Made by a program: the position numbers and the translations under genes
Shown: one piece after another, positions 1 through 61,438 of the stretch
Position numbering within the stretch: position 1 is the first letter of the stretch
How the letters are laid out: each line of letters starts with the position of its first letter
From: Bacteroidales bacterium
GTDB lineage: Bacteria; Bacteroidota; Bacteroidia; Bacteroidales; VadinHA17
NCBI GenBank assembly: GCA_003152835.1
Contig: PMBC01000060.1
Location: 8,333 to 69,770, forward strand
Length of the DNA: 61,438 bases
Direction of reading: 5' to 3'
The notes under the pieces: generated by a model
Told to the model about the DNA's origin: nothing
Database searches by the model: none
Seen by the model: the letters and a program-made list of their open reading frames with translations, nothing else

Positions 1-270
1 GACAGGATATCTGTAGAGTTGCCATCTGAGATCGACAATGAAGAAAATTTTCTCAGGCGTACCCCATTTTATGAATCAAGTGACTCTGCCAACATCTATC
101 TGGTTAACTTCAGGGATTACAAGCTCAGGTCTTCACTGGCACCATATGAATATGTAAAAGATGATATTAAGAGAATAATCTGGAATAACAGGAGAATACA
201 GTTTTTTCAGAATCTTGAAAACGGGATATACAATGATGCCCTGAAGGATAATAAATTTAAGATATTTTAA
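1..270 (+). CDS. C-terminal end of a probable SurA/PpiC-type periplasmic protein (partial)
   Basis: The reading frame is open to the left edge of the window, so only the last 89 residues are present and the true start lies outside. The visible part is charged and helical; its end (YVKDDIKRIIWNNRR...) looks like the C-terminal helix of Bacteroidota SurA-like proteins, which often occur in tandem just upstream of a second PPIase. The next gene, a SurA-like PPIase, starts 7 bases after this stop, so the two are probably co-transcribed and work together in outer-membrane protein folding. No catalytic rotamase domain can be seen in this fragment. Family assignment rests on context and the tail sequence only. 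Confidence 0.5.
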   Translation, partial: DRISVELPSEIDNEENFLRRTPFYESSDSANIYLVNFRDYKLRSSLAPYEYVKDDIKRIIWNNRRIQFFQNLENGIYNDALKDNKFKIF

Positions 271-277
271 TTTACTG

Positions 278-1639
278 ATGATGAAAAGAGGTTCGAAGTT
301 TTTCTTGGCATTCGCCTGTATGGTATTGTCGGGAATGTCTGTTGTTAAATCACAGGAGCTGGTTGAATCAGTTGCTGCCATAGTAGGAAATGAGGTAATT
401 TATCTTTCTGATATAGAGAACCAGGTTGCTGATATAAAACGAAACGGAAATAAAACATCCATTGAGGATCTGAGATGCACAGTACTCCAGGAATTGCTTG
501 TTTCAAAATTATTTCTCGACCAGGCCAGAATCGATAGTATTATTGTACCTGAAACCCAGGTGGATGGCGAAGTCAATGCAAGGATCAATGATGCCATCAG
601 GAGGTCAGGAAGCGAAAAGGCTCTTGAAGAATATTTTCATAAGGGAATGGTTGAGATCCAGAAAGATATTAGGAAAGCTCTGCTTGACCAGGAGATCATC
701 AGACAAGTTCAGAGTAAAATTTCTGAGAATCTCAAAGTTACTCCTAACGAATTGAAAAAATTTGTTGCCAATATTCCAAAAGACACTCTCCCTGTTATCC
801 CGTCCAAGGTTCAGATAAGCCTGATCCAGCTTGATCCGCCAAACAATGAAGAGAATAAAGCCGAAGCAAGGCAAAAGCTACTGGATATAAGAAGCCAGAT
901 ACTTGCTGGAAAAGGCTTCAATATCCTGGCTATGCTTTACTCTGAAGATCCGGGTTCGGCTTCAAACGGGGGCGAACTTGGTTTTATGATGAGAGGTGAA
1001 CTTGAAAAGCCTTATGCAGATGCTGCCTTCAGCCTCACAAAAAACACTGTTTCAAAAATTATCGAAACAAAATTCGGCTATCATATTATTCAGCTTATCG
1101 AACGTAACGGAGACCTTATCAATACCAGACATATTCTCATTAAGCCAAAAGTAAAATCAGATCAGGCAACAGCGGCTATCACCAGACTTGACAGTATTGC
1201 AGCTCAGATAAGAAAAGACAGTCTCAAATTCACTGATGCGGCTCTGCGATTCTCTACCCATAAGGACAGCAGGATCAATGGAGGCAAATTTGTCAGCTCA
1301 AATCCTTCGGAAAGGGACACCTGGTTTACCCTTGATGAATTGAATTCCGAGATGTTTGTGAAAGTAAGGGACCTGAAAGTCGGCGAAATATCAGATCCGT
1401 TCAGGACGACTGATGAAAATGGCAATACCGTTTTCAGGATTGTAAAGCTGGATAATGAAATACCTGCCCACAGGGCAAACCTGAAAGATGATTATGAAAA
1501 CCTCTATACGGCAGCCCTGATGAATAAACGGACAAAAACCTACGATGACTGGATCAAGACAAAACTCGGGAATACTTATATTAAGGTTAGTGATGAATTC
1601 AAATCTTGTGATTTTCTGAAAAAAGGATGGCTGAAATAA
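278..1639 (+). CDS. SurA-like periplasmic peptidyl-prolyl isomerase
   Basis: A periplasmic chaperone/isomerase expected to escort unfolded outer-membrane proteins. The 453-residue product begins with a Sec signal peptide (MMKRGSKFFLAFACMVLSG..., cleavage near residue 25), then a SurA N-terminal helical domain (about 30-165), then two parvulin (PpiC) domains. The first (about 175-280) has the typical motifs NGGELGFM, AAFSL and FGYHIIQL; the second (about 285-410) starts at TRHILIKPK and is more divergent (GGKF rather than GGELG). Two adjacent ATGs (278, 281) are possible starts. It overlaps the next gene by 13 bases, and the order PPIase-PPIase-OstA-like supports an envelope-assembly operon. 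Family is clear; individual clients are not known. Confidence 0.88.
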   Translation: MMKRGSKFFLAFACMVLSGMSVVKSQELVESVAAIVGNEVIYLSDIENQVADIKRNGNKTSIEDLRCTVLQELLVSKLFLDQARIDSIIVPETQVDGEVNARINDAIRRSGSEKALEEYFHKGMVEIQKDIRKALLDQEIIRQVQSKISENLKVTPNELKKFVANIPKDTLPVIPSKVQISLIQLDPPNNEENKAEARQKLLDIRSQILAGKGFNILAMLYSEDPGSASNGGELGFMMRGELEKPYADAAFSLTKNTVSKIIETKFGYHIIQLIERNGDLINTRHILIKPKVKSDQATAAITRLDSIAAQIRKDSLKFTDAALRFSTHKDSRINGGKFVSSNPSERDTWFTLDELNSEMFVKVRDLKVGEISDPFRTTDENGNTVFRIVKLDNEIPAHRANLKDDYENLYTAALMNKRTKTYDDWIKTKLGNTYIKVSDEFKSCDFLKKGWLK

Positions 1640-3201
1640 AGATTCTGCGATCTCTGTTTAGTATCACACATCCCAGGCATCTGATTTATGTCGCGATACC
1701 TCTCATATTTTCAGCAACTCTGATCTCCCAGGGTCCTCAGTCACAGACGCAGGGGAAAAAAAGAATTGAGCTGAAGCATGCTGATGACGATTATATTGAG
1801 AGAGATAAAAATACCGGCAAAGACTGGCACAGGCTGATCGGGAATGTCTTTCTTATCCATAAGGAGATATCGATGAATTGCGACAGCGCGCATTACTTCC
1901 CCGATAAAAACCAGGTAATCGCATTCAGCAGAATTCATATTGAGCAGGGTGACACCCTGGATATTACCGGCAATTATCTTTTTTACGACGGGTCAACCGA
2001 GCAGGCACTCATGACCGATAATGTGGAACTGGTGGATAGGGAGACACACCTGTTTACAAATTCTGTAAAATACGATGTAAGGAACGAAATCGCCCAATAC
2101 ACTGACAGCGGCAGGATCATAAACGGGAAAAACAAGCTTACAAGTCATATCGGTGTATATTATGTATCACAGTCGCTTTTTCATTTCAAGGATAGCGTTA
2201 AAATTGTAAATCCCGACTATGTAATGAAAGCAGACACAATGGATTACAATTCCAAAACAGAAACTGCTTTCTTTACCGGTCCCTCCGAAATGAAAGGCGA
2301 CAGTATTTATCTTTACTGTGAAAAGGGATGGTACGATACTAAAAATAATATAACCAGGATCTGGAAAAATGCGGTCATTGACAATAAGATCCAGGTTATT
2401 AACGGGGACTCAATTTATTATGACAACAACACAGGTTATGGTCAGTCATTTGGCAATATCAGCATTACAGATACCACCAACAGCATAATTGTAAAGGGAA
2501 ATTATGCCTGGTACTATAAAAAGCCTGAAAGATTCATGGTAACAGATAGTGCCATGTTTATACAGGTTTCAAGGAATGATTCACTTTTCCTGCATGGCGA
2601 TACAATCAGTGCAATTACTGTTCCCGATAGTGCCGGAAAGGAATTCCGGCTGATGCGTGCCTTTTACGGATGCAGGTTTTACAGCAGGGATCTGCAGGGA
2701 AAGTGCGATTCTCTCTCCTACTCTTTCCGGGATTCAGTAATCAGGTTATATCATCAACCGGTGCTATGGTCAGAAGAAAACCAGCTAACATCCGACACCA
2801 TGGCTATTTATACAAAAAACAGGCAAGCCGACAGGATGGAACTCTATTACTCAGCTTTCGTTACCAGCCAGGTCGATTCATTGCGTTTTAACCAGATAAA
2901 AGGGAGAACACTTACCGGGCATTTTAAAAACAATGAACTTTGCAGGATAAACATTGAGGGCAACGGAGAATCAATATATTACCTTGTCGACGGCGAATAT
3001 CTGGTGGGCAAGAACAGCACAAGATGCGCAAGCATCGAGATAATTGTAGACAAGGGAAAAATACAGGAGATATATGAACGGCAAAGTCCTGAAGGGACTA
3101 TTGACCCCCCATTAAATTCGCCCAATGCCAATAATCGTCTTGAGGGCTTTAGCTGGCTCGACTCAATAAGGCCTAAAAAAGTTACGGATATATTTAAATA
3201 A
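1627..3201 (+). CDS. OstA-like/LptA-domain envelope protein
   Basis: A 524-residue exported protein of the OstA-like family, related to LptA/LptD N-terminal domains that bind lipopolysaccharide in the periplasm. The N-terminus has a basic stretch and a hydrophobic segment (about residues 16-36), acting as signal or anchor. The body is a series of short beta repeats with alternating D-x-Y/Y-F patterns (SAHYFPDKNQVIAFSR; YLFYDGSTEQALMTDNVEL) as expected for a beta-jellyroll. It overlaps the upstream SurA-like gene by 13 bases, so translation is probably coupled. The start is the ATG at 1627. The likely role is in LPS transport or outer-membrane assembly; the precise step is inferred. Confidence 0.8.
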   Translation: MAEIKILRSLFSITHPRHLIYVAIPLIFSATLISQGPQSQTQGKKRIELKHADDDYIERDKNTGKDWHRLIGNVFLIHKEISMNCDSAHYFPDKNQVIAFSRIHIEQGDTLDITGNYLFYDGSTEQALMTDNVELVDRETHLFTNSVKYDVRNEIAQYTDSGRIINGKNKLTSHIGVYYVSQSLFHFKDSVKIVNPDYVMKADTMDYNSKTETAFFTGPSEMKGDSIYLYCEKGWYDTKNNITRIWKNAVIDNKIQVINGDSIYYDNNTGYGQSFGNISITDTTNSIIVKGNYAWYYKKPERFMVTDSAMFIQVSRNDSLFLHGDTISAITVPDSAGKEFRLMRAFYGCRFYSRDLQGKCDSLSYSFRDSVIRLYHQPVLWSEENQLTSDTMAIYTKNRQADRMELYYSAFVTSQVDSLRFNQIKGRTLTGHFKNNELCRINIEGNGESIYYLVDGEYLVGKNSTRCASIEIIVDKGKIQEIYERQSPEGTIDPPLNSPNANNRLEGFSWLDSIRPKKVTDIFK

Positions 3202-3223
3202 AAAATGCATGCTCGTGCATGCA
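3200..3223 (-). terminator. Rho-independent terminator of the DUF2795 gene
   Basis: A perfect 7-bp stem (TGCATGC/GCATGCA) with loop TCGT at 3206-3223. Read on the minus strand it is followed by a run of T residues (the plus-strand A run at about 3200-3205), just past the stop of the minus-strand gene that ends at 3232. Confidence 0.6.
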
Positions 3224-3231
3224 CTGGTGAC

Positions 3232-3453
3232 TTAGTATTCGTCTTCATTAAAGAAGAAATCATCCTTACTTGGATAGTCGGGCCAGATATCTTCAATACT
3301 TTCATAAATATCGCCCTCATCCTCAATCTCCTGCAGGTTTTCAATAACTTCCATCGGAGCACCCGATCTGATGGCGAAATCTATCAACTCATCCTTGGTT
3401 GCAGGCCACGGAGCATCTTCGAGTTTTGATGCTAATTCTAGTGTCCAGTACAT
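3232..3453 (-). CDS. DUF2795 small acidic protein
   Basis: A 73-residue soluble protein matching the DUF2795 family common in Bacteroidota: an aromatic start (MYWTLELASKLEDAPWPATKDELIDFA), then a short helical domain with predicted small-domain packing, ending in a very acidic, aromatic tail (DDFFFNEDEY). The N-terminal motif W-P-x-T-K-x-E-L-I-D resembles a small winged or SAP-like fold, but function is unknown. The gene stands alone, with a good promoter match upstream and a hairpin terminator downstream, so it looks like a single-gene transcription unit. No signal peptide or membrane segment is present. Confidence 0.75.
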   Translation of the reverse strand: MYWTLELASKLEDAPWPATKDELIDFAIRSGAPMEVIENLQEIEDEGDIYESIEDIWPDYPSKDDFFFNEDEY

Positions 3454-3489
3454 AGTTTCCTGATCAAGTTATGCTTTTTGCAAAGTCTG

Positions 3490-3520
3490 CAAATATATAT
3501 TAATTTAAATTTAAAACAAT
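3490..3520 (-). promoter_or_regulatory. Bacteroidota-type promoter of the DUF2795 gene
   Basis: On the minus strand a -33 element ATTG (3520-3517) is separated by exactly 19 bases from TATATTTG (3497-3490), a full match to the -7 consensus TAnnTTTG. The start codon follows about 36 bases later. This is the best promoter match in the window. Confidence 0.6.
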
Positions 3521-3545
3521 AACTTTCGGAAAGATTTTCAGAGAC

Positions 3546-4088
3546 TCAGACTGTCCACTTAATCTCCTCATTATCAAGCTCAAAGGAAAGTTTCCTGGAT
3601 AAGACAAATAAATAATCTGAAAGGCGGTTAAGGTATTTGAAGATTATTTCAGGGATTTTCTCTGTTTCATTAAGTTTTAACACTGTCCGTTCAGCCCTGC
3701 GGCATACGCATCTGGCTATATGGCAGTATGATACAATCTGATTCCCTCCGGGCAGAATAAAGTTTTTAAGGGGAGGAAGAGTGCTTTCCATTTCATCGAT
3801 CTCCTTCTCCAGAAGTGTAATCGCATCAGTGGCCGGTATAAGTTTCCCGCCTTTATTCTCTTTCGGATCGGACGAAAGAACTGCTGCACAGATCATAAGC
3901 TGATCCTGAATATGAATAAGAACCGTTTTGCGCTTTTCATTCCCGGGAAAAGAGCGTAGCATGCCTATCCAGGAAATCAGTTCATCGACTGAGCCGTAAG
4001 ACTCAACACGGATATTGAATTTAGGGACTCTCCTGCCCCCTGATAGAGATGTGGTTCCATCATCTCCTGTGCGGGTATATATCTTCAT
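3546..4088 (-). CDS. PduO-type cob(I)alamin adenosyltransferase
   Basis: Transfers the adenosyl group of ATP to cob(I)alamin to make coenzyme B12. The 180 residues match the usual PduO/MMAB-type length. Diagnostic features are the N-terminal ATP-binding motif (TRTGDDGTTSLSGG, residues about 5-18), the YGSVDELISWIG helix (about 31-42) and the C-terminal helix with RCVCRRAERTV (about 126-136). It is cytosolic. It lies 49 bases downstream of the ABC ATPase and could be co-transcribed. The methylmalonyl-CoA epimerase elsewhere in the window suggests that one user of the cofactor is methylmalonyl-CoA mutase (inference). Confidence 0.92.
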   Translation of the reverse strand: MKIYTRTGDDGTTSLSGGRRVPKFNIRVESYGSVDELISWIGMLRSFPGNEKRKTVLIHIQDQLMICAAVLSSDPKENKGGKLIPATDAITLLEKEIDEMESTLPPLKNFILPGGNQIVSYCHIARCVCRRAERTVLKLNETEKIPEIIFKYLNRLSDYLFVLSRKLSFELDNEEIKWTV

Positions 4089-4137
4089 AATTCAAAATTA
4101 TAAAAATAACCTGCAAAGAATAAAGTTGTCAGCCTAA

Positions 4138-4839
4138 TCAGGAAGGAATGTACTTCTCGTTGATGTAATCTTTGGATACCTCACCGTCGAAGAGCTTTAT
4201 AATACGTGCAGCATGACGTGCAATATCTTCTTCATGTGTAACTACAATAACAGTATTCCCTTTTTTGTGGATATCATCCAGGAGCCCCATTATGTCAAGC
4301 GATGTTTTACTATCAAGGTTACCTGTCGGTTCATCTGCAAGTATTATGGATGGTTTGTTGACAAGTGCTCTGGCTATGGCAACGCGCTGCCGCTGGCCTC
4401 CTGAAAGCTCATTTGGCTTATGGGTCATCCTGTCGGCCAGTCCCACCTGTTCAAGAGTTTCAATAGCAAGCTTTTCCCTATCAGCTTTCTGAATACCAGC
4501 GTATATTAAAGGCAAGGTAACATTTTCAAGGGCAGAATATCTCGGGAGAAGGTTAAAGGTCTGGAAAACAAAGCCAATCTCTTTATTTCTGATCTCTGCC
4601 AGGTAATCATCTTCCATCTTGCTTACATCAGTTCCATTAAGAATATATTCACCGCTGGTGGGTGTATCAAGGCAACCGAGAAGGTTCATAAGAGTGGATT
4701 TTCCTGATCCTGACGGTCCCATTATTGCAACATATTCATTCCTGTTTATATCGATTGAGACTGATCTTAAAGCTCTCACAATAACTGACCCAACCTGGTA
4801 ATTCTTTACAATATTTCTTATCTCAATTACTTTATCCAT
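4138..4839 (-). CDS. LolD/MacB-type ABC transporter ATPase
   Basis: An ATP-binding subunit of the MacB/LolD/FtsE class. The 233 residues hold a Walker A motif (GPSGSGKST, 41-49), Q-loop (VFQTFNLLP, about 91-99), signature LSGGQ (145-149), Walker B (IILADEPTG, about 165-173) and the switch histidine (VVTHE). The class drives lipoprotein release, peptide/antibiotic efflux or envelope remodelling together with a MacB-like permease. No permease gene is adjacent, so the partner must be encoded elsewhere. A perfect 16-bp palindrome lies 42 bases upstream of the start. Confidence 0.88.
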
Positions 4840-4880
4840 AACCTTTAAAATTTGAGTTTACGAAATTATATTAAATTAGG

Positions 4881-4896
4881 TAAATACCGGTATTTA
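4881..4896. promoter_or_regulatory. 16-bp perfect palindrome upstream of the ABC ATPase gene
   Basis: TAAATACC/GGTATTTA is a perfect 16-bp dyad with no loop, in the 72-base gap between the methyltransferase stop and the ABC gene start. On the minus strand a degenerate -7 match (TAATTTCG, 4868-4861) lies 12 bases downstream, placing the dyad over the expected -33 region. This suggests an operator for a dimeric regulator; the regulator is unknown. Confidence 0.4.
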
Positions 4897-4911
4897 TTCT
4901 ATTAATTTTTG

Positions 4912-5700
4912 TTAATACCTGATCACATAATCAAAACGACTCATCCCTTCCCTGAAGAAAACCAGTCCCATTCTGAAAAGATCGACAGTTACAGTAACAC
5001 CTTTATGAAGTTTTATTTGTCCCCAAGCATCCTCCATCTCATATGATTGGTGTATGTCGTCCAGAACTATTACTGTCGTGCTATCGGATATATCAGCAAT
5101 CTGGCTGAAATACCTTAAAACAGGCTCCTTGCGGTGATCACCGTCGATAAAAACAAGCCCGGGTCTGACTGATTGTTTTATAAGTTCCGGCAATGTGCTG
5201 TCAAATGATCCGATTATCAACCTGATATTCTCCAAACCTGCCTCCCTGAAATTATCCATGGCAAGATGGGATGTTTCATGGCAAGCTTCCATTGTATAAA
5301 CAACTGAACCGGGGCAGCCGGATGCAAGATACATTGTGCTTATCCCCAGGGAAGTGCCAAACTCAATCACAGCCTGTTTACCAAATTCAGCTGCCAGGGC
5401 TGTTAATAAAATCCCATACTTTTTCGGAATAGCTGAATATCTTGCTATATCTGACACTTTTCTTAAGTCCCCTTTCATTATTTCAGATCCTGCCCCGAGA
5501 TCAAGAACACGAATAGTTATCTCTGAAGACAAGCATCTCTTTCTTATGTTTTCAATCTTTAAGACAATATCATTGCCAGTTTTATTCCTGAATACCCTTG
5601 ATATAAGGTCAAAAATAAAAGGGCTATGAATGCCATGACCTTTCCTGTGACGCGAAAACAGCAGGTAATTAAGGTATCCTGAAAGCCTGAAAAAAAACAT
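4912..5700 (-). CDS. Class I SAM-dependent methyltransferase (O-methyltransferase-like)
   Basis: A 262-residue cytosolic protein with a Rossmann-type methyltransferase core. The N-terminus has the motif RHRKGHGIHSPFIFDLI seen in a Bacteroidota-specific group. SAM-binding motif I is AVIEFGTSLGISTMYLA, an acidic residue follows in YTMEACHE, and the post-II region VFIDGDHRKEPVLRYF resembles catechol-O-methyltransferase-like enzymes. The ATG at 5700 is preferred over the TTG two codons upstream. It is divergent from recG. The substrate cannot be told from sequence; small-molecule O-methylation is the family norm. Confidence 0.75.
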   Translation of the reverse strand: MFFFRLSGYLNYLLFSRHRKGHGIHSPFIFDLISRVFRNKTGNDIVLKIENIRKRCLSSEITIRVLDLGAGSEIMKGDLRKVSDIARYSAIPKKYGILLTALAAEFGKQAVIEFGTSLGISTMYLASGCPGSVVYTMEACHETSHLAMDNFREAGLENIRLIIGSFDSTLPELIKQSVRPGLVFIDGDHRKEPVLRYFSQIADISDSTTVIVLDDIHQSYEMEDAWGQIKLHKGVTVTVDLFRMGLVFFREGMSRFDYVIRY

Positions 5701-5784
5701 TCCCAAAGCAATATTATTAGGTAAGGTTCGTAAAAATAATTATTTTCGGTCATCTTTTTCCATACTGTTTACAGGGAAAGTATT

Positions 5785-7890
5785 ATGCCTGATTTCCTCG
5801 ACACAAACATTACATATTTACACGGAGTTGGTCCCAAAAGAGCTGAGCTTCTTAATAAAGAACTGAACGTATATACCTTTGGCGATCTCCTCTGGTATTT
5901 CCCATACAAATATATTGACAGGACAAGGTTTTTCAAGATTTCCGAACTGGACCCGGATCTTCCATTCGTCCAGGTTAGGGGTGTAATAAAAGGCTATTAT
6001 ACTGAGGGACATGGTGCGGGGAAAAGGCTTGTAGCTGATTTTCAGGACGATACCGGTTCTATTAAGCTTGTCTGGTTCAAAGGGGTCAAATGGATCACAC
6101 AAAGTTTTAATCCGGGGGTCGAATTTATAGTATTCGGCAAGCCAGGTGTTTTCAACGGAATGATAAATATAATCCATCCCGAGATTGAAGCGTCGAATAA
6201 GGCTGCAGAGAGAGTGAGTTCAGCGCTTCAGGCACAATACAACACCTCTGAAAACCTGAAAAACCACTTTCTTACATCCAAGGCTTTGGACAAGCTGATG
6301 GGAAATCTCATCGGACAGATGAATTTCAGACTCCCTGAAACCCTTCCCGGATATTTAATATCGAAATATCACCTCATGGATTTTGATGAGGCAATGAGAA
6401 AAATACATTTCCCATCAAATAATGCTGAACTTGAAAAAGCCCGGTATCGCCTGAAGTTCGAGGAACTATTTTTTATACAACTCAACCTTTTAAGGTTTAA
6501 GAATAACCGGTCCCGTAAATTCAGGGGATTTGTTTTTTCCAATGTCGGCGATAATTTCAACAATTTCTATTTCCATAACCTGCCCTTCACATTGACGGAG
6601 GCTCAGAAAAAAGTAATGAAGGAGATAAGGAAGGATCTGGGATCAGGAAAACAGATGAACCGGCTTCTGCAGGGCGATGTAGGAAGTGGAAAGACGCTTG
6701 TCGCGCTGATGAGCATGCTGATTGCCATTGATAATGGTTACCAGGCTTGCATTATGGCTCCGACGGAGATACTTGCAAACCAGCATTTCCAGACAATTAC
6801 AAAGCTGCTTAACGGGATCAATATCAAAGTAAGACTGCTGACAGGATCATCCGTACGTTCTTCACGAAAAGAGATAAGCGAATCGCTGCAGGACAAATCA
6901 CTCGACATTCTTATCGGCACGCACGCTCTTATTGAGGATAGTGTCCAGTTTAGCAGGCTTGGACTCGTAATAATCGACGAACAGCACAGGTTTGGTGTTG
7001 AACAGAGAGCAAAACTGTGGCAGAAAAGCTTAAACCCTCCGCATATACTAGTAATGACTGCCACTCCCATTCCAAGAACTCTTGCGATGACCCTTTATGG
7101 CGACCTGGATGTCTCGGTAATTGATGAGCTGCCCCCTGGCAGAATACCGGTAAAGACAATGCATTTCTTTGATTCAGAAAGGAATAAGGTATTCGGTTTC
7201 CTGAGAAGCAGGATTTCGGAAGGCCGCCAGGTGTTTGTGGTATATCCACTGATTAAGGAGTCGGAAAAAATGGATTACAAGGATCTTGAGGATGGATGGG
7301 ATACAATCTCAAGAGCTTTCCCTGCACCTGAGTATTGTGTAAGCGTGGTTCATGGCAAGATGACCTCAGCACTCAAGGAAGAATCGATGAGGCTTTTCAG
7401 GGAGGGCCAGGCGCATATTCTTGTTGCCACCACTGTGATTGAAGTTGGTGTTGATATACCCAACGCTACTGTTATGGTAATTGAAAGTGCCGAAAGATTC
7501 GGTCTTTCACAGCTCCACCAGCTCAGGGGGAGAGTTGGAAGAGGCGCTGACCAGTCTTATTGCATCCTAATGAGTTCAGCAAAACTCTCAAAAGAAGCTG
7601 CCATGAGAATCGAAGTCATGTTAAGAACTAATGATGGATTCGAAATAGCAGAAACTGATCTTCAGCTTAGAGGGCCGGGCGATATAGAGGGAACGATGCA
7701 GAGCGGAATTCCTTTTGACCTTAAAATTGCCAACCTTGGCAAAGACGGGCAGCTTATTGAATATGTAAGGAACATAGCTGAAGAAATAATTTCAAAGGAT
7801 CCGCTTTTTGAAGAGAACAGCAACCACATACTGGCTGACGAACTGAGGCGTCTTTTCAGCAAACAGCAATCGTGGAGCAATATAAGCTAA
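5785..7890 (+). CDS. recG: ATP-dependent DNA helicase RecG
   Basis: Remodels stalled replication forks and Holliday-type junctions by driving fork reversal. At 701 residues it has the family's usual length. An N-terminal wedge/OB domain (about 1-200, starting YLHGVGPKRAELL) precedes a superfamily-2 helicase core: Walker A GDVGSGKT (motif I), DEQH box in VIIDEQHRFG, TATPIPRTLAMTLYGDLDVS (motif III), and the C-terminal half with TTVIEVGVDIPNATVMVIESAERFG and QLRGRVGRG. The characteristic TRG region near the end (LRGPGDIEGT) is present. The gene is followed after 2 bases by a J-domain gene. Confidence 0.96.
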   Translation: MPDFLDTNITYLHGVGPKRAELLNKELNVYTFGDLLWYFPYKYIDRTRFFKISELDPDLPFVQVRGVIKGYYTEGHGAGKRLVADFQDDTGSIKLVWFKGVKWITQSFNPGVEFIVFGKPGVFNGMINIIHPEIEASNKAAERVSSALQAQYNTSENLKNHFLTSKALDKLMGNLIGQMNFRLPETLPGYLISKYHLMDFDEAMRKIHFPSNNAELEKARYRLKFEELFFIQLNLLRFKNNRSRKFRGFVFSNVGDNFNNFYFHNLPFTLTEAQKKVMKEIRKDLGSGKQMNRLLQGDVGSGKTLVALMSMLIAIDNGYQACIMAPTEILANQHFQTITKLLNGINIKVRLLTGSSVRSSRKEISESLQDKSLDILIGTHALIEDSVQFSRLGLVIIDEQHRFGVEQRAKLWQKSLNPPHILVMTATPIPRTLAMTLYGDLDVSVIDELPPGRIPVKTMHFFDSERNKVFGFLRSRISEGRQVFVVYPLIKESEKMDYKDLEDGWDTISRAFPAPEYCVSVVHGKMTSALKEESMRLFREGQAHILVATTVIEVGVDIPNATVMVIESAERFGLSQLHQLRGRVGRGADQSYCILMSSAKLSKEAAMRIEVMLRTNDGFEIAETDLQLRGPGDIEGTMQSGIPFDLKIANLGKDGQLIEYVRNIAEEIISKDPLFEENSNHILADELRRLFSKQQSWSNIS

Positions 7891-7892
7891 AT

Positions 7893-8456
7893 ATGACAAT
7901 ATCAGATTATTACAGGATACTTGACCTTCCTTTAAATTCATCAATCGATGAGATCAAAAAAGCTTACAGACAGAAAGCAAGGATGTATCATCCTGATATC
8001 AATCCATCACCGGATGCAAAGGACTTGTTCATTTCAGCCACTGAAGCCTATGAGTTCCTTATTGTAAACTTTGATAAGATAACCAACAATGATGAGGCTT
8101 TCAGACAGGCAATGGAAGACTGGAGGAAGTACAGGCAGGACAGGTCAAGGCAACGGGCAAGAGCCTATTCGCAGGCGTCGTATGCTAAATTCAAAAACAC
8201 AAAATTCTATCGTGCAACCAGGATCCTTGATGGCACGGCAATTATCTTCAGCCTTCTTATATCAATAATTGTGATTGTCTATACCATCCTGGGGTACAGG
8301 TACAGGTTGAAACATCCACTGCCGGAATTGGCAAATCCGACATTTTTTACCTTTCTGATGCTCCTTCTTCTCGGAATGGTCTTTTTCGTGCTTTCCCTGG
8401 TCTACCTGAAAGTATATATTGAAGCTTCAAAGAAAAGGAAGCAAAGACCGAAGTGA
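7893..8456 (+). CDS. J-domain protein with two C-terminal membrane segments
   Basis: A 187-residue type III J-protein. The J domain fills residues about 3-68 and contains the essential HPD tripeptide (ARMYHPDINPS) needed to stimulate DnaK ATPase. A charged arginine-rich linker follows, then two hydrophobic segments (about 112-140 and 150-180) that should anchor it in the inner membrane with the J domain in the cytosol. The G/F and zinc-finger regions of true DnaJ are absent. The ATG at 7893, two bases after the recG stop, is preferred to a GTG at 7872 that would overlap recG. It probably recruits DnaK to a membrane site; its clients are unknown. Confidence 0.8.
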   Translation: MTISDYYRILDLPLNSSIDEIKKAYRQKARMYHPDINPSPDAKDLFISATEAYEFLIVNFDKITNNDEAFRQAMEDWRKYRQDRSRQRARAYSQASYAKFKNTKFYRATRILDGTAIIFSLLISIIVIVYTILGYRYRLKHPLPELANPTFFTFLMLLLLGMVFFVLSLVYLKVYIEASKKRKQRPK

Positions 8457-8549
8457 ACTGGCATGATTTTTGATTTCAATGATATAACCTGACCAATGAG
8501 GAGAGCAATTTGCAATTTCCTGTCTCATTCGTCTCAAAACTATATTATT

Positions 8550-9794
8550 ATGAAATACATTAATCAGAAATCAATATTGCTGTTTGCAGCAGCAGTTCTG
8601 CTTATCTGCACAAGGTGTTCCAAAAACCCGGATGAGAATCTTCCCACCGAACCCGTTAAAATAAATCTTGACGCCGTTCAGACTGCACTTGTTGGGTCCG
8701 GGAATTCTTTTGCATTCGATATTTTCAGGAAAGTAATTGAAAATCCTGACAATGCAGGGAATGTGATGATCTCTCCTCTCAGTATTTCCTATGCCCTTTC
8801 AATGACTCTGAACGGAGCAAAAGGAGCTACCCGCGACTCAATGCTCAAAGCTTTAAGGGTCACCGGAATTACACCTGATGAGATCAACAATTCATATAAA
8901 GATCTTACCGATGCATTGTTAACCATTGATAAAAGGGTTTTGATATCTATTGCAAATTCAGTGTGGACTGAAAATGATTTTCCAGTCAAAAAATCCTTTA
9001 TCGATATTCTTACCAGCTATTATGATGCTCAATCGATGCAATTCGATATAGCTGACCAGACTGTTCCGGCTAAAATGAACAGCTGGATCTCGGATAAGAC
9101 GAACGGCCTTATAAAGAATATGGTCGATAAGCTTCAAGACAATACAGTAATGATGCTAATCAATGCTATCTATTTTAAGGGAAAATGGAAATCTGAATTT
9201 GACAAGGACAATACTGTTACCACCTCATTTTATAAACCTGATGGTACTGTCTCTGTTCCAATGATGAAACAAGAATCTGAATATAAAGTCTACGATGGCG
9301 ACGGTTTCGTCCTGGGAGAGTTCCCATATGGACAGGGTAATTTTGTAATGGATATAATACTACCGGATGCGCAGAACGGAACAGATGCAATACTGTCATC
9401 AATCACAGTTGCATCCTTCGCTTCCTGGTTAAATAATCTCTCAGATCACAAGGTGAATCTTTCCCTTCCCAGGTTCAAATATGGTTTTAAGCTCCCACTT
9501 AAGAATGTTCTTACAGATATGGGGATGGGGATCGCCTTCGCCGATGGTGCAGACTTTACAAATATTGCAGATGCTTCTTTGCTTATTAATGAGGCTAAAC
9601 ACCAGACTTTTATTGAAACAAACGAGGAGGGTACCGAAGCTGCTGCCGTAACAATCATTGGCATCGGCACTACTTCTGTCGGACCGGATCCTTTAACTTT
9701 CAATGCCGACCACTCATTCCTTTATATTATTAGGGAAACGACCACCAATACCATTCTTTTCATGGGAAGGGTTACTGATCCGTCAGCCAGTTAA
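8550..9794 (+). CDS. Serpin-family serine protease inhibitor, likely lipoprotein
   Basis: A 414-residue serpin. The N-terminus is a signal peptide ending in ICTRCSK, so lipidation at Cys20 or Cys23 and surface or periplasmic anchoring are likely, although Arg before Cys23 is unusual. The serpin core is recognisable: NVMISPLSISYALSMTLNGAKG, NAIYFKGKWKSEF, and near the C-terminus FNADHSFLYIIRE and ILFMGRVTDP. The reactive-centre loop begins at residue 359 with EEGTEAAAVT, a canonical small-residue inhibitory hinge. Counting 17 residues from the hinge puts Thr375-Ser376 at P1-P1'. The ATG at 8550 was chosen because the signal sequence starts there; an in-frame ATG 54 bases upstream adds an unlikely leader. 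It probably protects the cell from host or competitor proteases. Confidence 0.9.
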   Translation: MKYINQKSILLFAAAVLLICTRCSKNPDENLPTEPVKINLDAVQTALVGSGNSFAFDIFRKVIENPDNAGNVMISPLSISYALSMTLNGAKGATRDSMLKALRVTGITPDEINNSYKDLTDALLTIDKRVLISIANSVWTENDFPVKKSFIDILTSYYDAQSMQFDIADQTVPAKMNSWISDKTNGLIKNMVDKLQDNTVMMLINAIYFKGKWKSEFDKDNTVTTSFYKPDGTVSVPMMKQESEYKVYDGDGFVLGEFPYGQGNFVMDIILPDAQNGTDAILSSITVASFASWLNNLSDHKVNLSLPRFKYGFKLPLKNVLTDMGMGIAFADGADFTNIADASLLINEAKHQTFIETNEEGTEAAAVTIIGIGTTSVGPDPLTFNADHSFLYIIRETTTNTILFMGRVTDPSAS

Positions 9795-9817
9795 TGAACA
9801 TATTATCAATATTACTC

Positions 9818-9843
9818 AAGGGGTTCATAAACCCCTTTTTTTT
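9818..9843 (+). terminator. Rho-independent terminator after the serpin gene
   Basis: An 8-bp perfect stem AAGGGGTT/AACCCCTT with loop CATA (9818-9837), followed on the plus strand by a T tract to 9843. It lies 23 bases past the serpin stop and isolates it from the phosphoesterase gene downstream. Confidence 0.85.
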
Positions 9844-9871
9844 ATACCTTTAAAAGGCTAAAAACGGTGAG

Positions 9872-10792
9872 ATGAAGTTAACCTTAGCTTTAATTTTTGC
9901 AGCCCTGATTTCAATGAATATGCACAATCCCGGAACGACCGACAAGCAGAAACCGTCTGATCAGGGCCGGAAGGTTCTCTTTTCTTTCGGGATTATCGCT
10001 GATGTCCAGTATTGCAACTGTGAACCGGAAGGAACAAGGTATTACCGTTTGTCAACCGGCAAATTAAGGGAAGCCATGAATTCATTTATAACTGATTCCG
10101 TGAATTTCGTTGTGAACCTGGGCGACCTTATTGATCGTGATTATGAATCGTACAAACCGGTAATGGATATACTGGACTCGTCAGGACTGAAAATTTATCA
10201 TCTCACAGGCAACCACGATTATTCTGTTGATTCCAGGAATAAAAAACATCTTCCTCTTCCACAACCATCAAAAGAAGGATATTACTCTTTTGTGATGGAT
10301 CATTTCAGGTTCATTGCTCTGAACGGGAATGAGCTGAGCACCTATGCATCGGTTAATAAATCCCGGATCAAACAAGCTGAAGAATACATTTCCCTCCTCA
10401 GGGATTCAGGAAGTATGAATGCCTTTGACTGGAACGGAGGAGTAAGCAACAGGCAGCTTGAATGGCTTAAGGATCAGCTTGATGATGCTATTGTAAAAAA
10501 TGAGAAGGTATTCATCTTATGCCATTTCCCAATATTCCCGGTAGGTGTTCATAACCTTCTTAATTACAGGGATGTGCTAACAATCCTCGGTAATTATCAT
10601 AATATAATAGCCAGTTTCAGCGGCCATAATCATTCAGGCAGTTATGGCAATTTCAACATGATTCATTTTGTAACTATTAAAGGAATGGTTGAAACAGAAA
10701 ATACCGGCAGCTTCGCCCGTGTTGATGTGTATGGAAATAAAATCTGGATCACAGGTTCGGGAAGGGAAAAAAGCCAGATTCTGGCTTATTGA
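9872..10792 (+). CDS. Exported calcineurin-like phosphoesterase, ADPRM-like
   Basis: A 306-residue metallophosphoesterase with an N-terminal signal sequence. Motifs of the binuclear-metal site are in order: IADVQY (with Gln in place of the usual His of DxH), NLGDLID, LTGNHDYS, CHFPIFP and SGHNHSG. The block FSFGIIADVQY followed by RYYRLSTGKLREAM is the hallmark of the Mn2+-dependent ADP-ribose/CDP-alcohol diphosphatase family, which cleaves ADP-ribose, CDP-choline and similar pyrophosphates. The signal peptide implies periplasmic action, probably nucleotide-sugar or CDP-alcohol scavenging (inference). Its stop abuts the convergent SiaC-like gene. Confidence 0.82.
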   Translation: MKLTLALIFAALISMNMHNPGTTDKQKPSDQGRKVLFSFGIIADVQYCNCEPEGTRYYRLSTGKLREAMNSFITDSVNFVVNLGDLIDRDYESYKPVMDILDSSGLKIYHLTGNHDYSVDSRNKKHLPLPQPSKEGYYSFVMDHFRFIALNGNELSTYASVNKSRIKQAEEYISLLRDSGSMNAFDWNGGVSNRQLEWLKDQLDDAIVKNEKVFILCHFPIFPVGVHNLLNYRDVLTILGNYHNIIASFSGHNHSGSYGNFNMIHFVTIKGMVETENTGSFARVDVYGNKIWITGSGREKSQILAY

Positions 10793-11176
10793 TTATTTGT
10801 CGCCTGTTTTAATGAAATTGAAAGGGACATCAAGGACTGATGCGAAATATTCTCCCCTTTCAAAAATATCTTCATCACCATCTTCATAATACCAGTTGAA
10901 TATGAATTTCTTATTCTTGAGTGAAACGTGCTTAATCATTTCAAGAAGGTGAATGAATACCTTGGCGCTTGCACTGTTAAAATATTCCAGGTTCATATCC
11001 AAACAAGTAACATCAGCAGGAACTTCAATATATTCTTCAATCCACTCCTCTACCGGAGCAAAAAACTCAGCAACGTTCTCATGAATGGAACGTCCCAGAA
11101 TTTTTATCATTCCGTTGGGATTCAGAATAATCTCTGGTGAGTTTTTTGATGGTGAAATCCTCAGTTCCTTCATCAT
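10793..11176 (-). CDS. SiaC-like (DUF1987) regulatory phosphoprotein
   Basis: A 127-residue cytosolic protein of the SiaC/DUF1987 family. The diagnostic segment is LDMNLEYFNSASAKVFIHLLEMI (about residues 68-90), where a conserved Thr/Ser next to the N-S-(A/S)-S motif is the phosphorylation site in characterised members. In Pseudomonas, SiaC is phosphorylated by SiaB, dephosphorylated by SiaA and binds the diguanylate cyclase SiaD. None of those partners is encoded nearby, so here it may serve another kinase pair encoded elsewhere. The end ...FNFIKTGDK abuts the convergent phosphoesterase gene with no spacer. Confidence 0.78.
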   Translation of the reverse strand: MMKELRISPSKNSPEIILNPNGMIKILGRSIHENVAEFFAPVEEWIEEYIEVPADVTCLDMNLEYFNSASAKVFIHLLEMIKHVSLKNKKFIFNWYYEDGDEDIFERGEYFASVLDVPFNFIKTGDK

Positions 11177-11217
11177 GTAAATTTAACAGCGAAAGTAAGT
11201 AAAATAAATTCTAATTT

Positions 11218-11376
11218 TCAATCATTAAAGATAAGTGAAGCATATTCTGCATCCACGCAGATAATCTCCGCATTGTATCCGCTCTTTTTAAGCAAGGCAG
11301 CCGTTATCCCCCCGATAGCACCTGCACCTACGACCATCATAGACAGATCGTTGTTTTTCATTATATTATCGGACAT
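11218..11376 (-). pseudogene. N-terminal remnant of a ketopantoate reductase (PanE/ApbA)-like gene
   Basis: A 52-codon frame starting 5 bases after the tsaD stop and reading the same way. Its product holds a complete first beta-alpha-beta dinucleotide-binding unit, MMVVGAGAIGGITAALLKKSG, the signature start of 2-dehydropantoate 2-reductases, then stops at ...AEYASLIFND. Only about 40 bases remain before the next gene, so the remaining roughly 250 residues of a normal enzyme (about 300 residues) are gone. It is best read as a deletion remnant left behind in the tsaD operon; a short expressed peptide is possible. Confidence 0.6.
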
Positions 11377-11381
11377 TATTG

Positions 11382-12395
11382 TCAGAATCTTGCAAGTGGA
11401 GCAACATCCTGGCCGGTAAATTCCCTCCTAAGATATTTATAATACCCCGAAATTCCAATCATTGCAGCATTATCGGTTGTAAGGCTGATATCGGGTATAT
11501 AAAGATTCCAGCTTCTTTTTTCAGCTTCAGCCGTAACTGATTCTCTCAATCCGGAATTTGCAGAGACTCCACCGGCAATCCCTATCTCGTTAATTCCGGT
11601 CTCCAATGAAGCTTTGACCAGTTTCCCGGCAAGAATGGCAACAATAGTATGCTGCAGAGAAGCGCATAGGTCGGCTTTGTTTTTCTCAATGAAGTCAGGT
11701 TCCTCTTTGATCCTGTCCCGTAAAAAATAGAGAAAACTGGTTTTTAATCCACTGAAACTGAAATCAAGGCCCCTTACCGATGGTTTTACGAAGGCGAAAG
11801 CTTTTTTATTTCCGGATCCTGCAAGTTTATCAATTTCCGGTCCTGCAGGATATGGGAAACCCATAATTTTCCCGCATTTATCGAATGCTTCACCGGCAGC
11901 ATCATCGATAGTATTTCCTATTACTTCCATGCTAAAGTGGTCCTTCATAAGGATGATCCTTGTATGCCCGCCTGACACCAGAAGACACAGAAAGGGAAAA
12001 CCCGGAACCTTCTTTTCAATATCCTCGCGAAGAATAAAATGAACCATGACATGGGCCTGCAGGTGATTTACTTCTATTAATGGAATATCCCTGGTAAGAG
12101 CAAATCCTTTTGCGAAAGAAGTTCCTACGAGAAGTGAACCGAGTAAACCGGGTCCCCGGGTAAAGGCCACTGCATCAACTTCTGAAACACTGACCCCTGC
12201 TCTTTTGAAAGCCTGATCAACAACCGGAACAATATTAACCTGATGAGCTCTGGATGCAAGTTCCGGGACTACCCCTCCATATAGCTTATGAATCTCCTGT
12301 CCTGCAATCAGATTCGACAGAATATACCCATCCCTTATGATTGCAGCTGAGGTATCGTCACACGAAGATTCTATTGCTAAAATTGTAACTGCCAT
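11382..12395 (-). CDS. tsaD: tRNA N6-adenosine threonylcarbamoyltransferase TsaD
   Basis: Catalytic subunit that transfers the threonylcarbamoyl group to A37 of ANN-decoding tRNAs (t6A). It has 337 residues, the usual size, with an ASKHA fold: AIESSCDDTSAA at the N-terminus, the metal-binding histidines in NHLQAHVMVHF, LLVSGGHTRI, DFSFSGLKTS and GGVSANSGLRE. Partner TsaB/E/C genes are not adjacent. It is divergent from tamB, an arrangement that recurs in Bacteroidota, and is followed by the panE-like stub. Confidence 0.96.
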   Translation of the reverse strand: MAVTILAIESSCDDTSAAIIRDGYILSNLIAGQEIHKLYGGVVPELASRAHQVNIVPVVDQAFKRAGVSVSEVDAVAFTRGPGLLGSLLVGTSFAKGFALTRDIPLIEVNHLQAHVMVHFILREDIEKKVPGFPFLCLLVSGGHTRIILMKDHFSMEVIGNTIDDAAGEAFDKCGKIMGFPYPAGPEIDKLAGSGNKKAFAFVKPSVRGLDFSFSGLKTSFLYFLRDRIKEEPDFIEKNKADLCASLQHTIVAILAGKLVKASLETGINEIGIAGGVSANSGLRESVTAEAEKRSWNLYIPDISLTTDNAAMIGISGYYKYLRREFTGQDVAPLARF

Positions 12396-12456
12396 CCCTG
12401 CTTTGATATTCGGTATATTTTAGGTTATTTTGATTAATGATTTTTTACCGCAAATA

Positions 12457-15400
12457 ATGCTCAAAAGTATTAAAAAATCACTTAAGTATTTCATCATAGT
12501 TCTTGGGATCATAATTATATTCCCGACTCTCATTGCCATTACACTGCAGATTCCTCTCGTTCAGACCCTGATGGTGAAAAGGATCACAAGTCATTTTTCG
12601 GAGCAGCTCAAATCCACGATCTCAGTCGGCAAATTTGAATACAGGTTCTTCAACAAGCTCATTTTAAATGATGTATTGATAAAGGATAAGCATGATGATA
12701 CTCTTCTCTATGTTCAGAAACTATCAGCAGGATTAAAACATATAGATCTGAAAACAAAATCACTCACAGTTGGGAAGCTTGATCTGCTCAATCCCGTTTT
12801 AGGTCTCATAACTGATTCAGCAGGCGAAATGAATCTTTCCTGGTATCTTGATATGTTGAGAAATCCGATTGATACAGCCGGTAAGTCAAAAGGGGTAATT
12901 AAAATCAACGAGATCGAGATCAGTAATGCCAGGGTTTCACTGGTAAATAAAAAAGGTATTAAAAGCAAAAATCCCCTCGATTTCAATAACCTCCGGCTTC
13001 AGGCTGTAAACGGCATTATTGAAGACATGATCGTAAAAAATGATACTACTTCATTTAATATCTATAACCTGGGATTCATGGATTCGAGCGGTTTTACGGT
13101 CAAAAGACTGAATAGCGGAGTGATTCTCTCAAAAAACAATTATGCCTTTAATTCCTTATATCTGAACTGCGACAGCAGCATTCTGAACTTTGGCCATGTT
13201 AAAATACACGCAGATTCAGCCGGGTCATTTAAAAATTTCACTGAGGAGGTAAAACTCGATATTCTTCTGGAAAAATCACTTGTTAGCTTTTCAGATCTGA
13301 GGTATTTTGTTGCTTCGACGGGATTGATGAATGAATCATTCTGGCTCTCGGGCAGGTTACTTGGGACCATAGCAGAACTCAGAGGACGTGATATTGAATT
13401 CTCTTATGGCGACCATACAATGCTTAATTGTGATTTTGACCTGTCGGGCCTTCCTAAAATCGAAAACACTTTTATATATGTCGGTGTCAGCAATCTTAAA
13501 ACGAGTGCATCGGATATTGAGAAAATAAAAATTCCCGGGAAAGGATCTGTAAAGCTGCCAGATTACTTTTCCAAGCTTGGAATCATTTCCTTTGACGGAA
13601 ACTTTACAGGATTTACCACGGATTTCGTGACATACGGGAATTTCAGGACAGATGTAGGAACAATCAGAACAGATATTTCTTTAAGGCCTGAGAAATCAAA
13701 AGGATTTAAAATAAAGGGACTGATCTCGCTGAGTAACATAGCGCTTGGTGAACTTTCGGATAAACCTGATCTGCTAGGAAATATCAGCATGAAGGCTGAT
13801 GTTGATGGATACGCTTTTTCATTGCAGAAATATAACGGCAGTCTGACAGGCAGGATTGACAGTATTGAAATAAACAAGTATAAGTACAGGAATATCTCCC
13901 TTAATGGAAATTTCAGTGAAAAGACATGGGACGGCACTGTTAATATTTCGGAAGATAATATCAAAATGGATATCCTTGGCCTCTTTAATTTCAAAGAGAA
14001 GCTTCCTGAATTTGATTTCACACTTAACCTGGCCAAAGCCAATCTTCACAAGCTCAATTTCGATAAGCCTGATACATCATCTTCGCTCTCAATGCTGCTT
14101 ACTGCCAACTTCAAGGGTACAAATATCGATAACCTCGATGGAGAAATAAAGCTGCTTAATTCGAGAATCAGAAAATTCGGCAACACACTCGAGCTATATG
14201 ATTTCTCTATCAGGACATTCGCCGAAAACAACAAGCCTGCAATTGATCTCAGGACCGATTTTGCTGATGCCGACCTGAGGGGTTTCTACAACTTTGCAGG
14301 GTTGGGAATACTTTTCAAGTCTGCCCTCTCATCCCTGATGCCATCCAGGTTCCATAATCCCGTCCGGAAAAACGAGCCTGTAAAAAATAATTTCACCTTT
14401 AGTATCAGTTTTAAAAAGACAGATAAATTATTTAACTTTTTCCGGACAGGCATATTACTTGCCGACAAGAGTTCAGTAAGCGGAGCCATCTTTCCTGACA
14501 GTGTAATAAGTATCAGGGGAGATACAAAAATGCTGAATATCAAAAACTTCGTTTTTAAAGACCTTGTGGTCGACGCAAATCTCGTAAAACCTGACCTGAG
14601 CGCGAAACTGACCAGTTCTTCCCTGAATCTCCTCGGACAATCAGAACTTACAGGATTTGAAGCTGACCTTACCACTCATCCAGACACATTCAATTTCGGA
14701 TTAAGCTGGGATAACCATGACAAGATACTGAACAGAGGGAGCTTTTCGGCAAGTGGTGCATTCAATAAAACAAATGAGATTAATAGTAAACCTGTACTGA
14801 ATATCCGAATTGATTCAACAAGTATTTATAGCATGAATAATCTGTGGAAGATAAGCAAATGCAGTATAAGCGTTGATACAACAGCGGTCAGGTTTGATAA
14901 GTTCTATTTAATCAATAATTCGCACTATTATCTGGTTGATGGAGCAATTTCGGCAGATCCGGCTGATACACTTCTCCTTGAATTCAAGGGTATTGATATT
15001 TCACCGCTCAATTCCATTGTCAGCAGGAATGCTACACCTGACATGGTACCTCTCTCATTCAGAGGTGAACTGAATGGCAGGATCCGGCTGACAAATATTT
15101 ACTCTCTACCGCTCCTGGTAACAAACCTTACAATCAATGATTTTTCAATGCTTCAAAGCGAATATGGAAATATATCCATCATATCAGAATGGAACCGCGT
15201 GAAAAAAGTTGCAGATGTCCATGCTGAGAATAACCTTGGAGGGAAGAAAATGATAAATATCGACGGCTACTACGATCCTGCCGCCAAATACCTGTATCTA
15301 AATGGTCTGGCTGAAAAATTGCCAATTGATGCAATGAACCCCCTCCTCAGGGTATTTGCCTCTGGAATAAACGGAACTGCATCCGGAAAGGTAAACTTAT

Positions 15401-16935
15401 CCGGCGGGCCGGGAAGGTTTGTCCTGAAAGGAGCACTGATGGTTGAAAATGGAGGAATTAAGATTGATTACCTTCAGACAAAATACAAGATAAACGACTC
15501 AATAAGGTTCGAAAAGAATAACATCATTTTTAATAATGTCAGGGCATCCGATGAGAAGGGAAATATTGCTATCCTTAACGGGTTTATTCATCATAAATAC
15601 TTTAAGGAGTTCAGCGCTGACATTAAGTTAAATACAAACGATTGCATGGTGCTTAACACTAAACCAAAGGATAATGACCTGTTCTACGGTACAGCATATG
15701 CTTCCGGCGTTACGACAATTAAGAGCGGACCAGGATCAATTTCATTCGATATCTCAGCAAAAACGGGGAAGAATACAAAATTCTATATCCCTCTTTATTC
15801 AAGTGAGACAGTCTCGGATTACTCGTTTGTCACTTTTATAAATCATGATACTCTTTCAAAAAAGGATGATGACCAGGCAATTCCTGTCAGTGCACCCGTA
15901 AGCAAGACTCTCATGGATCTGAATTTCGACCTTGAAGTCACACCTGATGCTGAAGTCCAGATTATTTTTGACCCGAAGGTAGGTGATGTAATGAAAGGGC
16001 ATGGGTCTGCAAAGAACCTGGCCATCAGCTACGATAAACAGGGGAATTTCAGAATATATGGCGACTATATCATTGATGACGGGGATTATCTCTTCACCCT
16101 AAAGAATTTTTTAAATAAATCATTCAGCGTGGAGAGTGGCGGTAAAATAATTTTCAATGGTGATATTTACGATGCCGGGATTGACATTAAGGCGATCTAC
16201 AAGACAAAAGCTTCGCTTTACGAGATAACAGGTGAGGAAAGATTCAAGGAAAAGATCCCTGTGGAATGCCAGATCAATCTTTCAGGTAAACTTTTCAACC
16301 CGGTTATCAGTCTCGATATATACCTTCCAACTGCCGACGAGTCGACACGAGCATACCTCAGGAATGTGATTACGACAGAGGAGGAGCTGAGCCGTCAGTT
16401 CCTCTACCTGCTCGTAACGAATCATTTTTACTCGGATCTGTTCGCCGGATCATCGGTATTCTCTTCAACAACAGCTACCGGCACATCAGCAATGGCGGTG
16501 ACAACTGCCGAAATGGTTTCCACCCAATTGAGTAATATGCTTTCAAAGATCACCAATGATCTTAATATAGGTTTTGTCTACAGACCAGGGTATAAGGATT
16601 TCAATTCAGACGAAGTTCAGGTAGCACTGTCGACTCAGCTTCTGAACGACAAGGTGTTGATCAATGGCAATTTTGATGTAACAGGAGCGAATAGTAAATC
16701 TACTAATGCAGACCAGTTGATTGGTGACTTTGATATTGAATACAAGCTTACCGACAAAATACGGTTCAAGGTTTTCAACAGGTTCAATGACCCATATACC
16801 GGGAAGCAGGCTCCTTATACCCAGGGATTCGGCTTATTATACAAGCAGGATTTTGAAAAGCTCTCCGATATCTTCAACAAAAAGGTCAAACCGGATGAAA
16901 AAAGGGAGGAGGCCCCTGTGCCAACTATAAAATAA
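12457..16935 (+). CDS. TamB-family (DUF490) inter-membrane lipid transport/assembly protein
   Basis: A very large 1,492-residue AsmA/TamB-type protein. A basic N-terminus and a single membrane helix (about residues 12-34) anchor it in the inner membrane; the rest is a long repetitive beta-rich region predicted to span the periplasm as a hydrophobic groove. The C-terminal DUF490 domain (about 1,100-1,450) includes GDYLFTLKNFLNKSFSVESGGKIIFNGDIYDAGIDI and LSGKLFNPVISLDIYLP, highly typical of the family. TamB-like proteins carry phospholipid to, or assist assembly in, the outer membrane. The ATG at 12457 was chosen over a TTG 27 bases upstream. Confidence 0.9.
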   Translation: MLKSIKKSLKYFIIVLGIIIIFPTLIAITLQIPLVQTLMVKRITSHFSEQLKSTISVGKFEYRFFNKLILNDVLIKDKHDDTLLYVQKLSAGLKHIDLKTKSLTVGKLDLLNPVLGLITDSAGEMNLSWYLDMLRNPIDTAGKSKGVIKINEIEISNARVSLVNKKGIKSKNPLDFNNLRLQAVNGIIEDMIVKNDTTSFNIYNLGFMDSSGFTVKRLNSGVILSKNNYAFNSLYLNCDSSILNFGHVKIHADSAGSFKNFTEEVKLDILLEKSLVSFSDLRYFVASTGLMNESFWLSGRLLGTIAELRGRDIEFSYGDHTMLNCDFDLSGLPKIENTFIYVGVSNLKTSASDIEKIKIPGKGSVKLPDYFSKLGIISFDGNFTGFTTDFVTYGNFRTDVGTIRTDISLRPEKSKGFKIKGLISLSNIALGELSDKPDLLGNISMKADVDGYAFSLQKYNGSLTGRIDSIEINKYKYRNISLNGNFSEKTWDGTVNISEDNIKMDILGLFNFKEKLPEFDFTLNLAKANLHKLNFDKPDTSSSLSMLLTANFKGTNIDNLDGEIKLLNSRIRKFGNTLELYDFSIRTFAENNKPAIDLRTDFADADLRGFYNFAGLGILFKSALSSLMPSRFHNPVRKNEPVKNNFTFSISFKKTDKLFNFFRTGILLADKSSVSGAIFPDSVISIRGDTKMLNIKNFVFKDLVVDANLVKPDLSAKLTSSSLNLLGQSELTGFEADLTTHPDTFNFGLSWDNHDKILNRGSFSASGAFNKTNEINSKPVLNIRIDSTSIYSMNNLWKISKCSISVDTTAVRFDKFYLINNSHYYLVDGAISADPADTLLLEFKGIDISPLNSIVSRNATPDMVPLSFRGELNGRIRLTNIYSLPLLVTNLTINDFSMLQSEYGNISIISEWNRVKKVADVHAENNLGGKKMINIDGYYDPAAKYLYLNGLAEKLPIDAMNPLLRVFASGINGTASGKVNLSGGPGRFVLKGALMVENGGIKIDYLQTKYKINDSIRFEKNNIIFNNVRASDEKGNIAILNGFIHHKYFKEFSADIKLNTNDCMVLNTKPKDNDLFYGTAYASGVTTIKSGPGSISFDISAKTGKNTKFYIPLYSSETVSDYSFVTFINHDTLSKKDDDQAIPVSAPVSKTLMDLNFDLEVTPDAEVQIIFDPKVGDVMKGHGSAKNLAISYDKQGNFRIYGDYIIDDGDYLFTLKNFLNKSFSVESGGKIIFNGDIYDAGIDIKAIYKTKASLYEITGEERFKEKIPVECQINLSGKLFNPVISLDIYLPTADESTRAYLRNVITTEEELSRQFLYLLVTNHFYSDLFAGSSVFSSTTATGTSAMAVTTAEMVSTQLSNMLSKITNDLNIGFVYRPGYKDFNSDEVQVALSTQLLNDKVLINGNFDVTGANSKSTNADQLIGDFDIEYKLTDKIRFKVFNRFNDPYTGKQAPYTQGFGLLYKQDFEKLSDIFNKKVKPDEKREEAPVPTIK

Positions 16936-17126
16936 AGAGCGCTCAGGAGCTTCAAATAAGGTTTGAACCTATCCGGCATTGATATTAGTTAATAAAATTC
17001 CGGGCATTGTTATTAACCGGATATAATAGAATAATGCACAAATACGTTTTTTAATAACTTCGCAAGTGAAAAAATCTGAGGTTTAATATTTAAATAATTA
17101 ATTTACACTGATTTAATAATAAGAAC

Positions 17127-17813
17127 ATGGGGGTTTTGCAATTCATCTTTCAGGCCGGATCAGTTCCCGCAGAAAAAGCAGGAGAAATGACACTCCTTGA
17201 CCTGACCATTAAAGGGGGCTGGGTAATGATACCTATAATAATTCTCGCTTTCGTTGCCACATACATTTTTATTGAGAGATATTATGTGATAAGGAAGGCC
17301 ACCAGGGAGGATCAGAATTTTATGGACAGGATTAAGGACTATATTCATGACGGGAAAATTGAGGCAGCGATTGCGCTCTGCAGGTCAACCGACTCGCCAT
17401 CGGCAAGAATGATTGGAAAAGGAATAAGCAGGCTGGGCAGACCGCTTCAGGATATAGGAACTGTGATTGAGAATGTTGGCAAGCTCGAAATTTCAAAGCT
17501 TGAGAAAGGCTTCCCAACGCTGGCAACTATCGTCGGCGCAGAGCCAATGCTCGGGTTTCTTGGCACAGTGATTGGCATGGTGCAGTCATTCTACAGGATG
17601 TCTCAGGCTGGAAATAATATTGAAGTCTCCCTTCTTTCCGATGGAATTTACACTGCACTTATTACTACAGTAGCAGGACTAATTGTAGCAATTCTGGGGT
17701 ATTTTGCTTATAATACGCTTGTGGTCAAAGTAGAGAAGGTTGTCTTCAATCTTGAAGCCACCAATACGGAATTTATGGATATTTTAAATGAACCAGTAAA
17801 ATCTGCTCATTAA
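17127..17813 (+). CDS. MotA/TolQ/ExbB-family proton channel subunit
   Basis: A 228-residue inner-membrane protein of the ExbB/TolQ family. Hydrophobic segments lie at about 26-48, 130-152 and 175-198, with the conserved pore region AEPMLGFLGTVIGMVQSF and the later GIYTALITTVAGLIVAILGY. With ExbD it converts proton-motive force into work on TonB. It begins a tight operon: the ExbD gene starts 1 base after its stop, and a TonB-like gene follows. Confidence 0.93.
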   Translation: MGVLQFIFQAGSVPAEKAGEMTLLDLTIKGGWVMIPIIILAFVATYIFIERYYVIRKATREDQNFMDRIKDYIHDGKIEAAIALCRSTDSPSARMIGKGISRLGRPLQDIGTVIENVGKLEISKLEKGFPTLATIVGAEPMLGFLGTVIGMVQSFYRMSQAGNNIEVSLLSDGIYTALITTVAGLIVAILGYFAYNTLVVKVEKVVFNLEATNTEFMDILNEPVKSAH

Positions 17814-17814
17814 A

Positions 17815-18207
17815 ATGGCAATCTCTCAAAGAAATAAAATCAGTGTCAACTTCAGCTCGGTTGGAATGACCGACGTTGTATTCAACCTGCTGATCTTCTT
17901 CATGCTTACTTCGACCCTTGTACATCCGTATGCGTTGAAGCTGCTGCTGCCAAGCGGAGGGACACAGACATCTGCAAAACCACAGACAACGGTTTCCATA
18001 TCGGCCGACCAGAAGTATTATATTGAACAGCAGCCTGTAACTCTGGCTGAACTGGAAGCTGCCCTGAAACAAAAGCTTGGAAGCGCCCCGGATACATATA
18101 TTGCTTTGCACGCAGACAAAAGTGTTCCCTTTGAAACCGTAGTTAGTGTTTTAAATATTGCTCAGAAAAATAATTATAAACTGATAATTGCAACCTCACC
18201 CAAATAA
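17815..18207 (+). CDS. ExbD/TolR-family biopolymer transport protein
   Basis: 130 residues: a short cytoplasmic N-terminus, one membrane helix (about 18-40) carrying the conserved proton-relay Asp20 in GMTDVVFNLLIFFML, and a periplasmic domain ending in NIAQKNNYKLIIATSPK. It follows the ExbB-like gene by 1 base and precedes the TonB-like gene by 13 bases, so the three should form one energy-transducing complex. Only one ExbD copy is present, whereas many Bacteroidota operons have two. Confidence 0.92.
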   Translation: MAISQRNKISVNFSSVGMTDVVFNLLIFFMLTSTLVHPYALKLLLPSGGTQTSAKPQTTVSISADQKYYIEQQPVTLAELEAALKQKLGSAPDTYIALHADKSVPFETVVSVLNIAQKNNYKLIIATSPK

Positions 18208-18220
18208 GGATTTGCGAAAA

Positions 18221-19081
18221 ATGCCCTCGGAAAGGGTCACGGGGATAGTCGGAACAACACTGATCTATATTGTTGTTTTTGCGCTTCTTACGCTTTTCGG
18301 GTTCTCTATGCCAGTAATTCCTCCTCCAGAAGAAGGCATACTTGTAAACTTCGGAACTGATGAAACAGGATTTGGAATGATTGAACCATCTCCACCAGCC
18401 AATAAGGTAGAGGCTTCCGCCCCTGCCCCGGCTGTATCAATAAAAAAATCCAATGAAGAACCGCTTCTGACACAGAATAATGAGGAAGCCCCTGTTGTAA
18501 AGAAAGTTGACCCGGAAGCTGCTAAAAAGCGTCTTGAAAAAATCGAAGCCGATAAGAAACACCGGGAAGAACTTGAGGCAGAAAAGGTAAGAAAGGTACA
18601 GGAAGAAACTGAAAAGAAGAGAATCGAAGCTGAAGAGAAGCGCCAGTCTGATATAATGAACCGTACTAAGAATGCACTGGCAAACTCCAAGAATGCAGGT
18701 ACAAATTCTACCAGTGAAGGGATCGCAGGCGGCACCGGGAACCAGGGAGTTCCTACTGGCTCCGTTGAATCAAAAAATCGTGGAGACGGAAGCGGGCCTG
18801 GTAACGGCGGTGTTTCATACAACCTCCAGGGTCGGGGATTTCAGAAACTTCCCCTGCCTAAATATGACTATCAGGGTGAAGGAAGGGTTGTAGTCGAAGT
18901 AAGCGTTGACAGATCAGGGAAAGTAATCCAGGCTGTTCCCGGAATAAAAGGATCAAGTACACTTGATGAATATCTGCTCAAGGTTGCCAAAGATGCTGCC
19001 ATGGAAGCACAATTCCAGGTTAAAGCTGATGCACCTGTGGTTCAAAAGGGTACAATAACCTACATTTTTATTCTGAAATAA
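18221..19081 (+). CDS. TonB-like energy transducer
   Basis: A 286-residue protein with an N-terminal membrane anchor (about 8-30), a Pro/Ala/Glu spacer, a long Lys/Glu-rich probable coiled coil (about 95-155), a Gly/Asn/Ser-rich flexible linker and a C-terminal TonB domain (EGRVVVEVSVDRSGKV ... TITYIFILK). It would span the periplasm and energise outer-membrane transporters using ExbB-ExbD. The ATG at 18221 is chosen; a TTG 33 bases upstream would overlap exbD. The long charged coil resembles TolA as much as TonB, so a TolA-like envelope role is an alternative. Confidence 0.85.
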   Translation: MPSERVTGIVGTTLIYIVVFALLTLFGFSMPVIPPPEEGILVNFGTDETGFGMIEPSPPANKVEASAPAPAVSIKKSNEEPLLTQNNEEAPVVKKVDPEAAKKRLEKIEADKKHREELEAEKVRKVQEETEKKRIEAEEKRQSDIMNRTKNALANSKNAGTNSTSEGIAGGTGNQGVPTGSVESKNRGDGSGPGNGGVSYNLQGRGFQKLPLPKYDYQGEGRVVVEVSVDRSGKVIQAVPGIKGSSTLDEYLLKVAKDAAMEAQFQVKADAPVVQKGTITYIFILK

Positions 19082-19087
19082 TCACAT

Positions 19088-19477
19088 TCAGCTTTTCCTC
19101 GAGAAAAGCTCTTTGATAGCCGTATTAAGACTGTCAATAAGGTTATTATCCTTTATGATATAATCATCGATGCCTTTCCGCGCAAGTTCAAGAACGATCT
19201 CGCCCTTTTCCTGTCCTGAAAGCATTATAACAGGAATATCAGGCTTGACTTTCTTTATTTCATCAAAAACCTCCATGCCGTTCATTGATATTCCATTCTC
19301 CTTTACAAAGAGGTAGTCAAGAATAATGAGGTCAGGGTTCTTATGCAATGCTGCAAGGCAATCCTCCCCGGATTCAAATGCTTCCATTAAATAACCCTCG
19401 GCAGAAAACCTCTTTACAACCAGCATGTTAATAAATGGATCATCATCAACGATAAATATTCTTTTTTGATTATTCAT
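19088..19477 (-). CDS. Stand-alone response-regulator receiver protein
   Basis: 129 residues forming one receiver domain with no output domain. The acidic pocket is DDD at 11-13, the phospho-acceptor is Asp54 in LIILDY, the switch Ser is in IPVIMLSGQ, and the conserved Lys is in DDYIIKDN. The loop after Asp54 (LFVKENGISMNGMEVF) is a few residues longer than usual. Such CheY-like proteins signal by protein contact. There is no kinase beside it; the hybrid kinase at 57.7 kb is the only one in the window. Confidence 0.88.
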   Translation of the reverse strand: MNNQKRIFIVDDDPFINMLVVKRFSAEGYLMEAFESGEDCLAALHKNPDLIILDYLFVKENGISMNGMEVFDEIKKVKPDIPVIMLSGQEKGEIVLELARKGIDDYIIKDNNLIDSLNTAIKELFSRKS

Positions 19478-19559
19478 TTCAGGGATTTAATAATTCGATC
19501 AACTACAAAGTTAAATAAATTAAATCTTCAATTATCAAATATTTCTGGCTCTGACTTTT

Positions 19560-20840
19560 TCACATTGAGTACAGAGGAAATGATTTCATCATCTTAACTA
19601 CTTTTTCTCCAACGCCTGCTATTACCTTTTCATCATCAATACTGGAGATAACTTCGTCAATGAGGTCAACAATTATCCCCATATGCTCTTCCTTCATCCC
19701 CCTTGTGGTAATAGCGGGTGTGCCAACTCTAAGGCCTGAAGTGAGGAACGGAGACCTGCTGTCGAAGGGCACCATATTCTTGTTAACCGTTATGTGTGAC
19801 CTGACGAGTGTATTTTCCACTTTTTTTCCGGTAATCTCAGGGAATTTCACCCTGAGATCGATCAGCATCAGATGATTATCTGTTCCGTCAGAAATAACCT
19901 TATAACCTTTCTGCATAAAAGCGTCAGCCATTACGGCCGCATTTGATTTGACCCTTTTCTGGTAATCCTTGAATGCCGGATCTAGAGCTTCTGCAAAAGA
20001 CACAGCTTTAGAGGCGATAATATGTTCAAGCGGTCCACCCTGTACTCCAGGGAATACGGCTGAATTGATGAGGGACGACATCATTTTCACTTCTCCCTTC
20101 GGGGTTGTGATACCCCATGGATTAACAAAATCCCTGCCCATTAGTATTATCCCTCCGCGAGGTCCTCTCAATGTTTTATGGGTAGTTGAAGTTACCACAT
20201 GTGCATATTTTAAAGGATTCTTAAGCAATCCTGCAGCAATAAGTCCTGCCGGATGAGCCATATCGACCATAAAGTAGGCACCGGTCATATCGGCGATCTT
20301 CCTCATTCTTTCGTAATCCCACTCGCGCGAGTATGCTGAAGCACCACCAATAATTAGCTTTGGCTTCTCTTTAAGTGCGATCTCTTCCATCATATCATAA
20401 TCGACCAGCCCTGTCTCTTCCCTGACACTATAAGCCACTGGCCGATAAAGGATGCCTGATGAATTGACCGGAGAACCATGTGAAAGGTGCCCGCCATGAG
20501 CCAGGTTTAATCCCATAAAAGTATCACCAGGTTTAAGAAAAGTCATTAAAACGGCCATGTTAGCCTGAGCTCCTGAGTGAGGCTGAACATTAGCATATTC
20601 TGCTCCGAAAAGCAGCTTCAGCCTGTCGATTGCCAGCTGTTCTGACTGGTCTACTATTTCACAGCCGCCGTAATAGCGGGCTCCGGGATAGCCTTCAGCA
20701 TATTTGTTTGTCATAACCGATCCCATAGCCTCAAGGACCTGGGGACTTACAAAATTTTCAGAAGCGATAAGCTCAATGCCATTCAATTGTCTCTGGCGTT
20801 CCTTTTCAATAAGGTCAAAAATCAAAGTATCCTTTTTCAT
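19560..20840 (-). CDS. glyA: Serine hydroxymethyltransferase
   Basis: Interconverts serine and glycine while charging tetrahydrofolate with a one-carbon unit. The 426-residue enzyme shows [33 protein letters not shown] and the PLP lysine K222 in [13 protein letters not shown]. Length and motifs match the family throughout. It is preceded 11 bases upstream, on the same strand, by a small ORF resembling the start of a ClC channel. Confidence 0.97.
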
Positions 20841-20851
20841 ATTATAAATTT

Positions 20852-20992
20852 TTATATTTTATTCTTAAGGATCGCTGCTGCCAAGGCACTCAGCAAACCC
20901 ACAACCAGGCTAAGGATGTAAACTAGCTTTACCTGATCAATATCTTCAATGCGCGGATGTAAAACTTTTCTGAGAAACCTGTTCGTGAACAT
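20852..20992 (-). pseudogene. Small single-helix ORF resembling the N-terminus of a ClC chloride channel
   Basis: A 46-codon frame ending 11 bases before glyA. After a basic start, residues about 19-46 ([27 protein letters not shown]) form one membrane helix whose pattern L-S-x-x-V-G-L-L-S-x-L-A-A-x-x-L-K matches the first transmembrane helix of Bacteroidota ClC-type channels, which then continue for over 400 residues. Here a stop follows at once. It could be a deletion remnant or a genuine small membrane protein; sequence alone cannot decide. Confidence 0.4.
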
Positions 20993-21096
20993 AATTATGC
21001 AAATATAAAAACATTACCAATCTATCGCCTTTTTTTATTTAAGTTTGTCCCGGGTGCCGAAGATCCTAAAATGATTTACCCATTACCTGACAGAGA

Positions 21097-22344
21097 ATGA
21101 TAAAGTTCAGCAAATTCAGCCTGGATAACGGATTACGGGTTCTTGTCCATGAGGACAGGTCTACGCCGCTGGTTGCCATGAACCTGCTTTACAATGTCGG
21201 GTCAAGAGATGAGGATCCTTCAAAAACCGGACTGGCGCATCTCTTTGAACACCTGATGTTCGGAGGTACACCTGAAATTCCCGACTTCGATACGCCGTTA
21301 CAGCTTGCAGGAGGTGAAAACAATGCATTTACCAACTCCGACATTACCAACTTCTATATTACTGTACCGGCAGATAATATTGAAACTGCATTCTGGCTTG
21401 AGTCCGACAGGATGAATTGCCTGGACTTCAGCAAAAAAAGCCTTGAAGCACAGAAAAACGTAGTGGTGGAAGAATTCAACCAGCGTTATCTGAACTATCC
21501 CTACGGTGATTCAATCCTTTACCTTAAGCCTCTGGCCTATAAGATACATCCATACCGCTGGACAACAATTGGAATGGATCCTTCGCACATAAGGAGTGCA
21601 ACTCTCAGCAGCGTCAGGGATTTCTTCTATTCTCACTATGCACCAAATAATGCTATACTGACCTTGGTTGGAAAAATTACACCTCAGAGGGCTCTGAAAC
21701 TGGCTGAAAAATGGTTTGGGAATATTGAATGCCGGAATATAGCCAAAAGACAACTGCCTGCAGAACCGGAACAGACTGAAGAGAGGATCCGGGTTGTTGA
21801 ACGAGACGTGTCTGCTTCGGCAATATACAAGGCATGGCATATAACAGCTGCCAGGAAAGAGGGTTTTTATCCGTGTGATCTTATTACAGATATTCTTGCA
21901 GGAGGGGAATCAGGAAGACTATCTGTGAAGCTTATTAAAAGGAAGAAGCTCTTTAGTGAAATAGATGCATTTATTACCGCAGATATCGATCCGGGGCTTT
22001 TAATCCTGCACGGGAAACTCATGAAAGAAGCCGACTTACCGGAAGCAAATAATTCTATTAATGAAGTAATCGATGAATTAAAGAATAAGTATGTCCCGGC
22101 CCGGGAGATGGAAAAAGTAAAAAACAAATATGAGTCATCAGTAATTTACGAAAATACAAGCATCCTGAATAAGGCAATGAATCTTGCATATTTTGAGCAT
22201 CTTGGCAACCCGGATCTGATTAATTACGAGGCTGATCTTTACCGGAAAACTGATAAGCACATGGTAATTGAGACTGCCCGTAAATACCTGACCATTTCAA
22301 ATTGCAGCACTCTTTATTACAAATCAAAAAGAAAAGAGCGATGA
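21097..22344 (+). CDS. M16-family zinc peptidase, catalytic subunit
   Basis: 415 residues of the M16 (insulinase/pitrilysin-like) clan. The inverted zinc motif HxxEH is intact: H48-L-F-E51-H52 in GLAHLFEHLMFGG, with the third ligand Glu in NVVVEEFNQRY. The C-terminal half lacks the Arg/Tyr substrate-binding pair typical of M16B partners. The next gene supplies that pair but lacks the zinc site, and starts with an ATGA overlap, so the two should form one heterodimeric peptidase. There is no signal peptide. Confidence 0.92.
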   Translation: MIKFSKFSLDNGLRVLVHEDRSTPLVAMNLLYNVGSRDEDPSKTGLAHLFEHLMFGGTPEIPDFDTPLQLAGGENNAFTNSDITNFYITVPADNIETAFWLESDRMNCLDFSKKSLEAQKNVVVEEFNQRYLNYPYGDSILYLKPLAYKIHPYRWTTIGMDPSHIRSATLSSVRDFFYSHYAPNNAILTLVGKITPQRALKLAEKWFGNIECRNIAKRQLPAEPEQTEERIRVVERDVSASAIYKAWHITAARKEGFYPCDLITDILAGGESGRLSVKLIKRKKLFSEIDAFITADIDPGLLILHGKLMKEADLPEANNSINEVIDELKNKYVPAREMEKVKNKYESSVIYENTSILNKAMNLAYFEHLGNPDLINYEADLYRKTDKHMVIETARKYLTISNCSTLYYKSKRKER

Positions 22345-23618
22345 GCGAAAGGCGACAAATGGGGAAACCGCTTATAAGACCGGTAAATACGGGCATAATA
22401 CCAGAACCTGTCTTGATCTTTCTTAAGAACGGGATTCCTGTCTACCTTATAGATTCGGGGACAGAGGATATAGAGAGGATTGAATTTACCTTTGGAGCAG
22501 GTAACGTCTTTGAAGACAAGCCCCTCCTTTCTTCAACAACCAATCTTATGTTAACCGAGGGAACAGAGAAGTATAAATCAAACCGGATCAACAATCTGCT
22601 CGATACCTGGAGCGCATTTTATCATCCTTTCACTGAAAGAGACCGGGCAGGCATAGTAATATACTTTATGAACAGGCATATTGAAAAAATCCTTGACATC
22701 GCCGGGGAAATAATTTTCCATCCTGTTTTCCCGGATGCAGAGTTAAAACTTCTGATGAAGAAGAGATACCGCAAATTCCTGGTTGAAGAAGATAAAGTTT
22801 ACCGGCTTGCAGCAAATCAGTTTTTTGAATCGATCTTCGGTAATCAGCATCCTTACGGCAGGCAGACACTTCCGGAGGACTTCGGCAATCTGGACAGCAC
22901 ACTTCTCAGGGATTTTCATGCATCATTTTACAGGCCTGAGAATATGGCGATTTTCGTTTCCGGGAAGATCCATAATGATATCTCCTTCCTGTTGAATAAG
23001 TATTTTGGAGAAATTTTCGTTCCTCCGGCACCTGCGAAAAAGTCTGCCTTATTTCTTTCCCGACAAAAGGAGAGATTTATCCATATCGAAAAGAAAGGAG
23101 CATTGCAAAGTGCAATAAGAATCGGATCACCATCAATAAATAAAAGGCATGAAGATTACCAGGGATTAAAAGTGCTAAATGTGATCCTGGGTGGTTATTT
23201 CGGCTCGCGACTTATGAAAAATATAAGGGAAGACAAAGGTTATACATATGGAATAAGCTCCTCAGTGATCTCACTCAATCTCACTGGATTCACATCAATT
23301 TCTACTGAAGTGAGCAATAAATTTACTCAAAATGCTATCGACGAAATATATAAGGAGATAAAACGTTTACAATCTGAATCTGTAAATAAGGAGGAGTTGT
23401 CTGTTGTCAGGAATTACATGCTGGGTGAACTGGTCCGCATGTTTGATGGTCCGTTTGCATCAGCTGAAAGTTTCAGATCGGCATGGGAATTCGGTTTTGA
23501 TAATTCTTATTACCGGAGGTTTGCCGACAGAATAAAATCAATTGAATCCGATGAACTAAAAACCCTGACGCAGAAGTACTATAATATTGATGATTTATAT
23601 GAAGTAACTGCAGGATGA
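22341..23618 (+). CDS. M16-family peptidase-like partner lacking the zinc motif
   Basis: 425 residues with the M16 fold but no HxxEH (the corresponding stretch reads LLSSTTNLMLTEGTEKY). Its C-terminal domain keeps the substrate-binding segment LMKNIREDKGYTYGISS with the Arg and Tyr that complete the active site of a catalytic partner in two-subunit M16B enzymes. The ATG at 22341 overlaps the upstream stop (ATGA); an upstream in-frame start is ignored. The next gene starts with another 4-base overlap. Confidence 0.88.
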   Translation: MSERRQMGKPLIRPVNTGIIPEPVLIFLKNGIPVYLIDSGTEDIERIEFTFGAGNVFEDKPLLSSTTNLMLTEGTEKYKSNRINNLLDTWSAFYHPFTERDRAGIVIYFMNRHIEKILDIAGEIIFHPVFPDAELKLLMKKRYRKFLVEEDKVYRLAANQFFESIFGNQHPYGRQTLPEDFGNLDSTLLRDFHASFYRPENMAIFVSGKIHNDISFLLNKYFGEIFVPPAPAKKSALFLSRQKERFIHIEKKGALQSAIRIGSPSINKRHEDYQGLKVLNVILGGYFGSRLMKNIREDKGYTYGISSSVISLNLTGFTSISTEVSNKFTQNAIDEIYKEIKRLQSESVNKEELSVVRNYMLGELVRMFDGPFASAESFRSAWEFGFDNSYYRRFADRIKSIESDELKTLTQKYYNIDDLYEVTAG

Positions 23619-25108
23619 GAATGAGAAGACATATCAGGTCAGCTTTTCCGGTCATTCTTGCAATGAATTCAATCCTTGCTTATGCACAAAAGGATTGCAC
23701 AGTACCTGTCACACCACTTTTCAACTTAGTTTCTGTTCAGCCGGAGACGGGATCTGCAGAGTTAAACTGGAGCCCGAGCCCATCGACTGATATTGCAGCT
23801 TATATAATTTATAATCATAATACAGGTTATTGGTTAACTATTGATACTCTGTGGGATCCGGGAGCTACAAACTACCTATACAATTCCTCCGGGACAAAAT
23901 ATTTCAGCGAATCGTATGTTGCCGCTGCTTATAGGATTGGCAAATGCACCAGCCCATATTCGAATATTCTGAGCACTATGTACTGCACCTCCGAAATTGA
24001 TACCTGCAAAAAGCAGATAAGCATAAGTTGGAACAGGTATACCGGGTATCCTTTAAAAGTACTTGAGTACAGGATACTTGTTTCAAAAAACGGATCACCA
24101 CTTGCAGAGATGTATACAACCGACTCACTTTCCAGCAGTTTTACACTTTCGGATTTTGAAACTGACACAAAATATTGTTTCGCAGTAAGGGCTGAGCTTG
24201 AAGGAGGAGTTGTTTCCAATTCCAATAAAAGCTGTCTTGATACAAAAATGCAACGGCCTCCGCAATGGATAAATGCCGATTATGCGACTGTTACGGATGC
24301 CGGGAAAATAGATCTCTCGTTTACCTTTGATCAGTTGTCGGGAATAAATAGTTTTTCTCTTGAAAGAAAGACAGGGGCTATGGGAAGTTTCCAGCCTGTT
24401 GCTGCACTTAATTCGGGATCAGGTTCTTTGAATTATACTGACAACAGTGCTGATATAAATAAGGTTAATTACTATAGGATTGCGGCAATTAATAACTGCA
24501 GCCTGCCTGCAATTTATTCAAACACAGCCTCAAATATTGTTCTTATGCTTAACCGGAATCAGAACACTATTAACCTGCAATGGAATCCGTACAGGCAATG
24601 GAACGGGATCGCAGGTTCAAACAGGCTGCTGACAGAAACCGGAAACGGAACAACAGAAAACATAGAGATTCCGGCCGGCGATACTCTTTTAAATATCGAT
24701 TATTCAGACCTGATGTACAAGGTATCTGGAAGTGAGGTTTGTTTCACGATTGAAGCAGATGAAGTATCAAATCCATATGGAGCCACAGGTATCAGCCTTT
24801 CAAACAGGGTATGCACTCCGGTTACTGAAAGAATAAGTGTACCAAATACATTTACTCCTGACCATAACCTGGTAAATGACACTTTCAGGCCAGTGTTATC
24901 CTTTTCCCCTTCAACTTACAAACTTGTTATTACTGATCTTAAGAGGCGAACACTCTTCGAGACTTCAGATTACTCTGAAGAATGGGATGGAACGACAAAC
25001 GGGAAAGCTCTTCCGGAGGGAGTATACCTGTGGTTTCTCAAAGTAATAACACCATCAGGCAAAACCATAGCAAAAACCGGAACAGTGAATATTATTTTCA
25101 ATCACTGA
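23615..25108 (+). CDS. Secreted protein with fibronectin type III-like domains and a type B T9SS sorting domain
   Basis: 497 residues. An N-terminal signal peptide (ending near AYAQ) leads to tandem FN3-like domains (about 30-400; for example GSAELNWSPSPSTDIAAYIIY and KQISISWNRYTGYPLKVLEYRILV). The last 90 residues (VPNTFTPDHNLVNDTFRP ... EEWDGTTNGKALPEGVYLWFLKVITPSGK) are the gliding-motility-associated C-terminal domain used as a type B signal for the type IX secretion system. The protein should be delivered to the cell surface. It begins with a 4-base overlap with the M16 partner gene, an unusual operon companion. Confidence 0.85.
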   Translation: MRMRRHIRSAFPVILAMNSILAYAQKDCTVPVTPLFNLVSVQPETGSAELNWSPSPSTDIAAYIIYNHNTGYWLTIDTLWDPGATNYLYNSSGTKYFSESYVAAAYRIGKCTSPYSNILSTMYCTSEIDTCKKQISISWNRYTGYPLKVLEYRILVSKNGSPLAEMYTTDSLSSSFTLSDFETDTKYCFAVRAELEGGVVSNSNKSCLDTKMQRPPQWINADYATVTDAGKIDLSFTFDQLSGINSFSLERKTGAMGSFQPVAALNSGSGSLNYTDNSADINKVNYYRIAAINNCSLPAIYSNTASNIVLMLNRNQNTINLQWNPYRQWNGIAGSNRLLTETGNGTTENIEIPAGDTLLNIDYSDLMYKVSGSEVCFTIEADEVSNPYGATGISLSNRVCTPVTERISVPNTFTPDHNLVNDTFRPVLSFSPSTYKLVITDLKRRTLFETSDYSEEWDGTTNGKALPEGVYLWFLKVITPSGKTIAKTGTVNIIFNH

Positions 25109-25162
25109 TAAATACGATGTTCCCAACCTTGTTTTGCTCATTCAACTTTAAATGAATAAAGC

Positions 25163-25170
25163 TATATTTG
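25163..25170 (+). promoter_or_regulatory. Candidate -7 element of the rel promoter
   Basis: TATATTTG matches the Bacteroidota -7 consensus TAnnTTTG exactly and lies 32 bases before the rel start codon. The -33 position at 19-base spacing reads ATTC, a weak match. Confidence 0.45.
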
Positions 25171-25202
25171 TATTCTGGACAGAAATGTGGCGTTAATATT
25201 TT

Positions 25203-27449
25203 ATGGGGAATAAAGATATTTTTGATGAGGAGGACAAAAAGTTAATTCAGTCCCAATATGATTCGCTGGTCAGCAATCTTCTGAGGTGCAATAAACCCGG
25301 CGACAGGGAGCAGATCGAGAAGGCATTCAAAATTGCCAATGAAGCTCACTGGAATATGCGCCGAAAATCCGGGGAACCTTACATAATTCATCCCATTGCC
25401 GTCGCAAAAATAGTAAACCAGGAGATCGGCCTTGGAGCTAAGTCTATAACTGCTGCACTGCTCCATGATGTTGTTGAGGATACTGATTATACTCTTGAGG
25501 ATGTTGAGAGGGATTTTGGTCCCAAAATTGCCTCGATGATTGACGGCCTTACAAAGATATCAGGCACTTACAACAAGGAAAATTCATCCTCGCTTCAGGC
25601 TGAAAACTTCAGAAAAATGCTTCTGACTCTTTCAGATGACCTGAGGGTTATCCTTATTAAAATTGCTGACCGGCTGCATAACATGCGGACACTTGATTCC
25701 ATGCCCGAGCATAAGAAGATGAAGGTTGCCGGTGAGACCATTTTCCTTTATGCTCCCCTGGCTCACAGGCTGGGTCTTTATGCAATCAAGAGTGAGCTTG
25801 AAGACCTGAGTTTTAAGTTTCGCCAGCCTCAGATTTATGAAGAGATAGCTGCCAAGCTTAAACACAGCGAGAGAAAAAATATCGCCCTGATAAATAAATT
25901 TTCTCTGCCTATTATAGATAAGCTTTCGAATGCAGGTCTTAAATTTGATATCAGCGGCCGCCCGAAATCGATATTCTCCATATGGAAGAAAATGCAATCA
26001 AAAAACGTCCCTTTCGAAGAGATTTATGACGTGCTCGCCATAAGGATCGTTTTTGAACCTGCAACCGGGATCCCGGAAAAAACCCAATGCTGGAATATCT
26101 ATTCGATGATAACCGATACTTACCTTCCAAAACCTGACAGGCTCCGTGACTGGATAAGCCGTCCGAAACCGAACGGGTACGAAGCTTTGCACCTGACTGT
26201 AATGGGACCAGAGGGGAAATGGGTTGAAGTGCAGATCAGGAGTAAAAGGATGGATGAAATTGCAGAAAGAGGATATGCCGCTCACTGGAAGTATAAGGGT
26301 GATGGCGACCAGGAGAGCGAACTTGACAAATGGATTAAGAAGATCCGCATCATGCTTGAAAACCCCCTTGCAGATCCGATCGAATTCCTCGATGAGTTTA
26401 AAATGAATCTCTTTTCTTCGGAAATAATGGTTTTCACCCCTAAGGGAACGCTCGTCAGTCTTCCAAAAGGCGCTTCAGCCCTGGACTTTGCATATGAGAT
26501 ACATACTGAGATCGGCGATAAAGCAATCGGGGCCAAAATAAATTACAAGCTGAATCCATTAAATGCCGTACTAATGAGCGGCGACCAGGTAGAGATCATC
26601 ACATCAGATATTGCGAAGCCGGAAAAGGAATGGCTCTCTTTCGTCAGAACTTCAAAGGCCAAGGAAGCTATTAAGGATGCTCTTAAGACAGAGACTACAA
26701 GCCGGATTCAAAAGGGTTTGGAGATTCTGGAGGAAAAGCTTAAGGAGCTCAACGTAACTCCCAGTGCGGAAGTTCTTAAAAAGCTTCTTCTTGCATATGA
26801 TGTACTTTATAAGGACGAACTTTATTCCGGAATTGAGCTTGGAACTATCAACCTTGATAATCTTAAAAAAATTGTCCGTAAGAACGCATCAAAGAATTTG
26901 ATTAAGTACTGGGAATTAAAACTTATAGGTTCCAAGAAGGAAACCAGGGATGCTCCTGTTACGCCTGAAAAAATTGACACCAGTGTTCCCTTCCTGCTTC
27001 GGGAGAATGTCGAAAATGCAGAGCACTCATACGAAATTGCTGCCTGCTGCAATCCGATTCCGGGTGATGAGGTCATAGGTTATCGTTCTCCTGAAGGGCC
27101 AATTGTTATTCACAAACCTAAATGCCCTGTTGCCATCAGGATAATGTCGAATGAAGGGAACAGGATCATCGCAGTAAAGTGGGCCATGCATAAACTTGTA
27201 TCTTTTCTTGCAAGGATAAGCATGACAGGAATCGACAGGATTGGACTTGTCAATGAAATAACAACCATTATTTCATCCGAGCTTAAAGTCAATATGACCA
27301 ATATTAGCATCTCGGTTAAGGACGGGATATTTGAGGGTACGATCGATATTTATGTACACCATACTAAAGACCTTAACAATCTGATACTGAAGATATCAAA
27401 TATCAAAGGCATCGAAAATGTCAAGAGGGTTGAAGATTTCTCAAAATGA
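25203..27449 (+). CDS. Bifunctional (p)ppGpp synthetase/hydrolase, RelA/SpoT family
   Basis: 748 residues, long RSH type. Domains in order: HD hydrolase (about 35-190) with metal ligands H63 and H88-D89 and the E92-D93 pair in LLHDVVEDTD; RelA_SpoT synthetase (about 235-370) with IYDVLAIRIVFE, KPNGYEALHLTV and EVQIRSKRMDEIAERG; TGS (about 400-460, VFTPKGTLVSLPKGASALDFAY); a helical region with a conserved-cysteine stretch IAACCNPIPGDEVIGY; C-terminal ACT (about 675-748). Both active sites look intact, so it should make and degrade the stringent alarmone. It is followed by fur. Confidence 0.95.
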   Translation: MGNKDIFDEEDKKLIQSQYDSLVSNLLRCNKPGDREQIEKAFKIANEAHWNMRRKSGEPYIIHPIAVAKIVNQEIGLGAKSITAALLHDVVEDTDYTLEDVERDFGPKIASMIDGLTKISGTYNKENSSSLQAENFRKMLLTLSDDLRVILIKIADRLHNMRTLDSMPEHKKMKVAGETIFLYAPLAHRLGLYAIKSELEDLSFKFRQPQIYEEIAAKLKHSERKNIALINKFSLPIIDKLSNAGLKFDISGRPKSIFSIWKKMQSKNVPFEEIYDVLAIRIVFEPATGIPEKTQCWNIYSMITDTYLPKPDRLRDWISRPKPNGYEALHLTVMGPEGKWVEVQIRSKRMDEIAERGYAAHWKYKGDGDQESELDKWIKKIRIMLENPLADPIEFLDEFKMNLFSSEIMVFTPKGTLVSLPKGASALDFAYEIHTEIGDKAIGAKINYKLNPLNAVLMSGDQVEIITSDIAKPEKEWLSFVRTSKAKEAIKDALKTETTSRIQKGLEILEEKLKELNVTPSAEVLKKLLLAYDVLYKDELYSGIELGTINLDNLKKIVRKNASKNLIKYWELKLIGSKKETRDAPVTPEKIDTSVPFLLRENVENAEHSYEIAACCNPIPGDEVIGYRSPEGPIVIHKPKCPVAIRIMSNEGNRIIAVKWAMHKLVSFLARISMTGIDRIGLVNEITTIISSELKVNMTNISISVKDGIFEGTIDIYVHHTKDLNNLILKISNIKGIENVKRVEDFSK

Positions 27450-27494
27450 TCCGCTGATTATATAGCAACAATCATTTCCTATCTAAAAAATAGC

Positions 27495-27502
27495 TATTTT
27501 TG
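27495..27502 (+). promoter_or_regulatory. Candidate -7 element of the fur promoter
   Basis: TATTTTTG fits the consensus TAnnTTTG and lies 24 bases before the fur start. No -33 TTG is found at the expected distance, so this is a half-match. Confidence 0.35.
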
Positions 27503-27526
27503 TTATTATTTTAAATTAGTCCAGAT

Positions 27527-27988
27527 ATGATTAGTGATGATACCAGGATTACGGTAAAAAAAATATTTACCGAATACCTTGAGAAGAAGGGACACAGAAA
27601 AACACCGGAGAGGTTTGCGATTCTTGATGAGATTTACTCCAGGGCAGGTCATTTTGACATTGAATCCCTGTATATTTTCATGAAGAATAAGAATTACCGC
27701 GTCAGCCGGGCAACGCTTTATAACACCATTGAGTTATTGCTTGACTGCAACCTGGTTATCAAGCATCAGTTCGGGAAGAACATAGCCCAGTTTGAAAGGG
27801 CATTCCAATGCGGACAGCACGATCACCTGATAGATATTGAGACTGGCAAGGTCGTGGAATTTTGTGATCCAAGAATAAGAGAAATAATAAAGACTGCATC
27901 TGAGCTTAATAATTTCACTCCCCGGTATCATTCACTTTACATTTACGGACTTCTTAATGAAAAGGGTAAGGGAAAAGCATCTAAATGA
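27527..27988 (+). CDS. Fur-family transcriptional regulator
   Basis: 153 residues. An N-terminal winged helix (about 8-85) includes [15 protein letters not shown] and the recognition helix [19 protein letters not shown]. The C-terminal dimerisation domain has [20 protein letters not shown] and [11 protein letters not shown]. The first His of the usual HHDH site is Gln, and the CxxC structural-zinc pairs of classic Fur are missing, so metal binding may rely on fewer sites. Whether it senses iron, zinc or peroxide cannot be told. It lies 77 bases after rel and has its own terminator. Confidence 0.88.
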
Positions 27989-28016
27989 AAAGGCCCTATT
28001 CAGGGGCCTTTCTTTT
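27989..28016 (+). terminator. Rho-independent terminator after fur
   Basis: An 8-bp stem AAAGGCCC/GGGCCTTT (27989-28011) with a 7-base loop, followed by CTTTT. It starts at the fur stop codon itself. Confidence 0.8.
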
Positions 28017-28043
28017 ATAATTAAGTTTTTAATAGTTAAATCC

Positions 28044-28682
28044 TCAGAATGCATAACCGAATGAGAAGCCAAGGGGCACTGATATAGTTGTTTTATTAAG
28101 TAAATTCCAGTCTGAGAGGTCAAAACCATTTACATCATAACTCTTCATTTTCAAGCCTAACCCGGTATAAATATCAAGTGCAAAATGACCTTTTGTAATG
28201 ATCTGATAGCCAAGGTCACAGGTGACTGTCAATTTTGATGCATCAAAATACTTATCAGGTTCCTTGTTATTTTTAACTCTAGCTGCTGCATATGAAATAT
28301 GCGGTGCAATATAAAATCCTCCGGGAGCTTTATCGGATGTCATAAAAAACTTATACCATAACTGAGCGTGATATCCGGAAGAAATAACTGTGGTATCATT
28401 GTCCAAATTACCAATAGCTGAAACCAAAGGGCTTGAACCCAGGTAACCTAAACCTAATTGAATAGATTGTTTTTCAGTGAGTTTAGCTTCAAAGTAAACT
28501 TTGTATTCTGCTGTCAAAGGAACTATCCAGGCAACAAATAATGGTCCTCCCATCGCTGAAAGCGGGTTGGTTTTAATTGTGAATCTTATATCCTTAGCGG
28601 TAGAATTATCCTGTGAAATTGCCCGAGGTGCGGCCAGCAGAAATACAATTCCAATTATTAAGAAATACTTTGCTTTTTTCAT
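28044..28682 (-). CDS. Outer-membrane beta-barrel protein of unknown role
   Basis: 212 residues. A signal peptide (MKKAKYFLIIGIVFLLAAPRAISQ) is followed by alternating amphipathic strands (FTIKTNPLSAMGGPLF, AEYKVYFEAKLTEKQSIQLGLGYLG) and a terminal strand ending in Phe (ISVPLGFSFGYAF), typical of small barrels handled by the BAM machinery. It resembles DUF3575-type barrels of Bacteroidota. It sits alone on the minus strand between fur and purA, with AT-rich flanks, so it may be an insertion into an otherwise conserved block. No function can be assigned. Confidence 0.65.
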   Translation of the reverse strand: MKKAKYFLIIGIVFLLAAPRAISQDNSTAKDIRFTIKTNPLSAMGGPLFVAWIVPLTAEYKVYFEAKLTEKQSIQLGLGYLGSSPLVSAIGNLDNDTTVISSGYHAQLWYKFFMTSDKAPGGFYIAPHISYAAARVKNNKEPDKYFDASKLTVTCDLGYQIITKGHFALDIYTGLGLKMKSYDVNGFDLSDWNLLNKTTISVPLGFSFGYAF

Positions 28683-28896
28683 AACGATATCGTTGTTTTA
28701 TATATAGAATTAACAATTAAAGTTACGAATTATCAATAAAATAACCAATCATTTGGTTTTTTATTGTAAGAACCAGTTTATTATTAAAGAGATACGATAT
28801 CCTGACAATTATTAACATTCGCTGAAAGTTTCGTTTTCTGGTCAAATATTTTCGTAAATTGTGATCTGTTTTTTAAATATTAAATTTTAATTTAAT

Positions 28897-30159
28897 ATGA
28901 ACATTGACATACTGTTAGGCCTCCAGTGGGGTGACGAGGGAAAAGGCAAAATAGTTGATGCTATCAGTCCTGAATACGATATAATTGCCCGTTTCCAGGG
29001 AGGGCCGAATGCCGGACATTCGCTTGAAATCAATAATGTAAAACATGTCCTCCATCTGATACCATCAGGAATATTCCATCCGGAGAAGCTGAATATTATC
29101 GGTAACGGGGTCGTAATTGATCCTGCAGTATTCAAGAAAGAGATCGAAAATCTTGGTCCTTCAGTTGAAGAGTTAACTAAAAGACTTATTATCTCAACAA
29201 GGGCAAACCTGATATTGCCAGGTCATAGAATACTTGATGCAGCTTATGAGCACAGCAAGGGCCGCACAAAAATCGGATCAACTCTTAAAGGGATTGGTCC
29301 GGCTTATACCGACAAAGTTGCGCGCAACGGCCTGCGGGCAGGAGAAATTCTGAGGAAAGATTTCAGAGAGCTATACGATGAGCATCTTAAGTCACATCTT
29401 TCCCTGCTCAGGAATTTTGATTTCAAATTTGAGATTACTGAGTACGAAGCCGGATGGTTTGAAGGAATCGATATGCTTAAAAAGTTCAGGATTGTAAACA
29501 CCGAATACCTCATAAACGAACTTACAGGCAAGGGCAGGAAGCTACTTGCCGAAGGGGCTCAGGGAACCATGCTCGATATTGACTTCGGGTCATATCCCTT
29601 TGTCACTTCTTCAAATACCATCAGCGCTGGTGCCTGCACCGGTCTGGGCATTTCACCAAAGAGGATCGGTGAAGTGTTTGGGATATTCAAAGCCTATTGC
29701 ACAAGGGTTGGCAGCGGCCCCTTCCCTACCGAACTTAACGATGAAACAGGTAATGCCCTTAGGAATCTCGGTCATGAATTCGGCTCTACTACCGGAAGGC
29801 CCAGAAGATGCGGATGGCTCGATCTTCCTGCACTTAAATATGCTATCATGATTAACGGTGTTACCCGGCTTTTCATGACTAAAGGAGATATACTATCAGG
29901 CTTCAAAACAATCAAAGTATGTACAGGTTACCGTACAGAAGGAAAAGAGTGCCTCGAAATACCTTTCACCAACCAGGCAATTGAACCTGTTTATACCGAA
30001 CTTCCCGGATGGGAAGAGAACATTTCAGAAATAAGGGAATTCAATAAGCTTCCTGAAAACCTCAGGAATTATATTTCTTTCGTAGAAGAGCAGACAGGAG
30101 TGCCTGTAACCATAGTGTCAGTCGGGGCTGACAGGGAAGAAACAATATTCAGAAAATAG
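28897..30159 (+). CDS. purA: Adenylosuccinate synthetase
   Basis: Catalyses the GTP-dependent condensation of IMP with aspartate, the first committed step of AMP synthesis. The 420 residues show the N-terminal GTP-binding loop QWGDEGKGK, NAGHSLEINN, the IMP-binding GSTLKGIGPAYTDKVARNGLR, and AEGAQGTMLDIDFGSYPFVTSSNT, then TTGRPRRCGWLDLPAL. Length matches the family. A bidirectional palindromic terminator follows. Confidence 0.97.
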   Translation: MNIDILLGLQWGDEGKGKIVDAISPEYDIIARFQGGPNAGHSLEINNVKHVLHLIPSGIFHPEKLNIIGNGVVIDPAVFKKEIENLGPSVEELTKRLIISTRANLILPGHRILDAAYEHSKGRTKIGSTLKGIGPAYTDKVARNGLRAGEILRKDFRELYDEHLKSHLSLLRNFDFKFEITEYEAGWFEGIDMLKKFRIVNTEYLINELTGKGRKLLAEGAQGTMLDIDFGSYPFVTSSNTISAGACTGLGISPKRIGEVFGIFKAYCTRVGSGPFPTELNDETGNALRNLGHEFGSTTGRPRRCGWLDLPALKYAIMINGVTRLFMTKGDILSGFKTIKVCTGYRTEGKECLEIPFTNQAIEPVYTELPGWEENISEIREFNKLPENLRNYISFVEEQTGVPVTIVSVGADREETIFRK

Positions 30160-30182
30160 ATTTAGATGCTGCCTGTAATAAA

Positions 30183-30216
30183 AAAGTAGAGACGTTTTAT
30201 AAAACGTCTCTACTTT
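30183..30216. terminator. 34-bp perfect palindrome, bidirectional terminator between purA and the SPOR gene
   Basis: A loopless perfect dyad of 17 + 17 bases, with half-site AAAGTAGAGACGTTTTA. It lies between the convergent purA and SPOR lipoprotein genes, and its outer ends are A-rich and T-rich, so it can act as a terminator on both strands. The core GTAGAGACG/CGTCTCTAC recalls a palindrome family I remember as dispersed in Bacteroidota and cyanobacterial genomes, so it may also be a repeat element. Confidence 0.7.
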
Positions 30217-30229
30217 AATTATTTTATTA

Positions 30230-30700
30230 TCATCTCTTCTGGTAGATCCAGGCATCTACTTCTTCGTTTCCCTGGAAATATTTGAGTCGCGAAATAGCAT
30301 TATGGAAGTTATCAAGTGACTCTGCGGAAACAAGTTCAAACCTGCTGCCTTCCATATTAATAATACTTGTTTCATAACCCTTCTGCTGGTAAACTTCTGC
30401 GAGCTTTTTTGCATATTCGGGAGTGATGAAACTGCCAACGATAATACTAAACTTCTTTTTCCCCTCCACGGCTTTTCTTTCCTCAACTACTCTTATTGAA
30501 TCAAGCTTTGCATTTTCTTTTGCCTGAAGGCGTTCCCCGATCGCCCTTATTGAATCAGCCACTCTGAGACTGTCTTGCTGTGTCTTCCAGACAGACACTA
30601 TATCAGTTTTATGGCCAAAAAGTTTTTTGCCCTTGAAATATTTGCATGAAGGGGTTAACGCAAGGAGAGCTATTAATAAAACTACAGTTAAATGTCTCAT
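30230..30700 (-). CDS. SPOR-domain lipoprotein
   Basis: 156 residues. A lipoprotein signal peptide ends in LALTPSC (Cys19), then a charged helical region rich in Arg/Glu/Lys (about 40-85), and a C-terminal SPOR domain (KKFSIIVGSFITPEYAKKLAEVYQQKGYETSII ... AISRLKYFQGNEEVDAWIY), a fold that binds denuded peptidoglycan at division sites. The ATG at 30700 is chosen because the signal sequence starts there, 63 bases inside the longest frame. It probably contributes to cell-wall or septal functions. Confidence 0.85.
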   Translation of the reverse strand: MRHLTVVLLIALLALTPSCKYFKGKKLFGHKTDIVSVWKTQQDSLRVADSIRAIGERLQAKENAKLDSIRVVEERKAVEGKKKFSIIVGSFITPEYAKKLAEVYQQKGYETSIINMEGSRFELVSAESLDNFHNAISRLKYFQGNEEVDAWIYQKR

Positions 30701-30872
30701 AATATAAATGTATTTAATTAATAACCAACTGTTTTTCAATGTTTTATAATGGACAATAATCAAAGATACAAAATAAAGAATTCCAATCCAAATGAGAATA
30801 AGAAGCTGAAACGGGTTCGTATTTTATAGAATTCGTATATTAGAGTCTGAAAAAAGAAATAATAACTTAAAA

Positions 30873-32786
30873 ATGAAGTCAATAATCCAATTCTTTGAAG
30901 AGAGTGTTGATAAATTCAGCAGTAACGTTTATATGTGGGAAAAGCCGAACGATAAATATGAAGGGACAACCTACGGTGAGATCAGAAAACAGGTTTACGA
31001 GTTTGCTGCCGGACTTATCTGCCTGGGAGTCAGGAAGGGAGACAGGTTGAGCCTCATATCTGAAGGCAGGAACAGCTGGGTGGTTGGTGAACTTGGTATT
31101 TTATACACAGGGGCAATGAATGTCCCGCTCTCAGTAAAGCTTAATCCCTCTGAGATTAAATTCAGGCTCAAACACTCTGAATCGAGGATGGTGCTTACTT
31201 CATCCATTCAGGCAGTGAAGGTTAGGGAAGTTTTTAAAGAGTGCCCGACACTTGAAAAAATAGTTCATTTTGATACCCAGGAAGAGTACACTTCAGATGA
31301 GATCCACTTCAATGAGGTTAGAAAGATGGGAAGAGAATGGCTCGATATACCTGGGAACCTGGAAAAATTTGAAGAGAATTACAAAAGCATTCAGCCTTCC
31401 GACTTCGCAAATATTTGCTACACTTCCGGTACTACAGCCGATCCCAAAGGGATTGTTCTTACTCACAGCAACTATATATCGAATGTCTACCAGGCTTACA
31501 GCCTGATGGATATCCCCTCATTCTACAAAACACTTCTTCTTCTTCCGTGGGATCACTCCTTCGGACATACATGCGGCATTTTTGCCTTCATGGGGAGGGG
31601 AGCCAGCATTGCTTCGGTAAAAACCGGTAAGTCACCAATGGAGACTCTCAGGAATCTCCCTGTGTGCCTGAAGGAGATCAAACCGAACCTGCTGATGAGT
31701 GTTCCTGCAATTGCCAAGAACTTCAGGAAGAATATTGAAAAAGGCATTAAGGAAAAAGGCAAGCTGACTGAAATGCTCTTCGATCACGCACTAAAAATCT
31801 CTTATTCATATAATAAGGAGGGCTGGAACAAGGGGCAGGGACTTCAAAGGCTCAAAAAACCGATCCTGCGTCTCTATGATAAAATTCTCTTTTCAAAGAT
31901 TCGCGAAGCCTACGGTGGTGAGCTCGATTATTTTATCGGAGGGGGAGCACTTCTTGAGATCGAGCTCCAGAGGTTCTTCTATGCGCTCGGGATACCTATG
32001 TACCAGGGTTATGGTTTAAGTGAAGCTTCTCCGGTGATCTCTTCGAATTCGACAGCCCGGCACAAACTGGGTTCCTCCGGTGTTCTGGTGAATAACATGG
32101 ATCTGAAGATATGCAATGATGAAGGCATTGAGGTTCCCATCGGGGAAAAGGGTGAAATTGTGATCCGGGGAGGTAATGTGATGGCTGGTTACTGGAAAAA
32201 TGATGCCGCAACTAAAGATACTATCATTGATGGCTGGCTTTACACCGGAGATATGGGTTACATGACAAAAGACGGATATTTATATGTCCTGGGCCGGTTT
32301 AAAAGCCTTCTCATTGCCGATGACGGAGAGAAATTCAGCCCTGAGGGCATTGAAGAGGCAATGACAGAACAGTCTAAGTATATTGACCAGTGTATGCTCT
32401 ATAATAATCAGAAACCTTATACAGTATGCCTTATCGTTCCAAATCAGCATGCACTGAAGCTGTTTCTTGAAGAGAAAAACCTGACTGCTGATTCTGAAGA
32501 TGGCAAGAGAGCTATACTTACATTAATCGAAAACGAAGTCAATGAGTACCGTACCAACGGGAAATATGGAAAGATGTTTCCGCAGCGCTGGCTGCCGGTT
32601 GCCATCGGAATACTTGAACAGGGCTTTACTGAAGAGAATGGATTGATGAATTCAGTAATGAAGATTGTCAGGTGGAAAATAATGGACAGATACCAGAATC
32701 TTATCGACTTTATGTATACCACTGAAGCCAAGGCAGTTACTAATGAAAGGAATATCGAGGAAGTCGAAAAAATGAAATTAGGCTAA
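30873..32786 (+). CDS. AMP-binding long-chain acyl-CoA ligase
   Basis: 637 residues of the adenylate-forming superfamily. The P-loop-like motif is YTSGTTADPKGIVLTHSNY; the middle motif YQGYGLSEASPVIS and the TGDMGYMTKDGYLYVLGRFKSLLIADDGEKFSPEGIEE block are typical of fatty acid:CoA ligases. It would activate fatty acids for lipid synthesis or degradation. The 3' end overlaps the convergent HD-like gene by 9 bases. Chain-length preference is not readable. Confidence 0.9.
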   Translation: MKSIIQFFEESVDKFSSNVYMWEKPNDKYEGTTYGEIRKQVYEFAAGLICLGVRKGDRLSLISEGRNSWVVGELGILYTGAMNVPLSVKLNPSEIKFRLKHSESRMVLTSSIQAVKVREVFKECPTLEKIVHFDTQEEYTSDEIHFNEVRKMGREWLDIPGNLEKFEENYKSIQPSDFANICYTSGTTADPKGIVLTHSNYISNVYQAYSLMDIPSFYKTLLLLPWDHSFGHTCGIFAFMGRGASIASVKTGKSPMETLRNLPVCLKEIKPNLLMSVPAIAKNFRKNIEKGIKEKGKLTEMLFDHALKISYSYNKEGWNKGQGLQRLKKPILRLYDKILFSKIREAYGGELDYFIGGGALLEIELQRFFYALGIPMYQGYGLSEASPVISSNSTARHKLGSSGVLVNNMDLKICNDEGIEVPIGEKGEIVIRGGNVMAGYWKNDAATKDTIIDGWLYTGDMGYMTKDGYLYVLGRFKSLLIADDGEKFSPEGIEEAMTEQSKYIDQCMLYNNQKPYTVCLIVPNQHALKLFLEEKNLTADSEDGKRAILTLIENEVNEYRTNGKYGKMFPQRWLPVAIGILEQGFTEENGLMNSVMKIVRWKIMDRYQNLIDFMYTTEAKAVTNERNIEEVEKMKLG

Positions 32787-33326
32787 CCTGCTTTTGAAGG
32801 GAAGGAATGTCATGAAATCGGCATGATGAACTATATACGCCTCTGTTGTTCTTGTCACCAGGTCACCTTCATGAGCATGCGCCGCAATAATGTGGCAGAC
32901 TTCAGGCGGTACTCCGCACTCTTTAGCAAGTGATACACCGGAAAAGGGATGCCTCAGGTACTTTCCGTACTTTCCCTGGACAGCATTACCATTCACGTCA
33001 AGTTCATATTCGAGAAGTTTCCCGACATCGGCAAGTATAGCCCCTGCGATCAGTACATCCATGTTAACCGGCAGATCGGCACCGAAGAACTGGTTCATTT
33101 TATCTCCGCTCTCTTTTGCCACATGAACAACGCATCTCTTATGGGCCATAAAACTGACCTTCAGGTCAGGTCCGCACAAAAGTGTAAAAGGTATTCTTTC
33201 GAGATCCTCAGGCTTCAGAACACTTCTTTCCAGTGCCAGCTCCCATGTTTTTCCAGTTTTTTCCCTGAGCAGTGGATCCTTAATCCATTCAAGTTCAGGC
33301 CATAGATTCTTTACCTTCTCGTTCAT
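32778..33326 (-). CDS. HD-domain-like protein with altered HD doublet
   Basis: 182 residues of the HD phosphohydrolase superfamily fold. Conserved pieces are HVAKESGDKMN, HPFSGVSLAKECGVPPEVCHIIAAHAHEGD and YIVHHAD. The central motif that should read LLHDVGK is ILADVGKLLEYE, so the metal-ligating His is Ala99 before Asp100. Other histidines could compensate, or the protein may be a non-catalytic binder. It lies 11 bases after the dehydrogenase gene on the same strand, so they are likely an operon. Substrate is unknown. Confidence 0.72.
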   Translation of the reverse strand: MNEKVKNLWPELEWIKDPLLREKTGKTWELALERSVLKPEDLERIPFTLLCGPDLKVSFMAHKRCVVHVAKESGDKMNQFFGADLPVNMDVLIAGAILADVGKLLEYELDVNGNAVQGKYGKYLRHPFSGVSLAKECGVPPEVCHIIAAHAHEGDLVTRTTEAYIVHHADFMTFLPFKSRLA

Positions 33327-33337
33327 ACTAAATCTTT

Positions 33338-34537
33338 TTACTTCTTCAGCTTTTCAATAATAGCATCTGTCATCTGCACTGTCGAAGCTGCTCCGTTTTG
33401 AATCACTTCAGGCTTACCCTGCATTTTCATCATGTCATAAGTCCTTACCCTTCCCTCTTCAATCACATCGGAAATTGCCTTCCTTATGACATTGCAGAGT
33501 TTCTTTTCACCGATATAATCGAGCATCATGCAGGCCGATTCGATCATTGCAATAGGATTAACTATCGGCACTTCATAACCGGCATATTTTGGCGCCGACC
33601 CGTGAGTGGGTTCAAATACAGCTATGCCGTCGGCAGAGAATTGCGCGCTGCAGGCAAATCCAAGACCCCCTATAAGACCGGCAAATCCATCTGACGCAAT
33701 ATCCCCAAACATATTGCCAGCAACAATGACACCATAATCTTCCGGGTTTTTTGTCAGCCACATCATCTGTGCATCAATATTGGTGTTAAGCAGCTTAATA
33801 TCCTGGAACCTGTTTTTTTGAATTTCCTTAGCCAGCTTCCACATAAGTCCTGAAGTCTCGCGTACAACATTGGGTTTTTCACATACGGTCACTGATTCAT
33901 ACCCGTATTTTTTTGCATAATCGAATGCAGCCTCGAGAATTCTCATCGTAGCTTTCTTTGTAAATATCCTTACTGAAACTGAAAGCTCGTCGACAGGCAC
34001 TTTTCCGAAATTCGCCCTGAATTTAGGATGTGAGAGAAGAGCATTATAAACGTTCTCAGGCGGGTTGGTCCATTCTACTCCTGAATACAGGCACTCTGTA
34101 TTCTGCCTGAAAATAACCACATTGACAAGTGGCTCCTCAATTGTATTTCCCCTCCCCCTCCTTACAAAATTCAATGGATTTCCTTTATATGATTTGCATG
34201 GACGCACACAAATGTCAAGGTCGAAATGCTGACGTAATCCGACAATAGGACTTGAATAGGAAAAACCTTTCCCCTGGAGAGAAGGATCAAGTTCAGCTTT
34301 AGCCTCTTCGTTTGGTTTGGATGTTATTGCCCCAAACAGGGCGATCTTATGTTTCTTAATAAGGTCAAGAGTCCTGTCAGGAAGGGGATTGCCCTCTTTT
34401 CGCCAGAATCCCCATCCTATGTCGCCATAAACATATTCAGCATCAAATCCTGCTGCATTGAGAACCCGAAGAGCCTGTTCAAGAACGATGGCACCTATTC
34501 CGTCGCCCGGGAGTGCGACAATTGTCCTTCTTACCAT
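33338..34537 (-). CDS. Isocitrate/isopropylmalate-family dehydrogenase
   Basis: 399 residues of the beta-decarboxylating dehydrogenase family. It has the N-terminal ALPGDGIGAIV, the arginine-bearing SSPIVGLRQHFDLDICVRPCKSY, the catalytic Lys region TVCEKPNVVRETSGLM, the Asp loop NIDAQMMWL, GNMFGDIASDGFAGLIGGLG and the cofactor loop FEPTHGSAPKYAG. Isocitrate dehydrogenase is the most likely specific role, but 3-isopropylmalate, homoisocitrate or tartrate dehydrogenase cannot be excluded. No leu genes are nearby, whereas lyase genes with citrate-family similarity lie 2 kb away. Confidence 0.82.
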   Translation of the reverse strand: MVRRTIVALPGDGIGAIVLEQALRVLNAAGFDAEYVYGDIGWGFWRKEGNPLPDRTLDLIKKHKIALFGAITSKPNEEAKAELDPSLQGKGFSYSSPIVGLRQHFDLDICVRPCKSYKGNPLNFVRRGRGNTIEEPLVNVVIFRQNTECLYSGVEWTNPPENVYNALLSHPKFRANFGKVPVDELSVSVRIFTKKATMRILEAAFDYAKKYGYESVTVCEKPNVVRETSGLMWKLAKEIQKNRFQDIKLLNTNIDAQMMWLTKNPEDYGVIVAGNMFGDIASDGFAGLIGGLGFACSAQFSADGIAVFEPTHGSAPKYAGYEVPIVNPIAMIESACMMLDYIGEKKLCNVIRKAISDVIEEGRVRTYDMMKMQGKPEVIQNGAASTVQMTDAIIEKLKK

Positions 34538-34647
34538 ATTATTGTAAAGGTTATCGTTACTAAAGTGAAAGTAAATATAATAAAATTCAGTGTTATGCCA
34601 TCTGGATAATATTTCATGGCCAAAGGTTTTCCAGAGGAAAAAAATAA

Positions 34648-34655
34648 TACCTTTG
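34648..34655 (+). promoter_or_regulatory. Candidate -7 element of the pepD promoter
   Basis: TACCTTTG is an exact match to TAnnTTTG, 31 bases before the pepD start. The upstream region carries a T-rich stretch but no clear -33 TTTG at the preferred spacing. Confidence 0.4.
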
Positions 34656-34686
34656 CCACATAATTCTGTGTCACTAAATTACAATT

Positions 34687-36150
34687 ATGAGCATTTTTGC
34701 CGGGCTAAAGCCAATAGCTGTCTGGACATATTTTGAAGAGATCTGCATGATCCCCCGTTTGTCAAAGCATGAACAGAAATTACGTGAATATCTTCTTTTA
34801 TTTGCCCACAATCATGGTCTGGAAGCGAAAGAAGACAAGATCGGAAATATATTAATAACAAGGCCCTCATCTCCTGGCCTGGAAGGCAGAAAAACAGTTG
34901 TCCTTCAGAGTCATATGGATATGGTTGGTGAGAAAAATGCGGATTACCCTCATAACTGGGATAAAGATCCGATAATTCCCATTGTAACCGATGGATGGGT
35001 AGCTGCCCGGGGAACGACGCTCGGTGCTGACGACGGAATGGGTATTGCTTCCCAACTGGCCATACTGACAGATAAAGATCTGAAAGCTGGAATAATTGAA
35101 TGTCTTTTTACCGTTGATGAAGAATCAGGCATGACCGGGGCCATAAACCTGGAACCTGGTTTTTTCACGGGAAAAATACTCCTGAATCTTGATTCTGAAG
35201 ATGAAGGAATACTTTATATAGGGTGCGCCGGGGGAATGGATACAGTTGGAACAATTACCTATAAGCCAGTTCCTTCCCCGTCAGAAAGTACAGCTCTCTC
35301 AATTTCTCTCACAGGCCTCCGCGGTGGCCATTCGGGTGATGAAATTCATAAAGGTTTCGGCAACGCTGTCAAGATCATGAACAGGCTGCTTTGGAATCTT
35401 GCAAACAGCTTCAGGATATCGGTAAGTGTTTTCGATGGTGGAAACCTGAGGAATGCAATACCAAGGGAAGCATTTGCAACAATTGTAGTTGAGAAATCAT
35501 CAGCTGATCTTATAATAGGATGGATAGAAAACTTCTATACTGTAATGCTCGAGGAGTTCAGAGAACTGGAGAAAGATCTTAAGATATCCGTAAAAGAGAA
35601 TGGTCTTCCACAATTTGTAATGGACAAGGAAAGCCAGGACAAACTTCTATCATCGCTTACCTGCTGTCCGCATGGCGCCATTGCCTGGTCCAAAGAGATG
35701 GATGACCTGGTGGAGACATCAACAAATCTGGCATCTGTCAAATTCACCGGCAATAATACCATTCAGATAGTCACAACACAAAGGAGCTCAATTGAATCAT
35801 CAAAACATGATGTTGCTGCAATGGTAGAAACATGCCTGAAACTTGCAGGAGCCGAGGTGGTTCATTCAGACGGTTACCCGGGATGGCGGCCAAGCATGGC
35901 TTCAGAGATTCTGAAAATCACCCTCAATTCATATAAGAGACTTTTTGGAAAAGATCCCTATATACGAGCCATTCATGCAGGTCTTGAATGCGGCCTGATC
36001 TTCGAAAAATTCAAGGGAATAGATATGATCTCATTCGGTCCGACTATAAGGGGAGCCCATACTCCGGAGGAGAAGATTGAGATAAAAACTGCACAGATGT
36101 TCTGGGATCTGCTTATTGATGTAATCGGAAATATCCCGATGAAGCAATAA
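34687..36150 (+). CDS. pepD: Aminoacyl-histidine dipeptidase (peptidase D, M20C)
   Basis: 487 residues, family-typical length. Hydrolyses Xaa-His dipeptides such as carnosine in the cytosol. Zinc-site motifs are in place: H76-x-D78 in LQSHMDMVGEKN, the bridging Asp in LGADDGMGIA (115-116) and Glu145-Glu146 in TVDEESGMTGA. Further signatures are RGGHSGDEIHKGFGNAVK and the C-terminal IRAIHAGLECGLIFEKFKGIDMISFGPTIRGAHTP. It is a single gene facing the citrate-lyase operon. Confidence 0.95.
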   Translation: MSIFAGLKPIAVWTYFEEICMIPRLSKHEQKLREYLLLFAHNHGLEAKEDKIGNILITRPSSPGLEGRKTVVLQSHMDMVGEKNADYPHNWDKDPIIPIVTDGWVAARGTTLGADDGMGIASQLAILTDKDLKAGIIECLFTVDEESGMTGAINLEPGFFTGKILLNLDSEDEGILYIGCAGGMDTVGTITYKPVPSPSESTALSISLTGLRGGHSGDEIHKGFGNAVKIMNRLLWNLANSFRISVSVFDGGNLRNAIPREAFATIVVEKSSADLIIGWIENFYTVMLEEFRELEKDLKISVKENGLPQFVMDKESQDKLLSSLTCCPHGAIAWSKEMDDLVETSTNLASVKFTGNNTIQIVTTQRSSIESSKHDVAAMVETCLKLAGAEVVHSDGYPGWRPSMASEILKITLNSYKRLFGKDPYIRAIHAGLECGLIFEKFKGIDMISFGPTIRGAHTPEEKIEIKTAQMFWDLLIDVIGNIPMKQ

Positions 36151-36182
36151 ATGGTTCAATACCTGGTATCCGGGAAATACAT

Positions 36183-36344
36183 TCAACTGTTAACCATAAA
36201 TTCATCCTTGCCTGCCCCGCAGATCGGGCAGACATAATCTTCAGGCAGGTCATAAAAAGGTACTCCTGGTTCTATACCTCCTGAAGTATCTCCTTCAGAA
36301 GGATCATATAAATATCCGCAAACAGTACATTTATAGGTCTCCAT
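36183..36344 (-). CDS. Rubredoxin
   Basis: A 53-residue one-iron electron carrier. The Fe(Cys)4 site is C6-x-x-C9 (YKCTVCGY) and C39-x-x-C42 ([14 protein letters not shown]), with the usual aromatic core. The ATG at 36344 gives the standard length; a longer frame would run back into citF. The gene starts 11 bases after the citF stop, so it is the last gene of the mce-citDE-citF operon. Rubredoxins commonly serve reduction of oxygen or peroxide in anaerobes. Confidence 0.93.
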
Positions 36345-36354
36345 AAGACTCAGG

Positions 36355-37914
36355 TTATTTTGTTTTGATTTTCCTGACAACATCAATCACTGTACCGTCA
36401 ACCCATTTGATTGCAGCAACTATCTTATCTTCAAACTCAGCTTTCCGGGGCTTTCCGCAGATTCTTTCAGCTTCATCCTTAAGTTCCTTAATTGTACGTA
36501 CAGGCAATCCACTGCCTTTCAAGCTCTTGATCAAGTCTTTTCGAAGCGGGTTTATTGCTATACCTCTTTCAGTTATGATAACATCAATCAGTTCGCCCGG
36601 ACCGCACAGGGTAGTAACCTCATCAACAATTACAGGTATTCTGTCGCGGAAAAGAGGCACAGGCAGGATGACATTCCTGGCATGAAGGCAATTCTGCCAT
36701 CCTCCAATACCATGAAGAAGATAGCCGTCGGAGTGAGTCACAACATTCCCGTTGAAATTCAGATCAATCTCTGTCGCACCCAGGATCATAATGTCCATCA
36801 TACTCGTCAGGTTACCTTTTGAATGATAATTATAGGCATTGAAAACCGGGTAAGGAATATGATGTGGGTTATTCTCAATAGATCTTACGGCATCGAGATC
36901 AAATGCCTGGGCATCCAGAATATATCCCATACTCCCCTCCTCCAGCATTTTAACCATATATTTAGTGCTGCCGCCAAAACCGAATTTTGATTTCCATCCT
37001 TTCTTTTTTAGTATCTCATCGACAAATACCGCAATGGCAAGAGAGGTACCTCCGGCTCCTGCCTGCATTGTGACGCCATCCTTCAGTATGCCTGACTTCT
37101 CAAGAAATGCAGCTGTAAGTTCAGCAATTAAAAGCCTGTCGGGACTTTTGGTGATCTGGGTGGTACCTGATACGATCTTTTCAGGGATGCCAATTTTATC
37201 GACAACAACGACATAATCAACATAGTTACCCTCAATTTCCATTGGGTAACACGGAACATCCACCAGGTTGTCCGTTACAACAATCACTTTGGAAGCGTAC
37301 ATACTGTCTGCCTTTGCATAGCCAAGCACACCGCAAGATGAATTCCCTCCGGTCCCTTTCGCGTTGCCAAAAAAATCACAGGTCGGAGCTGCAAGCACGG
37401 CAATATCAATCTTTACTTCACCATCCTGAATAGCCTGAACTCTTCCTCCATGTGACCTGAGAACAGCAGTGCCTTTCATCCGGCCGTCTGACACAAACCT
37501 CCCGAGAGGACCATTCATGCTTCCTTCAATCCTGTTTATGGTTCCATCCTCGAGGTATTTTATCACCGGATCGTTGCAGGGAAAAGAGGCGGAAGGGAAC
37601 CAAACCAGGTCCTTTACTCCCATTTTAGATGCCAGGTCAAAGACTTTGTTGCTAATGAGGTCCCCGTCCCTCAGGTGATGATGGGTTGAAATGGTCATGC
37701 CGTCGCGGAGGCCGCATTTCCTCAGAGCCTCCTCAAGTGATTTAACGACTTTGTTCCCGTCGTCGGGGAAGTCATTGCATGTGGGTATTGGCGGAGAGTA
37801 TTTACCTCCGCGTGGCCGGTGCTTTCCGACTCCTTTGAATGGTACTGCCTTCCGTCCGTTGATTTCAACCGGGACGCTCCTTCCTGCAGCATTGATAACT
37901 GTCCTGACAGCCAT
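36355..37914 (-). CDS. citF: Citrate (or citramalate) lyase alpha subunit
   Basis: 519 residues, matching CitF (about 510). It transfers the ACP thioester from acetyl to the citrate substrate, yielding citryl-ACP and acetate. Recognisable segments include [65 protein letters not shown] and [22 protein letters not shown], all typical of the family's CoA-transferase-like fold. It lies 18 bases after the CitD-CitE fusion gene. Citramalate lyase is the close alternative. Confidence 0.93.
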
Positions 37915-37932
37915 ATTTTTAAGAATAAAAGG

Positions 37933-39162
37933 TTATTTTTCTTCTGATCGCTCTTCCTTCCTCCAGTTCTCCGGTAACCTTCCAAGACTCATAGCAAGCT
38001 CAATTGTCTTCATTGCCCTGGCGACGACCGGGGCATCGATCATTTTGGATCCCAGCGCTACGACTCCTATCCCATTTTTCCTCGCATCCTCAAAAGCAGA
38101 AACGATCTTTTTTGATTTCTCGATTTCGTTTGCATCAGGCGCAAAACCTTCGTTTATAACGGGAACCTGCCTCGGATGAACGCATCCCATTCCTTCAAAC
38201 CCTAAAGCCTTGGATTTTAAAACATTCAGTCTGAGGGCTTCCATATCACCAACATCAGAGAAAACTGAATCAATGGGCTGTATACCGGCAGCTTTTGCAG
38301 CCACAATAATCCTAGTCCTTGCATAAAATGATTCATTTCCTTCAGCAGTTCTGGGAACGCCAAGATCAGAAGTATAATCTTCCAGCCCGATTGCCATTGC
38401 AACAACATTCTTTGAAGCCCTTGCTATGTCATATGAGTTCTCCACACCAAGGGTGCTTTCAATTATTGGCATTATGTAAACAGGAACGGTGATTTTATGC
38501 TTTGAAGAGATCCTGAATATTTCCGACTCCACATTAATTACCTGCTCCTTATTTTCGCATTTTGGCAGAAGAATGAGGTTTACATTATGAGGAACCACAT
38601 AGTGAAGATCTTTTAATCCGGCATCGCCCTGGTTGATCCTGACCATACGTTCAGCTCCATGGAATCCGACCTGCCTGAGGGCATTTCTTACAAGGAAGCG
38701 GGCCTCATCCTTTTTTTCAGGAGCAACAGAATCCTCAAGATCAAGTATAATGCCATCAGCTGAATGAAGACCTGCATTGATCATCATGCCCGGATTATTT
38801 CCGGGGATATATAACCGCGAGAACCTCCTTCTTCCTGCGGTGGTCGAATACCTGTTTTCCTTAAGCATGTCGGGCAGATATTCGAGATCAGAGTTCATCA
38901 GTCTCATTATTGCAGCTTCCATCCGGGCTGCAATCACAAAAGGCAAAGCTCCCGAATCAGTGACTGTTAAAGCAGCATCTTTGATCTTATAGAACTTTAA
39001 TATCGTTTTAACAAGATCTTTGATTGAGTCTCCGTAGAGAGTTTTGACCTTCGATGACAGATCAATTTTTATTCCTCCCTTTTCTGTTAGCTCCAGTTTA
39101 ATTTCACAATCGGATCTTACCTTTGGACCGGCATTTCCAGTAGTTGCAATCTTGCTGCTCAT
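37933..39162 (-). CDS. citDE: Fused citrate lyase acyl carrier protein-beta subunit (CitD-CitE)
   Basis: A 409-residue fusion. Residues 1-90 are a CitD-type acyl carrier domain: the segment AGPKVRSDCEIKLEL aligns with the CitD phosphoribosyl-dephospho-CoA attachment region, making Ser17 the likely prosthetic-group site, and SVKTLYGDSIKDLV/GALPFVIAARMEAAI follow the CitD pattern. Residues about 110-400 are CitE (HpcH/HpaI aldolase-like): RLYIPGNNPGMM, ADGIILDLEDSVAPEKKDEAR, RMVRINQGD, VYIMPIIESTLGV, CVHPRQVPVIN. The ATG at 39162, 5 bases after the mce stop, is preferred to a TTG at 39171. No citC, citX or citG is in the window, so prosthetic-group supply must come from elsewhere. Confidence 0.88.
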   Translation of the reverse strand: MSSKIATTGNAGPKVRSDCEIKLELTEKGGIKIDLSSKVKTLYGDSIKDLVKTILKFYKIKDAALTVTDSGALPFVIAARMEAAIMRLMNSDLEYLPDMLKENRYSTTAGRRRFSRLYIPGNNPGMMINAGLHSADGIILDLEDSVAPEKKDEARFLVRNALRQVGFHGAERMVRINQGDAGLKDLHYVVPHNVNLILLPKCENKEQVINVESEIFRISSKHKITVPVYIMPIIESTLGVENSYDIARASKNVVAMAIGLEDYTSDLGVPRTAEGNESFYARTRIIVAAKAAGIQPIDSVFSDVGDMEALRLNVLKSKALGFEGMGCVHPRQVPVINEGFAPDANEIEKSKKIVSAFEDARKNGIGVVALGSKMIDAPVVARAMKTIELAMSLGRLPENWRKEERSEEK

Positions 39163-39167
39163 GGTGG

Positions 39168-39584
39168 TCAAAACTTATTTGTTTTATTTTCGCAAATCTC
39201 AATAAGCACACCAGAGGTTGATTTTGGATGAAGGAATGCAATTTCAAGTCCTTCGGCTCCTTTCTTCGGTTTGGCGTCAATCAGCCTCACACCGTTATCT
39301 TCCGCGTGCTTAAGCTGCTTTTCAATATCATTGACCGCAAAGGCTATATGGTGTAAGCCTTCACCCCTGCCTGCAATAAATTTTCCTATAGCGCTATCCG
39401 GGTCAGTCGATTCAAGCAATTCAATCTTGGTATCACCGACTTTGAAGAATGCAGTTTTTACTTTCTGGTCCCTGACCTCTTCAATATTATAACATTTCAG
39501 GCCTAATACTTTCTCATAAAATTCAATTGCGCTCGCAAGGTTGTTCACAGCTATTCCAATATGCTCAATATGTGATGGTTTCAT
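39168..39584 (-). CDS. mce: Methylmalonyl-CoA epimerase
   Basis: 138 residues of the vicinal-oxygen-chelate superfamily. It interconverts (R)- and (S)-methylmalonyl-CoA. The metal-site motifs are IEHIGIAVNNL (His), KIELLEST (Glu), EGLHHIAFAVNDI (His) and SGVLIEICE (Glu). It heads the operon with citDE, citF and rubredoxin, whose starts follow within 5-18 bases of each stop. Epimerase links propionate/succinate routes to adenosylcobalamin-dependent mutase; the adenosyltransferase in this window would help supply the cofactor. Confidence 0.93.
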   Translation of the reverse strand: MKPSHIEHIGIAVNNLASAIEFYEKVLGLKCYNIEEVRDQKVKTAFFKVGDTKIELLESTDPDSAIGKFIAGRGEGLHHIAFAVNDIEKQLKHAEDNGVRLIDAKPKKGAEGLEIAFLHPKSTSGVLIEICENKTNKF

Positions 39585-39613
39585 TGTATTTTAATAATGA
39601 AATGAATTTACAG

Positions 39614-39646
39614 CAAATTTAGCTGATTATGACGACTCTATGACGA
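39614..39646 (-). promoter_or_regulatory. Promoter region of the mce-cit operon with a tandem direct repeat
   Basis: The minus strand carries TAAATTTG (39621-39614), an exact -7 match, 30 bases before the mce start. No -33 TTTG is present. Instead, two copies of TCGTCATA (39646-39639 and 39635-39628) repeat with an 11-base period immediately upstream, about one helical turn apart, as expected for a tandem activator-binding site. Confidence 0.45.
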
Positions 39647-39695
39647 TAAATATCATGTTTTAATGATAATTGAATACATGAAAAGAAGAGGGTCG

Positions 39696-41264
39696 TTAAA
39701 AGGGAAACTCAGATGGAACGGGTTTATCGGACTGGACATTTACCGGTTTTTTTGCTGCCAGATGCACCGGGTTTCCATCTACATAAATAGCCTTATAAGG
39801 AACAACAGGACAAGCAAATTCACAATGGCCGCAACCAATGCATATTTCAGCATTGGTTTCCGGGATAAGAAGGTTTCCTTCGTAGGGAATCATATAAACA
39901 GCTTTGGTGGGGCAAGCTTCAGAGCAAGCGCCACAGGCTGTTTTTTCAGTTTTTACAATACAATTGTCCTTTATAAAATTTGCCTTCCCTAGCTGCGTAA
40001 GCTTTTTTGCTTCCAGCGCCAGCGGACGAAGTGCATATGTCGGGCAGACATCTGTGCATTTAGTACAATTATATGCACAGAAACCTTTATGGTAATTCAT
40101 AACAGGCTGCATCATTCCTGCAACGCCATAATCAAGCCATGCAGGCTGTAAAACTTTGTTAGGGCATATTGTAATGCAAAGTGAACATGCAGTGCACTCC
40201 TTGTTAAAATCCGAAACAGATCCGGCACCGGGAGGACAAACCGGGGATGTTTTATTTTCCTTAACCGTCGATTCTTTCTTAGGTATCGGAGTTTTTTTAT
40301 CCTGCCCCCGCAACAATTGCGGTAACCCTAACATAAGCAATAATGTTCCGGCAATGAATTTCCTTTTATCCGTATCGACGTCATGGGGTGTCTCGCTTTT
40401 CTTTTTAAGCTTAACAAAGCCGAATGAGATGGCCTTTTCGGTACAGTTATTTATACAGTTGAAACAACCAACGCACCTGCTGACATCGACATGAGGCTGA
40501 AGAAAATCGATGCAGGAGGATTTGCAGCCAAGAGAGCATCGCCCACACCTGGTACATTTGCTTTCATTGATGTTTATTCTCAGAACAGAGATCTTTGAAA
40601 CCATTCCCAGCAGAGTCCCGACCGGGCATATCATATTGCAATATAGTCGCCCTTTTGCCAGAGACATCGACCCGATCAGAAGAAAGAAGGCAGCAGGAAC
40701 GCTATACGCAAGCAGCTTAAAACCTTTGATTGTGATATGATCGAGGGTGTAGATATCGAATTTATGGAGAATCCCTGCAATGAAATTATTAATGACTATC
40801 ACAGCCGGTTTCCCGAAATAGGTCATAAACCTCCCGAATATGCTGTAAGGATCGAGGAGCGTTATGAGATAAAGTCCCCAGATCATTGTAACAATGAGTG
40901 TTGCCGCAAGAAGAGCATACCTGATAATGGTATGAGGCTTCTTAAATCCGTATCTTCTGAACTTTCTCCTTATCCTGCCGCCAATTCTGCTGAAAAGATC
41001 CTGTCCGATCCCAAGCGGGCATAAAAAGGAGCAGTATGTCCGCCCCGAAAGAAGTGTAAGTAAAATGACAGCAATAAAACCTATCGACACCATCGATCTC
41101 AGATCGAAGTACTTTAATGCCGATGGTACGAACTGAAGGTAAAGAAGAATATTGAGATACTTTACAGGGATAATGCTTTTGAAATCAGCAAAAACAATAA
41201 AAAATCCTATAAAAACAACAGAAGCAAACAGAATACGGAATTTCCTCAGTAAAGGTGACCTCAT
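39696..41264 (-). CDS. Membrane polyferredoxin, NapH-NapG-like fusion
   Basis: 522 residues. The N-terminal half has about five membrane helices with paired cysteine motifs CSFLCPLG and CNMICPVG and two 4Fe-4S motifs (CTRCGRCSLGCKSSC, CVGCFNCINNC), as in NapH/NosR-like quinol-oxidising proteins. Near residues 297-318 a basic stretch and a second hydrophobic segment (DKRKFIAGTLLLMLGLPQLL) look like an internalised signal sequence. The rest (about 340-500) carries four more cluster motifs, as in NapG-type ferredoxins. It follows the DUF362 gene by about 6 bases. It probably moves electrons across or along the membrane. The ATG at 41264 is preferred to a TTG one codon earlier. Confidence 0.82.
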   Translation of the reverse strand: MRSPLLRKFRILFASVVFIGFFIVFADFKSIIPVKYLNILLYLQFVPSALKYFDLRSMVSIGFIAVILLTLLSGRTYCSFLCPLGIGQDLFSRIGGRIRRKFRRYGFKKPHTIIRYALLAATLIVTMIWGLYLITLLDPYSIFGRFMTYFGKPAVIVINNFIAGILHKFDIYTLDHITIKGFKLLAYSVPAAFFLLIGSMSLAKGRLYCNMICPVGTLLGMVSKISVLRININESKCTRCGRCSLGCKSSCIDFLQPHVDVSRCVGCFNCINNCTEKAISFGFVKLKKKSETPHDVDTDKRKFIAGTLLLMLGLPQLLRGQDKKTPIPKKESTVKENKTSPVCPPGAGSVSDFNKECTACSLCITICPNKVLQPAWLDYGVAGMMQPVMNYHKGFCAYNCTKCTDVCPTYALRPLALEAKKLTQLGKANFIKDNCIVKTEKTACGACSEACPTKAVYMIPYEGNLLIPETNAEICIGCGHCEFACPVVPYKAIYVDGNPVHLAAKKPVNVQSDKPVPSEFPF

Positions 41265-41270
41265 CAAAAA

Positions 41271-42191
41271 TTACATTTTAATTCGTTTGATGTTCAAAGT
41301 ATCAAGCTTCATATTTCCCAGGCCCATCTTATGCGCAATCGCTATATATTCTATTCTTTCGGTTTCGACTCCAAGCATTTTTGCTGCAGCAGCATCCGCT
41401 GCGACCCAGTCGGCAGCAATAATCTGAGATTTCATCTGAACCACATCCTCCTTTGAGACTCCTTGCGGACCATGCTTAACCATTACATTATAGCAATCAA
41501 CAACGTTCAGCACAGGTTTCTTTTCAAATAATGCATAATCTGCAATGCACTGGTTCAAATCATTTGAATGCCAGTATTGCCTGTCCCAGACAACTCCCAT
41601 CATATTTTTAAGTGAACATGTCATCCTTGTGGAATCATGATCCTTGAGGACAGGTACATTGATGAATACATCCGTTTCGAGAAGAAGTTCATGTACTTTT
41701 GCGCTTTTCAGCTTTACTCCTCCCGGTATCTCAACTTCATGATAATAGCTTTCCGAGTTGCCCGGAACAACTTTTGCCCCAGCGCTTTTTGCAGCTTTCT
41801 CAATACCTGAAGTTTTGTAGCAGTTCACCCAATTATCGCAGGTATGGTCGAAAACATAAACTTCTTTTGCGCCTGCCTTAAAGCAATGTTCAATTATTCT
41901 CCTGACAAGCAGTGGATTGGTATTGGCAGCAAGCTCGGGAATTACATCCCACCCGATATTGGGCTTAATCAGGACTTTCTGGCCTTTATGAACGAAAGTT
42001 CCCATTCCTCCAAGCTCCTGTATCCCAAGATCAAACATTGCGTCGGGTTCGCCACCCATCAGCGCTACCATGTCATATTTTGACAGAGCATGCTCTGTGT
42101 TCCAGAGTTTATCATAACCACCAAGGCTGAGCGCTGCTCCAGCAGCAAGTCCGGCTCCAGCCGAAGTTTTAAGAAAGTCTCTTCTTTTCAT
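41271..42191 (-). CDS. Tat-exported DUF362 domain protein
   Basis: 306 residues. The N-terminus is a twin-arginine-type signal (MKRRDFLKTSAGAGLAAGAALSLGG), with Arg-Arg-Asp-Phe-Leu-Lys, so it should be exported folded, probably with a bound cofactor. The remainder is DUF362: KVLIKPNIGWDVIPE, VFDHTCDNWVNCYKTSGI, VPVLKDHDSTRMTCSLKNMMGVVWDRQYWHSNDLNQCIADYA. No classical CxxCxxC cluster motif is visible. The immediate neighbour is the polyferredoxin, forming a two-gene unit. The ATG at 42191 starts the Tat motif, nine codons inside the longest frame. Function unknown. Confidence 0.8.
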   Translation of the reverse strand: MKRRDFLKTSAGAGLAAGAALSLGGYDKLWNTEHALSKYDMVALMGGEPDAMFDLGIQELGGMGTFVHKGQKVLIKPNIGWDVIPELAANTNPLLVRRIIEHCFKAGAKEVYVFDHTCDNWVNCYKTSGIEKAAKSAGAKVVPGNSESYYHEVEIPGGVKLKSAKVHELLLETDVFINVPVLKDHDSTRMTCSLKNMMGVVWDRQYWHSNDLNQCIADYALFEKKPVLNVVDCYNVMVKHGPQGVSKEDVVQMKSQIIAADWVAADAAAAKMLGVETERIEYIAIAHKMGLGNMKLDTLNIKRIKM

Positions 42192-42371
42192 ATTTTCAGT
42201 TTCCCCGTAGGTAGTCAATTATGAGATACGTGTCGAAAATACAATTTTTTTTTATTATTCTGTTATGAATTGTATGTAGTATATTAGCGACCAGTATTGA
42301 TTTAACTATTTTTAATATTGTAAGGCAATCAGGCGTTCAGAGTGTGATGTTGTACCAAATGCTTTAATGAG

Positions 42372-43562
42372 ATGAAAATCCTTTACTACGACTGTTTTTC
42401 AGGGATAAGCGGCGATATGAACCTTGGTGCAATGATTGATCTTGGAGTTGATAAAACATTCCTTACCAGTGAACTTAACAAACTGAATCTGAAGGGATGG
42501 GAGCTTCATGCTGAAAAGGATCAGCGTCACGGGATTGGCGGAACAAAAGTTACTGTAAAGCAGACGCACCATAAACATGCACACAGGCATCTTTCCGACA
42601 TAGAAAAAATTATCAGGGAATCATCATTAGATCAGAAGACAAAAGATCTTAGCATGAAAATATTCATGAAAGTGGCGCTTGCAGAGGCCTCTATCCATGA
42701 AATACCGGTTGATGAGGTTCATTTTCATGAAGTTGGTGCAATCGATTCTATAATCGACATTGTCGGAGCCGCAATATGTTTTAATTCTTTGAATCCGGAT
42801 GCTGTATATGTCACTCCTGTTGAGCTTGGAAGCGGTTTCGTTAAATGCGATCATGGCACTCTGCCTGTACCAGCACCGGCAACAGCCGAGATAATTAAAG
42901 GTATTCCATCGAAAACGGGTGGGGTCAATTTTGAAGCAACAACCCCGACTGGGGCAGCAATTATTGCAGCACTTGGAACACATTTCAACACCGGCACTCC
43001 GATAAGGATTGATAAGACAGGTTATGGTGTTGGACATAAGGAGAATCCAGCTGTTCCCAACCTTCTGCGAGTATTTACTGGTGAGGCTGAAGAACAAGCC
43101 TCCGGCCATGATGCTCTTCTTCTGGAATGCAATATTGATGACATGAACCCTGAATTTTTTGAGTATATCTCTGAGAAACTTTTCGTGGCCGGAGCATCAG
43201 ATGTATACATATCCGGCATAATCATGAAAAAAGGGAGGCCTGGAAATATCCTGAATGTTATCTGCGAACCAGGACTCGGAGGAATTGTGAAGGAGATAAT
43301 ATTTACGGAATCAACCTCGGTGGGAATCAGGTCATTCCCCTTTAGAAAGGATACCCTTTCGAGAAAGTTTGAGGTTATAAAGACCCCTTATGGAAATGTT
43401 ACGGTTAAACATTCATTTTATAATGAAAAAGAGGTCTCCTGCAAACCCGAATTTGAGGAGTGCAGAAAGATTGCCATAGAGAAAGGCATCCCCATAAAAG
43501 ATATTTACAACAATATCATGGCTTTGATTGTTATAGGAGATTATGACAAAAGACTTAAATGA
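42372..43562 (+). CDS. larC: Nickel-pincer cofactor biosynthesis protein LarC (nickel insertion)
   Basis: 396 residues. LarC inserts nickel into the pyridinium dithiocarboxylate precursor in a CTP-dependent step. Family markers are YYDCFSGISGDMNLGA at the N-terminus, a metal-binding histidine patch HHKHAHRH (residues 66-73), VHFHEVGAIDSIIDIVGA, and the later NIDDMNPEFFEYISEKL. It is encoded as one continuous frame, unlike the split LarC1/LarC2 form reported from Lactobacillus plantarum. Its stop overlaps the larE start (ATGA). Confidence 0.93.
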   Translation: MKILYYDCFSGISGDMNLGAMIDLGVDKTFLTSELNKLNLKGWELHAEKDQRHGIGGTKVTVKQTHHKHAHRHLSDIEKIIRESSLDQKTKDLSMKIFMKVALAEASIHEIPVDEVHFHEVGAIDSIIDIVGAAICFNSLNPDAVYVTPVELGSGFVKCDHGTLPVPAPATAEIIKGIPSKTGGVNFEATTPTGAAIIAALGTHFNTGTPIRIDKTGYGVGHKENPAVPNLLRVFTGEAEEQASGHDALLLECNIDDMNPEFFEYISEKLFVAGASDVYISGIIMKKGRPGNILNVICEPGLGGIVKEIIFTESTSVGIRSFPFRKDTLSRKFEVIKTPYGNVTVKHSFYNEKEVSCKPEFEECRKIAIEKGIPIKDIYNNIMALIVIGDYDKRLK

Positions 43563-44362
43563 CAGAAGACAAATCGATTAAGCTTAATTCAATTCTGAAA
43601 GACCTCAAATCATTTGTTATTGCATTCTCAGGAGGTGTCGACAGTTCGTTTCTGGCATACAGGGCAAGTTCACTCAGTAGCCTGCAGATGGTTGCAGTTA
43701 CATTAAGTACTCCATATGTACCATCACGTGAGATAAATGAGGCTATTGAATTCACAAAAGTTCATGGTATAAAACATAAAATCTTAGATCTGCCTCTCCC
43801 GGAAATTATTAAGCACAATCCGGTTGAAAGATGCTACCTCTGTAAAAAGATTCTCTTCAGTAAAATATCTGAATATGCTTCAGAAAATGGGTACAGGTAT
43901 ATTATTGACGGTACTAATGCAGATGATACCGGAACGCTCCGTCCGGGACTGAAAGCGCTGAAGGAGCTGTCCGTAAGGAGCCCTCTTGCTGAGGCCGGCA
44001 TTACGAAAAAGGAGATCAGGGAATTCCTTCTGAAAGAGGGTCTGGTTATCTGGGATAAGCCAGCAATGGCTTGCCTTCTTACCAGGATTCCCTATGACAC
44101 GGATATAAGTGAAGGAATGCTCAGAATGATTGAAAATGCAGAGGATTATCTGTTTGAAAAGGGTTACCCTGGGACCAGGGTCAGGGTACATAATGATATT
44201 GCCAGAATTGAGTGCATGCCGGGATACCTTGAAAAGATTATCCATGATCCTGAAAGGGAACTTATTGTCAGCGACCTGAAAAATTTAGGATTCAGATTTA
44301 TATCTTTGGATCTTGAAGGTTACAGGTCCGGAAGCATGGATCAGGGAAGGAAGAATAAATGA
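43559..44362 (+). CDS. larE: Sulfur transferase LarE (nickel-pincer cofactor)
   Basis: 267 residues. LarE adenylates the precursor and replaces carboxylate oxygens by sulfur. The PP-loop is SGGVDSS (residues 24-30). Cysteines are at 92 and 95 (ERCYLCKK) and at 172 (PAMACLLTRIPYD). Cys172 corresponds, as far as I can align, to the sacrificial Cys176 of L. plantarum LarE. The additional C92-x-x-C95 pair is the arrangement associated with a 4Fe-4S-type LarE (inference). It has ATGA overlaps with larC before it and larB after it. Confidence 0.92.
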   Translation: MTEDKSIKLNSILKDLKSFVIAFSGGVDSSFLAYRASSLSSLQMVAVTLSTPYVPSREINEAIEFTKVHGIKHKILDLPLPEIIKHNPVERCYLCKKILFSKISEYASENGYRYIIDGTNADDTGTLRPGLKALKELSVRSPLAEAGITKKEIREFLLKEGLVIWDKPAMACLLTRIPYDTDISEGMLRMIENAEDYLFEKGYPGTRVRVHNDIARIECMPGYLEKIIHDPERELIVSDLKNLGFRFISLDLEGYRSGSMDQGRKNK

Positions 44363-45108
44363 CTGGAAAAGAAATTGAAAAACTGCTGAATGAGATCAGG
44401 AACGGTACCAAAAGCGTTGATGAAGCGCTTGAGGTGCTGAAAGATTTTCCTTATACCGATCTTGGTTATGCCAGGATCGATCATCATCGGGAGATAAGGA
44501 CCGGTTATCCTGAGATTATATATTGCGCCGGGAAGACCATTGAGCAGGTAACTGGAATATTCGGGGTGATGGCCGGGAAGGAAAATAACGTAATGGGTAC
44601 GCGGGCATCCTCTGAAATGTACGAGGCAGTTAAGAAAATAGCGCCTGAGACTATTTATTTTGCTGAAGCCAGGATAATCTCATTGTGTAAAAAAACTCCG
44701 GAAATACCCGATTCAAGCATTGCCATTATAACTGCAGGCACGTCAGATATCCCTGTTGCTGAAGAGGCAGCTGTCACTGCTGAACTGCTTGGCAATAAGG
44801 TGGTGAGGATCTATGATGCTGGTGTTGCCGGAATCCACAGGCTGGTTGACAAGCTTCCTGAAATAAGGAAATGCAGGGTTATAGTTGTCATTGCCGGAAT
44901 GGAGGGCGCACTGGCCAGCGTTGTCGGGGGACTGGTTGACAAACCGGTAATAGCTGTTCCTACCAGTGTAGGATATGGCGCTAATTTCGGAGGCATATCT
45001 GCCCTGCTTGCAATGCTCACCAGCTGCTCTTCAGGAGTAACTGTGGTAAATATCGACAACGGTTTTGGCGCCGGATTCTCAGCCAGCATGATCAACAAGA
45101 TGAAGTGA
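44359..45108 (+). CDS. larB: LarB, pyridinium-3,5-biscarboxylate mononucleotide synthase
   Basis: 249 residues. LarB carboxylates and hydrolyses nicotinic acid adenine dinucleotide to give the cofactor precursor. The catalytic domain resembles PurE: KENNVMGTRASSEMYEAVK, IAIITAGTSDIPVAEEAA, GGLVDKPVIAVPTSVGYGANFGG, and SCSSGVTVVNIDNGFGAG. The cysteine in SCSSGV is residue 223, which aligns with the substrate-bonded Cys221 of the L. plantarum enzyme. Overlap with larE confirms the operon. larA, the lactate racemase that uses the cofactor, is absent from the window. Confidence 0.93.
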   Translation: MTGKEIEKLLNEIRNGTKSVDEALEVLKDFPYTDLGYARIDHHREIRTGYPEIIYCAGKTIEQVTGIFGVMAGKENNVMGTRASSEMYEAVKKIAPETIYFAEARIISLCKKTPEIPDSSIAIITAGTSDIPVAEEAAVTAELLGNKVVRIYDAGVAGIHRLVDKLPEIRKCRVIVVIAGMEGALASVVGGLVDKPVIAVPTSVGYGANFGGISALLAMLTSCSSGVTVVNIDNGFGAGFSASMINKMK

Positions 45109-45118
45109 CTAAATTGAG

Positions 45119-45724
45119 ATGGACCGTAAAATAGTTCTATCGACTGCGTACCTGCCCCCTATTGAATACTTTGCGCGGATAAAAGAAGCAGATGAAATTT
45201 TAATTGAAAGGGAGGAGAACTACCATAAGCAGTCGTACAGGAACCGCTGTTATATTCTTTCAACTGACAAACCGCAGCATCTTACGGTACCGGTTTACCA
45301 GGGGAGTTTTCATAAGACACACATCAGGGATATCCGCATCGATTATTCAAAAAGATGGCAGCAGATCCATCTTGGAGCTCTGAAATCGGGATACAGTTCT
45401 TCTCCCTATTTTATTTACTTTTTCGAAGTTTTTGAAAAGATAATCAAGTCACACCATGAATTTCTTCTCGATCTGAACATGAAACTGCTCGATGCAATCA
45501 TGAAAATGCTTAAGCTCGAGAGAAGAATCTCATTTACCTCAGGCTTTGTACCGGTTGAAAGCGAGGTTCATGATCTCAGGTATTCGATCAGCCCAAAGAA
45601 AAAATCGCCGTATTCCCCAAAAAAATATATCCAGGTTTTCAGTTCTGAGGAAGGATTTGTACCGGGATTAAGCATAGCCGACCTGCTCTTCAATACAGGT
45701 CCGGAAGCACTGGATTATCTCTGA
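45119..45724 (+). CDS. WbqC-like family protein
   Basis: 201 residues with the WbqC signature: an N-terminal STAYLPPIEYFARI, then ENYHKQSYRNRCYIL, LTVPVYQG, and IRDIRIDYSKRWQQIHLGALKSGYSSSPYF. It is a cytosolic, DUF-type family often near surface-polysaccharide or prenyl biosynthesis genes; biochemical role not established. It starts 10 bases after larB, so it is probably transcribed with the lar genes, with no clear functional link. A terminator follows. Confidence 0.82.
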   Translation: MDRKIVLSTAYLPPIEYFARIKEADEILIEREENYHKQSYRNRCYILSTDKPQHLTVPVYQGSFHKTHIRDIRIDYSKRWQQIHLGALKSGYSSSPYFIYFFEVFEKIIKSHHEFLLDLNMKLLDAIMKMLKLERRISFTSGFVPVESEVHDLRYSISPKKKSPYSPKKYIQVFSSEEGFVPGLSIADLLFNTGPEALDYL

Positions 45725-45728
45725 TAAA

Positions 45729-45763
45729 TAAAAAAGGACTGCCTGAACCGGCAGCCCTTTTTC
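45729..45763 (+). terminator. Rho-independent terminator of the lar-wbqC operon
   Basis: The arms read GGACTGCC and GGCAGCCC with loop TGAACC and one mismatch; A-run before and T-run after continue the stem. It lies just past the WbqC-like stop and can also help end the convergent porin transcript. Confidence 0.75.
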
Positions 45764-45802
45764 GGAAGTTGTTCACACAAAAGTAAAAATCAGATATTTC
45801 TG

Positions 45803-47305
45803 CTAGTAACCAAATTTATACCCGAATGTAACGGCAAATGTGTTCCGGGTTAAGTCCAGGCTTGATACTGGTGATCCTGTACTGGTGGAAGTATATAGTA
45901 CGTAATCATCTTTATTTTTCATTGTCGAAAAGCCAAAATCAGCAAAAATGTTCTTCTCCCTGAATCCAAATCCGAAGGAGAGAGAATTGAAATCCTGGTT
46001 TATATTTTCGCCTCCGGCTTTCCAGGCTTTGCCGTAATAACCGTATCCTCCGCGAAGATAAATATTACTCAGCCTTACTTCTGCGCCAAGGCGGATGTTA
46101 CTTGTAGTGCCCAGATCACTCCTGATTGCCAGGTTTTTGACAGTATAATCATAACCATCCCCGGTTTCAAAGAATCTTGCAGCGCCGTAATCAACAAACT
46201 CATAATCAATGCTGAGAAGAGCGATCTTTTTAACCTGCAACGCAGCGCCAGTCAGAACCCTGAATGGAGTGGTAACCCCATATGAAAATCTGAGAGCGTC
46301 ATTTGATGCTGAATAATGGCCCCCGTCGCTGAAATGCGAGGTGATATTATCATATAAATATCTATTCATATGGTAAATAGTGGGTGAATGAAATGCGAAA
46401 CCGATCCTGAGGATTTCAATCGGTTTGTAGATTGCACCAAGTTTCAGGTTAAAACCTGTACCATTATCTTTAAAATATAATGTATAATCAAAATCCGTAA
46501 ACATTGAAGGGAGGGCTGCAACCGTTGATTCGCTATGTTCATATTTACTTTCATACGAGAGCGTGTTTATTCCAAGAGTGGCTCCAAAGAAAAGCTTATT
46601 TGAGTAGTTCCCTCCGATTGAAATTGCGTGTTCGGCCATATAGCCGGTATTGGTTATGACACGCTTCATATTTTGACCGTATACTGAAGGAGGGTTATCG
46701 CCATAATTTGAATAAACGGTACCGTATGTATTATTCGATCCAGAAATGGAATCAATCACATAGGTCCTCCATCCAAGGGATGCATCGTATGCATCAACTT
46801 CCTGTGTGGGGAGGTCATACGAATAATGACCATTTGATTTATCAACCCAGTAATCGGCAAGTGAACTGCTGCTGCTGATTCCATTTATCACGATGCTCTG
46901 GTCAAGATTGCTTGTTCTGTCGAATGAGTATCCAATATTAAGAGAAATGAGTCCGCTTTCTGATTCATTCTTTATAAGGTTTGCCACTAATCCTCCCTGG
47001 CCAAGGTTGAAATTATAGAAATAATCTTCACCATTACTGTTGTTGAATAAGGAGGCTGATTTGAAATGTCCCAGCTGCGGTGTTATTGTTATTTCGGATG
47101 ATCTGAAGACACCAATTCCTGCCGGATTCTGGCTTAAAGTTGAGATATCGCCACCGAGGGCTGTGAAAGCGCCGCCCATTGACATAAATCTTGCAGTACC
47201 GCTGTAAAACAGCCTTGAATACCTCAATGCATCATCGGTACTTTGTGCAAAACTTATTGATCCAATGGAAAGTACCAGGAGAATTATCAAGCTTAATCTT
47301 TTCAT
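45803..47305 (-). CDS. OmpP1/FadL-family outer-membrane transport protein
   Basis: 500 residues. A signal peptide (MKRLSLIILLVLSIGSISFAQ) leads to a FadL-type N-terminal plug region (ARFMSMGGAFTALGGDISTLSQNPAGIGVFRSSEITITPQ, with the NPAG motif) and a large beta barrel whose last strand ends FAVTFGYKFGY. FadL homologues carry long-chain fatty acids or other hydrophobic compounds across the outer membrane. Two Ser/Gly-rich secreted proteins lie behind it. Substrate unknown. Confidence 0.88.
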   Translation of the reverse strand: MKRLSLIILLVLSIGSISFAQSTDDALRYSRLFYSGTARFMSMGGAFTALGGDISTLSQNPAGIGVFRSSEITITPQLGHFKSASLFNNSNGEDYFYNFNLGQGGLVANLIKNESESGLISLNIGYSFDRTSNLDQSIVINGISSSSSLADYWVDKSNGHYSYDLPTQEVDAYDASLGWRTYVIDSISGSNNTYGTVYSNYGDNPPSVYGQNMKRVITNTGYMAEHAISIGGNYSNKLFFGATLGINTLSYESKYEHSESTVAALPSMFTDFDYTLYFKDNGTGFNLKLGAIYKPIEILRIGFAFHSPTIYHMNRYLYDNITSHFSDGGHYSASNDALRFSYGVTTPFRVLTGAALQVKKIALLSIDYEFVDYGAARFFETGDGYDYTVKNLAIRSDLGTTSNIRLGAEVRLSNIYLRGGYGYYGKAWKAGGENINQDFNSLSFGFGFREKNIFADFGFSTMKNKDDYVLYTSTSTGSPVSSLDLTRNTFAVTFGYKFGY

Positions 47306-47383
47306 TTTTTCAAGTTTTAGTTAAAAGCATCCCACACTCTATTGGCAGAATGAACAATTATTTCAGTATTAAATCAAAATTTT

Positions 47384-48685
47384 CTACCTGCTTCTCCCGG
47401 ATGAACCGCCGGATGATGAGCCGGATGATGAGCCAGATGATCCTGAAGAAGAGGACCTTGATTCTGAAGAGCCACTAGATCCGGATGAATAACTACTGCG
47501 GGATTCAGATCCACTGCTAAAGGATCCTGAAGAATATCCGGAGCCACTTTCAACAGATCTCCTGGAAGGCATTGAATAAGATCCCTGGTTATATGATGAA
47601 GAAGATCTACTTTGTCCTGAAGGAGCTGAATAACTGCTCCTGGGAGGATTGCTCCGATACGATTGGGTGTTTGAATATGACCGGCCGGAATTACTTTCAG
47701 TATTGACCCTGCTGTTATTATATGAAGGTCTAGTGCTCATTCTCGGATTGCTGTAGCTTGGAGTGTAGGTCCTGTTGGTTCTGTTGTATTCAGGTCTTGA
47801 GGTCACCGAACTTCTTGATGTGGGGACAGATGACCTTACATTACTGGTAACTGTCCTGCTGCCTGACTGTGAGATCCCAACGCCAGGTGATCTCCGCGAA
47901 CCAGATACAGATGACATACCGCCAGCAGATCTTTGTGTGGCTGTATTTGTTCCTGAACCACCGGACCAGTAGCCTGATCTTCTGGAGGAACCGTTAGCCG
48001 GACTCATGGTTTTGTTCCATGATGATGAATAGTTGCTTTGAATTTCTCTCCTGCCGTAAGCGATAGGATTCATATCAGAATTGCCGCTGTAATTAGAATA
48101 ATAGGGCGAATATCCTCCGCCATAATATCCTCCATAATAGCCTCCGAACATATTGCCATAATATCCACCATACATGTTTCCATACCCACCGTACATGTTT
48201 CCATACCCACCGTACATGTTTCCATACCCACCGTACATGTCTCCATAATAGCCGTAATCAGAATAGAAAGGGTCGTAATATGGTGATCCGAAACCCATGT
48301 ACATTGAAGGGTAGCCCCAGCTGGAATAGAACGGGTCTCTCCAGTAAGGATAGAAATAGTTTCCGTAGAAGCTTCTCAGCCTTCCGGAGTAGGAATCGAA
48401 ATTATAATTATAGATATTCTGGTTTGATAAAGCATTGTTGTTTGCCGCAGCATCAGAATATTCATCAGATACGAGGGTATCGGAAGCATAAATGTTATCG
48501 TAATAGTCCTTTGCCTGCAAATTACTCTCTGGAGTCTGGTTAACCGCAGATCTCTTCACCCTGGTCACCGGCTGGTCTGAATGACTGTAGTAAAGATCGT
48601 CATACTCAAGACCCGTATAAATGCTTGAAGTACAAGATCCTAATGTCAGGATTGCAAGGATAGATATGTAATTAATTGCTTTCAT
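47384..48685 (-). CDS. Tyr/Gly- and Ser/Arg-rich repeat lipoprotein
   Basis: 433 residues. A lipoprotein signal ends in LTLGSC (Cys18). Residues about 100-205 are Tyr/Gly/Met-rich with heptad-like tandem repeats MYGGYGN (three perfect copies plus variants). Residues about 215-433 are a long, mainly Ser, Arg, Gly, Tyr, Pro low-complexity tail with few acidic residues. No catalytic domain is seen. Such composition suggests a disordered, adhesive or matrix-like surface protein (inference). It resembles no family I can name beyond similar Bacteroidota low-complexity lipoproteins. It lies 78 bases upstream of the FadL-like gene on the same strand. Confidence 0.8.
   Translation of the reverse strand: MKAINYISILAILTLGSCTSSIYTGLEYDDLYYSHSDQPVTRVKRSAVNQTPESNLQAKDYYDNIYASDTLVSDEYSDAAANNNALSNQNIYNYNFDSYSGRLRSFYGNYFYPYWRDPFYSSWGYPSMYMGFGSPYYDPFYSDYGYYGDMYGGYGNMYGGYGNMYGGYGNMYGGYYGNMFGGYYGGYYGGGYSPYYSNYSGNSDMNPIAYGRREIQSNYSSSWNKTMSPANGSSRRSGYWSGGSGTNTATQRSAGGMSSVSGSRRSPGVGISQSGSRTVTSNVRSSVPTSRSSVTSRPEYNRTNRTYTPSYSNPRMSTRPSYNNSRVNTESNSGRSYSNTQSYRSNPPRSSYSAPSGQSRSSSSYNQGSYSMPSRRSVESGSGYSSGSFSSGSESRSSYSSGSSGSSESRSSSSGSSGSSSGSSSGGSSGRSR
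48171..48233. repeat. 21-bp tandem repeat coding for MYGGYGN units
   Basis: Three perfect copies of a 21-base unit (TACATGTTTCCATACCCACCG on the plus strand, split here: TACATGTTTCCATACC then CACCG) run from 48171 to 48233, followed by a degenerate fourth. Because the unit is a multiple of 3 it can expand or contract without breaking the reading frame of the lipoprotein gene. Confidence 0.85.
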
Positions 48686-48791
48686 GATTGATTCCCTCTC
48701 TCGTTTTCTTTATTAAGTGCAAATATTATACCAAAATGGTCAGGCGAAGAATTTACTTTTTAACGGTTTTCAAATTTAACAATAATTAATG

Positions 48792-48817
48792 AAAAAGGAC
48801 ATGCAGCGCGTGTCCTT
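48792..48817 (-). terminator. Terminator of the frameshifted RS-rich gene
   Basis: A 9-bp stem with one G-T wobble (AAGGACATG/CGTGTCCTT), loop CAGCG; on the minus strand it is followed by a T run. It lies just past the 3' end of the broken gene at 48835. Confidence 0.6.
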
Positions 48818-48834
48818 CATTTATTATAACAGTA

Positions 48835-49109
48835 TTACCTCCTGTTCTTACTTCTGAAGGAGGATCCTTTTGATGATTTTGAACTTAAGGAAGACGATCT
48901 CGAAGCAGATGATCCGGATCTTCCTGAAGAAGAACTTCTGACATGTGGTGTCGACCCGGAGGGTGATGAACTTCTTGAAGGTGCACTGTATGTTCTTTCA
49001 ATCCGGCATCATCATTCCTGAAGTTGGGATTATCAGCTATCTGCGCTTTCAATGGGTAACCCGCAAGCAGCATTTCTGATAAAATTCCGATGTAATATTT
49101 TGATTTCAT
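48835..49109 (-). pseudogene. Frameshifted small secreted Ser/Arg-rich protein
   Basis: The frame begins with a signal-like sequence (MKSKYYIGILSEMLLAGYPLKAQ) and reads normally to FRNDDA. The +2 register then continues with RIERTYSAPSRSSSPSGS and a Ser/Arg-rich tail ending SSKGSSFRSKNRR before a stop at 48835. In the original register the sequence instead gives an unlike, His-rich tail. One base added or two removed near 49003-49012 would restore a product of about 90 residues. The tail resembles the neighbouring repeat lipoprotein. It could be a true pseudogene or a sequencing error. Confidence 0.65.
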
Positions 49110-49208
49110 GATGAACCTCCTGTTTTTTTCAATGATAACTAAAGTTTTTATCTATTTTTACGCCATCTATTTTTATAAAATTAATAAAACAAATACTATA
49201 CCAAAAAT

Positions 49209-50684
49209 ATGGCGAAGTTTTTAACAAACAAGGAAGAGAATTATGCTCAATGGTACAACGACCTGGTAATCAAGGCCGATCTTGCTGAAAACTCTGCAGT
49301 CAGAGGATGCATGGTTATCAAGCCATATGGCTATGCGATCTGGGAAAAGATACAGGCTGAGCTGGACCGGATGTTCAAGGCTACAGGACACGTAAATGCC
49401 TATTTCCCGCTTTTCATACCGAAATCATTTTTCAGCAAGGAGGCAAAGCATGTTGAAGGATTTGCAAAAGAATGCGCGATTGTGACTCATTACCGGCTGA
49501 AGAAGGATGAATCAGGCAAAGGCCTTATTGTCGATCCTGCCTCAAAACTTGAAGAAGAGCTGATAGTGCGACCTACTTCCGAAACTATAATCTGGAATTC
49601 ATATAAAAACTGGATACAATCTTACAGGGATCTTCCGATCCTGATCAATCAATGGGCAAATGTTGTTAGATGGGAAATGAGGACCCGGCTTTTCCTCAGA
49701 ACGGCTGAATTTCTCTGGCAGGAGGGACATACTGCACATGCAACGAGTGAAGAGGCTGTAGAAGAGACTGAGAGAATGCTGGGTGTTTATTCCGATTTTG
49801 CTGAAAATTTCATGGCGCTTCCTGTAATCAAAGGATATAAATCAGAGAATGAACGCTTTGCAGGAGCAATTGACACTTATACCATTGAAGCCATTATGCA
49901 GGATGGCAAAGCCCTGCAGGCAGGAACAAGTCATTTCCTTGGTCAGAATTTTGCAAAAGCCTTTGACGTTCAGTTTACCGATAAAACCGGCAAGCTGGAT
50001 TATGTATGGGCTACGTCATGGGGATTGTCAACCAGGATGATCGGAGCTCTTATCATGGCTCATTCCGATAACAACGGACTTGTGCTTCCCCCACGCCTTG
50101 CCCCTATCCAGGTGGTGATTGTACCTATCTATAAGAATCCTGAACAGCTGGAAACAATATCTGTTGCAGCTAGGAATATTAAGAGCACTCTTGAGGCCCA
50201 GGGAATATCTGTAAAATATGACGACCGCGATACTAACAAACCAGGCTGGAAATTTGCTAATTATGAACTCAAGGGAGTACCTGTCCGGATTGCGATCGGA
50301 CCACGGGATATTGAAAACAGCACAGTCGAGATTGCCAGAAGGGATACTCTTACAAAAGAGACAATTCCGATAAATGGAATAGAAGCTCACATCGGACGTC
50401 TGCTCGATGATATCCAGAAAAACATCTATCTTAAAGCTTCAGAATTCAGGAAGGCTAATACTTTTAGTGTTGATAAATGGGATGATTTTATTAATATACT
50501 TGATAACCAGGGCGGATTCATAATGGCTCACTGGGATGGTACAGCTGAAACTGAAGAGAAGATCAAGGAAGAGACAAAGGCTACAATAAGGTGCATCCCA
50601 TTTGACGCTCCCGAAGAGGAAGGCAAATGCATATATTCAGGAAAACCTTCAAAAAGAAGGGTGCTCTTTGCAAGATCATATTAA
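49209..50684 (+). CDS. proS: Prolyl-tRNA synthetase, archaeal/eukaryotic type
   Basis: 491 residues, class II synthetase. The N-terminus lacks the bacterial insertion (INS) editing domain. Motif 2 region is [27 protein letters not shown]; the anticodon-binding domain follows [50 protein letters not shown], and the C-terminal zinc-like domain holds conserved cysteines (ATIRCIPFD ... [20 protein letters not shown]). This type is standard in Bacteroidota. Confidence 0.96.
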
Positions 50685-50764
50685 TCGCTGCACGGGCAAT
50701 TTGCAGGTAATTAATATTAAATTATTAAATTAGTTGCTTCAATTTCATTTTAATCAAGTTTGCC

Positions 50765-51475
50765 ATGTCGGAACTGGATGATAAAAAACTATCAATAATC
50801 GGAACCCTCAAGGAGAAATCCGTTCTTAAGCAGAAGGTATATGATAATACCCTGGAATCATTCTGCACAGTAAAGGATATTCTCAAGAATCTGGCTAAGG
50901 ATGTAAACGTTAACCTTATTGGTGTCGATACCCGGATCAGGCTTGAATACACTGACCGAAGTAACTTTGATGCTCAGATAAGGGTAGCCGGCGATATCCT
51001 GCTATTCAGCATGCATTCCAATATTTTCCAGTTCGACAGGGAACATCCTGCATGGAAGACTTCTTATATCCAGAAAAATAAGTACAACGCATATTCCGGG
51101 ATAATCAATATTTACAACTTTCTTGCTGATTCTTTCAAGTACTCAAGGCAGGATGACCTGGGATACCTCATTGCGAGGATTTTCATTAACCATGAAAACC
51201 AGTATTTTGTGGAAGGGAAGAGGCAGATGGGAATGCTTTTCACCAATTACGGGAGTGAAGCGATAAGCCGGCCGGCTCTTCAGATTATCATTGAGACAGC
51301 CATTCAATATTCCCTTGAGTTTGATCTTCTTGTTCCACCCTATGATACTGTAAAAATTGCAACTGTAGGCCAGGCTGAAGCCAAGATCCAGCATTCAAGA
51401 GTAATAACCGGCAAACGGCTTGGATTCCAGTTCAATTCTGATGACGTTCTTATGAACAATTCTCGTGGGACCTGA
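50765..51475 (+). CDS. Conserved hypothetical protein coupled to an Omp85-like gene
   Basis: 236 residues, soluble, no signal peptide and no membrane segment. I do not recognise a characterised family. Visible features are an alpha-helical N-terminus (LKEKSVLKQKVYDNTLESFCTVKDILKNL), a beta-rich middle (RIRLEYTDRSNFDAQIRVAGDILLFSMHSNIFQFDREHPAWKT), and a helical tail. Its stop overlaps the start of the barrel gene (TGATG), so it is made together with an outer-membrane protein. A structural partner or regulator is possible but unsupported. Confidence 0.7.
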   Translation: MSELDDKKLSIIGTLKEKSVLKQKVYDNTLESFCTVKDILKNLAKDVNVNLIGVDTRIRLEYTDRSNFDAQIRVAGDILLFSMHSNIFQFDREHPAWKTSYIQKNKYNAYSGIINIYNFLADSFKYSRQDDLGYLIARIFINHENQYFVEGKRQMGMLFTNYGSEAISRPALQIIIETAIQYSLEFDLLVPPYDTVKIATVGQAEAKIQHSRVITGKRLGFQFNSDDVLMNNSRGT

Positions 51476-53403
51476 TGCGTACAAAGGATATAAAATACAG
51501 AAAAACGGTTGGGCCTTTGATTCTACTGGCCCTTCTGTTTTTTAATGACCCTCTGTACCCGCAAAATATCATTAATATTCAACCCGGACACTGTTACTTA
51601 TCACCTGCTGAGATCAGCAACTCTTATATTTTAACCAGTTCTGTCAGGAACTCCCGGATAAAACTGATCCCGCCTAACAGTAACATCTACAACCCTAATT
51701 CCAGTTTCTATGATTCTCTTAAAGTAAGGGCGTCCAGGCACTTGGTAACAAGAAAATTATATGATTTTGTCGTTGTTTCAGGTCAGTCCGCTCCTGCTGC
51801 CAAAGCCTCTGAATCAAGTGACATAAACTATATCAGGTATTCCGGTAAAAGGATTGGAAAGATTGTAATACAGAGGCTTAACGTTTTCGGAAGCGATATT
51901 AATGATACCGCAAGTTCAAACCCGAATAAGCTCGAAAACCTGCTTAATAAAACCCACCTCAACACAAACGAGTTCATCGTAAGGAAAAACCTTCTTTTCT
52001 CTGAAGGCGATACCTTGTCTCCTCTTATTCTCAGTGATAATGAGAGGATCCTCAGGCAATTGCCATACATTGATGATTCAAGGATCCTTGTCATACCTGT
52101 GTCAGACAGCGAGGTGAACATTATTGTCCTGATAAAGGATATTTATTCCTTTGGTATTAATGCTGATCTGAATGGCATAAATAAAGGGTCGGTTTCACTT
52201 TTTGATAAAAACATTCTCGGTCTTGGCCATGAATTAAGGTTTGATGTTCCGTTTAACCCTGATCTTCCGGATTCCCCGGGTTTCGGATTAAGTTATTCGG
52301 TAAATAATATAAGTAAATCATTCATAAACCTGAAGCTTAACTATTTTTACGGGCTGGGAGAGAAAACTTACGGATTCAGCATTGAAAGGGAATTAATCAG
52401 CTCTACCACAAAATATGCAGGAGGAATTTCAGTGCGGGAAATGTTCACCACTGTTGACTTTGATACCATGCCCGAACCGGCTCCCCTTAAGTACAACCTG
52501 CAGGATTACTGGCTGGAACGCTCCTTTCTTCTCAGCAAAGAATCAGTTTCAAGGATTATAATAGGGGCCAGATATACCAATAATAATGTATTCAACCATC
52601 CTCTTATTCTTCCTGAAACATATCATTACATTCAGCAATACAGGATATTCCTTGGTTCTGTCTCTCTTTCGGTTCAGAAATACTATAAAACAAGCCTGCT
52701 CTATGCCTATGGAAGAACAGAGGACATTCCTTATGGCGGACTGTTGACGATCACCGCCGGCAAGGAGATAAATGAGTTTAAAAGAAGAGATTATCTGGGA
52801 TTTAACCTTTCTTTCGGGAAATCATTTGGCACCATCGGGTATTTCTATTCTTCTGGTGGTCTAGCATCATTCTTCAACGGATCAAGGACAGAGGAGGGTC
52901 TTTTAATGATCAGGACTTCATATTTCTCCAATCTTGTATACATTGGGAACTATAAGGTTAGGAACTTCATCAAAGCTGATTATACCCGAGGTTTTGACAG
53001 GTACCTCGACGAACACCTTGCCTTTAACCGCGATGGCGGATTCTCAGGATTCAGGAATGATTCAGTCGGCGGGGCGCAGAGGTTATCAGTAAACCTTGAA
53101 TCTGTGCTTTTCAGTCCACGCAATTATTACGGGTTCAGGTTTGCTTTTTTTGCTTTCGCCGATGCAGGATGCCTGTTTGGGACCAACCAGATTCTAAAAA
53201 ATGGAGTATTCCTTTCATCTGTCGGCCTGGGAATAAGGATCCGAAATGATAACCTTTTGCTCAATACCTTACAGATCCGGCTGGTCTTTTATCCGAATCT
53301 GCCACTATATTCAAACGTCACCTACCTGTCGCTGTCAGGAGAACAACTGCTTAAACCAGATAACTTTGACCCGGGTCCACCATCCACCTTACTATACAGA
53401 TAA
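51475..53403 (+). CDS. Omp85/BamA-TamA-like outer-membrane protein
   Basis: 642 residues. A signal-like N-terminus precedes a POTRA-like domain (about 120-220, IGKIVIQRLNVFGSDIND ... RQLPYIDDSRILVIPVSDSEVNIIVLIKDIYSFG, the usual end of a POTRA unit). A barrel of about 400 residues follows, with repeated Phe/Tyr-ended strands and a late region GGAQRLSVNLESVLFSPRNYYGFRFAFFAFADAG resembling the C-terminal region of Omp85 barrels. Likely function: insertion of proteins or lipid-linked transport at the outer membrane. Divergence from BamA suggests a second-line family member. Confidence 0.72.
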   Translation: MRTKDIKYRKTVGPLILLALLFFNDPLYPQNIINIQPGHCYLSPAEISNSYILTSSVRNSRIKLIPPNSNIYNPNSSFYDSLKVRASRHLVTRKLYDFVVVSGQSAPAAKASESSDINYIRYSGKRIGKIVIQRLNVFGSDINDTASSNPNKLENLLNKTHLNTNEFIVRKNLLFSEGDTLSPLILSDNERILRQLPYIDDSRILVIPVSDSEVNIIVLIKDIYSFGINADLNGINKGSVSLFDKNILGLGHELRFDVPFNPDLPDSPGFGLSYSVNNISKSFINLKLNYFYGLGEKTYGFSIERELISSTTKYAGGISVREMFTTVDFDTMPEPAPLKYNLQDYWLERSFLLSKESVSRIIIGARYTNNNVFNHPLILPETYHYIQQYRIFLGSVSLSVQKYYKTSLLYAYGRTEDIPYGGLLTITAGKEINEFKRRDYLGFNLSFGKSFGTIGYFYSSGGLASFFNGSRTEEGLLMIRTSYFSNLVYIGNYKVRNFIKADYTRGFDRYLDEHLAFNRDGGFSGFRNDSVGGAQRLSVNLESVLFSPRNYYGFRFAFFAFADAGCLFGTNQILKNGVFLSSVGLGIRIRNDNLLLNTLQIRLVFYPNLPLYSNVTYLSLSGEQLLKPDNFDPGPPSTLLYR

Positions 53404-53421
53404 CTTTCAACCAGTCATGCC

Positions 53422-54765
53422 ATGCTGAATGAATTCCTGAATTATATAGAAGAAAACCACCTTGTTAATAAAGGCGATAAGGTCCTTATGGCCGTAAGCG
53501 GAGGAATCGATTCAATGGTTATGGCTGATCTCTTTACAATGAGCGGCATTAAAACAGGAGTTGCACATTGTAACTTTTGCCTGAGGGGACGTGAATCCGA
53601 CAGGGATGAAAAACTGGTAAAAAAGATGGCCGACATTCATCATATCCCATTTTATTCAATAAGGTTTGATACAAAGGGATATGCAGAAAAAAAAGGAATA
53701 TCAATTCAGATGTCTGCCAGGGAATTGCGATACAACTGGTTTGAAGAAATCCGGAAAAAGAACAGCTATGACACTATTGCGGTAGCTCACAACCTGAATG
53801 ATAATATTGAAACACTGATTATCAACCTCACCAGGGGAACAGGAATTGCAGGACTTACCGGGATGAAAAATTCCGCTAACCATATCATCAGGCCATTGCT
53901 GTTTGCTTCAAGGGAAAGAATTAAGGAATATTGTATTAAGCACAAGGTAAATTTCAGGGAAGATAAGTCTAATGCAGAAACAAAATATACCAGGAATAAG
54001 ATCAGGCATCTTGTAATTCCGGTTCTTAAAGATATCAACCCATCAATAGAAGATACATTGAATGAGACGGCCGAAAGACTGGGAGCAACAAATGATATTG
54101 TTAATTATTTCACAGATAAGCTAAGGGATAGTTTAACGAAAAAGAAAGATGGCAACCTGATCATAAGTATCAGCAAGCTTAAGCCCTACCTTGGTAACAG
54201 TACGTTACTATATGAGCTCTTCAAACCATTCGGGATTACCGGAAGCATGGTGCCTGACCTTTATAAAATTACCGGGGGAGAAACTGGTGGTCAGCTTTTT
54301 ACCGGCACTCATAGGCTCCTCAAAAACAGGAATGATATTATCATTTCAGTTCTGACTGAAATAAAAAATGAATATTATAAAGCGAATTCTATTGCCGGGT
54401 TAAAGAAAATACCCGGTTTTGTATCTGTCAGCAAACTTATTCCTGCTCCCGGCTTTTTAATCCCTTCCGATCGTAAAACGGCCTGCCTGGATTTTGACAA
54501 GCTCTCATTTCCGATAATAGTCAGAAAATGGCTCCCGGGCGATTTCTTTTATCCGCTTGGTATGAAAAAGAAGAGAAAGCTGAGTGATTATTTTATCGAC
54601 CGGAAGTTTTCAAGGATCGATAAAGAGAAGGCTCTTATCCTGGAATCAGGCGGCAAAATTGTCTGGATCGTTGGCGAAAGAATTGATGACAGGTTCAGGG
54701 TAACTGATGCTTCCAGGAAAATACTGATTATAAAAGTGAAACAGAAAGAAGCCGGTAACCGGTGA
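53422..54765 (+). CDS. tilS: tRNA(Ile)-lysidine synthetase
   Basis: 447 residues. Modifies C34 of tRNA-Ile (CAU) to lysidine so that it reads AUA. The ATP PP-loop SGGIDS lies at residues 26-31, followed by VAHNLNDNIETLIINLTRGTGIAGL, NFREDKSNAETKYTRNKIRHLVIPVLKDINPS, and the C-terminal domain RKWLPGDFFYPLGMKKKRKLSDYFIDRKF. The order is typical of the family. Confidence 0.95.
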   Translation: MLNEFLNYIEENHLVNKGDKVLMAVSGGIDSMVMADLFTMSGIKTGVAHCNFCLRGRESDRDEKLVKKMADIHHIPFYSIRFDTKGYAEKKGISIQMSARELRYNWFEEIRKKNSYDTIAVAHNLNDNIETLIINLTRGTGIAGLTGMKNSANHIIRPLLFASRERIKEYCIKHKVNFREDKSNAETKYTRNKIRHLVIPVLKDINPSIEDTLNETAERLGATNDIVNYFTDKLRDSLTKKKDGNLIISISKLKPYLGNSTLLYELFKPFGITGSMVPDLYKITGGETGGQLFTGTHRLLKNRNDIIISVLTEIKNEYYKANSIAGLKKIPGFVSVSKLIPAPGFLIPSDRKTACLDFDKLSFPIIVRKWLPGDFFYPLGMKKKRKLSDYFIDRKFSRIDKEKALILESGGKIVWIVGERIDDRFRVTDASRKILIIKVKQKEAGNR

Positions 54766-54814
54766 CCGGCCAGCCTTCGCCGAGGCTTCAGCTGCCAAAG
54801 CAACCGGTAACCGG
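54752..54814. repeat. Dyad-rich spacer between tilS and aroC
   Basis: Two copies of the near-palindromic CCGGTAACCGG (54752-54762 and 54804-54814) flank a small hairpin AGCCT/AGGCT (54772-54787) with a GC-rich loop. It fills the convergent tilS-aroC gap and may end both transcripts, though it lacks T runs. GC content is above the neighbourhood, so a dispersed repeat element is possible. Confidence 0.45.
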
Positions 54815-54819
54815 AAGAA

Positions 54820-55812
54820 TTACTTCCTGATTCCAAAAATACCCCTGTCCACCAGCATCAGGTCAGCAAGCGCAATTGCCGCAGCAGCCTCAACAATTAC
54901 CGGCATCCTTAAGGCAATGCAAGTATCATGACGACCGGAGACTTTGAGGCTCTCCATCTTCCTGGTCTCAAAATTGAAAGTCGTCTGTCCGACTCCCGTT
55001 GATGAAGTTGGCTTGACTGCCACCCTGAATAATATTTCGTTTCCATTGGATATGCCTCCATTAATTCCCCCGGCATTGTTTGTTGCCGTTTTCCCATGCT
55101 CGTCAATGATGGGATCATTGTGTGCTGACCCTTTCATTGCTGCTGATGCAAATCCTGCGCCGAATTCAACTCCTTTAATGGCAGGGATTGAAAAAATCAG
55201 GTGACTGATTACTGATTCGATAGAATTGAAAAATGGTTCGCCGATAGCCATTGGAGGATTTGTAATCCGGCATTCAATTATTCCGCCAATTGAATCATTT
55301 ACTGCAACCGCATCATTTATAGCCTTCTGAATATCTGCTGACCCTCCCGCTGAAGTCAGATTTGCCGTGACTGTCGAGTTACTGCATATCTTCTTTGCAA
55401 TGACTCCAGCCGCAACAAGTCCCCAGGTTATTCGTCCTGAAAAATGCCCGCTGCCATTCAGATCGGAGAACCCTGAGTATTTGGTCTGAGCCGTAAAATC
55501 TGCATGTCCAGGTCTGGGAATATTTTTAAATTCACTATAGTCGGACGAAATTTTGTCCTTATTGCGGGTTTGAATTGCAATCGGGGAGCCTGTTGTGAAT
55601 CCATTATGGACTCCGCTCAGAATTTCAGGAAGGTCAGGCTCATGACGTTTTGTGGTACCTGCTGCCCCGCTCTGCCTCCTTGCCAGATCGTGCATAAAAT
55701 CTCCCTCACTGATTGCAATGCCGGGAGGGCAGCCATCAATTATCAGGCCTATTGCCGGGCCATGTGATTCTCCAAAAATGGAGATCCTGAATAATACACC
55801 GAAAGAATTCAT
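54820..55812 (-). CDS. aroC: Chorismate synthase
   Basis: 330 residues, slightly shorter than usual. Eliminates phosphate from EPSP to form chorismate, using reduced FMN. Family signatures are FGESHGPAIGLIIDGCPPGIAI, RRQSGAAGTTKRHEPD, RPGHADFTAQTKYSGFSDLNGSGHFSGRITWG, GGINGGISNGNEILFRVAVKPTSS and GRHDTCIALRMPVIVEA. It is downstream of aroB, 10 bases away, forming a shikimate pair. Confidence 0.95.
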   Translation of the reverse strand: MNSFGVLFRISIFGESHGPAIGLIIDGCPPGIAISEGDFMHDLARRQSGAAGTTKRHEPDLPEILSGVHNGFTTGSPIAIQTRNKDKISSDYSEFKNIPRPGHADFTAQTKYSGFSDLNGSGHFSGRITWGLVAAGVIAKKICSNSTVTANLTSAGGSADIQKAINDAVAVNDSIGGIIECRITNPPMAIGEPFFNSIESVISHLIFSIPAIKGVEFGAGFASAAMKGSAHNDPIIDEHGKTATNNAGGINGGISNGNEILFRVAVKPTSSTGVGQTTFNFETRKMESLKVSGRHDTCIALRMPVIVEAAAAIALADLMLVDRGIFGIRK

Positions 55813-55822
55813 ATACTGCCTT

Positions 55823-56857
55823 TTATTCTTTTTTAAACTTCTTGTAAAAACCTATCAGCTCTCCTGCTGGTACCTTTCTGATTTCAGGGGTTCCAATTCC
55901 TTCAATGAATACAAAATGAATATTATCTCCGGATTTTTTCTTGTCATGAAGAATAAGTTCCCCTATTGTATCAGAAGAAATATTATAAGAATTGAGCAGG
56001 TTATACTTCTTCATGAGATTGATAACCCTGTTGCATACCTTTCTGTCAATCAACCCTTTATTATAGGAGAAAAGAGTTGCCAGCTCCATCCCTGATGCGA
56101 CTGCATAACCATGTTTGAAAGCTTCATGAAGCTCAATTGCATGTCCGAAGGTATGTCCGAAATTAAGAATGCGCCTCAGGCCTGACTCCTTTTCATCCTT
56201 TGCGACAACAGAGGCTTTGAATTTAACCGACCTTGCCACAAGTTCTGAAAGAAGCTTGCGATCTCTCAGAATTACTTTTGCATAGTTCTTTTCAAGGATC
56301 TCAATAATTGAAGCATCTCCAATAATACCCGTTTTGATCAGCTCCGCCATACCTGAAAGATATTCCTCATCAGAAAGCGTCCTGAGCATTGTGGTATCAC
56401 AAATTACGAATTCCGGTTGTTTGAAATTACCAATCACATTTTTGATCCTGTCCAGATTGACCCCATTTTTACCGCCTGTGCTTGCGTCTACCTGCGACAG
56501 GAGAGTTGTTGAAACATACCCGCACCTTATGCCTCGAAGATAGACTGATGCAAGGAAGCCGGCAACATCACAAACAACGCCCCCTCCAACTGCCAGTATA
56601 AATCCTGAACGATCGATCCCCAGCTTAAGGAGTTTGGCTGCCAGCGTCTCAATGACCCTGAGTTTTTTACTCTCCTCTCCCGGCTCAATCTTAATAACCG
56701 GAAAATCAGGAAAACTCTTGCCATAAAGATTAAAAACGTTTTTATCGGTTATAATCACAACTCCGCTCTCCGGAAGCAGCCTGGTAACAGCTTCCCACCT
56801 TGCTCCCACCATTATAGCTGAAATCGAATCGGGTGTCTTTATAATAATTCTTTCCAA
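55823..56857 (-). CDS. aroB: 3-dehydroquinate synthase
   Basis: 344 residues. Converts DAHP to 3-dehydroquinate with NAD+ and a metal. Motifs are VIKIEPGEESKKL, VGGGVVCDVAGFLASVYLRGI, STTLLSQVDASTGGKNGVNL, ILNFGHTFGHAIE (metal ligands) and HGYAVASGMELA. The start is a TTG (MERIIIKTPD), because the frame has no ATG upstream and the next internal ATG would cut the conserved N-terminus. Operon with aroC. Confidence 0.94.
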   Translation of the reverse strand: MERIIIKTPDSISAIMVGARWEAVTRLLPESGVVIITDKNVFNLYGKSFPDFPVIKIEPGEESKKLRVIETLAAKLLKLGIDRSGFILAVGGGVVCDVAGFLASVYLRGIRCGYVSTTLLSQVDASTGGKNGVNLDRIKNVIGNFKQPEFVICDTTMLRTLSDEEYLSGMAELIKTGIIGDASIIEILEKNYAKVILRDRKLLSELVARSVKFKASVVAKDEKESGLRRILNFGHTFGHAIELHEAFKHGYAVASGMELATLFSYNKGLIDRKVCNRVINLMKKYNLLNSYNISSDTIGELILHDKKKSGDNIHFVFIEGIGTPEIRKVPAGELIGFYKKFKKE

Positions 56858-56995
56858 GTTATGGCAGATTAAATTTAAAATCTGAAAAAATCTCCTGGTA
56901 TACTTATTAACTTATTTAGATTCCTCCGGCAAAACGGCTTTATATGCAAATATAAAAATCATTACCTTAACGTCGTTAAGTATATCCCTGAATAT

Positions 56996-57643
56996 ATGAC
57001 TTTAAAAGAAAGATATGACGGTATTATAAGATATTTCACTGTAAATATGCCTGTTGCTGAGACAGAGCTTGTATATCAGGATCCTTTCGAGCTGGTAGTG
57101 GCTGTTATTTTATCGGCCCAGTGCACCGATAAAAGGGTGAATATGTTAACTCCTGCACTTATGGAACGGTTCCCGGATGCCGGAAGCATGGCAGAAGCAG
57201 AACCCTCAGAGATATTCGAATATATTAAATCGTGTTCATATCCAAACAACAAGGCAAAGCATCTCTCAGGAATGGCTAAAATGCTTGTCGCGGAATTCGG
57301 AGGGGTGATACCTTCCGATCCTGAAATGCTGCAGAGGCTGCCGGGTGTTGGCAGGAAAACGGCAAATGTTGTGGCCTCGGTTGTTTTCCGGAAACCTGTT
57401 ATGGCTGTCGATACCCATGTTTTCAGAGTGGCTGCAAGAATAGGGCTTTCCAGGAATGCAAAGAAACCTCTTGATACGGAGTTGCAGCTCACAAAAAATA
57501 TACCTTCAGAACTGATGCACCAGGCACATCACTGGCTGATTCTTCATGGAAGATATGTATGCAAAGCTAAAAAACCTCTTTGTGACAGCTGCGGAATAAC
57601 AGGATTATGTAAATTTTATAGTAAACAAAAAAATAAAAAGTAA
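56996..57643 (+). CDS. nth: Endonuclease III (DNA glycosylase/AP lyase)
   Basis: 215 residues. Removes oxidised pyrimidines. Catalytic Lys121 lies in the helix-hairpin-helix LPGVGRKTA and the essential Asp139 in AVDTHVFRVA; a 4Fe-4S cluster is bound by C189-x6-C196-x2-C199-x5-C205 at the C-terminus. All are intact. A short inverted repeat (CTTAAC/GTTAAG, 56966-56980) sits 15 bases upstream of the start. Confidence 0.96.
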   Translation: MTLKERYDGIIRYFTVNMPVAETELVYQDPFELVVAVILSAQCTDKRVNMLTPALMERFPDAGSMAEAEPSEIFEYIKSCSYPNNKAKHLSGMAKMLVAEFGGVIPSDPEMLQRLPGVGRKTANVVASVVFRKPVMAVDTHVFRVAARIGLSRNAKKPLDTELQLTKNIPSELMHQAHHWLILHGRYVCKAKKPLCDSCGITGLCKFYSKQKNKK

Positions 57644-57735
57644 ATTTTCAGTCATATTGCCATATTTGCTTAACAGAAAAGAATATCCACTCCATTTTTT
57701 ATTACTTTTAAAACGAATTTTCTAACACTGTTCTG

Positions 57736-60700
57736 ATGGATAATAAGAAGAAATATAAGGATCTTGAGGAGCGTTGCAGAAACCTGGAGACTGAACTGAA
57801 TAAATTGCGCCCGAAAGGCCAAGGTGCAGCCAGGTCATCCTCCGAAATGATTAACCGGGCTTTTCATGTAGCTTCCCATGCGATGGCTATTTCAAAGCTG
57901 GACTCCGGTGAGTTTGTTGATGTAAACGAAGCCTTTCTGAATATCCTTGGCTATTTAAAGCAGGAGGTTATTGGAAAGAATTCTGATGATTTAAAGCTTT
58001 TTACAGATATAAACGAAATCAACAAGTACATAAAGATTCTGCCAAAGCTGAAGTCTATCAGGGATTTTGTCACCACGCTGCGGACCAAAGATGGCATTGA
58101 AAAAAATGTCCTCTTTTCAGCTGAAATACTTCGGCTTGAGGATGATGATTACCTTTTAACTAACTATAATCCCATCTCTTCAAAGATTGGCGCAAAAATA
58201 AAAGAGAACAGGGGAGATATTCTGGATGAGATTTTCAATACCGTGAGCAGCTACCTGGCACTTTTCGATACCGACGAAGATGGCAGGTTTATAATCGTCG
58301 ATATAAACAACAAAGTAGAATCTGTTGAATTCATAGATAAAAATGAAGTAATCGGCAAATACGTTGATGAGACTCCGCTTGCAAACCGCGTTAAGCTTGT
58401 GGAACTCCTCCATCATCTCAGGGTTACGCGGGAATCTCATAAACTTGCAGCTTCAACTCTTGGTGACGATTCAGAAGGCTACTATATGGGATTCATCATC
58501 AGATCCGGAAGTTACGTAATTACGTGGGAACCAGGCCGACAGCAAAAAACTGATGAAGATCTGACCAAACAGTCATTGCTTTTTGAAAAATTAGCCGATA
58601 TGCTTCCCGAAATGATCTATGAAGTTGATCTTAAAGGGAAAATTCTATTTGTTAATTCTCACTGTATAAAGTACTTCGGGTTTACAAAGAAAGATTTAGC
58701 CAAAGGGGTGAACATTTCGGATATTTTTCCGGATGACTACAAGCAGATGATCAGCAACCTGGCTTCGCTGAAATCACCAGATGATAATTCAAGCAATGAA
58801 TATTATGCAAGAAAAAAAGATGGATCACTTCTGCCAATTGTAACTCACTCCTTTGCCATTTTCCACAATGGCAAAATTATAGGTTATCGTGGTACCTTAG
58901 CTGATATAAGCAAACAGAAACAATATGAGGAACAGATAAAAAGAGAAAAAGCATTTCTGGAGCATCTTATTGATTCGACTCCTGAGGCTATTGCAATGAC
59001 TGATATTTCGGGAACAATTACAATGGTTAACAGGGAGTTCACTAATCTTTTTGGATATTCATCCGAAGAATGCGCCAATAAAAACGTTGATGATCTTATA
59101 GTTCCTGAAGAACTAAGGAATGAGGCCAGGGAAATTGGAGCTCTTGCCTACAAGCACGAAAAGATCATTAAACATACAGTAAGAAAGGACAAAGCAGGAA
59201 ACAGGATACAGGTCGCGCTTGTCTCTACAGGTATAATTATCAATAATGAGATCGTCTCATTTCTTGGAATATACAGGGATATAACAACTGAAAGAAAAAA
59301 TCAGCTTCTACAGGAAATACTTTATAATATCTCTTCCGAAGCTCTTAAACAGATGGATATCAAGGAAATATATCCTACTATTGTTCATGAATTGAGTAAA
59401 ATATGGGATACCAATAATTTCTTCATTGCACTTTACGACAAGACATCGGATACCCTGTCACTGCCCTTCTTTATCGATGAGAAAGATAACTTCGATGAGA
59501 TACCAACCAAAAATACCATTACAGGCTATGTAATAAAGACAGATAAATCTGTTCTGCTCAGAGAGAATGACCTCAGGTTGCTGGAAGAGGCAGGTGAGAT
59601 TGACCTTATAGGGACTGACTGTAAAGTATGGATGGGAGTTCCCCTTAAAGTTGAAAACAATATTATTGGGGTGATGTGTCTGCAGGATTATAACGATGAA
59701 AATAAATTCTCGCAGGACGATTTATATGTGCTCGATTTTATTGCCAACCAGATCGCTATTGCAATACAGCGGAGAATTATGCTCGACAACCTTGTCGTTG
59801 CCCGTCAGAAAGCGGAAGAGGCAGCCCAGTCAAAGCAGATTTTCATGTCGACAATGAGCCATGAAATAAGGACCCCTCTTAATGAGGTAATTGGCATCAC
59901 CAACCTTCTCCTCCAGGGCAATCCCAGAGATGATCAGATGGATTATATCAAGACATTGCGTTTTTCAGGAAACCACTTGCTGACTCTGGTCAATGACGTC
60001 CTTGATTATAACAAGATGGAAGCGGGCAAGATCACTTTTGAACAGGTACAGTTCAACCTGAATGACTTCCTTGATGAAATAATGAGATCCTATTCTTTCA
60101 GGTCAAAGGCAAAACATCTTGATTTTGAAATCAGGAAAGAAGGCAAACTTCCTGTCGAAGTCATTGGCGATCAGGTCAGACTGAACCAGATATTATCAAA
60201 TCTTTTATCAAACGCTCTGAAGTTTACCAACCAGGGAGGTATAACCGTGACTATCAGGGAACTGGAAAGAAAAGATAACCTGTCAAATATGGAATTTTCA
60301 GTTAGTGATACGGGGATTGGAATTCCAAAAGACAAGCATTTGTCAATATTTGAAAGTTTTTCCCAGGCTGCCGCGGATACAACAAGAAATTTCGGAGGTA
60401 CAGGACTGGGACTTGCAATATGCAAGAAACTTATTGAACTTCAGGGTGGCACAATTGAAGTTGACAGTGAACCTGACCATGGATCTAAATTCACCTTTGC
60501 ACTAAAATTACAGGTCACAGCAAAAGGTTCTCAGGCTCGGGAGGGAGAACCAGCTGAATCATTTATAGGTCTTGAAGGGAAACGGATACTTGTTGCTGAA
60601 GACAATAAGGTAAACTTTTTTGTTGCAAACAAATTCCTCACAGGCTGGGGTGTAATCGTTACCTTCGCCGAGAATGGTCAGATAGCCGTCGATAAAGTTG

Positions 60701-60945
60701 TGAAAGAAGAATTTGACCTCGTTCTTATGGATCTTCATATGCCTGTCATGGATGGCATTGAAGCATCCAAAATCATTAGGAGCTCAAAAGATCCAAAGAT
60801 TAGCAGCATTCCGATAGTAGCACTTACTGCAGCTATAATGTCGGAGAGTCATGATAAAATAGAAGAGTTGAATATTAATGATTACGTTCTGAAGCCTTTT
60901 AGACCCCATGATCTCTTTTCAAGGATACTTAAGCATATAAGGTAA
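57736..60945 (+). CDS. Multi-PAS/GAF hybrid sensor histidine kinase
   Basis: 1,069 residues, no membrane segment, so cytosolic sensing is expected. Order: short coiled coil (1-30), PAS (about 40-150), a further PAS-like region (about 165-265), PAS (about 285-395), PAS (about 400-520, ending GIYRDITTERK), GAF (about 525-690), HisKA with phospho-accepting H709 in MSTMSHEIRTPLN, HATPase_c (about 810-925: N box LSNALKFT, G1 DTGIGIP, G2 GGTGLGL), and a C-terminal receiver with acceptor D999 in LVLMDLHMPVMDG. No HPt or DNA-binding domain is present. It could pass phosphate to a separate receiver such as the lone one at 19.1 kb (speculative). Confidence 0.9.
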   Translation: MDNKKKYKDLEERCRNLETELNKLRPKGQGAARSSSEMINRAFHVASHAMAISKLDSGEFVDVNEAFLNILGYLKQEVIGKNSDDLKLFTDINEINKYIKILPKLKSIRDFVTTLRTKDGIEKNVLFSAEILRLEDDDYLLTNYNPISSKIGAKIKENRGDILDEIFNTVSSYLALFDTDEDGRFIIVDINNKVESVEFIDKNEVIGKYVDETPLANRVKLVELLHHLRVTRESHKLAASTLGDDSEGYYMGFIIRSGSYVITWEPGRQQKTDEDLTKQSLLFEKLADMLPEMIYEVDLKGKILFVNSHCIKYFGFTKKDLAKGVNISDIFPDDYKQMISNLASLKSPDDNSSNEYYARKKDGSLLPIVTHSFAIFHNGKIIGYRGTLADISKQKQYEEQIKREKAFLEHLIDSTPEAIAMTDISGTITMVNREFTNLFGYSSEECANKNVDDLIVPEELRNEAREIGALAYKHEKIIKHTVRKDKAGNRIQVALVSTGIIINNEIVSFLGIYRDITTERKNQLLQEILYNISSEALKQMDIKEIYPTIVHELSKIWDTNNFFIALYDKTSDTLSLPFFIDEKDNFDEIPTKNTITGYVIKTDKSVLLRENDLRLLEEAGEIDLIGTDCKVWMGVPLKVENNIIGVMCLQDYNDENKFSQDDLYVLDFIANQIAIAIQRRIMLDNLVVARQKAEEAAQSKQIFMSTMSHEIRTPLNEVIGITNLLLQGNPRDDQMDYIKTLRFSGNHLLTLVNDVLDYNKMEAGKITFEQVQFNLNDFLDEIMRSYSFRSKAKHLDFEIRKEGKLPVEVIGDQVRLNQILSNLLSNALKFTNQGGITVTIRELERKDNLSNMEFSVSDTGIGIPKDKHLSIFESFSQAAADTTRNFGGTGLGLAICKKLIELQGGTIEVDSEPDHGSKFTFALKLQVTAKGSQAREGEPAESFIGLEGKRILVAEDNKVNFFVANKFLTGWGVIVTFAENGQIAVDKVVKEEFDLVLMDLHMPVMDGIEASKIIRSSKDPKISSIPIVALTAAIMSESHDKIEELNINDYVLKPFRPHDLFSRILKHIR

Positions 60946-60996
60946 AGGGTGCTCGGTGCAGGGTGAAGTTTAATGGATAGGAGTCTTCTGAAGCAG

Positions 60997-61438
60997 TTAT
61001 TTAATGCAGTAGCGGCTTATATATTCAGTTGCACGCTTGCTTCCAAGGATCAGTGCCTGCCTGAAATCGTGACAGGCATCATCAGTTTTTCCGGAATTGA
61101 CCAGGGCAACACCCTTGTTAAGCCACACTTCGGGATTTCCCGGAGCAAGGTCCAGGGACATGCTGTAATCTTTTGCAGCCCACTCCCAGGATTTTGATAA
61201 TAAATATGAGTTTGCCCTGTCAATATAACAATCAGGGTCATCAGGATGCAGTTTCAGATTCCTGGTAAAATAACTAATGGCTTCCAGGTTATGCCCTCCG
61301 GCAGATTCCATTTTGCCAGCAAGGCTCAGGGCACTTTTACTCTCAGGATAAATGTCGAGATACCTGCTAATATCTGCCATTGCTTTATCTGTCTCGCTTG
61401 TTTTCTTATAACATTCTGCTCTTTTGACAAATAGTTCG
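60997..61438 (-). CDS. Tetratricopeptide-repeat protein, C-terminal part
   Basis: The frame is open to the right edge of the window, so the start lies outside. Visible is the end of a TPR array: about three 34-residue units with the W-x-L-A-G/A-Y-P pattern (DISRYLDIYPESKSALSLAGKMESAG, AISYFTRNLKLHPDDPDCYIDRANSYL, AAKDYSMSLDLAPGNPEVWLNKGVAL, ACHDFRQALILGSKRA), ending IKSRY-like tail EYISRYCIK. TPRs mediate protein contacts. Without the N-terminus the cellular role cannot be set. Confidence 0.82.
   Translation of the reverse strand, partial: ELFVKRAECYKKTSETDKAMADISRYLDIYPESKSALSLAGKMESAGGHNLEAISYFTRNLKLHPDDPDCYIDRANSYLLSKSWEWAAKDYSMSLDLAPGNPEVWLNKGVALVNSGKTDDACHDFRQALILGSKRATEYISRYCIK

Follow-up and report, generated by a model that had tools for sequence, protein, structure and literature searches.

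What does a DUF362 protein with a predicted export signal do when its gene lies between a membrane polyferredoxin gene and the genes for a nickel cofactor? The stretch of DNA that raises this question, called the window below, comprises 61,438 nt of contig PMBC01000060.1 from a Bacteroidales bacterium. The nickel-pincer nucleotide (NPN), which the lactate racemase LarA uses as its cofactor, is the product of LarB, LarE and LarC. Nevarez et al. (mBio 2024, PMC11796402) raised the open question of which proteins use NPN in organisms without LarA. We read the pair of DUF362 protein and polyferredoxin as a periplasmic redox unit in which the DUF362 protein would hold a LarA-like cofactor, at this locus NPN, and a NapH/NapG-like fusion would provide the link to quinone; the probability of this complete reading is put at roughly 0.4. 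We consider it likely that the two proteins form some kind of periplasmic redox unit, and the NPN step is rated at a little under one half.

The locus

The initial annotation described a DUF362 gene with a Tat signal paired with a membrane polyferredoxin gene at positions 39696-42191, and we agree with these coordinates; both the Pfam and the TAT_signal matches lie over their cut-offs. The DUF362 gene stands upstream of the polyferredoxin gene, both on the minus strand and separated by only 3-6 nt (Table 1). On the opposite strand larC, larE and larB run divergently, starting 180 bp from the DUF362 start, and each scores above its own NCBIfam curated cut-off. No consensus promoter was found in the spacer between the two groups. 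Cysteines C92, C95 and C172 of LarE fit the three-cysteine, [4Fe-4S], non-sacrificial type, the three-cysteine type being described in the available part of PMC13329287. Past the polyferredoxin gene there are methylmalonyl-CoA epimerase and citrate lyase genes, an arrangement that recurs in loci of the window's family, and there is no nitrate reductase among the annotated genes neighbouring the pair.

Table 1. Features of the DUF362 locus, in positions of the window
Feature	Position	Strand	Description and evidence
Methylmalonyl-CoA epimerase, downstream neighbour of the pair	39168..39584	-	TIGR03081, 159.3 bits (cut-off 114.95)
Membrane polyferredoxin	39696..41264	-	NapH-like membrane part and NapG-like four-cluster part
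Polyferredoxin ORF	39696-41267	-	ATG at 41264; 522-523 aa
DUF362 protein	41271..42191	-	306 aa; predicted Tat signal and predicted LarA NPN-domain fold (Pfam, model, conserved columns)
DUF362 ORF	41271-42218	-	Likeliest start ATG at 42191 (MKRRDFLKTS)
Divergent DUF362/larC spacer	42192..42371	.	180 bp; presumed shared promoter region
larC, nickel insertion into NPN	42372..43562	+	PF01969, E 1.7e-144; TIGR00299, 214.8 bits (cut-off 90)
larE, sulphur insertase	43559..44362	+	TIGR00268, 283.8 bits (cut-off 150)
larB, pyridinium carboxylase of NPN synthesis	44359..45108	+	NF033503, 295.9 bits (cut-off 175)

Conservation of the pair

Of 117 genomes in the window's family, 106 contain a DUF362 orthologue (E 3e-40 or better). 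The initial annotation called the linkage tight and proposed a comparison of neighbourhoods, with loss of the pairing as the outcome that would speak against it. Beyond the short gap in the window, our comparison shows that the pairing is conserved. It is kept in 30/30 same-genus loci (the best 30 matches, the window's own locus included), in 18/18 further loci of the family (hand-picked; 17 lie in other genera and one is a divergent locus of the same genus, with paralogue loci L055 and L056 left out of the count), in 23 of 24 further loci from a sample of the phylum (the exception is genome G276), and, for named genomes, in 76 of the 80 best-scoring loci out of at least 574. The phylum sample consists of 218 Bacteroidota genomes, including the window's own, for which at least 90% completeness was requested, while the named genomes belong to Bacteroidota, Ignavibacteria, Competibacteraceae, Desulfobacterales, Goldbacteria and others. 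Of the four named-genome loci without the partner, L123 and L154 lie at contig ends, whereas in L151 and L178 the absence is real. One of the 24 sample loci, L081, is distant (37%/29%).

The DUF362 protein and its resemblance to LarA

The DUF362 profile (PF04015) matches the window protein with E 9.5e-49 and 166.6 bits (cut-off 24), the domain being complete, and the TAT_signal profile scores 24.5 bits (cut-off 22.7). In 43 aligned DUF362 rows the first arginine of the twin-arginine motif (R3) is invariant and the next (R4) is kept in at least 90%. A Tat signal often marks cofactor loading in the cytoplasm. No cysteine is invariant across the 43 rows (C103 and C215 are nearly so), which makes it unlikely that the DUF362 protein holds an iron-sulphur cluster and would leave a different type of cofactor, if there is one; the profile search of the window protein also returned no iron-sulphur family match.

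No known DUF362 structure was found by sequence search. A model was built from 43 sequences (mean pLDDT 89.9); compared with solved structures by Foldseek, it gave LarA-family proteins as all of its 19 best matches. VIA-align gave 12 LarA-family entries with Z of 16.2-18.4 over 205-213 residues (rmsd 2.7-3.3), the next unrelated fold being that of alcohol dehydrogenases at Z 5.7. In most rows the aligned range covers model residues 45-276 and about 33-270 of LarA, that is, its NPN-binding domain. The C-terminal substrate domain of LarA with K298 is missing: the matches end at about LarA 270, and the DUF362 chain ends at 306.

In LarA, R75, K184 and H200 hold NPN, while D72, H108, H174 and K298 catalyse (available part of PMC7583248). 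DUF362 carries D174-x10-H185-x9-K195-N (numbering from MKRRDF), with spacing equal to that of LarA D163/H174/K184 and without gaps, and from this spacing and the aligned ranges we infer the equivalence of the residues. K76-P77-N78, H185 and K195 are invariant, H185 and K195 both in the 43-row alignment and in one of 77 rows (36 larC-linked, 15 with larC elsewhere and 26 without larC, three truncated or weak-larC rows having been set aside). The Asn following K195 is also invariant, and D174 is replaced by Asn in 2/77 rows. H208, nearly invariant, is present in 77/77 rows and absent from the distant row L081; lying at Lys+13, versus Lys+16 for H200 of LarA, it is a possible nickel ligand. R75 and H108 of LarA have no clear counterpart in DUF362. 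His and Asn predominate at position 116 in the 77 rows, and in the same rows there is no invariant His in the strand that contains it.

It is more difficult to support the relationship by sequence comparison. The first, shallower profile-profile alignment of DUF362 with LarA found nothing. With a deeper alignment HHalign chose the register H185/K195 = H174/K184 unprompted (P 7.7e-4), but of ten unrelated control profiles one, LarC, scored as well as LarA (P 8.2e-4), so the sequence test alone proves little. As a test of LarA homology it is weak, and the case is carried by the structural match of the predicted model.

DUF362 and LarA belong to one Pfam clan, according to the available part of PMC11770544, a study that uses DUF362 solely as an outgroup; the open-licence literature that we found joining DUF362 with the nickel-pincer cofactor mentions it solely in this role. 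The window protein resembles the LarA superfamily (Lar_N / DUF2088, IPR048068) in its predicted NPN-domain fold, its Pfam clan, the D-x10-His-x9-Lys spacing and the larCEB genes nearby. Unlike that superfamily, it has no C-terminal domain, no clear H108 and R75 and no Lar_N profile match at E 0.001, and it comes with a Tat signal and a polyferredoxin. We do not class it as LarA, because the Lar_N profile match, H108/R75 and the C-terminal domain are all lacking. The sole NCBIfam match is to the Npun_F2552 family NF052623 (59.6 bits versus a cut-off of 500), which falls into the same Pfam family and has no named function; its name points to Nostoc punctiforme.

The polyferredoxin partner

The partner matches Fer4_5 (NapH type) twice and nine other Fer4 families above cut-off. 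It has four hydrophobic segments, CxxxCP motifs at 79 and 210 (C79, C83, C210, C214) and nine cysteines at 238-275, enough for two [4Fe-4S] clusters; the cysteines of both groups are invariant in 33 polyferredoxin rows. Residues 358-486 hold motifs for four further [4Fe-4S] clusters, similar to NapG. A low-confidence model (mean pLDDT 68.7), which gave no structural match at E 0.001 and was used for helix positions only, places a helix near 299-317. The pattern [KR]R-x-[FLIVM] precedes the last helix in 66 of 71 polyferredoxin rows (27 with RR and 39 with KR). Because this pattern stands before a hydrophobic helix, the C-terminal four-cluster domain is probably periplasmic. The sequence thus suggests a folded four-cluster domain that is moved to the periplasm in a Tat-dependent way, beside DUF362.

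Two CxxxCP motifs, a two-cluster motif and a four-cluster domain behind a [KR]R helix are also features of the NapH/NapG quinol dehydrogenase (TIGR02163, NF007012), with the difference that in the polyferredoxin both halves form one chain. Its scores are far below the NCBIfam cut-offs (92.2 versus 213.05 bits for NapH, 46.9 versus 269 for NapG). MauM/MauN, NosR and NapGH are membrane ferredoxins serving other periplasmic proteins. The plan of a quinone-linked ferredoxin with an exported partner is common to MauM/MauN, NosR and the present locus, but here the partner is DUF362. The idea of a periplasmic redox pair, put forward in the initial annotation, is in line with the Tat signal, the pairing and the probably periplasmic four-cluster domain of the partner; what had been missed was the LarA clan and predicted fold of DUF362 and the adjoining NPN genes.

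Linkage to the NPN synthesis genes

larC lies beside DUF362 in 30/30 same-genus loci and in 16/18 further family loci, where, of the remaining two, L048 begins at the end of a contig and L054 shows 1.1 kb without larC. It adjoins DUF362 in 36 of the 80 best-scoring named-genome loci (out of at least 574). The gene order is mostly divergent in Bacteroidota, and a colinear order DUF362-polyferredoxin-larC is found in three Competibacteraceae loci (L131, L149, L176) and in one Bacteroidota genome (G182). When the state 'larC beside DUF362' is mapped onto an 82-row tree, 10 changes are required, and well-supported branches force six or more of them: the link to larC was gained or lost repeatedly.

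In the genomes G257 and G261, which belong to the same genus and have no Lar_N match, the gene immediately before larC-larE-larB encodes a DUF362 protein of a second subfamily (499 aa). A plasmid search gave no match to this subfamily. By eye, these 499-aa genes lie inside an apparent polysaccharide gene cluster.

Across the phylum sample, a DUF362 protein of any kind occurs in 13 of 15 larC-positive genomes versus 20 of 203 others (Fisher test, P = 1.8e-10, uncorrected for descent; the window's own genome is counted and G312, with larC below cut-off, was dropped). Seven larC-positive genomes of the sample have no Lar_N match; DUF362 is present in five of them and absent from the other two, G235 and G244. 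The 14 control genomes include two, those of Synechococcus elongatus and Haloferax volcanii, in which larC and DUF362 occur without a Lar_N match; in two others, those of Methanocaldococcus jannaschii and Corynebacterium glutamicum, larC is accompanied by neither DUF362 nor a Lar_N match. It should be noted that a LarA homologue of C. glutamicum is published (available part of PMC7583248); the Lar_N search thus misses some LarA proteins, and 'no Lar_N match' is a weaker statement than 'no LarA'. In three annotated plasmid LarC records a larA or lactate-racemase-domain gene is adjacent to larC or two genes off, and one further plasmid larC record has neither LarA nor DUF362 within 7 kb.

Pairs and LarA proteins in genomes without lar genes

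We searched 44 genomes with unlinked pairs (completeness unstated) and found larC elsewhere in 18, three of these being weak or truncated, and no larC in 26. In 24 of the 26, larB and larE are also below cut-off or absent; the exceptions, G339 and G359, hold larB/larE fragments. In the phylum sample 17 of 25 genomes with a pair-type DUF362 have no larC, and three larC-less genomes apparently belong to both sets, judging by identical match positions. No residue of the conserved pocket separates larC-positive from larC-negative pairs in the 77 rows. Leu at position 194, beside K195, was considered as a marker of larC, being found in 26/51 rows with larC and 0/26 without; 21 of these 26 Leu rows, however, come from the window's own clade, and we take the Leu-for-Met exchange as descent. 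With the same pocket in the presence and absence of larC, and larC absent from many genomes, NPN cannot be needed in every pair lineage unless it is supplied by another route.

LarA homologues show the same pattern. In the 218-genome sample 13 of 21 Lar_N-positive genomes are without larC, and larB is over cut-off in none of the 13, so the lack of these genes is not decisive against NPN. LarA proteins of the hexonate-epimerase type keep all seven NPN-binding and catalytic residues in genomes without larBCE, two of which are single-contig assemblies (G240, G304). Altogether 17 of 19 rows of this type keep the seven residues, and the other two are truncated before the first three. Bacteria without larBCE would either have another source of NPN, or both families manage without it.

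Proteins of this LarA type, apart from the copy in the window's genome, were recognised by a Lar_N score of about 22-45 bits, and of the 12 sequences 9 were read. The type is present in 12 of the 218 Bacteroidota genomes, and all 12 are among the 25 with a pair-type DUF362, while the same score class is found in 0/193 other genomes (Fisher test, P = 2.9e-13, uncorrected for descent). It is without larC in 8 of the 12 genomes and absent from 13 of the 25 pair genomes. The overlap with the pair may come from descent or from function. In the window's genome the one Lar_N protein (L001) is a putative hexonate epimerase (NF052594, 664 bits versus a cut-off of 500). The notion that larBCE are orphans there is therefore not simply true, although a second NPN user is still compatible with the data. 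By eye, the L001 gene adjoins apparent uronate genes.

Proposed function

Our proposal builds on what is observed: the predicted fold, the invariant His and Lys, the pairing, the lar linkage and the Tat signal. We infer from there the occupancy by NPN, the register of single residues, the direction of electron flow and the class of substrate. DUF362 would be a shortened LarA, with the NPN-binding domain and without the substrate-binding C-terminal domain. LarB, LarE and LarC would make NPN in the cytoplasm, and Lys195 would serve as its tether, together with His185 and possibly with His208 as a ligand of the nickel; Tat would then export the holoprotein in its folded state. LarA takes a hydride from a 2-hydroxy acid and returns it at once, which results in racemisation. 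In the pair, the polyferredoxin, as a fusion of NapH and NapG types, would connect DUF362 to the quinone pool, so that electrons could leave or arrive via the iron-sulphur chain and the hidden redox step would turn into a net oxidation or reduction. The pair would then act on small hydroxy or keto acids, as a dehydrogenase or as a reductase. If this holds, DUF362 functions like a fragment of LarA provided with an exit for electrons.

The strongest competitor, which we consider a real possibility though short of even odds, is a periplasmic module for redox or metal-centre maturation that has no need of NPN, its pocket binding another ligand and larCEB adjoining it through shared regulation. The unlinked-pair genomes fit this explanation, with larC absent from 26 of 44 and larB/larE below cut-off in 24, as do the larC-less majority (17 of 25) of pair-type genomes in the sample and the equality of the pocket with and without larC. 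So do a Parabacteroides distasonis record, where the pair sits between unrelated genes, and Bacteroides ihuae, which has DUF362 and no larC. Such a module leaves the recurrent linkage to larCEB, seen in separate lineages and for a second DUF362 subfamily, and the LarA fold of the model to be accounted for, and the argument from missing genes is blunted by the LarA homologues, themselves without larC in 13 of 21 genomes and without larB in all 13.

That the pair is not a catalyst of its own but supplies NPN or a relative to cytoplasmic LarA, by salvage, repair or an alternative route, would explain why the hexonate-epimerase LarA is confined to 12 genomes that all have a pair-type DUF362, 8 of them without larC. 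We find this unlikely: DUF362 carries an export signal, Lar_N proteins (by profile match alone) occur without larC and also without the pair in G280, G283, G295, G323 and G331, and 13 of the 25 pair genomes have no hexonate-epimerase LarA, so that shared descent may explain the overlap. Equally improbable is a structural or electron-docking role for DUF362 with neither cofactor nor catalysis. The lack of an invariant Cys and of an iron-sulphur family match would suit a docking protein, but 33 positions are invariant in 43 rows, many of them around the LarA-like pocket, and the Tat signal also speaks against it. A link to the nickel wires of cable bacteria, whose cofactor is described as new and unresolved in the available part of PMC8238962, was dropped, as no paper joining cable bacteria, nickel and LarC was found in the open-licence literature.

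Returning to the NPN-dependent redox unit, a wider version of it may be considered, although we hold it only tentatively and as doubtful: DUF362 would be a second NPN-binding class, made up of the NPN users in organisms with larBCE but no LarA (most cyanobacteria, for example), and its Tat branch would use NPN as an open redox cofactor wired to quinone. The larC and DUF362 genes of S. elongatus and H. volcanii, without a Lar_N match, point the same way; M. jannaschii and C. glutamicum do not. In any case, DUF362 is a named and widespread candidate NPN user, distinct in sequence and with a predicted LarA cofactor domain. Should it bind NPN, nickel-pincer chemistry would reach redox proteins that are exported and linked to quinone; otherwise an explanation is still needed for the genomes without larBCE that keep LarA-type proteins with a full NPN site.

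The neighbour clusters listed for larC-unlinked pairs contain no widely shared substrate gene. A membrane protein of about 170 aa, one member of which was scanned and had no Pfam match, is encoded near 12 of these 44 pairs.

LarA-type proteins and NPN synthesis genes

Genomes that lack larB, larC and larE, among them the single-contig genomes G240 and G304, contain LarA of the hexonate-epimerase type with all the residues for the nickel-pincer nucleotide (NPN); NF052594 assigns this type to the copy in the window's own genome. Whole-genome search of five others (G280, G283, G295, G323 and G331) found other proteins with the LarA N-domain (Lar_N), no larC, no larB over the cut-off and no DUF362. 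Genome G235 carries larC-larE-larB, and neither a Lar_N nor a DUF362 match was found in it. The genes on either side of this cluster encode what appear by eye to be aldo/keto reductases with Tat signals.

In two genomes of one genus, larC-larE-larB forms a block with a gene of a second DUF362 subfamily (loci L099 and L100). The surrounding genes look polysaccharide biosynthesis-like, as judged by eye, and we ask whether these blocks might tie NPN to a step in the making of surface sugars.

DUF362 genes and pairs without lar linkage

Among the 44 loci where the DUF362-polyferredoxin pair is not linked to lar genes, 12 have, at the divergent position that larC takes elsewhere, a gene for a conserved membrane protein of ∼170 aa. 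None of the 36 lar-linked loci has it, and the one member scanned had no Pfam match. Parabacteroides distasonis, a relative that may be suited to laboratory work, has its pair on a replicon of 169 kb whose record gives it as a plasmid; the annotation shows no lar genes within 7 kb. Beyond the gene of the pair, the window's genome holds four DUF362 genes (L002, L003, L005 and L006), with ferredoxin motifs and DUF362 in one chain in L002, by Pfam, and in L003 and L005, by NCBIfam matches under the cut-off.

In the window's family, citF and citD-citE, the latter encoding a fused acyl carrier protein and beta subunit of citrate lyase, lie close to the pair. Elsewhere in the window, a Gly/Tyr/Ser-rich protein has internal repeats and a start resembling that of a lipoprotein.

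Coordinates of the features discussed
Feature	Position	Remark
DUF362 (499 aa)-larC-larE-larB	L099:6921-11230	
DUF362 (499 aa)-larC-larE-larB	L100:7554-11869	
larC-larE-larB with flanking genes	L087:3-5621	G235
∼170-aa membrane protein	L129:9396-9923	and 11 other loci
P. distasonis pair	L214:7001-9538	52% identity
Hexonate-epimerase type LarA, own genome	L001:1414-2688	NF052594
Hexonate-epimerase type LarA, further copies	L193-L210	
citF and fused citD-citE	window 36355-39171	
Gly/Tyr/Ser-rich protein	window 47384-48685
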